Source: an uncultured Clostridia bacterium (lineage in GTDB: Bacteria > Bacillota > Clostridia > Oscillospirales > Ruminococcaceae). Taken from it: a DNA stretch of 40,331 nucleotides. This document shows positions 1-40,331 of this stretch, in pieces. Position 1 is the stretch's first letter. Every line of letters begins with the position of its first letter. Position numbers and translations under genes: made by a program. The stretch is from assembly GCA_947631575.1 (NCBI GenBank), contig CANRLW010000010.1, positions 1 through 40,331 of the forward strand. The letters are read 5' to 3'. The notes under the pieces were generated by a model that saw nothing but the letters and a program-made list of their open reading frames with translations, had not been told where the DNA came from and ran no database searches.

Positions 1-1
1 C

Positions 2-247
2 ATATATGCCGAGGATATTACCGAGATAAAGAAAGGGGTAAACGAGATTTGGCATACACTTCTATCCATACGATCCGGGCAACAGTCAGCGCAGCGATCG
101 CTTACATCACAAACGGAGATAAGACCATCGACGGTTTATATGTCAACTCTTATGCTTGCCGAGCCGACAGTGCAGGAGCAAGCGAGGACTTCCGAGCCGT
201 CCGAGGAACAGGCACAGGACGCACCCAAATCCTTGCCTATCACATGA
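2..247 (+). CDS. 3' end of a MobC-like relaxosome accessory protein (5' partial)
   Basis: The second plus-strand frame is open from the left edge to a TGA at 245-247 and reads as a plausible protein tail, with IKKGVNEIWHTLLSIRSGQQ near its start. This resembles the C-terminal part of MobC-type mobilisation proteins (the NEIW..LLSIR style ending is from memory, not a search). MobC proteins help the relaxase open the origin of transfer. The frame overlaps the first 199 bases of the relaxase gene in another frame, so the two would be translationally linked. Only about 81 codons are visible and the family assignment is tentative; the alternative is a chance open frame over the relaxase start. Confidence 0.45.
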   Translation: MYAEDITEIKKGVNEIWHTLLSIRSGQQSAQRSLTSQTEIRPSTVYMSTLMLAEPTVQEQARTSEPSEEQAQDAPKSLPIT

Positions 248-1722
248 TACAAAGTTTCGCTCCTGGTGAAGTCACACCCGAACAGGCTATGCAGATTGGT
301 GAGGAGCTTTGCGACCGCTATCTGAAAGGCGATTATCAGTATGTGATAGCCGTCCACCATGATAAGTCGCATCTGCATTGCCACATCATTTTCAACAACA
401 CAAATCTTTACAATGGGCTTAGTTTCACCACTGAGCATAATCAGGGCAGGAAGTCGGAAAGAGCGTGGGCAGAGCTGCGTGAAATATCAGACGAGATTTG
501 CAAGGAACACGGCTTATCTCTCATTGATCCGATTGGTAAGGGCGTATCACATTATGAGAACGAAATGAAGAAAGAGGGCAAGTCGTGGAAAGAAAAGCTC
601 CGTGTCAGGATTGCGGAAGTCATGCTTTACAGCCGTGACTTTGCTGATTTTCTCCGCAACTGCACCGCCAGCGGCATCGAATATGTTTATACTCCGAAGA
701 ACAAATACAAGCTGAAATTCAAACTGTCTGGTGACGGTCAGCAACGCTTTACAAGAGCCGAAACGCTGGGCGAAGGCTTCACCGTCGAAAGCATCACCGA
801 GCAGATTGCGGAGATACAGGAAAAGCTGTCAGCGGAGAATGTCACTCCCGATATGCTTATCGAACCGCCGAAGCCTGTTGTTCCAAAGACCGAGCCGAAG
901 CAGACACCGCCCAAGTCTGCCGAGCCTGTTCAGGGCAAACGGCTCATCACCGAAGAACTGCTTGCGAGAGTGCGTGAACAAAAAGCATTGCAGACACCTC
1001 AGCCGACAGCAACACCACCCAAGCACGACACCGACAGAACGGTTATTACAGCGGAGGAATTTCTTGCACCGCTGTATGATAAGCCTGAAACTCCACCGCT
1101 TGCACCTGAGCCGACCGAGAGTAAAGCTCCTGAAAAGAAGAAAGAAGATCCGTGGGATCTCGTTCGTGGTATGCGTGACAGCGACAAGATGATCGCAGAG
1201 CTTGAAGCAGTTGGCATCACTTCTTTCACCGAGTTTACGGGCTTTATGTATCGAGGTCAGCACGATGATGACCACACAGACGAGGTTGCCGAGCTGAAAA
1301 CACATATCAAGACTGTTGAAACTATCATTGCCAAGATGAAGCACCATGATGACCTTGTGCCTACATACCGAGAGTACAAGGGCTTATCTGGCTTTAAGCA
1401 GAGCCGATACAGGAAAAAGCACTCTGAGGAGATCGAGGACTATGAGCAGACCAGAGCTTTTCTCAAAGAGCAGTGCAGGGCTTACACCACAGACGATAAG
1501 CTGCCGTCATTGAAGGATATGGAAAAGCTGTTACAAAGAATGAAAGACAGGCGTGACGAAATTTTGCCTGAACACAGGGCTTACCTTGCAAAGAAGCAAA
1601 TTGCCAAGCAGTACACGCAAGCTGTTCGCCGTTACAGAGACCAGCAGATCAACAAGAGGGCTGCCGAGCAGAGCAGACAGAAAAAGCTCACTCAGCAGAG
1701 AAAGAAAGACACACTTGAATGA
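49..1722 (+). CDS. MobP-type relaxase / mobilisation nuclease
   Basis: A 557-residue relaxase that would nick the origin of transfer and pilot single-stranded DNA during conjugative mobilisation. The N-terminal about 230 residues carry the Relaxase (PF03432-like) signature: a candidate catalytic tyrosine at Tyr19 (AYITNGDKT) and the metal-binding triad HLHCH (His108, His110, His112) followed by IIFNNTN. The middle (about 270-370) is proline-rich linker, and the C-terminal third is charged and helical, as is common in these proteins. The start is TTG at 49, supported by GAAAGGGG at 31-38; the frame is also open to the left edge, so a longer form cannot be excluded. No coupling protein or type IV secretion gene is visible, so the element may be only mobilisable or may continue to the left. 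Confidence 0.9.
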   Translation: MAYTSIHTIRATVSAAIAYITNGDKTIDGLYVNSYACRADSAGASEDFRAVRGTGTGRTQILAYHMIQSFAPGEVTPEQAMQIGEELCDRYLKGDYQYVIAVHHDKSHLHCHIIFNNTNLYNGLSFTTEHNQGRKSERAWAELREISDEICKEHGLSLIDPIGKGVSHYENEMKKEGKSWKEKLRVRIAEVMLYSRDFADFLRNCTASGIEYVYTPKNKYKLKFKLSGDGQQRFTRAETLGEGFTVESITEQIAEIQEKLSAENVTPDMLIEPPKPVVPKTEPKQTPPKSAEPVQGKRLITEELLARVREQKALQTPQPTATPPKHDTDRTVITAEEFLAPLYDKPETPPLAPEPTESKAPEKKKEDPWDLVRGMRDSDKMIAELEAVGITSFTEFTGFMYRGQHDDDHTDEVAELKTHIKTVETIIAKMKHHDDLVPTYREYKGLSGFKQSRYRKKHSEEIEDYEQTRAFLKEQCRAYTTDDKLPSLKDMEKLLQRMKDRRDEILPEHRAYLAKKQIAKQYTQAVRRYRDQQINKRAAEQSRQKKLTQQRKKDTLE

Positions 1723-1737
1723 TAACAGGCTCTCTGG

Positions 1738-1766
1738 CGAACGGAAATGCCTTTCAGAACCGTCCG
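1738..1766. repeat. 29-nt stem-loop motif, copy 1
   Basis: CGAACGGAAATGCC, then 8 variable bases, then CCGTCCG. The ends CGAACGG and CCGTCCG can pair with one mismatch. A second copy of exactly the same length lies at 2237-2265; the two share the first 14 and last 7 bases and differ only in the loop. It begins 15 bases after the relaxase stop. Confidence 0.7.
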
Positions 1767-1801
1767 TAATGATTATGAGGAAAGCTGTACCCTGAAACAG
1801 T

Positions 1802-1831
1802 AAACGCTCACTAAGTATTCAGAGAGCGTTT
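1802..1831 (+). terminator. Stem-loop downstream of the relaxase gene
   Basis: AAACGCTC (1802-1809) and GAGCGTTT (1824-1831) form a perfect 8-bp stem with a 14-nt loop, 80 bases after the relaxase stop. There is no long T-run on the plus strand after it (TGACGAC), so it may be a weak terminator or an RNA-stabilising hairpin. Confidence 0.45.
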
Positions 1832-1914
1832 GACGACATAAGGCATATTGCACCGAGGAAAAATGTGATATTGCTGCGCCCTGCACAAGAATTATTACAA
1901 TAATTCCGATATGC

Positions 1915-1943
1915 TGGACTCCTGATTCATTATGGTATATACT
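1915..1943 (+). promoter_or_regulatory. Putative promoter of the small element gene
   Basis: TGGACT (1915-1920), a 17-base spacer and TATACT (1938-1943), lying 32 bases before the ATG of the 70-aa gene. Four of six -35 bases and five of six -10 bases match consensus. Confidence 0.5.
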
Positions 1944-1975
1944 GTATCTACAATAATGATTTGGAGGTAACAGCT

Positions 1976-2188
1976 ATGTTGAAAACGCCTGAATTGGCAA
2001 TGCCGAGATCACGCAAGGTCACTACCGTCTGCAACGGCAAACGTGAGGTCTGGACGGACTATGAGGAAGCAAAGGCTTATTTCCTTGAAATAATGATGTC
2101 TACGGACGGTGAGGAGCATGACCGAGCAGAATGCGTTTACATTCAGCTACTTCATGGGCTTGACGAGTGCAGTGATGAGGACGAATAA
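1976..2188 (+). CDS. Small conserved-looking protein of the mobile element, unknown function
   Basis: A 70-residue protein starting at ATG 1976. This start is chosen over the in-frame TTG at 1961 because GGAGG lies at 1963-1967, eight bases before the ATG. The N-terminus is basic (MPRSRKVTTVCNGKREV), the rest acidic (ends CSDEDE), with a DYEEAKAYFLEIM helix in the middle. I do not recognise a domain. It has its own promoter-like sequence, a good ribosome site and a following hairpin, and sits between the two 29-nt repeats. Small acidic proteins like this are common beside relaxases in Firmicutes mobilisable elements, but no function can be assigned from the sequence. Confidence 0.7.
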   Translation: MLKTPELAMPRSRKVTTVCNGKREVWTDYEEAKAYFLEIMMSTDGEEHDRAECVYIQLLHGLDECSDEDE

Positions 2189-2190
2189 TC

Positions 2191-2225
2191 AGCAGGGCGA
2201 GTTGTTTCGGCAGCTCGCCCTTGCT
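2191..2225 (+). terminator. Stem-loop after the 70-aa gene
   Basis: GGGCGAG (2195-2201) pairs perfectly with CTCGCCC (2214-2220), with flanking AGCA/TGCT able to extend the stem past one bulge. It begins three bases after the stop codon. The T-tract is poor, so termination would be weak. Confidence 0.5.
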
Positions 2226-2236
2226 ATGTCCTGCGA

Positions 2237-2265
2237 CGAACGGAAATGCCACTTACAGCCGTCCG
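2237..2265. repeat. 29-nt stem-loop motif, copy 2
   Basis: Same 29-nt architecture as at 1738-1766: CGAACGGAAATGCC, 8 variable bases, CCGTCCG. The arms are conserved while the loop differs, which suggests the fold or the arms matter. Confidence 0.7.
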
Positions 2266-2289
2266 AGACTGCGAAGCGGAAAACTAACC

Positions 2290-2341
2290 GACCAAAAAGA
2301 AAAGCCCTGAGAAATGCTTGTGTGAGCAAATCTCAGGACTT
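2290..2341 (-). terminator. Rho-independent terminator of the defence operon
   Basis: CCTGAGA (2306-2312) and TCTCAGG (2331-2337) form the outer stem, and TGCT (2315-2318) with AGCA (2325-2328) form an inner stem. Read on the minus strand, the hairpin is followed by CTTTTCTTTTTGG, a proper T-tract. It lies about 125 bases beyond the helicase stop, so it most likely ends the minus-strand operon. The 123-base gap to 2464 holds a 12-bp palindrome (TGGCGTGCGCCA) and no gene that I can see. Confidence 0.65.
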
Positions 2342-2464
2342 ATTCTGTTATTCACTTCCAAATTGGTACGATGTTATTGTGGCGTGCGCCATAATGATTT
2401 AATAGAATTGTACGAAACGGATTATAGAAGCGCTAATAGCCTATGGCCTGTGAAATACACATAA

Positions 2465-5400
2465 TTATAGTTGTTCACGAATTATGGCATCAGCTTTTGG
2501 TAATGCATATTTCAGTAATTTGTCGGATACAGTAATAACATTGGAAGGTATTTCGCTATAATGTTTGCTCCACATCGCAGGCAAAACAAATATTCTGTGT
2601 GATTTACCGTTTTCTATCAAGTAGTGCTGCTGCTCATGAGATTCAATCCTATAATCTGAACCAAGAGCATTTAAAGGCAATAGCAATTTTTCTTGATCTT
2701 CATAGGATAAAGGTGCAGGCAGGACAGAACATTGACACCAATCTAATAATTGTAATGCTGCGAACCTATCCAGATTGCTTTGTACTCTCTGATTCCAAAA
2801 ATGCATCATACATTCATGGCAAGCACTATCACATTTTGCTGGGCATTCGCTCAGTACCTTCCTGATTTCAGACATTAATTCCTCAGTACGATCAGCTAAT
2901 GTAGAGCAGTAACCTGCACCGCTTGACAGACTGTCAAATAAGAAAATATCAACGAAGGCTTTTTCCTGTACATTATCGTAACGTAAGCGATAACCACTTC
3001 GTATTTCATTGAATTCGATATCCAAGAGGCGGCCGCCTGCAAGTGTCATTGCTTCTGCCATAGTCTGACCTGCTCTGTGAATCCATAGCTCCTTTGGATC
3101 AACATTAATTTTATCATATGGTAAAGCTATCTCGTAGACAACCATGTCTGTTCTGAATTGACTTCCTAAATAAGTATTGGTTATTTGTGAAGCAGAATGG
3201 CGGCAATCAAACTTGTTATGCGGATGCACGAAAGGCTTTAGCAATTTAGAAAGCGGAACGGAATCATCACCCGGGACAGCAGCTCCACATTCCTTGCATA
3301 CCATGAAGCCTTTTGATTTAGGTCCTTTGTTCACGATGATAAGCGGATCATCGTCACGCTTTGAATACCTGAGATTATCATATGATTCAACATCTATCAT
3401 TTCATCTTCTGAAGGTGTTATTGAATAACTTGGGTTCTCAGCATAGGAAATATCAGCATCATCATCGTTTTCGCTTTGTTTTCTACCATTGACCGGAGCA
3501 AATCCCCAAGGTTTCAATACAAACTTCTGTTGAATATTGTCTTTTCCGCAGAATGGGCAATTCTTTACTGGTGATAGCCCCATCCAGTTACATGACTGCT
3601 CCTCACAGATATAAAGTGACCTGTAATAGTCCGTACTCGAAAAATAAGGCCGAGCAGGATGCTCTTGCTCTCCTGGTTTAAATTTCGAGTGAAAACTATA
3701 AATACCACCTGATTTATATACGTCTTTATTTATGACAATTATTCTACCCGGAGCGTATTCACTAATCGCCATGTCCAAAGAACGGTCAGGCTTTTGAACA
3801 ATTTTCTTTCCCTGATTATCTTCAACATAAAATCCGATTACGTCCTTCGGGAACGAATATGTCGGGAAAATACCTTCTTCCAAGAGCGTATCGAGAACTG
3901 TTTTTGATGAATCACCACTTTCTTTATAGTTTTCAGGAAAACTCTCAACTTTGTGCTTCAAGGTATCCATTTCCGCTAAGAATTTATTCTTGTATTGATT
4001 AAAATCAAAGTCAACACCGTCTGGAATCAGTGCGGTCATGTCAAAATCCTTAGCTTGTTTACTGATTACATAATTTGAGAATTGAGAATACCATTGTGTA
4101 AAGAATTTATCTATCTCTTGCTGATCAGCACCGCTGTAAATGCTATCAAAGAATTCAGTGATTAACATAACATTAAAATGTCTTGAAACCAACTTTGAAT
4201 TATGAATGTCTATCCACGGTGTACGAGGTTCTCCTGAAATAATTTCTTCAGGATTATGGAAGTAATAACTATCATGTGGACGATTATCCGCAAAAGTAAC
4301 AATAGTTGATATTGCAGCGCTTTTACGACCTGCACGACCTGCTCTCTGCTGATAATTCTCTCTCATGGGAGGAATATTTCTTAAACCAACAGCAGTAAGA
4401 GAACCAATATCAATACCGACTTCCATCGTTGTTGTACAGCTAAGAATGTCAACAGGACGATCATTGTTTACATGAACATTCTGGAAACGCATTTCATAAT
4501 CTTCAGTTGTAGACCAAGTATTATCTCTTTGATCCTTATGCGATAATTGTGCAGTATGCTCCTCAGTGTTAATACGAGTCATAAGAGCTTGCGGATCTCC
4601 TTCGACGGCTTTAAGGACGGGAGAACGCCAAAAATCAATGCCCTTGAAATCGTCCGTGTTCATTAAATGTGGCTCACCTTTACCGCAATGTGCGCATTTT
4701 CCCCATACCGTGTACGGGAATACTCCGCTGCAACGAGGACATTTATACCACTCATGTTCGGCATCGTAATGTAATGAAACTACTTCCATATTCAAGTAAT
4801 ATGATGAAGTATGATCGCTCTTAGCAAGGAATCTGCTGAGTTGCTCGGCGATTATACTGATCTGTTCCTTTGAATACCCATGTTCTGTCAATAATGATCT
4901 GATTCTTGTGGGGAGTTCCGTTTCATTTTCAACACCTAATCTTTGCCGATATGCAGTTAAGTTTCGGCGTGTAGAATCTGGAATATCAGAGCCTATGGCA
5001 TATTCAGAAGTCATTATTTCCATTGCCCAAGCAGCAAAAAGAACTTTAAACTCATCCAATGTCATTAAAATATCAGCATCATCAAAGGCTTCTTCTATGT
5101 CATCAAATGTGTCTCCATCAATATCACATGGTTCAATCCAACACAGTCCGGCATCGGTAAGCGAACGGAAATTACTGCAAAGCTGGCGGAGTAAGTGTTC
5201 ATTAAACTGATCTGGTTTATGTTTAAAATCTTTTAACGCCATTTTATCGTATCTTAGAGAATCGCCTTTCTTTTCGTATCGCTTTTTCATTGTATCTAAA
5301 TCGTTAAGCAGATCCTCTTCATTATTTCCATAAAAGAATCTTAACCCATTCTGGTATGCCACCTTCAAAAAGAATGTATACAGCAAAGACAAAGTAGGCT

Positions 5401-7696
5401 CTTCATCTTTTGATGCTGCCCATTCCTGAAGTTCTTTCGCAGCAACTGTGAGAGCTTTCTTCATGGCATCTTCATCAGCAGCCCTTGTCAAATCTCTTGC
5501 AAGAACGGCGGCTCTTTGTCTGCTATCAGAGAAGAGAAGCACCTTTCGTCCTTGATTGACAAGATCAGCGTACTTTGGAACAGGCGGCTGAACATAGAAC
5601 TGCTCAGATACAATATTGAAAAACGGTTCGTTGCCTTTGGTTATAAAATCTGTAGCATTAAATCTGTTCTTTTCACATTTAGGGCAGCTTTTGAATGTTA
5701 AGGTATCAGGACGACCTTTCGACTCCGCAGTACAGTAAGCAATATGAAGAAATCCATTTTCTCCAGTATGATCATTGAAACAATCAATTCTTCCAGCGAG
5801 TGCATTAAGCCACCCAACAACCATATCTTTTTTCTTTTTGAATGATCCGTCATTTGGAATTATGTAAAAAAGCACTTCCTTCAGATTCTCTGTAAACTGA
5901 ATTCCCGGTTCATTCCATATAAAAGGATTCGAGCCTTCTGAAATGTCCATGTATCCACGAAGGAACAATGCACCGCAAGAACGTTCATTCAGCAGTTCGT
6001 ATATCATACCTCCACAATCACATCTTGTCCCGGGTTTATTTAAGTATACTCTGCCCAGTCCTAAACTGCCGTCATGATTTTTATGTTTACACATAGGGTT
6101 TGAACAAGCATAGATACCTTGTAAACCACGAAACATCATGTGTAATCTCGCAGGGTATAACACTTGATTGTTAGCATTTTTAGCAAGTGGAGCAATTGCA
6201 AGAAAGGCACTCGTAGCTTTTTGAGCGGTTTCTGCTTCTTCGCTCGGAAACGCTTTTAGTGCAAGCTGATTAAAGCTCATTGCATTTCCTCTTGTTGCTT
6301 GCATGATCCTACGCATAGGATTTGTATTGAAAAGGCATTTGTACAGCCATACTTCAACAGATTTCTCATCGTCAAGGTCGCAATCCATGTCGAATTTTAA
6401 TCTTCTTGCAAAATCAGCAATAGCTTCTTTTTTGGTATCCCAGTCACCTTGTAAAGCATCAATGTCAAAATCTAATAGATCCCGAGCATTTATCTCCGAA
6501 GCAGTAAATTCTATTGGCTCTTCTTTTCCACGAATTATCTTGAAGTTGTTGACTTTCTCATTTTGTGCGCTAAGTTCGCAGGCAAACTTATAAATTGGTG
6601 TATCATCAGACGGAACGCTGGCACTTGTCAGGATAAATTGTACACGGTCACGTCCAATACCGAGTTTATGAAGCACTCTGCGAATAAGTAAAGCTACTTC
6701 GCCACCGGCAGAACCTCTATACATATGCGCTTCATCAATAATGAATAATAGCTTATTATCATCTGAACTATCAAGCCAATTACGAGTCGATTGCCAAATC
6801 GATTTTTCGATTGGACGCATAAGCATATATTCGAGCATTGAATAGTTCGTAATAAGAATATCAGGACAGAACATTTGCATTTCATGGCGGGTAACAAGTT
6901 CTGCATCATTCGGATCAGTCAGTACGGCTCCTTGTTCTTCCAGTCTATCTGCAAAGCTTTCAAGATCAGCTTTAGAAGGATACTTACCCAAATCTCTCAG
7001 TTTATTCTGTACCTCTTCTGACTGATTAAGTATATCTCTCCGAATTGTTTCGGCATACTTCACATTTTCATCGTAATTATTCTCGCCAGGATACGGAGTT
7101 CGTCCAGTATACATTCCAAACTGCGGAACACGGGAACCTGGAGCAAGCTTGTGAATTATATCATGGAAGCCATTTTTACCGTTACCAATCATTTTTCTAA
7201 GACGCCCCATCTGATCGGATACAAGTGCATTCATAGGATAAAGCATTATAGTACGAATACCTCTGATTTTCCATGAGTCAGGCGAATTGATCTGTTCCAT
7301 TAACAGCTTTGTAGCTAATGGCCACATAAAGCATTCCGTCTTACCTGAACCTGTTCCTGTGGATACAAACAAATCCTTTCCTCGATAGTAATTCTCTAAT
7401 GATTCTATCTGATGCAGATAAGGATTTGCAAATACACCAAGATTTCTGTTTATCATTTCTTGAAGAATCCGCTTTACATCATCGGGAAGATCAGCTTTAC
7501 TTATCCCGTCAGGTATCGACAAATAGGCATGGTTAGCTTCGATATAAGGTTCTTGATACAATAGCCCTGTTTCCTCTAACTCTGAAAGACACGCAGAACG
7601 CAGGGCGTCATTTTTTCCAAGATATACTGTACTGATATAGTTTATTAGTTTATTTTTCAACGCTTCATGCGTACTTTTAACTCCGTATTTATCCAT
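2465..7696 (-). CDS. druE: Giant DEAH helicase with DUF1998/MZB C-terminus, DruE-like defence helicase
   Basis: A 1743-residue superfamily 2 helicase, probably the ATP-driven effector of a Druantia-type anti-phage system. Visible motifs: a Q-like FANPYLHQ (about 89-96), Walker A GTGSGKTE (114-121), DEAH near residue 320 (IIDEAHMYRG), and a second RecA domain with MEVGIDIG (about 1092) and QRAGRAGR (about 1119). Zinc-knuckle pairs CPRC..CAHC (about 985-1004), C..C..CPFC (about 1355-1382) and CKEC follow. The C-terminal cluster CPAKCDSACHEC (about 1612-1625) is typical of DUF1998/MZB helicases such as MrfA and DruE. It is the last gene of the operon; its ATG overlaps the preceding stop by 8 bases and has GGAGG upstream. 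The helicase call is certain. The DruE assignment rests on size, architecture and neighbours; DISARM DrmA/DrmB is less likely because DUF1998 is fused here and no phospholipase-D gene is present. Confidence 0.9.
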   Translation of the reverse strand: MDKYGVKSTHEALKNKLINYISTVYLGKNDALRSACLSELEETGLLYQEPYIEANHAYLSIPDGISKADLPDDVKRILQEMINRNLGVFANPYLHQIESLENYYRGKDLFVSTGTGSGKTECFMWPLATKLLMEQINSPDSWKIRGIRTIMLYPMNALVSDQMGRLRKMIGNGKNGFHDIIHKLAPGSRVPQFGMYTGRTPYPGENNYDENVKYAETIRRDILNQSEEVQNKLRDLGKYPSKADLESFADRLEEQGAVLTDPNDAELVTRHEMQMFCPDILITNYSMLEYMLMRPIEKSIWQSTRNWLDSSDDNKLLFIIDEAHMYRGSAGGEVALLIRRVLHKLGIGRDRVQFILTSASVPSDDTPIYKFACELSAQNEKVNNFKIIRGKEEPIEFTASEINARDLLDFDIDALQGDWDTKKEAIADFARRLKFDMDCDLDDEKSVEVWLYKCLFNTNPMRRIMQATRGNAMSFNQLALKAFPSEEAETAQKATSAFLAIAPLAKNANNQVLYPARLHMMFRGLQGIYACSNPMCKHKNHDGSLGLGRVYLNKPGTRCDCGGMIYELLNERSCGALFLRGYMDISEGSNPFIWNEPGIQFTENLKEVLFYIIPNDGSFKKKKDMVVGWLNALAGRIDCFNDHTGENGFLHIAYCTAESKGRPDTLTFKSCPKCEKNRFNATDFITKGNEPFFNIVSEQFYVQPPVPKYADLVNQGRKVLLFSDSRQRAAVLARDLTRAADEDAMKKALTVAAKELQEWAASKDEEPTLSLLYTFFLKVAYQNGLRFFYGNNEEDLLNDLDTMKKRYEKKGDSLRYDKMALKDFKHKPDQFNEHLLRQLCSNFRSLTDAGLCWIEPCDIDGDTFDDIEEAFDDADILMTLDEFKVLFAAWAMEIMTSEYAIGSDIPDSTRRNLTAYRQRLGVENETELPTRIRSLLTEHGYSKEQISIIAEQLSRFLAKSDHTSSYYLNMEVVSLHYDAEHEWYKCPRCSGVFPYTVWGKCAHCGKGEPHLMNTDDFKGIDFWRSPVLKAVEGDPQALMTRINTEEHTAQLSHKDQRDNTWSTTEDYEMRFQNVHVNNDRPVDILSCTTTMEVGIDIGSLTAVGLRNIPPMRENYQQRAGRAGRKSAAISTIVTFADNRPHDSYYFHNPEEIISGEPRTPWIDIHNSKLVSRHFNVMLITEFFDSIYSGADQQEIDKFFTQWYSQFSNYVISKQAKDFDMTALIPDGVDFDFNQYKNKFLAEMDTLKHKVESFPENYKESGDSSKTVLDTLLEEGIFPTYSFPKDVIGFYVEDNQGKKIVQKPDRSLDMAISEYAPGRIIVINKDVYKSGGIYSFHSKFKPGEQEHPARPYFSSTDYYRSLYICEEQSCNWMGLSPVKNCPFCGKDNIQQKFVLKPWGFAPVNGRKQSENDDDADISYAENPSYSITPSEDEMIDVESYDNLRYSKRDDDPLIIVNKGPKSKGFMVCKECGAAVPGDDSVPLSKLLKPFVHPHNKFDCRHSASQITNTYLGSQFRTDMVVYEIALPYDKINVDPKELWIHRAGQTMAEAMTLAGGRLLDIEFNEIRSGYRLRYDNVQEKAFVDIFLFDSLSSGAGYCSTLADRTEELMSEIRKVLSECPAKCDSACHECMMHFWNQRVQSNLDRFAALQLLDWCQCSVLPAPLSYEDQEKLLLPLNALGSDYRIESHEQQHYLIENGKSHRIFVLPAMWSKHYSEIPSNVITVSDKLLKYALPKADAIIREQL

Positions 7697-8702
7697 GTTT
7701 TTCCTCCGCTATTCGTATGCCTAATGCTTCAAAATACGGTTTGATGTAATCCCAAATGAAACCGTACATTGTCCAACAAAGCATATCGTTTATTCGATTA
7801 AATGGCCAAGCATAGCTTTCAAGAATTATTCGTTCTTTCATTGGGAGATGTGTAGATAGTTTAAGATGAACATGATCGCTATAGCTCTTGACAATAGCAA
7901 CAGCACTATTATTTGCTTTTTTTCTTAATGCAAGCATTATTCTAATATTATACCCTTGCTCTTGTAAAAACGGATCTATTTTGTGCATTAATTTGCTCTT
8001 GGGCTTTAGTAAATAATACTCATGTCCATTTTTGTTTATCGTTAATCTGCCAAGGATAACCTCGTCGATAGCATTTGGGAGCGAACTATCCCAAGCTGTG
8101 TAGTTATTTTTCGACTTATGCGCTGGATTGAAATACATCAATTCATTCATTTCAGAGGGAATAGCTGTCCACCATACACTTTTAAGAAACCCTTTTAACC
8201 ATTCTTCGGGACTTTCACCCGTTTCTGATTGATTTGTAAAATCATTCTTGCGAAGTGCCGATATTCCCGAGTATATGATGTTTTCGCCTAAGACTTCGCC
8301 GTATATTGTATCATAACCTGAAACATACTGCTTTTTATGTACGATAGAAAGAGCCAGGTTAGTATCAAAACCCTCGTTCAATAAATCACCATGATTTAAC
8401 AATCTGTTTCTTATTATTACGACAGGGTTTTCATCGCTATCTTCAGTGCTAAACCATGGTGCTGTCTCAGGATTCATTTTAATAAGCGATTCTAAAACAG
8501 CATTACCACGTTCATATATGTGTCTCCGGCTTACACCTGAAAGATGATTTTCTTTACTACCGATTGGCTGATCCATTGCAATAGCTTTCAGCCAGCTTGA
8601 CATTGCTGAATATATTACCCTACACTTAAATGATGTTGTATCTTCACCATCATAACTTGTGATGCCAAGGTCAGCAGCCATTTTGTCTATAATCGAATTC
8701 AT
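7689..8702 (-). CDS. Unknown defence-operon protein (337 aa)
   Basis: A 337-residue protein I do not recognise. It has no obvious membrane segment, signal peptide, nucleotide-binding motif or nuclease triad. The sequence is globular and mixed alpha/beta, with a tryptophan-rich stretch EEWLKGFLKSVWWTAIP (about 165-181) and a C-terminal aromatic patch (MLCWTMYGFIWDYIKPYF). The ATG at 8702 has an AAGGGA-type ribosome site. It lies 21 bases after the 914-aa gene and overlaps the helicase start by 8 bases, so it is almost certainly co-expressed and stoichiometrically linked with the helicase. Canonical Druantia type II, as I recall it, has no separate gene at this position, so it may be an accessory subunit or a split-off helicase partner. 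Confidence 0.8.
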   Translation of the reverse strand: MNSIIDKMAADLGITSYDGEDTTSFKCRVIYSAMSSWLKAIAMDQPIGSKENHLSGVSRRHIYERGNAVLESLIKMNPETAPWFSTEDSDENPVVIIRNRLLNHGDLLNEGFDTNLALSIVHKKQYVSGYDTIYGEVLGENIIYSGISALRKNDFTNQSETGESPEEWLKGFLKSVWWTAIPSEMNELMYFNPAHKSKNNYTAWDSSLPNAIDEVILGRLTINKNGHEYYLLKPKSKLMHKIDPFLQEQGYNIRIMLALRKKANNSAVAIVKSYSDHVHLKLSTHLPMKERIILESYAWPFNRINDMLCWTMYGFIWDYIKPYFEALGIRIAEEKHG

Positions 8703-8723
8703 ATTATGTTATCCCTTAATAAA

Positions 8724-11468
8724 TCAGTCAAATAATTCTTCACAACTTCCTATTCCGTTTTCCTGGAGCAATTCCTTCAAACGTTCAGGATTTCCTGTTG
8801 AACGAGCTGTAGCTATTAGTTGTGTAAGTATCAGATTACTATCATCTAACGAGGCATTATATATTGCTAAGTATCTTGAATACATACCGATTTGCGTATT
8901 ACTCAATATATCTGTAAACAACTTCATTGATTTCCTGGCATCCTTATATTCCTTTGATTTCATATCTATAGTTCTATCATGAAGATCAAGGCTGTCAAGA
9001 ACGGTAAATGTGTGCAGTAAATCAACAGTCTTTTTCTCAAAACCTCTATCACCGTCAATATAAATCGAACGATTCCATACACCGGGCATTATCATTTTTG
9101 ACTGAGTGCCCTCTATTGATAAAAGTATAATAGCGTTGTCCCAATTTTGCATAATATTAGAAAGTGCGTTAAAAAGATTGATAGAATAACCATCAAAAAC
9201 ACCGTGAACAAGACATACCATAGGCGATGCTTTGCTCACGTTATCGTTGATAACGGCAGACAATTCCTCAATGCTGATTCCCTGAACGGGTACAAACACC
9301 TCAGACACATTACCGCCATTAAGAACAGCAGCCAAACACTGAGCTATAAGTTTAGCATTTTCGCTTATCACCAATGGAACTTTCTCAAAAACGCCAAAGC
9401 TGATAGCTTGTGATATTTCAATTGACTGTTCGTTGTCATAACCGATCCGTGTCAGGTTTTCACTCAATTCATCTTCAAATGTATCAACATCATCGATTTC
9501 TCCGTCTTCGACGCAATCAATATGTGAATTAAAAACTGATAATTGATTTGAAAGCTGATTTCCGTTTGAAGTAACAGCAGAATAGAGTGGAGATACAAAT
9601 GCCATATTACTGATAAAATCAGCAACATTTTGTTTTGCCTTTTCTATTTGCGTGGAAATTTTTGTTTCAACATCTGATGCAAGTTGTTCTCTTTGACTGA
9701 GTGCTGATTGTAGTTGCTCCATTTCATCGGCTAACTTATCTCTCTCAACTGCTAATTGTTTTATTTCATTCTGGTTCCTTTCAACTACACTTAATACCTC
9801 ATTGAGTTTTGATTCAGCCTCAGCAAGTTGTTTTTCATTTTCAGCTTTCCACTCATCTGTCAACTGCTGCTTACATAAATCAAGTAGTTCAGCATTTCCT
9901 TGTATAGCTCGGGAAATGATAGTTGTGTCAATATCGGAAGCAGATAAGTATTGGTCAGCTAAACTGATAAAGCCATCGATGTATTCTTGTGCTGTTTCGT
10001 TTGAACAATTGTAGGCAAGTGTCAGTTCTTGAATAATATCCTTAGTGGGAATAGCCGTCAAATAGTTCCTACAATGCTGAACTTCTTTTTTTGATAGCCC
10101 ATATTCACGAAGATTAGCATTAGTGAACCGGGAAATGATAAGAGATTTAACTGCTTCATAAGGATCCCGAACCTGATAAATAGACTGTGGTATCCCGAGT
10201 GATAAAAACTTATAGATTCTGATACTAGCAAGGTCGATGGTATCAGATAGCTTAATGCTATACTGTGGAAGCGTATAAACATCGGATTTAAGGGTGATTT
10301 TATCATTAGCACGGTCAAAATCAGAAGATGAGCATAGTAAGCCGGTTAAGATAGTGTTTTCTTCATAAACAAACAGCAGCTTATTAAAAGAAAATTGAAA
10401 CGATATTCCGTTTTTTAACAAAGAAACTACATCATCAAGTGTTTCACAATTTAACAACTGAATTATCTGCGTAAGTTGAATATTATTACAGAAGTCGGTT
10501 TCTACATAGTCTTTGTTAGGATCGGTGTCTCTGGGAGTTACATTCCAATTCCAAACGCCTATAGCTTGATCAGTGTCAGGTCCGTTTCGCCAATATAAGC
10601 GGTCTCTATTAGAAAAATAATGTGGAATTGTTTCATCAGCAACAAATGGCACAATCTCTCCGCTCTCTGTAATATCGGCAAGTCTAAATATCCATCGCTG
10701 ATCATTGTAGTCATATAAGATCTGACCAATTGAAACGTACTGATAATTTGAAACAAAAGGCTGAGACACTTCATTACCTGCATACCTTTTCAGAGCTTGA
10801 TAATGCTCAAGCTCGTGTTTCATATCAGATATGGTCGATTCAGCGATACGAAGTTTGTCAGTCGTATCACTTAACAAGCGTTGATTTTTCTGTAACTGCT
10901 CATTTACGCCATCAAGTTCATGTTTTAATGCGTCCCCATGTTCCTTCTCTTCAGTCAATTTTTTACTGATTGTCTGAATTTCGGAATTAAGCCTTTCGAT
11001 TTCCGAGCTTTCAAGTTCGACATTATGCTCTTCCAATGCAATATCAGATGTTTTCTTTACAAGAGATAATGCATCATTAAGTAATCTCAGATAATCGTCT
11101 GTATATGCTTGTTCCGTCAGCTTAAAGTACAATTCTATCCTATCGCAGAAAACGCATTCAGGAATAGTTTTTAGCAAAGCTTCTCCGGCGGTAAAGCCTT
11201 CATGTTCAAGTGAGTCACGATGTTCTTTAATCTCCGATAACCATTGTTTAACAGCGCCCTGTATCACAGATTGAATAAAGGGTTTATTAGCGTATTTTAT
11301 AAGAAATGAAAGCGTTTCATCGTCCGTCATCTTTTTTACAGTAAATCCCGGCCTGAGTTTGTTAAACTCTTTAGGATTCTTCTGGAAATAATACCTTACA
11401 GCCGGAAGATGCATACGTTCACAGATATATTTGATTTCGTCGTTTGATAATTCGGAAATATTATACAT
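8724..11468 (-). CDS. Large coiled-coil protein with NTPase-like C-terminus, DruG-like position
   Basis: A 914-residue protein, probably a structural or sensor subunit of the defence complex. Two long coiled coils are readable from heptad-like E/K/L/Q runs: about residues 145-228 and 536-618. Between them is a globular region (about 235-530) rich in aromatic and beta-type sequence. The C-terminal part (about 680-800) has the rhythm of an AAA-type core (PLVISENAKLIAQCLAAVLNG, then MVCLVHGVF, then AIILLSIEG), but I see no Walker A lysine or acidic Walker B, so it looks catalytically degenerate. The ATG at 11468 has GAGAGGAAA upstream; there are 22 bases after the 535-aa gene and 21 before the 337-aa gene. 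By position it corresponds to DruG of Druantia type II, which is inference; no homology search was possible. Confidence 0.8.
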   Translation of the reverse strand: MYNISELSNDEIKYICERMHLPAVRYYFQKNPKEFNKLRPGFTVKKMTDDETLSFLIKYANKPFIQSVIQGAVKQWLSEIKEHRDSLEHEGFTAGEALLKTIPECVFCDRIELYFKLTEQAYTDDYLRLLNDALSLVKKTSDIALEEHNVELESSEIERLNSEIQTISKKLTEEKEHGDALKHELDGVNEQLQKNQRLLSDTTDKLRIAESTISDMKHELEHYQALKRYAGNEVSQPFVSNYQYVSIGQILYDYNDQRWIFRLADITESGEIVPFVADETIPHYFSNRDRLYWRNGPDTDQAIGVWNWNVTPRDTDPNKDYVETDFCNNIQLTQIIQLLNCETLDDVVSLLKNGISFQFSFNKLLFVYEENTILTGLLCSSSDFDRANDKITLKSDVYTLPQYSIKLSDTIDLASIRIYKFLSLGIPQSIYQVRDPYEAVKSLIISRFTNANLREYGLSKKEVQHCRNYLTAIPTKDIIQELTLAYNCSNETAQEYIDGFISLADQYLSASDIDTTIISRAIQGNAELLDLCKQQLTDEWKAENEKQLAEAESKLNEVLSVVERNQNEIKQLAVERDKLADEMEQLQSALSQREQLASDVETKISTQIEKAKQNVADFISNMAFVSPLYSAVTSNGNQLSNQLSVFNSHIDCVEDGEIDDVDTFEDELSENLTRIGYDNEQSIEISQAISFGVFEKVPLVISENAKLIAQCLAAVLNGGNVSEVFVPVQGISIEELSAVINDNVSKASPMVCLVHGVFDGYSINLFNALSNIMQNWDNAIILLSIEGTQSKMIMPGVWNRSIYIDGDRGFEKKTVDLLHTFTVLDSLDLHDRTIDMKSKEYKDARKSMKLFTDILSNTQIGMYSRYLAIYNASLDDSNLILTQLIATARSTGNPERLKELLQENGIGSCEELFD

Positions 11469-11490
11469 ATGATTTCCTCTCTTCCATCTG

Positions 11491-13098
11491 TTATTTGTTG
11501 TTCGATATTCCGATTGATAAATCTAATAAACGTAATTGTCGAACTGTTTCAATATGAAGCATATTATTAACCATTGTTCCGACTATAGCCTGATAGATCT
11601 GTTCATATTGATTATTTCTAAGGTATTGCAGTAAATGATTAACCCATACAGGAATAGGTATCAGTTGACCTCTTGCAGACGCAATGATCGTTTGAGAAAG
11701 AATAGTTATATCTGTATCAAGTATTATATCATTATCAAATTTAATACAGTCATATACATTTGAGCCTATAATTAGAGATATTTCTGTAATTCCTTGGTTT
11801 TCGGTGATTGAAGTTTGTTGTTCTCTAACAGAGAAATGCTTGTAAACCATTTCGGAAGTACCTAAATATATATCAAATTTACTGTTTGATTTTAACAAAA
11901 AGCCTTTGGCAACTTCATTTTTTCTTATTTTACTTAATTCGTTTTCTTCTCCTGCGGAGTTAATATAGGAAAAGCTATATGAATAACCGCTTCGCTGAAG
12001 TGCCTTTGAAATAAAAGTCACTTCTCTTCCGACATATTTTCTGTCTACGGATAAAACAGTCGGAAACAAGCCAAGTGAAAGCTCAACTGTATGAATTCCC
12101 TTTGATATGGTTTTAACTTTTTCTCTATACACTGCATTACCAGAATAAGAATAAACATTCGGTTCATCATTACCACTCGATACTACGCAAACTACATTTG
12201 AATCACTTTTTACTGGAATCATGTAATCCTGCTGCACAACGGGCGGCCATACAGGAATCAGCTCTGGCGGACATTCTAACAGCCATACGCCAAAATTCGA
12301 CTTCATATATGAGCTTATAAGTGTAAAATCTCTTTTGCTATCAACAGACACATCGATTTGAAATTTGATTATTTTGAAGACGGTCTTATTGATTATGACC
12401 TTACCAATCGTGGTTTGGCTGATACTTGAATGATATAAAAAATCGTTTTTAACAACAGCATAGTAATATCTGTTTGTAGATATACTATCACCTCTACGAA
12501 CCTTTTTTCCACCTGTTTCACTATAAGAAAAGATAGCGCCGTTTGACTCAAAACCGTCTGCATAATCAGACCATTTTCTTTGCAAATCATAGAGTGGTGT
12601 TCTTCCCTCAATTGAAATTGAGTAGTTTCTTCCGTACAATGGAATGAAATCTATTGGTATAAGTGTGGTATTGTCCGACAAGAAATTTGATTGATTGACT
12701 TTGACGGTTCTATATTGCTGATATGAAGAAATTTTAACTGTACAATCGAATTTTGCTGCGTTATCTAATGTTTTACTGCCAAGAGCCGGAAAACCTATAC
12801 TAAGTTGAAAATTTTCTGAACCGATTTGTGTAATAAATAATGGTAAACCAACTCTTTGGCTTATTGTGAGTTCCGAGCGACCGTCAACACGCTTATCACA
12901 TTCAGGAGTACGAGATGTTTTCTCTTGGTGATAAAAATGACTTACATTATATTGACCGTTTCTAATATATACCAACTCGCCACATTCAGGACAGTAAAAT
13001 CTCTCCTTTCGAGCCGGAATGTATGATTGTCCCTCAAATTCACTGGCACTAACCTCTTTCTCCGTGCCAACTGCATATCTGTCTATTGCAAATCTCAT
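11491..13098 (-). CDS. Zinc-ribbon protein of defence operon, DruF-like position
   Basis: A 535-residue protein with a likely N-terminal zinc-binding module: CPEC (Cys36, Cys39), HFYH (His54, His57) and Cys67. This reads like the CoiA-type N-terminal ribbon seen on several DNA-processing proteins. The remaining about 460 residues are beta-rich with many short hydrophobic strands and no catalytic motif that I can name. No signal peptide or transmembrane segment is evident. The coding sequence is strongly AT-rich, more so than the two restriction-modification genes upstream. It starts 37 bases after the restriction gene and lies 22 bases before the 914-aa gene. Its place after the methylase and before the coiled-coil protein fits DruF of Druantia type II; that identity is inferred from order only. 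Confidence 0.8.
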   Translation of the reverse strand: MRFAIDRYAVGTEKEVSASEFEGQSYIPARKERFYCPECGELVYIRNGQYNVSHFYHQEKTSRTPECDKRVDGRSELTISQRVGLPLFITQIGSENFQLSIGFPALGSKTLDNAAKFDCTVKISSYQQYRTVKVNQSNFLSDNTTLIPIDFIPLYGRNYSISIEGRTPLYDLQRKWSDYADGFESNGAIFSYSETGGKKVRRGDSISTNRYYYAVVKNDFLYHSSISQTTIGKVIINKTVFKIIKFQIDVSVDSKRDFTLISSYMKSNFGVWLLECPPELIPVWPPVVQQDYMIPVKSDSNVVCVVSSGNDEPNVYSYSGNAVYREKVKTISKGIHTVELSLGLFPTVLSVDRKYVGREVTFISKALQRSGYSYSFSYINSAGEENELSKIRKNEVAKGFLLKSNSKFDIYLGTSEMVYKHFSVREQQTSITENQGITEISLIIGSNVYDCIKFDNDIILDTDITILSQTIIASARGQLIPIPVWVNHLLQYLRNNQYEQIYQAIVGTMVNNMLHIETVRQLRLLDLSIGISNNK

Positions 13099-13135
13099 TT
13101 TATCACCCCACTTTACAAAAAATTAAAAATCCAAA

Positions 13136-13951
13136 TTATTCTTCAATAAACCCCTTATAGCTCCCAAACCCCAGCATATACACCGCCATAGCCACGGCGA
13201 GGTTCTCATCATCAATGTTCTGCTTCTTAGCAAGAGTTTTCAGCTCGTCAATAACAGTATCGTGCGGAACGATAGAGCCTTCAAGCTCGTCCACAGCCTT
13301 CTGAATGATAAACGGCAGAACCATACACATCTGATAGAAAGCGTCCTCCTGACCTGTTACAAGGGCATAGAATTGGTCAAGGCTAACACGGCGGATCAGT
13401 TTATGACCGACTTTTTTCTTGTCAACGGTAGTCTCCCACTTGATATTCTGCGACCTCTGAGCGATCGCTTCAACAAGGAAACAAGCGCAGTCATCATCAT
13501 TAAGGAGCTGATTTTGCATCTTGATGAAGGTCTTTCCTGCCGATGCAGAGTTCATCGTGTTGTGCTTATTCTTCATCTCAACATAGACAGTATGCACTAC
13601 GCTGCCGTCGGGCAGGGCAATACCATCGGGATTCTCAAAGATAACGTCCCAGCCACCCTCTTTGCCGTTATCGGGAACACGGCACTTGTCGATATAGTTG
13701 AATATTCTCTGATGGAAATAGCCTATATCGTTGTTATTGGACTTATCACGCTGACGGAAGATCTCGTTGCTTACGATCTCCTCCCATGATGCCTGATAGA
13801 CGGTCTTATCAAAAATAAGCTTGATAGGGTCAATGATATTCTTGTTGAAACGCTTCAAGTCGAAGGATTCCAGCTTTTCACCGTACTTCTCAATGGTTTT
13901 CTTGACGTGCTTTGTAAAATCTTCTTCGCTGATGAAACTAAGTGTCCACAT
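13136..13951 (-). CDS. Eco47II-family type II restriction endonuclease
   Basis: A 271-residue restriction enzyme of the Eco47II family (known members cut GGNCC). A PD-(D/E)xK-like core is readable: GGWDVIFEN with Asp102, then VYVEMKNKHNTMN with Glu125 and Lys127. The preceding helical region contains HQRIFNYID. The length matches the family. Its ATG shares one base with the methylase stop (TAATG on the minus strand), so its translation is coupled to and follows that of the protecting methylase. Base composition is closer to the methylase than to the AT-rich genes downstream. The cleavage specificity is family inference; the sequence alone does not prove GGNCC. Confidence 0.85.
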   Translation of the reverse strand: MWTLSFISEEDFTKHVKKTIEKYGEKLESFDLKRFNKNIIDPIKLIFDKTVYQASWEEIVSNEIFRQRDKSNNNDIGYFHQRIFNYIDKCRVPDNGKEGGWDVIFENPDGIALPDGSVVHTVYVEMKNKHNTMNSASAGKTFIKMQNQLLNDDDCACFLVEAIAQRSQNIKWETTVDKKKVGHKLIRRVSLDQFYALVTGQEDAFYQMCMVLPFIIQKAVDELEGSIVPHDTVIDELKTLAKKQNIDDENLAVAMAVYMLGFGSYKGFIEE

Positions 13952-15174
13952 TATAATAATCCCTCCAACGCTATTTTTATCTGTTTTGCAATATCATAAG
14001 CAAGGTTTACGGGTACAGCATTACCAACCTGCTTGTACTGTGAGCCGATACTTCCGCAGAACTGCCACTCATCGGGAAAACTCTGGCAACGGGCATTTTC
14101 ACGGATAGTAAACGGGCGAGGCTCAAGGGGGTGACAACGATCTGTCTGCTTCTGGCTCGGAGAAGTCAGTACCGTGAGCGAAGGCTCATCAAGGCTGAGT
14201 CTGCGGAGAATACCAGTCCTTCCGCCCTCCATGTACCAACAGCTTTTCATATACTCCTTGGCAATATCTTCGGGAATATCTCGCCAATATCCGCCCGGAG
14301 GAACAAGCTCAAATATTTTACGCTTATACTCCGAATAGGGTGTACCCTCACTCTTCGGGCAGTCAAGCAGCACATCACGCAGAACTGGCTTATAATCGTG
14401 CGGTGTAGGGAAAGTGAACTTGATCTGATTTGTAAGATCGTTTCTGATACCGATAGTGATAAGTCGTTCACGCTTCTGGGCAACACCATAGTCCCACGCA
14501 TTCAGCACTTTTTTCTGAATGGTGTATCCTGTACTTTCAAAAATATCTGTAATGGTCTTGTATGTCCTGCCCTTATCGTGGGTCAGCAGACCACGGACAT
14601 TCTCAAAAAGAAACATCTTAGGCTGGAGCTGTTCCAAGAATTTCGCATAGTGATAGAACAGTGTTCCACGGGCATCTTCGAGACCGAGCCTTTTTCCTGC
14701 ATAGGAGAAGCTCTGACAAGGTGCGCCGCCCGAAAGCAGATCGAGTTCGCCCTGCTTCAAACCGAAGTATTCTTGCAGATCAAGGCAGGAGACGTTAGCA
14801 ATATCATCGTTGATGACACGCCATTCGGGTCTGTTTCTACGGAGCGTATCAGAAGCATCCTTGTCCACCTCTACAAGACCGAGCGTTTTGAATCCTGCTT
14901 TTTCCACACCGAGAGCAAGACCGCCTGCGCCTGCAAAAAGCTCAATGGTCGAGAATGTCCTTGCTTCTGTTTGTGTCGTAATATCCATAATATCACCGAT
15001 ATTGCAGTTCAGCACCATACATATCTTTTCAAGACTTTCAAGGGATACCGTTTCATTTTTCCCCATACGAGCCATAACATTGAAGCTGATACCCGATGCT
15101 TCTTTCAATTCGGTCTTATTCATTCCTTTGTCGATAAGTAATTTCCAGAGATTATTGTAGCTCACTGCCACCAT
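13951..15174 (-). CDS. C5 cytosine DNA methyltransferase with N-terminal HTH (M protein, DruM-like)
   Basis: A 407-residue DNA (cytosine-5) methyltransferase that protects host sites against the neighbouring enzyme and, in Druantia type II, would be the DruM component. Residues 1-66 form an XRE/Cro-type helix-turn-helix. Motif I is FAGAGGLALG (80-89), motif IV APCQSFS with catalytic Cys153, motif VI ENVRGL (191-196), motif VIII QKRERL (233-238), the target-recognition region lies about 270-350, and motif X is GNAVPVN (384-390). HTH-fused methylases of other type II systems repress their own operon, so autoregulation is likely here. The ATG at 15174 has AGGAAGG upstream. It is the first gene of the operon, with a near-consensus promoter and a palindrome in its leader. 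Confidence 0.93.
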   Translation of the reverse strand: MVAVSYNNLWKLLIDKGMNKTELKEASGISFNVMARMGKNETVSLESLEKICMVLNCNIGDIMDITTQTEARTFSTIELFAGAGGLALGVEKAGFKTLGLVEVDKDASDTLRRNRPEWRVINDDIANVSCLDLQEYFGLKQGELDLLSGGAPCQSFSYAGKRLGLEDARGTLFYHYAKFLEQLQPKMFLFENVRGLLTHDKGRTYKTITDIFESTGYTIQKKVLNAWDYGVAQKRERLITIGIRNDLTNQIKFTFPTPHDYKPVLRDVLLDCPKSEGTPYSEYKRKIFELVPPGGYWRDIPEDIAKEYMKSCWYMEGGRTGILRRLSLDEPSLTVLTSPSQKQTDRCHPLEPRPFTIRENARCQSFPDEWQFCGSIGSQYKQVGNAVPVNLAYDIAKQIKIALEGLL

Positions 15175-15188
15175 GTTTCATTCCTTCC

Positions 15189-15204
15189 TGTATCTTGTGA
15201 TACA
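15189..15204. promoter_or_regulatory. Palindromic operator candidate in the methylase leader
   Basis: TGTATC-TTGT-GATACA, a perfect 6+6 inverted repeat with a 4-base spacer, lies between the -10 box and the ribosome site of the methylase gene. A further TGTATCT half site is at 15250-15256, just upstream of the -35 box. It is a reasonable binding site for the HTH at the methylase N-terminus; this is inference from position and symmetry. Confidence 0.5.
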
Positions 15205-15220
15205 ATAATGGGTTATAAAA

Positions 15221-15249
15221 ATTATAGCACAATCCGTCGAAAAAGTCAA
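15221..15249 (-). promoter_or_regulatory. Promoter of the restriction/Druantia-like operon
   Basis: On the minus strand TTGACT (15249-15244), a 17-base spacer and TATAAT (15226-15221). One -35 mismatch and a perfect -10. Predicted start is near 15213, about 40 bases before the methylase ATG. Confidence 0.8.
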
Positions 15250-15293
15250 TGTATCTCACGAAAGTGTTAGATAATCTTTTGCACTACGTGCTT

Positions 15294-15330
15294 TTAAAAT
15301 AAAAACGCCGTCCTGAATAGGAATGGCGTT
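15294..15330 (-). terminator. Terminator of the short peptide transcript
   Basis: AACGCC (15304-15309) pairs with GGCGTT (15325-15330). On the minus strand the hairpin is followed by TTTATTTT. It ends the transcript starting near 15461 and insulates the methylase promoter from it. Confidence 0.65.
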
Positions 15331-15365
15331 CATAAGCAATGTTGATATTAGGCTGTTTCGGACTT

Positions 15366-15419
15366 TTATCCATATAGGAAAGCTACTACGGATACTAAAA
15401 ACGCCAAAATTATATCCAC
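15366..15419 (-). CDS. 17-residue hydrophobic peptide, type I toxin-like
   Basis: GTG start at 15419 with a strong GGGGAGGTG ribosome site six bases upstream; it encodes MDIILAFLVSVVAFLYG and stops with TAA. The peptide is almost wholly hydrophobic, long enough for one short membrane helix. Its opening (MDIILAFLVSVVA) resembles small holin-like or type I toxin peptides common in Firmicutes, which as I recall usually carry a charged tail; here that tail is missing, so this may be a truncated or minimal form. An in-frame ATG at 15440 would give 24 residues but would place the ribosome site inside the gene. It is framed by a consensus promoter and a terminator, making a compact independent unit of about 160 nt. 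Confidence 0.5.
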   Translation of the reverse strand: MDIILAFLVSVVAFLYG

Positions 15420-15467
15420 AGATTTCACCTCCCCTCGCATAAAGCTCGGGTGGTAACCGGCAAATGT

Positions 15468-15496
15468 ATTATATCACAGTTTAAGTTATTTGTCAA
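15468..15496 (-). promoter_or_regulatory. Consensus promoter of the short peptide gene
   Basis: On the minus strand TTGACA (15496-15491), 17 bases, TATAAT (15473-15468): a perfect sigma-A type consensus. Its -35 box is only 18 bases from the -35 box of the opposite-facing promoter at 15515-15543, so the two could compete or be co-regulated. Confidence 0.85.
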
Positions 15497-15514
15497 TTTA
15501 TGTCATAAAAACTC

Positions 15515-15543
15515 TTGACAAATGCTATTCAATATGCGATAAT
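15515..15543 (+). promoter_or_regulatory. Promoter of a short plus-strand RNA
   Basis: TTGACA (15515-15520), 17 bases, GATAAT (15538-15543). Predicted start near 15550; the strong terminator at 15596-15628 follows at once. Confidence 0.75.
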
Positions 15544-15549
15544 ATAACT

Positions 15550-15628
15550 GTGAGATATAGAAAATGCTAAGAGTTTCATACCATCACAAAAATATCCCCC
15601 TGAGAGTGGTACTCAGGGGGCTTTTTTT
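15550..15628 (+). ncRNA. Candidate small RNA of about 80 nt
   Basis: Predicted from the promoter just upstream and the terminator at its end; no well-supported gene fits between. A short frame from ATG at 15564 runs through the terminator but has no ribosome site (ATAGAAA only), so coding is unlikely. It is divergent from the peptide transcript and does not overlap it, so it is not a classical cis-antisense antitoxin; trans pairing would have to be tested. It could instead be the leader of something lost. Confidence 0.4.
15596..15628. terminator. Strong bidirectional terminator
   Basis: CCCCCTGAG (15596-15604) and CTCAGGGGG (15612-15620) form a perfect 9-bp stem with a 7-nt loop, followed by seven T on the plus strand. 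On the minus strand the XRE gene stops 16 bases before it and ATATTTTTG follows, so it can end both transcripts. Confidence 0.9.
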
Positions 15629-15636
15629 ATGCAGGT

Positions 15637-16029
15637 TTACAAATCCATATCATCTTTAGAGCGGCGTTTATGGGGATTTTTCTGCTGCTTTTCGTTCTGA
15701 AGTTTAAAAGAAGTCTTTATAAGCGACAACACAAGTTCTTTTTCGCGGTCGGTCTTTCCGTGTATCTGCTGAAGGATCTGCATTGAAAGCGAGTCGATGC
15801 CGAGCAGATTTGTGCTTGTTTCAGTAAATATATCGTTTAATGAAAAGCCCATTACTTCACATACTTTTTCAAGCAATAAAATGGTAGGGTTTGCCGTTCC
15901 GCGTTCAAGCTGACCATAATATGAAGTCGTGATATCCGCACGCAGCGCGACATCTTCCTGAGATAATCCGCGCTCTTTGCGCAGTTTTCTCAGCCTTTCT
16001 CCGTATTTAAAACACTTTTCATCTTTCAT
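15637..16029 (-). CDS. XRE-family transcriptional regulator
   Basis: A 130-residue DNA-binding protein. The N-terminal HTH (about 8-63) is clear: GERLRKLRKERGLSQEDVAL, then SYYGQLERGTANPT, with the usual LLEKVCEVMGFSLNDIF closing helix. The C-terminal 60 residues are helical and end in a basic tail (KNPHKRRSKDD) with no recognised sensor domain. I start it at ATG 16029, since AAAGGG lies eight bases upstream; the GTG at 16038 in the same frame directly abuts that ribosome site. It is divergent from the SHOCT membrane protein and separated by a very AT-rich region. It may regulate itself, the membrane protein or the mobile element. Confidence 0.9.
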   Translation of the reverse strand: MKDEKCFKYGERLRKLRKERGLSQEDVALRADITTSYYGQLERGTANPTILLLEKVCEVMGFSLNDIFTETSTNLLGIDSLSMQILQQIHGKTDREKELVLSLIKTSFKLQNEKQQKNPHKRRSKDDMDL

Positions 16030-16111
16030 TTCGATCACCCTTTTTATTATAAGTTATTATAGTTACATTTTCAATATAATATAATAATTAAAAAAAATAA
16101 TTAAAATAGTA

Positions 16112-16140
16112 TTGACATTTTAAAAATATTGTGCTATAAT
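16112..16140 (+). promoter_or_regulatory. Consensus promoter of the SHOCT protein gene
   Basis: TTGACA (16112-16117), 17 bases, TATAAT (16135-16140), about 90 bases before the ATG at 16232. Perfect consensus in an A/T-rich stretch shared with the divergent XRE gene. Confidence 0.85.
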
Positions 16141-16231
16141 ACAATCGTTATAAAAAGTTTTTGTCGGAAATAATCACGACAATAATATAACATAAAACAA
16201 ATCTATATGTGATAAAACGGAGGTAATTATT

Positions 16232-16810
16232 ATGGCTGAAAAAATCAAATATGAAGATTTGACGCCCGCTATGCAGAAAGCGTATGACAAGGAGAACAAA
16301 CTGCGAAAGAAATGGCTTATAATAAGTCTGATAGCGGGAGTGATATTCGGTATCGCTATCATGTTTGTTATCGGAGTTGTAGACTATCCCATTGTGCTTA
16401 ATATATTTGTCGGATTGCTTTTCGCGTATGGCGTTAGTGCAATTATAATGGGCGTCGTTCACAAAAGGCGTTGGTTCATCAACATTAAAAACGCAATTTT
16501 TCTTATACCTTTTGGACTTATCGCCATGTACTTCGCCTTAATTCCTGTTGCCTACATGGGACTTGTATATGTGATAATGGACATTGTACGGCTGATTGCG
16601 AGAAAACCGCTGATCTCCAACGGAGAGATCCCGAAGATAGTAAATACGGAAGAAGTCGCAGCCGAAACGATGGGAAGGTATATACAAGCGGGAATTAACG
16701 AACAGTCTGTCTCGGAAAAACTGAACGATCTGAAACAGATGCTCGACAACGGACTTATTTCAAAAGAGGACTTTGAAAAAAAGAAATCCGAACTTTTGAA
16801 CAATATGTAA
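16232..16810 (+). CDS. Membrane protein with C-terminal SHOCT domain
   Basis: A 192-residue protein of unknown role. A charged N-terminus (1-27) is followed by about four hydrophobic segments: LIISLIAGVIFGIAIMFVIG (about 29-48), VLNIFVGLLFAYGVSAIIMG, IKNAIFLIPFGLIAMYFALIP and VAYMGLVYVIMDIV. The last about 30 residues (KLNDLKQMLDNGLISKEDFEKKKSELLNNM region) match the SHOCT short C-terminal oligomerisation motif. GGAGG precedes the ATG by 10 bases. It has its own promoter and a terminator at 16911-16941. Whether it belongs to the accessory region or the backbone is unclear; it lies at the junction. Confidence 0.88.
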   Translation: MAEKIKYEDLTPAMQKAYDKENKLRKKWLIISLIAGVIFGIAIMFVIGVVDYPIVLNIFVGLLFAYGVSAIIMGVVHKRRWFINIKNAIFLIPFGLIAMYFALIPVAYMGLVYVIMDIVRLIARKPLISNGEIPKIVNTEEVAAETMGRYIQAGINEQSVSEKLNDLKQMLDNGLISKEDFEKKKSELLNNM

Positions 16811-16910
16811 GTACAAATACTATTTTAGCATTTATAAAATCCTATTTATTTTCCTTTTCAAACACTATTATTCTAAATAACTTTTATGAACGTTTCCGGA
16901 GGCCGGAAAC

Positions 16911-16950
16911 AAGAGGTTAGAGTTTTAAACCCTAACCTCTTATTTCTTTT
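16911..16950 (+). terminator. Terminator of the SHOCT gene
   Basis: AAGAGGTTAG (16911-16920) pairs perfectly with CTAACCTCTT (16932-16941), followed by ATTTCTTTT. A related stem with AAGAGGTAAGAG arms occurs at 26349-26397. Confidence 0.7.
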
Positions 16951-17035
16951 ATAACAAACCATCTCCAATAAGGAAAACAACTTTTCCTCTTAAAACAAAT
17001 TCTAACCTCTAATCTCTTACCTCTAACCTCTAAAA

Positions 17036-17068
17036 GGGCAAGCTGCGGCTTGCCTTTGTGGTTTTCTG
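17036..17068 (+). terminator. Terminator-like hairpin upstream of mreB
   Basis: GGCAAGC (17037-17043), loop TGCG, GCTTGCC (17048-17054), then TTTGTGGTTTTC. It insulates the mre operon from upstream transcription. Confidence 0.6.
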
Positions 17069-17136
17069 ATTATGTTCATTAGTCAAAATGACGAAAAAGG
17101 CGTCGGAAAAATCCGAAAATATCTATAAATATTACA

Positions 17137-17165
17137 TTGCAGGACGGAAAAAATAATGTTATAAT
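17137..17165 (+). promoter_or_regulatory. Promoter of the mreBCD operon
   Basis: TTGCAG (17137-17142), 17 bases, TATAAT (17160-17165), 56 bases before the mreB ATG. Confidence 0.75.
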
Positions 17166-17221
17166 ATAAGTTGGCAGTTTGTACCTGACTTTTTGTAAAT
17201 ATTTTCGGAGGAACTAAACTA

Positions 17222-18241
17222 ATGTTTGGAATAAACAAAGATATCGGAATTGATCTCGGAACGGCAAACACACTCGTTTATATGAGAGGAAAAGGCATTA
17301 TCATCCGTGAGCCTTCGGTCGTCGCGGTGGATAAAAAAGCAAACCAGGTCCGCTATGTCGGGTCTGAGGCTAAGGAAGTTATAGGAAGAACGCCCGGTTC
17401 TATCGTTGCTGTAAGACCGCTTAAGGATGGCGTTATTGCAGATTTTGACATGACTTCTATAATGCTCTCGCAGTTCATCAAAAAAGCTCTCAAAGGCAGA
17501 GGCAGAGCGAGAGTTATAATATGCATACCTTCTGGCGTAACAGAGGTAGAGCGCAGAGCCGTTAAAGAGGCAGCACAGCAGGCGGGCGCAAAGCGCGTTT
17601 CAATAATAGAAGAACCTATGGCGGCGGCTATCGGCGCGGGGTTGCCCGTTGCAGAGCCTATGGGCAGCATGATAGTCGATATCGGCGGCGGTACGAGCGA
17701 GGTCGCTATAATCTCTCTCGGCGGCATTGTTACTGCGCGTTCCGTAAGAGTCGCAGGCGACGAGTTTGATTCCGCTATCATAAATTATATAAAGAAGAAA
17801 TATAATCTTCTTATCGGCGAAAGAACAGCCGAGAATATAAAAACCGGAATAGGCTCGGCATTTAAGACCGATGAGAACGAGCCTGTAATGGACATTCGCG
17901 GAAGAAACCTCTTAAACGGACTTCCCGAAAACATAACCATAAAGAGCGAGGAAATCAGAGAGGCGCTCTCCGAGCCGCTTTCACACATAATCGAGGCAAT
18001 AAAGACCACTCTCGAAAAATGCCCTCCCGAGCTTGCGGCGGATATTATCGAAAGCGGGATAATGCTTGCGGGCGGCGGCGCGCTCCTAAAGGGACTTGAC
18101 AGACTTATCCACGAAGAAACCGGAATGCCCGTAAAAATTGCCGAGAGACCTCTTGACTGCGTTGCGGACGGAGCGGGAAAGGTCCTCGAAAATATAGATA
18201 AGCTTGAAGACGTTCTGTCTGAGGACGAAACCATTTATTGA
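17222..18241 (+). CDS. mreB: Rod shape-determining protein MreB
   Basis: A 339-residue actin-like ATPase that forms membrane-bound filaments and directs the elongasome. The phosphate-1 motif [13 protein letters not shown] (8-20) and phosphate-2 motif [15 protein letters not shown] (about 159-173) are intact, as is [14 protein letters not shown]. The adenosine motif [15 protein letters not shown] lies near the C-terminus. Length is standard. The ATG has CGGAGGA ten bases upstream. It is the first gene of a run with mreC, mreD, PBP2, minD and mgsA, the common clostridial arrangement. Confidence 0.97.
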
Positions 18242-18258
18242 TCTTACTTTACTAAAAA

Positions 18259-19122
18259 ATGAAAGAATTTTTTCACAGCGTAAAATTTAAGGTGCTCATT
18301 TGTCTTGCGGCGCTGCTTTTGGGGCTTATGGCATACGCGGCTGTAACGCTCGGAACGGAAACGCCTCCCGAACAGATCGTAGGAACGCTGCTGTATCCTT
18401 TTACTACCGCGGCAAACGCCGTGTCTGACGGAGTTTCGGGATTTATCGACAAGCTCGTAAATGCCGATGTATACAAGGCGGAAAACGAGTCGTTGAAGTC
18501 GCAGCTTACCGAGCTTTATAAAAAGACCAAAGACTATGATACCCTTGAAGAAGAAAATGCACAGCTCAGAGAGATACTGGGACTGAAGGAAAAAAATCCC
18601 GACTTTATTTTTTCCGAGAGCTGCAGCGTTATCGCGCGAAATGCAAACGATATATACGGCGGCTTTACCATAGGAAGTGGAAAGACGAGCGGAATTTCTT
18701 TAAACGACCCTGTGGTTACTTCTGTGGGACTTGTGGGAAGAGTAACGTCCATTGCCGATAATTATGCAAAGGTCACTACCATAATAAGCCCTGAAGTTAA
18801 TGTGGGAGTTTATTCCGCGCGCTCAAATGTGACGGGAGTAATTGAAAACACCGTTGAAAGCGCACAGGACAGAATGTGCATTATGAGCGGCATTTTAAAA
18901 GATGCCGATATAGCTGTGGGCGACGTTATATTTACTTCGGGAAAGAGCGGACTGTTCCCCGATGATCTTATGGTCGGGACGGTCGTAGAAATACACGATG
19001 ACCCTAACGGACTTTCAAAGCACGCTATTGTAAAGCCCGCGGTCGATGTATTCAATATGACCACGATGTTTGTCATTACGGATTTTAACGGAAAGGGTGT
19101 ACCCTTCGAGATTGAAGAATAG
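18259..19122 (+). CDS. mreC: Rod shape-determining protein MreC
   Basis: A 287-residue elongasome scaffold. One N-terminal membrane anchor (VLICLAALLLGLMAYAAVTLG, about 13-33) is followed by a coiled coil (about 70-112, KAENESLKSQLTELYKKTKDY) and the beta-rich MreC core (about 115-280). The core links MreB to the periplasmic-side PBP2. It starts 17 bases after the mreB stop, with a weak ribosome site (only an A-rich stretch), which suggests translational coupling. Confidence 0.95.
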   Translation: MKEFFHSVKFKVLICLAALLLGLMAYAAVTLGTETPPEQIVGTLLYPFTTAANAVSDGVSGFIDKLVNADVYKAENESLKSQLTELYKKTKDYDTLEEENAQLREILGLKEKNPDFIFSESCSVIARNANDIYGGFTIGSGKTSGISLNDPVVTSVGLVGRVTSIADNYAKVTTIISPEVNVGVYSARSNVTGVIENTVESAQDRMCIMSGILKDADIAVGDVIFTSGKSGLFPDDLMVGTVVEIHDDPNGLSKHAIVKPAVDVFNMTTMFVITDFNGKGVPFEIEE

Positions 19123-19141
19123 TGTAAAAAAACCTCTCGGA

Positions 19142-19723
19142 ATGAGGGCGCGCACACGCCGTGCAATGATGAAAGTGGTCATAAGATGGGCGTTTTATGT
19201 CGCCCTGATGATCTTGTTTTATCTGTTTTTGTGCAATCCGCTGATAAAGGGCTTTTGCCCTCTTTTGCTCATTCCGCTGGCTACTGCGGTGGCAATGCAC
19301 GAGGGCGACCTTTCGTCGGGAATTTTCGGAATGTTCTGTGGATTTCTGATGGATATGGCGAGCGGTAGCTCGATCGTAGGATTTTACGCGCTATGGCTTT
19401 TGTTTGCCTGTCCGTGTATCTCGCTGCTTTCGAGATTTCTCATAAAGGTGAATTTCATTTCTCACTTTGTAATAAATGTGGTGGTTTCGGCGGCAGTTGC
19501 CATTCTTGATATGCTGTTTCTTCACTGGGTCTGGGAGGGAACGCAAAGCATATTTTCTTTTGTAAGAGTGGTGTTGCCGTCTTATTTCGGCGCGATATTG
19601 TTTTCCGTGCCTATATATTTTCTCATTTCGCTTGTTGTATCAAGGCTCAAACCGAGCGATCGGAGAAAGCTCGAAAACTCGGCGCAGAATGCCGAGGACG
19701 CGGAGAACAGCGAAGGCGAGTAA
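19142..19723 (+). CDS. mreD: Rod shape-determining protein MreD
   Basis: A multi-pass membrane protein of the elongasome, about 193 residues from ATG 19142. Five or so hydrophobic segments are visible (AFYVALMILFYLFLC, LLLIPLATAVAM, FCGFLMDMAS region, FVINVVVSAAVAIL, AILFSVPIYFLISLVV), and the DMASG motif is typical of MreD. The C-terminus is polar and acidic. The start is uncertain: 19142 leaves 19 bases after mreC; ATG 19166 or 19169 would give the family's usual shorter N-terminus; the open frame extends back to 19070 inside mreC, which is unlikely to be used. Confidence 0.9.
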   Translation: MRARTRRAMMKVVIRWAFYVALMILFYLFLCNPLIKGFCPLLLIPLATAVAMHEGDLSSGIFGMFCGFLMDMASGSSIVGFYALWLLFACPCISLLSRFLIKVNFISHFVINVVVSAAVAILDMLFLHWVWEGTQSIFSFVRVVLPSYFGAILFSVPIYFLISLVVSRLKPSDRRKLENSAQNAEDAENSEGE

Positions 19724-19747
19724 ATGTGTTATTTTCGGTGAAATATT

Positions 19748-21823
19748 ATGTCAAAAATATCTAATATAATTCGTACTATAATTTTAGCCGCACTGGTCGT
19801 TGTCTTGTCTTTTATGTGCGGCTTAAAGCTTATTCAGACGCAGATAGTAGACGGCGACAAGTATCTTGAACTGACGCAGACGACCTATACCGCACAGCAG
19901 GATATCGAGGCTACAAGGGGCATGATAGTTGACAGTACGGGAAAAGTCTTTAATTCAAACAAGATAGTTTTTTCTGTCGATCTTCAAAAGGCATTTATAG
20001 AGGACGGAACCGAAAACGATATAATTTACAGAACGCTTAAAGTTCTGAAAAGACATGGCGAAAAGTGGAACGACAGCCTCCCCATAAGTACCACAAGGCC
20101 GTATAACTTTATTATCGGAAAAGACAGCGCGGTAACAAAGCTGAAGAAAACGCTCGGCGTTGCGGATTATTCGTCTGCCGAGGATTGTATGTACTGGCTC
20201 TATGATACCTATGATATCGATGAAAAATATGATGAGCAGATGCGCAGACTTATCGCGGGCGTTCGCTATGAAATGACGATAAAAGATTTTTCTACGCGAA
20301 ATAAGTTTGTCCTGGCGTCGGATATAAAGGACGAAACTGTCCAGGAGCTGAAAGAGCTTTCGTCATTGCTTGCGGGCGTTGACATAAGCCAAAGCTGGGA
20401 GCGCGTTTATCTGAACGACGATATTTCCGCACATTACAGAGGAACAGTCGGCGCTATCTCCGCCGAACAGTATAAAGAGCTTAAAGACAGCGGGTATACG
20501 ATAAATGACGTTATAGGCTTAAGCGGCATTGAGTCCGCGTTTGAAAGCACTCTCAGAGGAACGCGCGGCACAAGATCTATAACCTATGGTTCTGACGGAA
20601 AGCTTATATCGGATGAAATAACAAAAGAGCCTGTTTCGGGTAATTCCATAATGCTTACGATAGATTCGGAATATCAGAAACTTATACAGGATGCTCTAGA
20701 ATATCATATAAAATATTTACAGTCGCCCTATGCTTTGAGAACTTGGGGCAAAAGTCTTTTGAAAGAACCCTGCCAGGCGGGATCAATAGTGGTGCTTGAC
20801 GTTAAAACCGGCGGAGTACTTGCTATGACGAGCTATCCGAATTTCAATCTTAACGACTATGCAGAAGACCCGGAGGGCGTTATGAATATGGAACACTCTC
20901 CCGTATTCAATCGTGCGCTTAAAGGCACATATCGTCCGGGTTCTACTTTTAAGACGATAACGTCCATAGCGGGACTTTATGAGGGAAAGATAGGAATATC
21001 TTCTACCATACTATGCGGACATAATTATATGTATTATGCTCCGGGATTTGTTCCGACCTGCCTCGGCTGGCATGGAAACATTGACGTAAGAACCGCGCTT
21101 ATGTATTCCTGTAATATCTTCTTCTATGAAACTGCGCGAAGGCTGGGCATAGATGCTCTCGCAATGTGGGGAAACAGATTTGGCATAGGGACTGATCTTG
21201 GTTTTGAGCTGTCCATGGAAACGGGACAGATGAGCTCGCTTGAGCTGTATGAAGAAAAAGGACTTGACTGGCACGCGGGCGATATAGTTCAGGCGGGAAT
21301 AGGACAGTGTGAAACAGCCGTAACGCCGCTCCATCTTGCGGTACAGGCAATGACCCTTGCAAATAAGGGCGTAAGATACACGCCGCATATCCTTAAATCC
21401 GTTTACAACTATGATTTTTCGGAAAAGCTCTATGACAGTGAAACTACTATAAGAGAGGATTTCTCGAATTATCCCAATATGCTCTCATATATGAACGCCG
21501 TAAGAGACGGAATGAAACGTGTCGCAAGTTCGGACTGCTTTATCAGCGTACCCGGGGCGGGATATGTAAATGTGTTTAACTATATAGGCGTAGGCGTTAA
21601 GAATGTGGCGATAAAAACAGGTTCGCCACAGGTTAGCGCAAAGGTATTTAACGGTGCCATAGTCGGATTTTATCCTGCGGATAACCCCGAAATAGCATTC
21701 GGTATAATGCTTGAAGATGGCGAGTGTGCAAAATATATGGTCGCAAATATAATAAAGGCATATGTTTCGGGTTCAATATCTACACATTATGATGAAAACG
21801 GCGTTCCTACCTGTCCGGTTTGA
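19748..21823 (+). CDS. mrdA: Penicillin-binding protein 2 (elongation transpeptidase)
   Basis: A 691-residue class B PBP that cross-links peptidoglycan during elongation. An N-terminal anchor (IIRTIILAALVVVLSFMCGL, about 8-27) is followed by the dimerisation domain and a C-terminal transpeptidase. The three active-site motifs are present: S399-T-F-K402, S454-C-N456 and K623-T-G625. The domain ends GIMLEDGECAKYM. It sits directly after mreD, 24 bases downstream, as in other Clostridia. No RodA partner gene is seen in the operon. It would be the target of beta-lactams here. Confidence 0.95.
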   Translation: MSKISNIIRTIILAALVVVLSFMCGLKLIQTQIVDGDKYLELTQTTYTAQQDIEATRGMIVDSTGKVFNSNKIVFSVDLQKAFIEDGTENDIIYRTLKVLKRHGEKWNDSLPISTTRPYNFIIGKDSAVTKLKKTLGVADYSSAEDCMYWLYDTYDIDEKYDEQMRRLIAGVRYEMTIKDFSTRNKFVLASDIKDETVQELKELSSLLAGVDISQSWERVYLNDDISAHYRGTVGAISAEQYKELKDSGYTINDVIGLSGIESAFESTLRGTRGTRSITYGSDGKLISDEITKEPVSGNSIMLTIDSEYQKLIQDALEYHIKYLQSPYALRTWGKSLLKEPCQAGSIVVLDVKTGGVLAMTSYPNFNLNDYAEDPEGVMNMEHSPVFNRALKGTYRPGSTFKTITSIAGLYEGKIGISSTILCGHNYMYYAPGFVPTCLGWHGNIDVRTALMYSCNIFFYETARRLGIDALAMWGNRFGIGTDLGFELSMETGQMSSLELYEEKGLDWHAGDIVQAGIGQCETAVTPLHLAVQAMTLANKGVRYTPHILKSVYNYDFSEKLYDSETTIREDFSNYPNMLSYMNAVRDGMKRVASSDCFISVPGAGYVNVFNYIGVGVKNVAIKTGSPQVSAKVFNGAIVGFYPADNPEIAFGIMLEDGECAKYMVANIIKAYVSGSISTHYDENGVPTCPV

Positions 21824-22106
21824 TGAATAATTTACAAAATAAACTTTATGCAAAATAGCTAAAAAATATCAAGGCAAAGTAACAAAATTCACGAAATTTC
21901 GCATATAATGAAAAAAACTCTTTTCATATCGAAGTTTTTGTGGTAAAATTAAAGTAGTGTATGGGTGATAAAATTTACTCGGGCTTGTACGAAAGGCGTT
22001 GTAGATGCTTTCTGCGGCGCGGTCGGCGGTCAGAGGAGCTGCTTTTTAAAGCAGCAAGGTTTGGTTATTTTTGTGATGTTCGTTTGACATCGGAGAGGGG
22101 AAGAAT
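21824..22106. other. Intergenic region between PBP2 and minD
   Basis: It holds a perfect stem GCTGCTTT-TT-AAAGCAGC (within 22038-22056), a weak -10 like TAAAAT near 21945 and a possible 40-codon frame (21965-22087). In many relatives minC lies here; no minC sequence is recognisable. Confidence 0.6.
21965..22087 (+). CDS. Possible 40-aa ORF in the minC slot
   Basis: GTG at 21965 to TGA at 22085-22087. The peptide begins MIKFTRACTKGVVDAFCGAV and ends in a hydrophobic run (LVIFVMFV). Codon choice looks coding-like, but the ribosome site is poor and a strong hairpin lies inside the frame. I do not recognise it; it could equally be a structured minD leader. Confidence 0.2.
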   Translation: MIKFTRACTKGVVDAFCGAVGGQRSCFLKQQGLVIFVMFV

Positions 22107-22844
22107 ATGTCACAGATTATTGCGGTTACTGCCGGAAAGGGCGGAACAGGAAAGTCCACAACATCGGCGAATGTTGCAACAGGTCTTGCAAATCTCGGGA
22201 AAAAGACCCTGCTTGTGGAGCTTGACTTTGGTCTGCGCTGCCTTGATATCATGCTCGGAATAAAGGATAAGGTAAAACATGACATCGGCGAATACCTAGA
22301 GGGGAAAATAGATATACTGACTGCGACCACAAAGGTCGAAAGAGTTCCAAACCTCAGTCTTGTGTGCGCGACAAGAAACCCGTTTATCGACATAAACGCG
22401 CAAAAGATCATGAATGTCTGTGAGCAGATGCGCGAGCATTTTGACTATATCATAATAGACACGGCGGGCGTAGGGAGCTCTGTTTTCAGCGTTATCAAAG
22501 CTGCGGATCTTATACTTATGGTAACTACCCCCGATACGGTGTGCGTCCGCGACGGCGCGATACTTTCGGACTTCTTGTATGTAAAGAACTGCATAAACCA
22601 GCGCCTTATTATAAATAAGGTCAGCCCGAAGTTCAAGGACGAGGATATACTTTACGACCTCGACGAGGTCATGGACAGCGTAGGAATACCGCTTATCGGC
22701 GTTGTTCCCGAAGATGTAAACATAAAGATATGCGGCGCAAAGGGCGAGGCTCTGCCGCCGTCATGCGGAGGATATAAGGCATATACCGCTATAGCAAGAC
22801 GTATAAACGGAGAGGACGTTCCGCTTACGATAAATATCGACTGA
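22107..22844 (+). CDS. minD: Septum-site determining ATPase MinD (lacks membrane-targeting tail)
   Basis: A 245-residue deviant-Walker P-loop ATPase that positions the division site. The deviant Walker A KGGTGKST (Lys11, Lys16), [15 protein letters not shown] (switch I region) and [12 protein letters not shown] (Walker B) are clear. MinD proteins normally run 260-270 residues and end in an amphipathic helix that binds the membrane; this one stops at [11 protein letters not shown] with no such helix. GAGGGG precedes the ATG. It lies between PBP2 and mgsA; minC and minE are not adjacent. It could be a MinD relative with another cargo, though sequence and context favour MinD. Confidence 0.88.
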
Positions 22845-22882
22845 TCGGTTTATGTCCTGAGATAAAACAGGAGGTGTTGGCC

Positions 22883-23278
22883 ATGACTGTGGCTTTGATA
22901 GCTCACGATGCCAAGAAAGAACTTATGGTGCAGTTCTGCATAGCATATTGCGGTATTCTGAGCAAATATAACCTATGTGCAACGGGGACGACCGGAAAGC
23001 TTGTCGCCGAGGCTACGGGTCTGCAAATACAGCGTTTTCTGAGCGGCTCTCAGGGCGGCGACCAACAGCTTGCGTCAAGTATTAGCTGCAATGAGATAGA
23101 TCTGCTTATCTTTTTCCGCGACCCGCTTACTATGAAATCCCATGAGCCGAATGACATAAATATTTTAAGACTCTGCGATGTTCACAGTATTCCCGTTGCG
23201 ACAAACATAGCGACCGCCGAGGCGCTTATACATGCGCTCGAGCGCGGCGACCTTGACTGGCGCGAATATATGAGATAA
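22883..23278 (+). CDS. mgsA: Methylglyoxal synthase
   Basis: A 131-residue enzyme converting dihydroxyacetone phosphate to methylglyoxal and phosphate, a bypass of lower glycolysis under phosphate limitation. Family motifs are present: [19 protein letters not shown], the catalytic-aspartate loop [18 protein letters not shown] and [14 protein letters not shown] choose ATG 22883 because AGGAGGTG lies just upstream; the in-frame GTG at 22874 is part of that ribosome site. It is the last gene of the mre-min run, a conserved clostridial position, and is followed by a terminator. Confidence 0.95.
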
Positions 23279-23297
23279 GTTAAAACGCGGATATTTT

Positions 23298-23334
23298 AAA
23301 GTGCGTCTTGTGGGCGCACTTTAGTTATTTTTTG
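23298..23334 (+). terminator. Terminator of the mre-min-mgsA operon
   Basis: AAAGTGCG (23298-23305) pairs perfectly with CGCACTTT (23315-23322), followed by AGTTATTTTTT. Confidence 0.85.
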
Positions 23335-23342
23335 GAGTTTTT

Positions 23343-24734
23343 ATGGAAAAGACAGATTTCAGTTTGAGAAAAGTTTACGGTCAGGCAATGGCAATTGCCG
23401 TGCCGATGATGATACAAAACGGCATAACAAACGCCGTCGGGCTTGTGGATAATGTAATGGTCGGCAGCCTTGGCACGGAGGCTATAACGGCGGTATCTAT
23501 CGTAGGACAGCTTATATTTGTGTTCAATCTCGCGGTTTTCGGCGGACTTTCGGGACCGGGCATATACGGTGCGCAGTATTACGGACAGAAGAACACGGAG
23601 GGTTTCAGACAGACCGTAAGAATGAAACACTGGATAGGCATTGCCGTTCTGATAACGGGAATGTTGGCGTTTGTTTTCGGCGGCGATTTTCTGATAGATC
23701 TTTATCTTAAAGGCGAGAGCAAGGACATCGACCCTGTTCTTACTGTAGAAATTGCAAAGCGCTATATGAACATAATGCTCTGGGGACTTCCGCCGTTTGT
23801 GATAACTCAGATCTTTGCGGGAAGTCTGCGTGAAACAGGCTCTGCGGTAAAGCCTATGATAGCGGGAGTTGTTTCGGTGGTAGTGGATATTGTCGGAAAC
23901 TGGCTTTTAATTTACGGAAACCTCGGTTTTCCGAAAATGGAAGAAAGAGGAGCGGCGCTTGCGACGGTCATAGCGCGTTTTGCGGAGCTTGCGGTAATAA
24001 TCATACTTATGTACTCCACAAAGAAAAAGCACGAGTTCTTAAAGGGCTTGTACAAAAGGCTTACGATACCCCGCGATATTGCGGCAAAGATCATTAAAAA
24101 AGGCTTGCCTATTTTCTTTAATGAGCTTATGTGGGCGGCGGCTATTGCGTTTATGACGCAGATATATTCGCACAGGGGAATAGAAATAGTCGCGGGGCTT
24201 AATATTTCAAACGCGCTGTGTAATCTTCTGAACGTTGTGTTCGTTTCACTCGGAAACGCGGTCGGGATAATCATTGGACAGACGCTCGGCGCGTCGCAGT
24301 ATGAAAGGGCGAAAAAAGAATCATTCGCGCTTATGTGGTTTACGGGCGGAGTAAGCGCAATAATGACAATAATTCTGGTGCTTATATCGGGAGTATTTCC
24401 AAACGCCTATGATACGACGGCAGAAGTAAAGGAATACGCGACGCAGTTTATAATAGTGACGGCGCTGTTTTTCCCTGTGCAGGGTTTTCTGAATGCGCTT
24501 TATTTTACTTTAAGAAGTGGCGGAAAAACGCTGGTAACGTTTCTTTTTGACAGCGTGTATTCGTGGGTGATAGGAGTTCCTGCGGCGGCATTGCTATGCA
24601 CGTTTACGGACATTCCGATACTTGCGGTCTACGCTATAGTACAAGCGGCGGACCTTATAAAGGTCGCTATAGGCTGTGTATTGATAAACAAGGGAGTATG
24701 GGTCAGCAACATAGTGGATAGTAAGACGGAGTAG
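23343..24734 (+). CDS. MATE-family efflux transporter
   Basis: A 463-residue polytopic membrane protein with about 12 hydrophobic segments in two homologous halves. It is typical of the MATE (NorM/DinF) superfamily, which exports drugs or metabolites in exchange for sodium or protons. Family features include MMIQNGITNAVGLVDNVMVGSLGTEA in the first half and the matching SNALCNLLNVVFVSLGNAVGIIIGQTLGA in the second. GGAG lies about seven bases before the ATG. It is two bases from the recO start and so probably co-transcribed with it. The substrate cannot be read from sequence. Confidence 0.92.
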   Translation: MEKTDFSLRKVYGQAMAIAVPMMIQNGITNAVGLVDNVMVGSLGTEAITAVSIVGQLIFVFNLAVFGGLSGPGIYGAQYYGQKNTEGFRQTVRMKHWIGIAVLITGMLAFVFGGDFLIDLYLKGESKDIDPVLTVEIAKRYMNIMLWGLPPFVITQIFAGSLRETGSAVKPMIAGVVSVVVDIVGNWLLIYGNLGFPKMEERGAALATVIARFAELAVIIILMYSTKKKHEFLKGLYKRLTIPRDIAAKIIKKGLPIFFNELMWAAAIAFMTQIYSHRGIEIVAGLNISNALCNLLNVVFVSLGNAVGIIIGQTLGASQYERAKKESFALMWFTGGVSAIMTIILVLISGVFPNAYDTTAEVKEYATQFIIVTALFFPVQGFLNALYFTLRSGGKTLVTFLFDSVYSWVIGVPAAALLCTFTDIPILAVYAIVQAADLIKVAIGCVLINKGVWVSNIVDSKTE

Positions 24735-24736
24735 TT

Positions 24737-25495
24737 ATGCTTGTAACGTATGACGGAATAGTTATCTCGCGGCGGACTGTCGGCGAAAGCGGAGTTTTTA
24801 TCGACATTCTGACCGACGAGCAGGGAATAATTGAGGCTGCCGCACACGGCGCGAACAAGATAAACAGCGACCTGTTATCCTCGTGTTCATTGTTTTCATA
24901 TTCAACCTTCTGCCTCAGCAAGTCAAAGTTAAGATATACGGTAAACTCGGCAAAGCCAAAATTCAGCTTTCATAATCTGGGCTTGGACATCGAAAAGCTC
25001 GCGCTTACTTCGTATTTTGCGCAGGCGGTCAGGTTTTGCACACCCTCGGAGCAGCCGCAGGACAGCATAGTAAGGTTTGTTGCAATTGCGCTTTATGAAA
25101 TAATGAACGGGCGTTCGCTTTCTTCCGTAAAAGCGGCGTTTGAATTAAGATACAGTGCGGAGCTTGGTTTTGCGCCGAATCTTGTCGCCTGCGACAATTG
25201 CGGCGAGTACAATTGCGAGCGGGGAATGTATTTCCTTCCGAAAAGCGCAAAGCTCATCTGCGCGGACTGCTTTAACAAAGATTATGAAGGAGAGCATGAG
25301 CGGCTGTTTCCCGAAACGCTGTTCGCTATGAGAAACATAATTTTCTCGCCGCTCGAAAAGTGCTTTAAATTCAGCATTCCCAAAAATGCCGAAATACAGC
25401 TCGGCGCTATATGCGAGAAATATTTCCTCGGAAGTGTGGAAAAGAGTTTTCCCGCGCTGAATTATTATAAGGGAATTGTCTCGGAATATAAATAG
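24737..25495 (+). CDS. recO: DNA repair protein RecO
   Basis: A 252-residue recombination mediator that loads RecA with RecR at gaps. It has the N-terminal OB-fold (DGIVISRRTVGESGVFIDILTDEQGI, about 5-30) and a helical C-terminal domain with a zinc finger: CDNC, Cys-7 residues later, then CADC (about 153-178). Length is standard. It begins two bases after the MATE stop; there is no separate promoter, suggesting one transcript. Confidence 0.93.
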   Translation: MLVTYDGIVISRRTVGESGVFIDILTDEQGIIEAAAHGANKINSDLLSSCSLFSYSTFCLSKSKLRYTVNSAKPKFSFHNLGLDIEKLALTSYFAQAVRFCTPSEQPQDSIVRFVAIALYEIMNGRSLSSVKAAFELRYSAELGFAPNLVACDNCGEYNCERGMYFLPKSAKLICADCFNKDYEGEHERLFPETLFAMRNIIFSPLEKCFKFSIPKNAEIQLGAICEKYFLGSVEKSFPALNYYKGIVSEYK

Positions 25496-25862
25496 ACAGC
25501 GTTTCTGTCTGGATAAAAAGTTTCTTTCTCCTAACATCAAAAAGCTTTATTTCTAAAACAAACTTTGATTTCTTATCTATTACAGCGTTTTTGATAATAC
25601 GTGCATAATGTGTGGACAATGCATAAACTGTCAACAGGGGTTGCGGGGGCGGTAGCCCCCGCATTCTTCCTCCTTCCCCTTCGGGGAAGGGGGATAGGGC
25701 GAGAGAGTGTTATTGAGAGAAAGAGTGTTTGAATAGAACCACAAATAGGTTTTTATACAAGCTGAGAGTTTGATTCCTTTTGTGCCATTTAATTTAAATT
25801 TATAAACAAACCGAGAAAATTTGTTTATTTTGTAAAAAAGTTAAGAAAAAACAGAAAAAAAC
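25496..25862. other. Gene-free stretch with GC-rich hairpins
   Basis: Between recO and the YegP-like gene's promoter I see no gene. It contains GCGGGGGC-GGTA-GCCCCCGC (25643-25662) and CCTTCCC-CTTCG-GGGAAGG (25672-25690), both perfect stems standing out from A/T-rich flanks. The second resembles a hairpin repeat frequent between genes in gut Clostridia (from memory). The rest is A/T-rich without recognisable signals. Confidence 0.65.
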
Positions 25863-25891
25863 TTGACAAATAGGAGAAATGATGTTACAAT
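25863..25891 (+). promoter_or_regulatory. Promoter of the YegP-like gene
   Basis: TTGACA (25863-25868), 17 bases, TACAAT (25886-25891), 48 bases before the ATG. Confidence 0.8.
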
Positions 25892-25939
25892 AAAATTGCA
25901 AAGACCCTTATTCTTTATTTATGAAAGGACTGTTTTGAA

Positions 25940-26320
25940 ATGGGCAAGTTTGAAATCAAAAAAACCAAAAACGGCGGCTTTATGTTCAACCTCAAAGCCG
26001 GAAACGGCGAGATAATCGCCACAAGCGAGACCTACAACACGCTTGACGCCTGCAAGAACGGCATTAACAGCGTAGCGACAAACGCTCCTGTTGCTGCTGT
26101 AGAAGACCAGACTGTCGAGGGATACGCGACCGAGAAGAACCCGAAGTTCGAGATCTATCTCGATAAGAAGGGCGAGTTCCGTTTCCGCCTGAAGGCAAAG
26201 AACGGTCAGATCATTGCGACGGGCGAAGGCTATAAGGCTAAAGCAAGCTGCAAGAACGGCATTGAGAGCATAAAGAAAAATGCTGTTGATGCTAAGGTCG
26301 TTGAGGTCGAGGACAAGTAA
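25940..26320 (+). CDS. YegP/DUF1508 two-repeat protein
   Basis: A 126-residue soluble protein made of two DUF1508 (YegP, UPF0339) repeats: KFEIKKTKNGGFMFNLKAGN..IIATSETY (about 3-45) and KFEIYLDKKGEFRFRLKAKN..IIATGEGY (about 65-105). Each is followed by a CKNGI segment. The family forms a small beta-beta-beta-alpha fold; its function is unknown. It has its own near-consensus promoter, AAAGGA before the ATG and a strong terminator, so it is a free-standing, probably well-expressed gene. Confidence 0.92.
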   Translation: MGKFEIKKTKNGGFMFNLKAGNGEIIATSETYNTLDACKNGINSVATNAPVAAVEDQTVEGYATEKNPKFEIYLDKKGEFRFRLKAKNGQIIATGEGYKAKASCKNGIESIKKNAVDAKVVEVEDK

Positions 26321-26348
26321 GCGTTTATACATACAGTTTAATAAAATC

Positions 26349-26400
26349 AAGAGGTAAGAGTTTTGTGGAACGGTCGTTCCATAAGCTCTTACCTCTTTTG
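26349..26400 (+). terminator. Terminator of the YegP-like gene
   Basis: AAGAGGTAAGAG (26349-26360) and CTCTTACCTCTT (26386-26397) form a perfect 12-bp stem. The loop contains a second perfect hairpin TGGAAC-GGTC-GTTCCA (26366-26381). TTTTG follows. Confidence 0.75.
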
Positions 26401-26544
26401 TCAGTATACAGTGTACAATGTACAGTAGTCAGTAAAAGGGGGAAAGTTGTTCTCTCGTTATTTTGATTTCTAAACTTAAACGTGCATAGCTGAAACGCGC
26501 TTTCCCGCCCGAACCCTCTCCGTTTCTAAAGCACCCGCCCGCTC

Positions 26545-26628
26545 GGTCGGCGCCGCGCCGCTTGCGCGGCTTACTCGCTTCGCTCGTGATTTTGTTTCGC
26601 TCCGCTCAGCAAAATCGCGGCGCCGACC
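26545..26628. repeat. 84-bp nested inverted repeat
   Basis: Outer arms GGTCGGCGCCGCG (26545-26557) and CGCGGCGCCGACC (26616-26628) are perfect 13-bp complements. Inside, GATTTTG (26588-26594) pairs with CAAAATC (26610-26616, sharing one base with the outer arm), and GCCGC-TTGC-GCGGC makes a further small hairpin. Confidence 0.75.
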
Positions 26629-26789
26629 TACGCACTTTTCCTTAAATAAAGTTGTTTTTGATCTATAGGCACATAGCCGAAAAGCAGTCCGCTTATTTGT
26701 GCATTCTTGAAAACCCTTAATGCTTTCTTTTTCCCGCTCAAATGTTAATTCATTTTTAAGGTGGTTTAACACTCATAACCTCTTTTAGG

Positions 26790-26944
26790 ATTGCCGTTTC
26801 AAAGCATGGCTTTGAAACGGCAATGCGGGGAAAACTCTTGTTTTCCCCGCACCCTTTAGCGCTTGCTGACGCGATTGCGGGGACTCCGTCCCCGCACCCC
26901 TGCCAGAGGGCAAAAATTTTTTGAAAAAAATTTTTGCCCTCTGG
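26790..26944. repeat. Cluster of four perfect hairpins
   Basis: Stem 1: 16 bp, 26790-26805 with 26809-26824, arm ATTGCCGTTTCAAAGC. Stem 2: 12 bp, 26824-26835 with 26840-26851, arm TGCGGGGAAAAC. Stem 3: 8-9 bp, 26876-26884 with 26888-26896, arm TGCGGGGAC. Stem 4: 20 bp, 26903-26922 with 26925-26944, beginning CCAGAGGGCAAAAA. All are perfect. Stem 4 is nearest to the asnB stop and could end that transcript. Confidence 0.85.
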
Positions 26945-27038
26945 ACTCCCTTTTCAAAAAACTTTCGTGCGCCGCTCGTTTTGTGGTTTTGATTTTAAAC
27001 GTTGTTCGCCGCTCGAAACAGCTTCTTGCCTCTTGCCT

Positions 27039-28862
27039 CTATCCTCTGACCTCTACTTGATATCTCTGCATCCAATACTCTATCTGCAAGAAGTATGCGT
27101 ATATCTGCGGAACAGTCATAAGCTGTCCGTACCAATTCTTCTTAAACGATGCGCCGTTTGTTTCGAGCATTTTCCTGAGAGCGCTTTCGTTTACAAGCTC
27201 CGTAAGCCTGCATTCTCCGCTGTCTAAAAGCATTTTCAGCTTTCCTGAAAGAAGTTCCATGTAGTTCGGATTGTGAGTCTTGGGATAGGGCGACTTTTTC
27301 CGCCATAAAACATCTTCGGGTAATACCCCCGTCATCGCATAGCGCACCAGTCCTTTTTCACGCTCGCGGTAATTCTTGAATTTCGTCGGGATATTATACG
27401 CATATTCAACCAGCCTGTAGTCGCAGAACGGAACTCTGACTTCAAGCCCGTGCGCCATGCTCATTCTGTCTTTTCTGTCAAGAAGTGTCGCCATAAAATA
27501 TTCAAGATTTAGTATGAACATTTCTCTCATTCTGCGGTCGTCCGCATTCTCCCCGTCAAGATATTCAACATCTTCAAGACACCGCTCATATTCCTTTCTT
27601 ACAAAAGCCTCCGCCTCTTTTGCGCTCATCGGGTCTTTCATAAGCTCCGCCCTTTCGGGAACGCTCGTCGCCCACGGAAATCCGTCATAGTGCAAAACTT
27701 CGGGTCTGTGATACCAAGGATAGCCGCCGAATATCTCGTCCGCGCATTCTCCCGATACTGCTACGGAATGCGTTTTCTTTATCTCACGGCAGAACAGATA
27801 AAGCGAGCTGTCAACATCCGCCATTCCGGGAAGATCCCTCGCATAAGCCGCGTCTTTGAGCGCCTCTGCAAGCGCGGGAGTATCAAGCTCTACTCCCTTA
27901 TGATCCGAGTTTATAAACTTTGCCATTTCTGCTACATACGGCGCGTCTTCGTCGGGCTGAAAAGAGCTTGCGTGAAAATTCTCGCGGTTGTTTTTGTAGT
28001 CAATAGAATAGGTCACCAGCTTTTCTCCGCGGCTTTCATATTCTTTCGCGGCAATTGCCGAAATAACAGAACTGTCGAGTCCTCCCGATAAAAATGTGCA
28101 AAGCGGAACATCGCTTATAAGCTGGCGCTTTACTGCGTCAAAAATAAGCTCGCGCGTATGCTCGGCAGTCTCTTCAAAGCTTTCGCTGTGCGCTTTGGCA
28201 GTAACTTTCCAGTAGCGTTTTACCTTCAGCCCGTCTCTTGAAAACTCCGCATAATGTGCCGCAGGCAGATCGCTTATATCCCTGAAAACTCCGCTCCCCA
28301 CAATTCTCGCAGGACCTATCAGCATTATCTCAGCCGCGCCTTCTTTGGTTATCACGGGCTTTATTTCCGGGTGCAGCAAAAGCGACTTTATCTCGCTCGC
28401 AAAAACTATCCCTCCGCTTGTTTTCGCATAGAACAGCGGCTTTACGCCTATCCTGTCGCGCGCCAGAAACAGCGTCTGCGTCCGCTTGTTCCAGACGGCA
28501 AACGCAAATATGCCGTTAAACATATCGAGGCATTTTTCCCCGTATTCGGCAAATGCCTTTAAAACTACCTCCGTGTCCGAATGCCCCGCAAATTCATAGC
28601 CCTTTTTCAAAAGCTCCTTTCGGATATCTTCTGTGTTATAAAGCTCTCCGTTGTAGATAAGTGTATAGTCGCCGAAGGTCATGGGCTGTTTTCCGTTTTC
28701 CGGGTCAATTACTATAAGCCTGCGGTGTGCAAAGCCTACATTATCGTCAAAATAAAAGCCCTTGTCGTCCGGTCCTCTCGGAGCAAGCGCCTCGCTCATT
28801 TTTTCGAGCAGTTCTCTCTTCACCTTGTTTTTAAAATCAATTTCCCCTGCAATTCCACACAT
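27039..28862 (-). CDS. asnB: Asparagine synthase (glutamine-hydrolysing)
   Basis: A 607-residue enzyme making asparagine from aspartate, glutamine and ATP. The N-terminal class II glutaminase domain begins MCGIAGEI, with Cys2 as nucleophile after Met removal, and contains RGPDDKG, AHRRLIVID, YNGELYN and SDTEV. The C-terminal synthetase domain carries the PP-loop FLSGGLDSS (about 253-261), SGECADEIFGGY and DRKDRMSMAHGLEVRVPF. Length is typical of AsnB. Its leader contains a long hairpin (28890-28942). It lies 117 bases downstream of the cysteine desulfurase gene on the same strand. Confidence 0.95.
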   Translation of the reverse strand: MCGIAGEIDFKNKVKRELLEKMSEALAPRGPDDKGFYFDDNVGFAHRRLIVIDPENGKQPMTFGDYTLIYNGELYNTEDIRKELLKKGYEFAGHSDTEVVLKAFAEYGEKCLDMFNGIFAFAVWNKRTQTLFLARDRIGVKPLFYAKTSGGIVFASEIKSLLLHPEIKPVITKEGAAEIMLIGPARIVGSGVFRDISDLPAAHYAEFSRDGLKVKRYWKVTAKAHSESFEETAEHTRELIFDAVKRQLISDVPLCTFLSGGLDSSVISAIAAKEYESRGEKLVTYSIDYKNNRENFHASSFQPDEDAPYVAEMAKFINSDHKGVELDTPALAEALKDAAYARDLPGMADVDSSLYLFCREIKKTHSVAVSGECADEIFGGYPWYHRPEVLHYDGFPWATSVPERAELMKDPMSAKEAEAFVRKEYERCLEDVEYLDGENADDRRMREMFILNLEYFMATLLDRKDRMSMAHGLEVRVPFCDYRLVEYAYNIPTKFKNYREREKGLVRYAMTGVLPEDVLWRKKSPYPKTHNPNYMELLSGKLKMLLDSGECRLTELVNESALRKMLETNGASFKKNWYGQLMTVPQIYAYFLQIEYWMQRYQVEVRG

Positions 28863-28889
28863 ACTATCACCCTTTCATAAAGCTTTGAA

Positions 28890-28942
28890 TTTACAGTCCG
28901 TGTCAGTGATTTCATGAAATATCCCTGACACGGAGCTGTAAA
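28890..28942 (-). promoter_or_regulatory. Long hairpin in the asnB leader / desulfurase terminator
   Basis: TTTACAG plus TCCGTGTCAG (28890-28906) pair with CTGACACGGA plus CTGTAAA (28925-28942), 17 bp with one bulged base. The loop contains the palindrome ATTTCATGAAAT. There is no T-run immediately after it on the minus strand, so it could be an RNA-processing, attenuation or protein-binding site rather than a simple terminator. I see no T-box sequence. Confidence 0.6.
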
Positions 28943-28979
28943 AGTTGTTTCGGAAATGCCGATAAAAAATTTTGCCGTT

Positions 28980-30119
28980 TCACTTCTTTAATTTTCCCAA
29001 AGTCTTTAAAAGCGCATTTACTTCATTTTCATTGTTGAACGCCGACGGCGAAAAGCGTATTGTGCCGCCGTCGATAGTGCCGAGCTTTTTATGGCAAAGC
29101 GGCGCACAGTGAAGTCCCGCGCGAAGGCAAAACCCGTTTTCGGACAGATATCCCGCGCCGTCCGTAGCGCTCATGTCCTTTATATTGAACGAAACCACTG
29201 GAGCGTACATTCTCCGATTTGTTTCGTTTATGTCATTGTACAGCGTAATGTTTCCGAGCTGTTTTGCGCCCGCACAGAATTTTCTGCACAGAGAGAGCTC
29301 GTGTGAGAGTATCACTTCGGGAGTTTTAGCTTTTACAAACTCAACTCCTTTTCCGAGCGCTATAACTCCCGCTGTGTTTATCGTTCCGCTCTCAAAGCGG
29401 TCGGGCATGAAATCGGGCTGTAAAATGCTTTCGGAGGCGCTCCCCGTGCCGCCCTCTATAATTGTTTTAAGAGGGAATTTTCCGTCGGTTATCATAAGCC
29501 CCGTTCCCATAGGACCGTAAAGCCCCTTGTGTCCTGCCGCGCAGAGAATGTTTATCCCGTTTTTCATTTTCAAGGGCAAAACTCCCGCTCCCTGCGCCGC
29601 GTCCACAATAAAACAGATGTTGTGCTTTTGGCAAATTTTTGCAAGCTCTGATATGGGATTTCTTCTTCCTATGACGTTGCTTGCCGCAGTGCAGACGAGA
29701 GCGACAGTGTTTCTTCTTATCGCGCGCTCGGCGTTTCTGACTGTCTGTTCATCGTCGTCCGTCGTTTCAAAGACCGTACAGCTCCCGCCTTGTTCGCGCA
29801 CAGCGGCATAGACGGGACGCGATACGGCGTTATGTTCGATGTCGCTAATAACAAAATGACAGCCGCGCCGCGCCACGCCTTTTATGGCGAAATTCAGCGC
29901 GGTCGTACAGTTCAGCGTAAAAACAGTGTTTTCAACTTTTCCGCCGAAAAACTCCGCGCATATCTCGCGCGAACGGTAGACGGTTTCGGCGGTCTTTACC
30001 GAGAAAGCATGACCCGAGCGTCCCGGGTTTGCGCCGTAATAGCCCAGTGCTTTCTGCCATACTTCATAGACCGACCGCGGCTTAGGGTAAGTCGTCGCGG
30101 CATTGTCAAGATATATCAC
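28980..30119 (-). CDS. Cysteine desulfurase-like class V aminotransferase
   Basis: A 379-residue PLP enzyme expected to release sulfur (or selenium) from cysteine (selenocysteine) as an enzyme-bound persulfide. YLDNAATTYPKP opens the protein; SDIEHNAVSRP (His96), IVDAAQ (Asp173) and AAGHKG (PLP lysine Lys198) are in place. RAGLHCAP supplies the active-site Cys338. The start is GTG at 30119 with GGAG six bases upstream. It overlaps the DUF3343 gene by 14 bases. That pairing is typical of the selenium/sulfur-carrier branch rather than the Isc or Suf clusters; no SufU or IscU is adjacent. Confidence 0.92.
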   Translation of the reverse strand: MIYLDNAATTYPKPRSVYEVWQKALGYYGANPGRSGHAFSVKTAETVYRSREICAEFFGGKVENTVFTLNCTTALNFAIKGVARRGCHFVISDIEHNAVSRPVYAAVREQGGSCTVFETTDDDEQTVRNAERAIRRNTVALVCTAASNVIGRRNPISELAKICQKHNICFIVDAAQGAGVLPLKMKNGINILCAAGHKGLYGPMGTGLMITDGKFPLKTIIEGGTGSASESILQPDFMPDRFESGTINTAGVIALGKGVEFVKAKTPEVILSHELSLCRKFCAGAKQLGNITLYNDINETNRRMYAPVVSFNIKDMSATDGAGYLSENGFCLRAGLHCAPLCHKKLGTIDGGTIRFSPSAFNNENEVNALLKTLGKLKK

Positions 30120-30309
30120 AATTGACTCCGATCTTTCTGAGCAGAGCGCAAACCTCTGCTCTGTCCGCGCCCGAAATTTTCAGCGCAAACCCGCAGCCGT
30201 ATTTCTTGCTTGTTGAACGAATTATCATGCTGCGGATATTGTGTTTCATCAGAAAGTTATGAGCTTTCTGCGCGGTCGTAAATGATTTTATGTAAATACT
30301 GTAAGGCAT
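30106..30309 (-). CDS. DUF3343 putative Se/S carrier-like protein
   Basis: A 67-residue protein matching the DUF3343 family: an N-terminal SFTTAQKAHNFLMKHNIRSMIIRS helix-strand unit, then KKYGCGFALKIS with Cys41 in the conserved glycine-cysteine-glycine loop, and a final C-terminal Cys64. Members are thought to carry sulfur or selenium from a desulfurase. AAGGAG precedes the ATG. Its 3' end overlaps the desulfurase start by 14 bases, so the two are translationally coupled and likely partners. Confidence 0.88.
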   Translation of the reverse strand: MPYSIYIKSFTTAQKAHNFLMKHNIRSMIIRSTSKKYGCGFALKISGADRAEVCALLRKIGVNCDIS

Positions 30310-30409
30310 AATTATTTTTCTCCTTGTGTTGCATTGAAAGCGTAAACATGTATAATTATAAACACATTAACGCTCGGAGCATTATATGCATTTTAATTTT
30401 ACATTGCCA

Positions 30410-30437
30410 CGCGCTCAGAATTAAAAAGCAGAGCGCG
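30410..30437. repeat. Hairpin between DUF3343 and the Clp gene
   Basis: CGCGCTC (30410-30416) and GAGCGCG (30431-30437), 7 bp with a 14-nt A-rich loop, in the divergent intergenic region. No clear promoter and no CtsR-type GGTCAAA repeats are visible there. Confidence 0.45.
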
Positions 30438-30541
30438 TAAAAGCTCGAAAAATCCCGTGGATTTAAACGCCCTTTCCCGCATAACTTTTTATCAGACGGC
30501 TCATAATAGAATTATCCAAAATTTTCAAGCGAGGTGTTTTT

Positions 30542-32839
30542 ATGGGAAATTCTGATATGCCCGCATTTTCCGCCGAGGCGTCGGGCGCACTTGCAAACGC
30601 CGTGACAATTGCGGGGCAAATGGGTCATAAATATGTGGGGAGCGAACATTTGCTCTGCGCTTTGGCGAAAAATCCCGAAAGCGCGGCGGGCGTAGCTTTG
30701 GCGCGGGAGGGCGTTCAGTTTAGAAAGCTCGTTATGGCGCTTAAAGAAAGAGCGGGAATTTCATGTGCGTGTGAGCTTTGCGAAAAGGATTTTTCACCGC
30801 GATTAAGAAAACTTCTTTCTGCGGCAAGAAACGCCGCATCTTCGAGAGGCGACGGCTTTGTAGGAACGGAGCATATCCTTATAGCAATGCTTTCCGACCG
30901 CGACTGCGCGGCTTATTCGATGTTATCCGAGCAAGGAGTAAAATTCTGTTCGGAGATAGGGGCGAAAAGAAACGAGCCGCCCTGCTTTGACCAGCAGGAC
31001 AGCAAAACGAAAAAGTCCGAGCGCAGAGGAGATCTCCCCGCGCTTTGCAGATATGGAACGGAACTTACGGCTTTAGCAAGGGAAGGAAAGCTGGATCCCG
31101 TTGTAGAGCGCGATGCGGAGATAGAACGTCTTGTGCAGATATTGCTCAGACGAAGTAAGAACAACCCCTGCCTTATAGGCGAGGCAGGAGTAGGAAAAAC
31201 AGCGGTTGTCGAGGGATTTGCACAAAGGATAACATCTGGCAGCGTACCGGATGAGCTTTTAGATAAGCGGGTATTTTCGGTAGATCTGGCGGCTTGCCTG
31301 TCGGGAGCGAAATACCGAGGGGATTTTGAAGAAAGGCTTAAGAGTATACTTGACGAGGCGGCGTCTAACCCAAACGTCATACTTTTCATTGACGAAATTC
31401 ATATGATAGTCGGCACGGGCGCGGCAGAAGGCGCGATAGACGCGGCAAGCATTTTAAAACCGCAGCTTGCGCGGGGAAAAATAACGCTTATCGGCGCGAC
31501 AACAACCGATGAATACCGCCGCATAATAGAAAAAGACAGCGCGCTTGAGCGCCGTTTCCAGCCCGTATGTGTAGAACAGCCCAACGAGCGGCAGACCATA
31601 AGGATATTGAACGGTCTGCGCCCAAGACTTGAAGACCACCACCGCGCGATAATAACAGACCGCGCCATAGAAACGGCAGTAAAACTCTCCCAGCGCTATA
31701 TAAACGACAGAAAACTTCCCGACAAAGCCATTGACCTGCTCGACGAGGCGGCGGCTAATGCAAGAACTCACAGGATAATCGAAAAACCTACTCTCTTCCG
31801 CGCAGTAAAAGAGCAGATAAGACGCGAGCGAGTAGTGGTAGATGAACGCGATGTTGCGCGTGCCGCCGCGGCTATAACTGGCATACCAGCGGAAAGACTG
31901 AGCGAGGACGAAAGCGAAAAGCTCAGAAATCTAGAATATATGCTCTCGCAAAGGGTAATAGGTCAGGAAAAAGCCGTCTCTCTTGCCGCAAAGGCTATTC
32001 GCCGCGGCAGAGCGGGACTTTGCGACCCTAACCGCCCCATAGGCTCGTTTTTCTTTCTCGGACAGACGGGTGTCGGAAAGACCGAGCTTTGTAAAGCGCT
32101 CGCAGAGGCAGTATTCGGCGACAGAAAAAGGCTTTTGAGATATGATATGTCCGAGTTTGCCGAGCGTCATTCGGTGTCGAAACTTATAGGTTCTCCTCCG
32201 GGATACGCGGGCTGTGAGCAGGAGGGCAGACTGGTAAAGGAAGTCCGGTCGAATCCCTATTCGGTCGTATTGTTTGACGAGGCGGAAAAAGCCCACCCCG
32301 ATGTTTTGAATATCCTTTTGCAGATACTTGAGGACGGAAGACTGACCTCCGCAGACGGCAGGATCGCGGATTTCACAAACACCATAGTCATACTCACGGG
32401 AAATGTCGGAGCAGAGGAGCTTGGACGAAAGTCCGTCGGTTTCGGGAAAAACACTTCCGAAAACTCTGATGTAATAAAGGCATTGAAAAAGCAGTTCCGA
32501 CCCGAACTGCTCAACAGGATAGACAATATCATAGTGTTTGAAAAACTGACAAATGAAAATATGGAAAAAATATGTCGGAAACTTCTGGACGGAGTAGCGC
32601 AAAGAGCAATGCACAGCGGCATAGAGCTTTCTTTTGACGAAAGCGCCGTAAAGGCTCTTTGCCGAAGATCATTAGATGAAAATATGGGCGCAAGACCTCT
32701 ACGCCGAGAGATAACGGCAAAAATAGAAGATATGCTCGGCGGCAAAATAATTTCGGGAGAGATACCCGAAAAGTCAAAAGCCGAAATCTTCGCAGAGGGC
32801 GAAAATTTCGGCGTTAGGATACTTGCCAATAATCGTTAA
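30542..32839 (+). CDS. ClpC/ClpA-type AAA+ protease ATPase with reduced middle domain
   Basis: A 765-residue unfoldase. Two Clp-N repeats (about 6-140) are followed by NBD1 with Walker A GEAGVGKT (213-220), pore loop KYRGDFEER and [16 protein letters not shown]2 has Walker A GQTGVGKT (507-514), [10 protein letters not shown], the sensor region RPELLNRID and a ClpP-docking-like VGF in GRKSVGFG. Between the ATPase domains only about 25 residues (about 409-435) replace the coiled-coil M-domain, and there is no UVR motif. ClpC normally has about 810 residues and needs MecA through that domain. GAGGTG precedes the ATG. It converges with spoIVB, three bases apart. ClpA-like regulation is an alternative. 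Confidence 0.9.
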
Positions 32840-32842
32840 AGT

Positions 32843-33973
32843 TCAGCTAAGAGCCTCCGAAAGCATATTTTCGGCGAAAACAGCATAGCCGCGCGTCGGG
32901 TCGTTTACGAGAACATGCGTCACCGCTCCCGCAAATTTTCCGTCCTGAATTATAGGCGATCCGCTCATTCCTCGGACAATGCCGCCTGTCTTTTCAAGCA
33001 GTTCGGGATCTGTGATCTTTATGACCATGCTCTTTGAGCCTTCGAGATCAAGCAGATTTATCCGCTCTATCTCTATCGAATAAGCCTTCGGAGCGTTTGT
33101 GTCAATTGTCGTCAGTATCTGCGCGGGTCCTGCCTTTACTTCCTGCTTGAATGCCGCGGGATATATGTCGCCCGAAATTTCTCCGCTGTAATCTCCGAAA
33201 ACGCCCGATTCGGTGTTTTTGGTCAGTTTCCCTGTTTCACTTCCCGGAAAAATAAGCCCGCATAGTTCTCCCGCGCTGCCGCTTTTTCCTTTTACGATGC
33301 CGAATATCTCGGCTCTTGTTATCTCTCCGCTCCCGAGCGGTATGGTTTCGCCTGTCGTAACGTCGCTTACGGAATGTCCGAGACCGCCGAACGTCTTAGT
33401 TTTTGGGTCAATAAATGTCAGTGTTCCTACTCCCGCCGCGCTGTCACGGACGAAAACTCCTATTTTAAGGCAGCCGTCCTCTCGCTTTGGCGTAAACTCA
33501 AAGCACATTTCTCTGTCATCTCGCTCAAGAACGACCGAAGTGCTGTCCGAACAAAGCTGCACCGCGCGGGAAATATCGCTGTTTGTACGGACGTTTTCTC
33601 CGTTTACGGATATTATAACGTCACCTTCTCTGATACCCGCGTCTTTTGCTGGAGACTTTTCGGCGGTCTGTACGACCATAACGCCGTCGGACTTTATTTT
33701 TATGCCGAACGGCGTTCCGCAAAGTATAACGTTTTGCCGTTCTTTTACAACGGTTTTTGCGGTTTTTATGGGAATGTTCCCGAAATAATAAGCATATCCG
33801 TCCGCCGTCCTGCAAAGCGTTGTTCCCGCAAAGCCGCATTCAGACAGCTTACAGTCGGGAGAAAAGTTTATAACACCCGGGAGCGCCGCGCGGAATATCC
33901 CGAAAAATACCGCAATGCTTAAAACTAAGGCGGTGGACGCTCCCGAAAATAATTTTACTTTAATGTTTTTCAT
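32843..33973 (-). CDS. spoIVB: SpoIVB sporulation signalling protease
   Basis: A 376-residue forespore-secreted S55 serine protease that cleaves SpoIVFA to activate sigma-K processing. An N-terminal membrane/signal segment (ALVLSIAVFFGIFRAALPG, about 15-33) is followed by a PDZ domain (about 90-160, KSPAKDAGIREGDVIISVNGE). The catalytic domain has His200 (GGLGHSVSD), Asp322 and Ser337 (GMSGSPI); the 15-residue Asp-Ser spacing equals that of the Bacillus enzyme. Its presence shows an endospore-forming lineage. In many genomes spoIVB sits next to spo0A or recN; here it lies between the Clp ATPase and RNase J. Confidence 0.94.
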   Translation of the reverse strand: MKNIKVKLFSGASTALVLSIAVFFGIFRAALPGVINFSPDCKLSECGFAGTTLCRTADGYAYYFGNIPIKTAKTVVKERQNVILCGTPFGIKIKSDGVMVVQTAEKSPAKDAGIREGDVIISVNGENVRTNSDISRAVQLCSDSTSVVLERDDREMCFEFTPKREDGCLKIGVFVRDSAAGVGTLTFIDPKTKTFGGLGHSVSDVTTGETIPLGSGEITRAEIFGIVKGKSGSAGELCGLIFPGSETGKLTKNTESGVFGDYSGEISGDIYPAAFKQEVKAGPAQILTTIDTNAPKAYSIEIERINLLDLEGSKSMVIKITDPELLEKTGGIVRGMSGSPIIQDGKFAGAVTHVLVNDPTRGYAVFAENMLSEALS

Positions 33974-34033
33974 TTTTTACTTACTCTTTCAAAACCGATT
34001 TTCACTATTCATACTTATGCCGAAAACGGCACG

Positions 34034-34051
34034 CGGCAAGAAAACTTGCCG
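34034..34051. repeat. Hairpin upstream of spoIVB
   Basis: CGGCAAG-AAAA-CTTGCCG, a perfect 7-bp stem, about 60 bases upstream of the spoIVB start. No good sigma-F or sigma-G promoter could be assigned. Confidence 0.5.
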
Positions 34052-34256
34052 ACGAATATTATATTCTGCAAATCACGCGTTCAATATAAAAGGAAATTAC
34101 AAACGGAGAAAACAAGTTATGCCGATTTTACAGGAAACCCGTTTTTTTGCCGCGATGTTAAGCGGAGGTGTAAAATCAACTCAAAAAAGGTACATTAAGG
34201 CTATTTGGAAATAATTCCCACATTTTTTTAAAATAGTAGTACACCCGAAAATGTAC
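34052..34256. other. Intergenic region before the RNase J promoter
   Basis: Together with the leader this makes 648 bases without a firm gene (33974-34621). A 31-codon frame (ATG 34119 to TAA 34214, after a GGAG) opens MPILQETRFFAAMLSGG, but it resembles nothing I know and is probably chance. Confidence 0.5.
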
Positions 34257-34285
34257 TTGACATTTTTGGAAAAATGAGGTATAAT
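34257..34285 (+). promoter_or_regulatory. Consensus promoter upstream of RNase J
   Basis: TTGACA (34257-34262), 17 bases, TATAAT (34280-34285), perfect consensus. The RNase J ATG is 336 bases further on, implying a long leader. Confidence 0.85.
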
Positions 34286-34291
34286 AATATG

Positions 34292-34621
34292 GTATATATT
34301 TTCGGACTGTATAGAAAGATAAATCGCGGGCTGCATAGCAGTTCGGTTTTATCAACAGCATGAATTTGGAACTTTGGGCTGATGCCCTTTTATATATGTT
34401 TCGGTAATACTTTCGGACTTTATATTGAATAAGTATGACCGGGCGCTTAATTATTTTTTGCCGAATATCCATAACTATAATTCCGCGATACATTTTTTCG
34501 TCTTGTAAATCTTTCCTGTTATTTTTTTGCCACGATTCGCGGCTACATACTGTGCGCTGTTTTTTTAAATGGGTCTTTGGCGTTTGCGGGGTTTTATAAT
34601 ACTTCGCAGAAAGGAAAATTT
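34292..34621 (+). promoter_or_regulatory. Long structured leader of the RNase J gene
   Basis: About 330 nt between promoter and start codon. A compound hairpin GATAAATCG .. CGGTTTTATC encloses GGCTGC-ATA-GCAGTT near 34318-34351. A small GGGC-TGAT-GCCC-TTTT hairpin lies near 34376-34391. TTTCGGACT occurs as a direct repeat near 34302 and 34412. This could be a cis-regulator or contain a separate small RNA; I cannot match it to a known family. Confidence 0.4.
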
Positions 34622-36499
34622 ATGGGATTATTGTCGGAAAATAAGCTCACTATCGAATCGGAAAAAATTTCCGGAAAAGCAAATAAAACCGTTTTGGGAA
34701 CAAAAAAGCAGACGCGAACTCCCATTATGAAAAGTATGCCCGTTCTGCAAAACAAGCCTGTCCTCAGGAGCAGAGACAACACCTCTGCCTTAAATCAAAG
34801 CCAGACCTATGTTCGCAGAACAGTCAAAGAAAAGCCGCGTTCAACGCCCGTCAGGTTTATAGCGCTCGGCGGGCTTAATGAAATAGGAAAGAACCTTTAT
34901 GTCTACGAGTGTTCTAACGATATGTTCATAGTTGACTGCGGAATAGCTTTTCCCGATGAGGAAATGCTCGGAGTAGATCTTGTTGTGCCTGATTTCACCT
35001 ATATCGAAAAGAACAAGGAGAAATTAAGGGGAATTGTCATAACCCACGGTCATGAGGATCATATAGGCGGACTTCCTTATCTTCTGAAAAAGATAAACGT
35101 CCCCGTATACGGCACAAGACTGACTTTAGGACTTGTCGAAGGAAAACTCAAAGAACACGGTCTGCTTTCGTCCGTTTCGCTCAATGTTGTAGAACCCCGC
35201 CAGAATGTCAGAATGGGCTGTATGAGCGTTGAGTTTATCAGGGTCAATCACTCGATTCCCGATTCCTGCGCGGTGGCTATCCATACCCCCGCGGGCGTTA
35301 TAGTACACACGGGCGACTTTAAAGTTGACTATACGCCGATCGAGGGCGGGATAATAGACCTTGCGAGATTCGGAGAGCTTGGAAACAGAGGCGTGCTTGC
35401 GCTTATGAGCGAAAGCACGAATGTAGAACGCCCCGGATATACGAAAAGTGAACGTTCTGTCGGCGAGAGCTTTCATGGGCTTTTCGACAGGGCAGAGGGC
35501 AGAAGAATAATCATCGCGACATTTTCGAGCAATATCCACAGGATACAGCAGATAATAAATGAGGCCGTCAGACACGGGCGCAGGGTCGCTGTTTCGGGAA
35601 GAAGTATGACGAACGTCATAGCAAAGGCTGTAGAGCTGAATTATATAAGCGTTCCCGACAACACCCTGATTGATATAGACGAAGTAAATAATTACGACCC
35701 CGAAGAACTTGTAATTGCCACAACGGGAAGTCAGGGAGAACCGCTTTCCGCGCTTTCGAGAATGTCGAGCGGCGATCATAAGCAGGTAACCATAACCCCC
35801 AATGATTTTATAATCATATCCGCAAATCCCATACCGGGAAACGAAAAGCTGGTTACAAAGGTCGTAAACGAGCTTATGAAACAGGGCGCGGAGGTCATCT
35901 ACGAAAGCATGTACGAAGTCCATGTTTCGGGACACGCATGCCAGGAAGAGCTTAAAATGATGATCTCCCTTACAAAGCCGAAATTCTTTGTTCCTATCCA
36001 CGGAGAATATAAGCACCTCAAAAAGCATACCATCTTAGCCCACGGAATGGGTATCCCCGAGGATAACACGTTTATCGCGGGGCTTGGCGACGTTCTTGAA
36101 ACGGACGGAGTGGATATGAAATTTGCGGGAGTCGTTCCGAGCGGAATGGTCATGGTAGACGGCTCGGGAGTAGGCGACGTTGGAAGTGTTGTTCTCCGCG
36201 ACAGAAAGCACCTCTCCGAGGACGGCGTTATAATCGTTGTCGCGACTATAGACCGCGAAAGCGGAAAGACTGTCGCGGGACCCGATATAGTGTCGAGGGG
36301 ATTTGTCTATGTCCGCGAGAGCGAAGAGTTGTTGGAAGAGGCAAGAGAGGTCGTAAAGAATATAATGGACGACCTTCTTGAAAGAAACGTCCGCGAGTGG
36401 GGAAATATAAAGTCAGCCATGCGCGACGGGCTTTCGGATTATATCTATACAAAGACGAAAAGAAGTCCGATGATTTTGCCGATAATAATGGAGATCTGA
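34622..36499 (+). CDS. Ribonuclease J
   Basis: A 625-residue metallo-beta-lactamase/beta-CASP ribonuclease with endo- and 5'-exonuclease activity, central to mRNA decay and rRNA maturation. The core starts at about Arg78 (RFIALGGLNEIGKN); the zinc motif THGHEDHIGG has His142, His144, Asp146 and His147. The beta-CASP part has ATFSSNIHRIQQ, SGRSM and VHVSGHACQEELKMM. Residues 1-75 are a basic, low-complexity extension, making it longer than the usual about 555 residues. I start at ATG 34622 because AAAGGA lies six bases upstream; the in-frame ATG at 34577 lacks a ribosome site. gdpP follows after 36 bases. Confidence 0.95.
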   Translation: MGLLSENKLTIESEKISGKANKTVLGTKKQTRTPIMKSMPVLQNKPVLRSRDNTSALNQSQTYVRRTVKEKPRSTPVRFIALGGLNEIGKNLYVYECSNDMFIVDCGIAFPDEEMLGVDLVVPDFTYIEKNKEKLRGIVITHGHEDHIGGLPYLLKKINVPVYGTRLTLGLVEGKLKEHGLLSSVSLNVVEPRQNVRMGCMSVEFIRVNHSIPDSCAVAIHTPAGVIVHTGDFKVDYTPIEGGIIDLARFGELGNRGVLALMSESTNVERPGYTKSERSVGESFHGLFDRAEGRRIIIATFSSNIHRIQQIINEAVRHGRRVAVSGRSMTNVIAKAVELNYISVPDNTLIDIDEVNNYDPEELVIATTGSQGEPLSALSRMSSGDHKQVTITPNDFIIISANPIPGNEKLVTKVVNELMKQGAEVIYESMYEVHVSGHACQEELKMMISLTKPKFFVPIHGEYKHLKKHTILAHGMGIPEDNTFIAGLGDVLETDGVDMKFAGVVPSGMVMVDGSGVGDVGSVVLRDRKHLSEDGVIIVVATIDRESGKTVAGPDIVSRGFVYVRESEELLEEAREVVKNIMDDLLERNVREWGNIKSAMRDGLSDYIYTKTKRSPMILPIIMEI

Positions 36500-36535
36500 T
36501 AGATAAAAAAGCCGATTTGAAAAGGCGGTGATGGC

Positions 36536-38599
36536 TTGAGAAATTTTTACAGGAGCAACGTCCTTCTTGCGATAGTATGCGCGCTTATTGCCGCGGTTAT
36601 TGTGATAGACGTATATGTTTTCAGACATGAGCCTGTTATTTTCTGGATATCGCTCCCGCTCCTGCTGGGAGTTTCGGGCGTAGCTCTGGGAAAACTGTTT
36701 CAGATAAGACAGAGCGAGTTTCGCTATTTTGAACAGCTATCCGACGAGATAAAGGGTACTCAGAGAAATTCGCTCGTAGATTTTCCCATGCCCATGGCTA
36801 TAGTCGACAACAACAGAACCGTTATCTGGAGCAACGACAGCTTTAACGAGGAGTTTTTCACTCCCAGTGAGGAACAGTATTCTATAGACGATGTTACGGA
36901 AATGCCGCTCGCTTTGTTCGGCTCGGAGGGCAGAGAGATCCGCTTTGAGGACAAGTGGTTCAGGGTATACTCAAATTCTCACAGTTTCAGCGTTGATGAA
37001 AAGATACTCAAAAAACAGCTTTTTGAACCCGAACAGCCCGAGCAGGACAACGAGACCATAACCATGCTCATTTTCCGCGATATAACCAACTTTAAAAAGC
37101 TGAAAATGACGCACGAAAAATCAAAGCCTATAGTTATGATAGTTATGGTCGATAACTATGAGGAGCTGCTTTCCGGAGCAAAGGAAAGTGAAAGAGCATA
37201 TGTCACCATACAGGTCGACAGGCTCATTGAGGAATATTTTGCGGAAAAAAAGGCAGTTCTGAAAAAAATAACGGGCGACAAATTTCTTATAGTTCTCGAA
37301 AGACAATACCTAGATGAAATGATAAGCGAAAAGATGTCGCTTATAAATAAGGCTCATGAAATTATCGTCCGCGACAGAGCCGCAGTTACGCTTTCAATAG
37401 GCGTAGGAGATACGGCAGAGTCGTTGGCACAGGGCGAGAGGTTCGCGAGCGAGATGATAGAAAAGGCTCTCGAAAGAGGCGGCGACCAGGCGCTTATAAA
37501 AACAGCGAACGGCTTTAACGCGTTCGGCGCTGCGTCACCCGGCAGAGAGCGCACGGGAAAAGTAAAGATACGTCTTGCGGCGGAAAATATCAAAAGCCTT
37601 ATAAGTACCGCAGATACTGTGTACATAATGGGACACAGCTATGCGGATTTCGACAGCGCAGGCTCTGCGATAGGGCTTACCTGCGCAATAAGAAGAATGG
37701 GCATACCCGCGTATACCGTCGCGTGGTTCAGAGATGAAACAAAGACAAACGCCAAAGCCCTTTTTGACAAGTTCAGCGATTATGACACTTCCGTTGCTAT
37801 CGAGCCCGAAGAGGCAAAAAAATGGATAACGGATAAGTCTGTGCTTATAGTCGTTGATACGCATATTCTTAAAAAGCTTGAGGACAAAGAGCTTTACGAA
37901 ATGGCAAAGAAAAACCGCGTTGTTATAGTCGATCATCACCGACTGAGCGCGGGAGCAATAACCGAGTTCGGCGTAAGATGTCAGGAAAGCAATGCCTCGT
38001 CCGCCGCGGAGCTTGTGACAGAGCTTATACAGTATTTCAGCGCGGACGCGCTTATAAATGCGCGCGAGGCGGAGGCTCTGCTTGCGGGCATAATGCTCGA
38101 CACAAAGGATTTTGTCATGCGTTCGGGAGTTTCAACGTTTGAGGCAGCGGCGTATCTTAAAAAGCAGGGCGCGGACACTATCGCCGTTAAAAAGCTGTTC
38201 GACACAACTATTGAAAACAAGATGAGAAAAGCGAAGATAATTTCTTCCGCGGAGATATACCGTGGAAAATGCGCTATCTCAAAGGTGAGCGAGAGCTTTT
38301 CGGGGCTGCGTATAGTATGCGCACAGGCGGCTGACGAAATGCTGTATATAAACAGCGTTGACGCGGCGTTTACTGTCTATCCGATAGAAAACGGCTGGGG
38401 AGTGAGCGCGAGATCTTTAGGAAAAATAAATGTTCAGGTCATCATGGAAAATCTGGGAACAAATCCCGACGACGGCGGCGGTCATCAGTCAATGGCGGGA
38501 GCGCAGCTATACGGCTGTACGCTTGACGAGGCATATGACAAGCTGACAAAAGCCATAGATGTATATTTCTCGAATGTGCCTGAAGAACCTAAAAAATAG
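36536..38599 (+). CDS. gdpP: Cyclic-di-AMP phosphodiesterase GdpP
   Basis: A 687-residue membrane phosphodiesterase that hydrolyses c-di-AMP and so affects potassium and cell-wall homeostasis. Two N-terminal membrane helices (about 8-27 and 33-51) precede a degenerate PAS region (about 75-190) and a modified GGDEF domain (about 195-320, ending TLSIGVG). The DHH domain has GHSYADFDS (His367, Asp371, Asp373) and VVDTH, then VDHH (466-468). The DHHA1 domain ends with GGGHQSMAGAQ. The start is TTG at 36536, with AGGCGGTG at 36523-36530 upstream. The gdpP-rplI-dnaB order is conserved in Firmicutes. Confidence 0.94.
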   Translation: MRNFYRSNVLLAIVCALIAAVIVIDVYVFRHEPVIFWISLPLLLGVSGVALGKLFQIRQSEFRYFEQLSDEIKGTQRNSLVDFPMPMAIVDNNRTVIWSNDSFNEEFFTPSEEQYSIDDVTEMPLALFGSEGREIRFEDKWFRVYSNSHSFSVDEKILKKQLFEPEQPEQDNETITMLIFRDITNFKKLKMTHEKSKPIVMIVMVDNYEELLSGAKESERAYVTIQVDRLIEEYFAEKKAVLKKITGDKFLIVLERQYLDEMISEKMSLINKAHEIIVRDRAAVTLSIGVGDTAESLAQGERFASEMIEKALERGGDQALIKTANGFNAFGAASPGRERTGKVKIRLAAENIKSLISTADTVYIMGHSYADFDSAGSAIGLTCAIRRMGIPAYTVAWFRDETKTNAKALFDKFSDYDTSVAIEPEEAKKWITDKSVLIVVDTHILKKLEDKELYEMAKKNRVVIVDHHRLSAGAITEFGVRCQESNASSAAELVTELIQYFSADALINAREAEALLAGIMLDTKDFVMRSGVSTFEAAAYLKKQGADTIAVKKLFDTTIENKMRKAKIISSAEIYRGKCAISKVSESFSGLRIVCAQAADEMLYINSVDAAFTVYPIENGWGVSARSLGKINVQVIMENLGTNPDDGGGHQSMAGAQLYGCTLDEAYDKLTKAIDVYFSNVPEEPKK

Positions 38600-38623
38600 G
38601 AATAACGAAAGGAGAACCGGATT

Positions 38624-39076
38624 ATGAAAGTTATCTTGCTTGCAGATGTAAACGGAACGGGGAAAAAAGGCGAGGTCAAAGAAGTAAAGGACGGCTATGC
38701 GATAAACGGACTTATCAGAAAGGGTCTCGCACAAGAGGCCACCCCCCAGAACCTTAATCTTTTAAAGGGTCAGCAGGACGCGGCACAGCATAAGATCGAT
38801 GTTGAAAAAGCCAACGCAAAGGCTATAGCGGAAAAGTTAGATGGAAAGACCGTCTGTGTAAAAGCAAAAGCGGGACAGAACGGAAGGCTTTTCGGAACGG
38901 TGACTTCAAAAGAAGTTTCGGCTGAAATAAAGAAGTCGTTTGGTGTAGATGTTGATAAGAAAAAGATAAACATTCCCATGAAGATAGAGGGCTTTGGCGT
39001 TTATTCCGTTGAGGCTAAACTTTATGCGGGCATATCCGCCAAGTTTTCGGTTGAGGTAACAGAGGAGGCGAAATAA
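38624..39076 (+). CDS. rplI: 50S ribosomal protein L9
   Basis: A 150-residue large-subunit protein binding 23S rRNA. The N-terminal domain [31 protein letters not shown] and a long connecting helix (about 45-75) lead to the C-terminal domain with GKLFGSVT-like [12 protein letters not shown]. Length is standard. AAGGAG lies 10 bases before the ATG. Its TAA overlaps the dnaB ATG by one base. Confidence 0.97.
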
Positions 39077-40331
39077 TGTCTGCCGCTGATTTTGAGGGAA
39101 TAAATCTCCCGTGCAATGTCGGAGCGGAAAAGTCCGTTTTGGGGTGCGTCTTTGCGGACAACAGCAGAAAAGGCGTTCTCAGCGAGGTCATCGGAAGTCT
39201 CCGCGCGGAGCATTTCTATGTAGAATTGCATGCAAGCATTTACAGCGTTATGATGAGACTGTATCTCGCAGGTTCAAGACTTGATACGGTAGTTATACTC
39301 AATGAATGTATAAAAGAAGGAATATTTGAAAACGAAGAAGAGGCTGCGGCGCGCGCAAAAGAGTTTCTTGACGCAGCTCCGAGTTATTCTGCGATAACGT
39401 CATACGCTAAGATCGTAATAGAAAAATACATGCTCCGAAGTCTTATACTTGCCGCAAACGATATTATCAAATCGGCTAGCTCCGAAACAGACGGCGCGGA
39501 TAAAGCATTAGACCTCGCAGAGCATAAAATTTACGACATCAGAGCCGGCGAAGAAGACAGAAGTCTTACGCATATAAGCGGCATTGTTTTCGAGAGGATA
39601 AAAGACCTGACGGAGCTTGCAAAAGAGTCCGCCAAAAACAACGGAAAGCCCGTGCTTAAAGGTTTTGAAACGGGATTTTCGGAGGTCGATAAAAAGCTTT
39701 TCGGACTCAACGCGTCAGACTTGCTCATTCTTGCGGCAAGACCCGGAATGGGGAAAACGTCGTTTGCGATGAATATAGCCGTAAATGTGGCGAAAAAATA
39801 CCGCGACAGGACCGTTTGTGTCTTTAGCCTCGAAATGTCAAAAGAACAGCTCGTTGCAAGAATGATCTCCTCCGAGGCGCTCCTTTCGTCCGAGTCAATG
39901 AAAACGGGAATTATCTCAAACGATAAATGGTCAAGCATAACAGAATCCGCCGATGTTTTGTCACAGCTCCCGATATACATCGACGATACTCCCGTTTGCA
40001 GCGTTACAACAGTCAAATCAAAGCTGAGGAGAATTAAGGGGCTGGGACTTGTGGTTATAGATTATCTCCAGCTTATGACTTCCGTAAATGATTACCATGG
40101 AAACAGAGTAGCCGAGATCTCGGAAATAACCAGAGATCTGAAAGTATTGGCAAAAGAGCTGAACGTTCCCGTGATTGTCCTTTCCCAGCTCGCGAGAGGA
40201 GCTGAAAAGCGCGAGGACAAGCGCCCGCTTTTGTCAGACCTCAGAGATTCGGGTTCTATAGAGCAGGACGCGGATATAGTTATGTTTTTGTACAGAGACA
40301 GCTATTATGACGCCTCAAATCCGAACAAGGA
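39076..40331 (+). CDS. dnaB: Replicative DNA helicase DnaB (3' partial)
   Basis: The first 418 residues of the hexameric replicative helicase, open to the right edge. The N-terminal domain (about 10-150; NVGAEKSVLGCVF) interacts with primase; the linker follows. The RecA-like domain has Walker A ARPGMGKTS (about 223-231), FSLEMSKEQL (about 253-262), Walker B VVIDYLQLM and SQLARGAEKRED with LSDLRDSGSIEQDADIV. The ATG overlaps the rplI stop (TAATG), with GAGGAGG upstream. Only the last few dozen codons are missing. Confidence 0.96.
   Translation, partial: MSAADFEGINLPCNVGAEKSVLGCVFADNSRKGVLSEVIGSLRAEHFYVELHASIYSVMMRLYLAGSRLDTVVILNECIKEGIFENEEEAAARAKEFLDAAPSYSAITSYAKIVIEKYMLRSLILAANDIIKSASSETDGADKALDLAEHKIYDIRAGEEDRSLTHISGIVFERIKDLTELAKESAKNNGKPVLKGFETGFSEVDKKLFGLNASDLLILAARPGMGKTSFAMNIAVNVAKKYRDRTVCVFSLEMSKEQLVARMISSEALLSSESMKTGIISNDKWSSITESADVLSQLPIYIDDTPVCSVTTVKSKLRRIKGLGLVVIDYLQLMTSVNDYHGNRVAEISEITRDLKVLAKELNVPVIVLSQLARGAEKREDKRPLLSDLRDSGSIEQDADIVMFLYRDSYYDASNPNK

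Follow-up and report, generated by a model that had tools for sequence, protein, structure and literature searches.

Druantia type I has been described as an operon of the genes druA to druE (PMC7251935), and for Druantia type II the components named include a methylase, DruF and DruG (PMC8565338). Both types have been placed in type IV CoCoNuT, with an inactivated CnuB-like GTPase homologue, and the C-terminal Vsr nuclease of their DruE proteins has been reported as inactivated (PMC12458937). The present study concerns a six-gene operon in the window (the whole stretch of 40,331 nucleotides analysed, whose coordinates are used throughout; L-numbers denote sampled related loci and G-numbers related genomes). 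As in Druantia type I (DruA-B-C-D-E), homologues of DruB, DruC, DruD and DruE follow one another in the same order, but DruA is missing, a restriction-modification (RM) pair stands at the head and DruE falls on a side of the DruE tree where none of 66 sampled rows had DruA in the stretches examined. In Druantia type II (DruM-F-G-E), too, a DruE-family helicase is encoded in one operon with a C5 methylase; here, however, DruF and DruG had no match, DruE is of type 1, a restriction endonuclease (REase) is added and the methylase is nearer to general type II methylases. DISARM likewise has a YprA-family helicase and a methylase, but, unlike in DISARM with its DrmA and DrmB, the helicase and DUF1998 parts of the window operon belong to one DruE1-type protein. 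The methylase beside the REase, both with complete motifs, is the arrangement of Eco47II-family type II RM systems, from which the window differs in the N-terminal HTH of the methylase and in the position of the pair at the head of six genes. No description of an RM pair combined with a DruA-less Druantia core was found in open-licence papers, a scope narrower than all print.

Organisation of the operon

All six genes lie on the minus strand as codirectional ORFs, as the earlier note had stated, with intergenic gaps, from gene 1 to gene 6, of -1, +37, +22, +21 and -8 bp and a Shine-Dalgarno-like purine-rich run, seen by eye, 5' of each of the six ATG codons. The first gene (13951..15174) encodes an HTH-C5 cytosine methylase of 407 aa (PF00145, 6.6e-84; HTH_26, 8e-18), in which the motifs PCQ, ENV, QKRER and GNAV are all present, and the second (13136..13951) a 271-aa REase of the Eco47II family (PF09553, RE_Eco47II, 2.2e-89; PADLOC REase_II, 3e-28), whose motifs GWDV and EMK were read by eye as PD-(D/E)xK. 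They are followed by genes for a 535-aa protein (11491..13098) with an N-terminal zinc ribbon (CoiA_N, 2e-10) and mainly beta strands in the remainder, a 914-aa protein with coiled coils (8724..11468), which gave weak coiled-coil-like family matches only, a 337-aa protein (7689..8702), for which the same family-profile search returned nothing above the cut-off, and a 1743-aa YprA-family helicase (2465..7696) with the motifs GTGSGKTE, DEAH and QRAGRAGR and the domains DEAD, Helicase_C and MZB (DUF1998). Family profiles and motifs support the methylase, Eco47II nuclease, zinc-ribbon, coiled-coil and DEAH/DUF1998 helicase assignments that had been made from the letters alone.

A near-consensus sigma-70-like promoter (TTGACT-17-TATAAT, 11/12, with TG before the -10 as in extended -10 elements) is predicted at 15221..15249 on the minus strand, 47-75 bp 5' of the methylase gene, and the element recurs 5' of the methylase in L010 and L099. 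The earlier note had listed one promoter and one terminator. The site at 15249-15221 stands, but its being the only promoter is uncertain because a second, perfect 12/12 promoter-like site lies about 200 bp farther upstream (15496-15468, minus strand), and the terminator was not recovered, no terminator-like minus-strand site being present from 2000 up to the stop codon of druE (2465). Overall, neither promoter-like matches (47 versus 41.3 in shuffles, sd 6.6) nor terminator-like matches (9 versus 8.7) are in excess.

Immediately 5' of the -35 there is an operator-like imperfect inverted repeat (15254..15271, minus strand; by eye). A similar element, TCTAAC..TCGTGAGA, was found 5' of the methylase in L010, L099, L024, L125, L124 and L126, with variants in L131 and L020, and was not evident in L026, L072 and L132; by this comparison, made by eye without a statistic, the repeat 5' of the -35 is retained in both Dru and non-Dru settings in most of the loci compared. 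The leader additionally contains a perfect inverted repeat, TGTATC-N4-GATACA (15189..15204, minus strand), which is retained in L010 with an altered loop and absent from the remaining loci compared.

The stretch common to the window and L010 spans 2148-15280. The relatives G009 and G004 have the chromosomal stretch from mreB via the XRE gene to the equivalent of window position ~15382 and then other genes (in G009, as judged by eye, an acetate-kinase-like frame), without the Dru operon; DruE had no match in these two genomes. A relaxase gene (PF03432, 2.5e-33) is located at 49-1722 of the window.

Identity of the Dru proteins and classification

Along its full length (residues 1-1741) the helicase matched the PADLOC profile DruE1 with 1885 bits, as against 635 bits for DruE2, and the 337-aa protein matched DruD1 end to end (3.8e-17). 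DruB and DruC are too diverged for single-sequence profiles (535-aa protein versus DruB1, 0.013; 914-aa protein versus DruC1, 0.0013, a score matched by coiled-coil profiles from other systems), and alignments were therefore compared with alignments: those of the window proteins and their relatives were run in hhalign against those built from nine loci that fall on the tree's DruA side; L015, one of these, was verified by PADLOC as DruA-B-C-D-E. The comparisons indicated clear relationships of the 535-aa protein to canonical DruB (99.4%, E 2.6e-21, ~270 columns), of the 337-aa protein to canonical DruD (99.2%, E 2e-19) and of the C-terminal part of the 914-aa protein, 250 columns only, to canonical DruC (97.6%, E 3e-12). 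By homology, the last four genes are the Druantia type I core, DruB-C-D-E. The 337-aa product had earlier been taken for an extra unknown subunit; since DruB, DruC and DruD are homologous to type I subunits at the profile-profile level, and since PADLOC DruD1 agrees, its gene is assigned as druD and no extra subunit is left. DruC may be a candidate for the inactivated CnuB-like GTPase homologue of CoCoNuT systems.

AlphaFold 2 modelling gave pLDDT values of 92.5 for DruD and 88.8 for DruB. A Foldseek search of the PDB with the DruD model revealed no match at E<=0.001; that with the DruB model revealed 13 matches at this threshold, mostly strings of Ig-like domains, and no fold is claimed for DruB because all of them have low query-normalised TM (0.11-0.19) and high rmsd (>=19). 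These comparisons with PDB structures suggested no function for either protein.

The label of Druantia type II, proposed in the earlier note, was abandoned, because DruE1 far outscores DruE2 and the PADLOC profiles of DruF and DruG hit none of the proteins, the 535-, 914- and 337-aa ones included, with E values up to 1 allowed; profile searches and profile-profile comparisons point to type I DruB-C-D-E instead. The methylase best matched MTase_II (1.3e-130) and also DruM2 (8e-85), which all C5 methylases match. What survives of the composite as originally described is a Druantia-family helicase system and a type II RM pair in one operon, without the type II label. A DISARM label was also rejected: the DrmA and DrmB profiles match only the helicase or DUF1998 parts, weakly (DrmA, 1.8e-11), and DrmC is not among the matches listed.

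Searches for DruA (PF14236) recovered both positive controls (2/2) and gave no match in the window's own genome or in six RM-bearing relatives (0/7). In blastp searches of the stretches examined with three DruA references, DruA lay near 16/24 rows of the opposite side of the DruE tree and near 0/66 on the window's side. Because DruA was not found, we classify the operon as a type I core lacking DruA rather than as a type I system; the 0/66 figure suggests that searches requiring DruA under-call type I-like cores.

Recurrence of the operon and DruE phylogeny

A scan of a species-genome collection with the DruE alignment was followed up for the best 80 of 567 confirmed matches, so that the counts below refer to near relatives; a scan of viral contigs with DruE gave 16 loci, and those with DruD and HamB added nothing further. 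The same order of the six genes is seen in a congeneric species (L010 = L019), with proteins 78-97% identical and differing flanks. Among the best 80 matches and the viral loci, an RM pair is placed directly 5' of druB on the same strand in 11 loci including the window, with a REase-druB gap of -4 to +66 bp. Eight of these heads are of the Eco47II type (window, L019, L020, L024, L026, L029, L072, L099), though in L026 the HTH and the methylase are in separate frames and L029, at a contig edge, has the REase only. In L025 (1e-63), L100 (3e-63) and L028 (80% identical to L025) the same slot is occupied by an EcoO109I-type nuclease (PF14511), and their methylases are only 35-36% identical to that of the window. 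Locus L093 has a C5 methylase 180 bp 3' of druE and a TdeIII-type nuclease (PF09520, 1e-44) ~430 bp beyond it on the opposite strand, which is adjacency rather than an operon. A one-off insertion, the outcome that a genome survey might have returned, was rejected, as the pairing of RM genes and helicase recurs across loci of several families.

The DruE tree (FastTree, with warnings for long branches and uneven composition) comprised 90 rows, i.e., 104 loci minus 15 plus the window; omitted were the duplicates L010 = L019 and L011 = L046, the distant viral loci L107-L111, L113 and L114, and loci with DruE shorter than 1400 aa (L016, L078, L092, L098, L104, L112). One of the latter, L092, has a clade-like DruE (49%) without RM. 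All RM-bearing rows fall in one 15-row clade (12/15), or 12/19 in the wider clade of 19 rows; the smaller count includes L022, where the contig ends before druB, and L031 of the wider clade likewise ends early. By type, the pairs of the 15-row clade, all of the predicted GGNCC class, are Eco47II in eight, EcoO109I in three and TdeIII in one. The EcoO109I-type L100 nests among the Eco47II-type L020, L099, L019 and the window, and the EcoO109I-type L025 and L028 group with the Eco47II-type L026, L029 and L072; supported branches demand at least two changes for EcoO109I and at least three for Eco47II. On this tree, the RM family has switched at least twice within the clade, with the target-recognition regions of the methylases staying alike. 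A translated search of all sampled loci revealed no Eco47II-, EcoO109I- or TdeIII-type nuclease, hidden or broken, in the RM-free clade members, and just one C5 methylase among them, in L052.

These REases are scarce in the phylum: among 398 genomes, close Eco47II-type REases were found in two (one being the window's own genome), the EcoO109I family in nine and TdeIII in three. The EcoO109I-type pairs of the phylum genomes L163-L168 (blastp) and of L243 and L244 (by eye) had no adjoining Dru genes.

Predicted target class of the RM pairs

The target of TdeIII we take to be GGNCC. The target-recognition regions of the methylases partnering EcoO109I- and TdeIII-type nucleases were, in 8/8 cases, 0.34-0.42 identical to that of the window methylase; 52 control C5 methylases, from 52/54 viral loci L176-L229 without assigned targets, gave a mean of 0.20 and a maximum of 0.32 with region limits set by hand, their catalytic parts being equally close (mean 0.38). 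The C5 methylase ~1.9 kb 3' of druE in L052 has a recognition-region identity of 0.25, within the control range. EcoO109I cleaves RG^GNCCY (PMC7337904), and a homologue of Eco47II has been assigned GGNCC, in a source that gives the methylated base 'without certainty' and a methylation score near the cut-off (PMC10305163). Family membership and recognition-region comparison together predict one target class, GGNCC, for the different nucleases. Searches of PDB sequences with phmmer found no solved relative of the L025 EcoO109I-type REase at E 0.01 and a chance-level match only (0.47) for the REase of the window.

The RM cassette outside Druantia

Locus L125 contains a solo Eco47II pair with the same gene order (87/85% identity to the window), and in L131 such a pair, without Dru genes, is next to a convergent Vsr-like gene. 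In L132 an Eco47II-type pair (76/73% identical) lies 35 bp 5' of HamA (7e-110) and HamB (5e-289), so that Hachiman has the same cassette at its head as the window operon, but with a different helicase-nuclease core; one such locus was seen. The pair of L124 overlaps a DolA homologue at the contig end, and that of L126, with a broken REase frame, is 5' of a 242-aa gene. The RM cassette is found in settings other than Druantia as well.

A single clade of Dru-linked methylases was rejected (AU p 0.002), and one of Dru-linked REases is not rejected by the tree (p 0.24). Between the window and L010, dS is 1.63 and 1.24 for the RM pair, 0.74-0.78 for DruB, DruC and DruE and 1.04 for DruD, values above 1 being rough; the RM proteins are nevertheless the best conserved despite their higher dS. 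Trees and substitution rates indicate that the RM cassette has its own history.

A two-layer model and its alternatives

The interpretation we favour, with some reserve, is a co-transcribed antiphage operon of two layers, RM acting early and DruBCDE late, which perhaps meet at DNA ends. The promoter of the RM pair would drive all six genes; the methylase would be made first, mark the host DNA and regulate its own synthesis via the HTH, and the nuclease would cut unmodified phage DNA upon entry. DruBCDE would act later on surviving DNA, with DruE loading on single-stranded or processed ends, including restriction ends resected by host enzymes, and with DruB, DruC and DruD sensing the phage or scaffolding the complex. 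The REase would supply an active nuclease, the nuclease domain at the C terminus of type I DruE being reported as inactivated. The dN/dS values between the window and L010 (DruB 0.16, DruC 0.15, DruD 0.11, DruE 0.057, each RM gene 0.019) are as expected, fast evolution of DruB, DruC and DruD fitting subunits that contact phage factors. Cleavage by GGNCC enzymes such as these gives 5' overhangs. Type III DruE unwinds 3'-tailed and forked DNA and hardly 5'-overhang or blunt substrates (PMC13192584), so a hand-over from restriction to DruE would need resection. Counted in favour of the two-layer reading were the anatomy of the operon, the type I core lacking DruA, the RM pair directly 5' of druB in 11 loci, the concentration of the pair in one DruE clade with at least two changes of RM family while the REase families are scarce in the phylum, the fast evolution of DruB, DruC and DruD, and the same cassette preceding Hachiman, whose HamB is described as a DNA-damage sensor (PMC12278908); counted against it were RM pairs standing solo or before other genes, the mixed methylase tree, the higher RM dS and the existence of related cores without RM.

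A bolder version, speculative and held to be unlikely, is that a Druantia branch swapped DruA for whole RM systems and became locked to one target class, so that DruBCDE would read, or be fed by, GGNCC restriction and any RM family of that class could be plugged in, perhaps in Hachiman too. We give slightly less credence to the view that the pair is a promiscuous, self-stabilising cassette that would lend its promoter and retention to defence operons with no mechanistic coupling. Host DNA that is already methylated tolerates an incoming RM pair of the same specificity, and exchange only within one specificity would therefore be expected of such cassettes. This agrees with the solo pairs (L125, L131), the pairs before Hachiman, the DolA homologue and the 242-aa gene (L132, L124, L126), the mixed methylase tree with the higher dS of the RM pair, and the retention of the pair's own promoter and operator-like element whether or not Dru genes follow. 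It does not sit well with 12/15 occurrences in one DruE clade, linked pairs directly 5' of druB and the scarcity of these REases across the phylum.

A shared self-mark, whereby GGNCC methylation would shield the host from both the nuclease and a DruBCDE acting on unmethylated GGNCC, was judged a little more doubtful still. The three REase families share a predicted target class, with methylase recognition regions alike beyond the control maximum in 8/8 cases, which would suit it, as would the D12 adenine methylase located right 3' of druE in 12/19 rows of a sister DruE clade and the methylase among the Druantia type II components named in the literature (PMC8565338). However, four of the seven RM-less loci of the 19-row clade (L021, L023, L030, L031) belong to draft genomes in which no C5 methylase was detected at E 1e-10, the genomes of the others (L022, L027, L052) having at least one; the same pair heads unrelated systems; and a motif scan of the stretches examined, some of them short, found no C5 or D12 methylase in a 24-row DruE clade. 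Two loci of that clade have NPPY-motif genes, which could be other methylases. The four genomes imply that the DruBCDE core can exist without the mark, which makes it less plausible that a shared mark is required; a single mark may serve both layers. Although the window comes from an 88-contig draft genome, a chance insertion or assembly artefact is practically out of the question: separate assemblies from several families, that of the isolate Butyrivibrio sp. INlla16 (L072) among them, show the same arrangement, which refutes an artefact.

Implications

What recurs is a type I core without DruA, headed by an RM pair that is exchangeable. If the composite is functional, restriction and helicase-based late defence would be encoded together under common regulation, with restriction systems of the same target class serving as interchangeable parts, and if the lock to one target class is true, restriction would be linked to helicase-based immunity in a modular way. 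The operon opens to test the role of DruA, since the RM pair occupies its place, and whether DruE-type helicases may tell phage from host by restriction products or methyl marks.

Operon proteins and their counterparts in related loci

The AlphaFold 2 model of DruD, the 337-aa protein of the window operon (7689–8702, minus strand), is confident (pLDDT 92.5), and its comparison with the PDB gave no match at E ≤ 0.001; the predicted fold is therefore possibly an undescribed one.

In several related loci that carry no restriction–modification (RM) pair before druB, a small separate HTH protein is encoded shortly 5′ of that gene (L093, 5039–5233; also L035, L037, L057, L062, L065 and L094), and it shares 37–49% identity with the N-terminal HTH of the window methylase. 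Judged from this stand-alone protein, it is as if, in the RM-bearing branch, the operon regulator had been fused to the methylase.

Genes adjoining the operon and the RM pair

A D12 N6-adenine methylase gene lies directly 3′ of druE in 12 of the 19 rows of a sister DruE clade (L013, L056–L059, L062, L063, L065, L070, L083, L088 and L091; gap to druE −4 to +54), the assignment resting on a Pfam scan for three of these loci and on tblastn for the remainder. Behind druE of L012, a PD-(D/E)XK protein is encoded (18549–19724; PF12705, 4e-16), and a relative of this gene occupies the corresponding place in L101 and in L105.

Two loci with the RM pair directly 5′ of druB have additional defence genes stacked 5′ of the operon, namely a PDC-S06 candidate (L099, 148–2409; 1e-185), 71 bp upstream, and AbiJ (L020, 149–1048; 6e-80). 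The RM pair also occurs beside other genes: in L132 (7706–13006), on a contig predicted to be viral, Hachiman HamA-HamB follow an Eco47II-type pair 35 bp downstream, and in L124 (778–3337), at a contig end, such a pair runs into the first part of a gene for a DolA homologue (4e-28), so that the two share bases. In L126 (109–4485), from a genome of the same genus as the window, the restriction enzyme frame is broken, and the pair is flanked by a 242-aa gene on one side and, on the other, by a gene identified by eye as relaxase-like.

Surroundings of the window operon

An intergenic repeat 5′ of mreB (window positions ~16910–17042) has many short matches in its own genome and in congeners. A MobA/VirD2-type relaxase is encoded at one end of the operon region (49–1722), and the junction with the conserved chromosome, on the mreB side, lies at the opposite end (~15382); with this arrangement, the window operon looks like the cargo of a mobile element.
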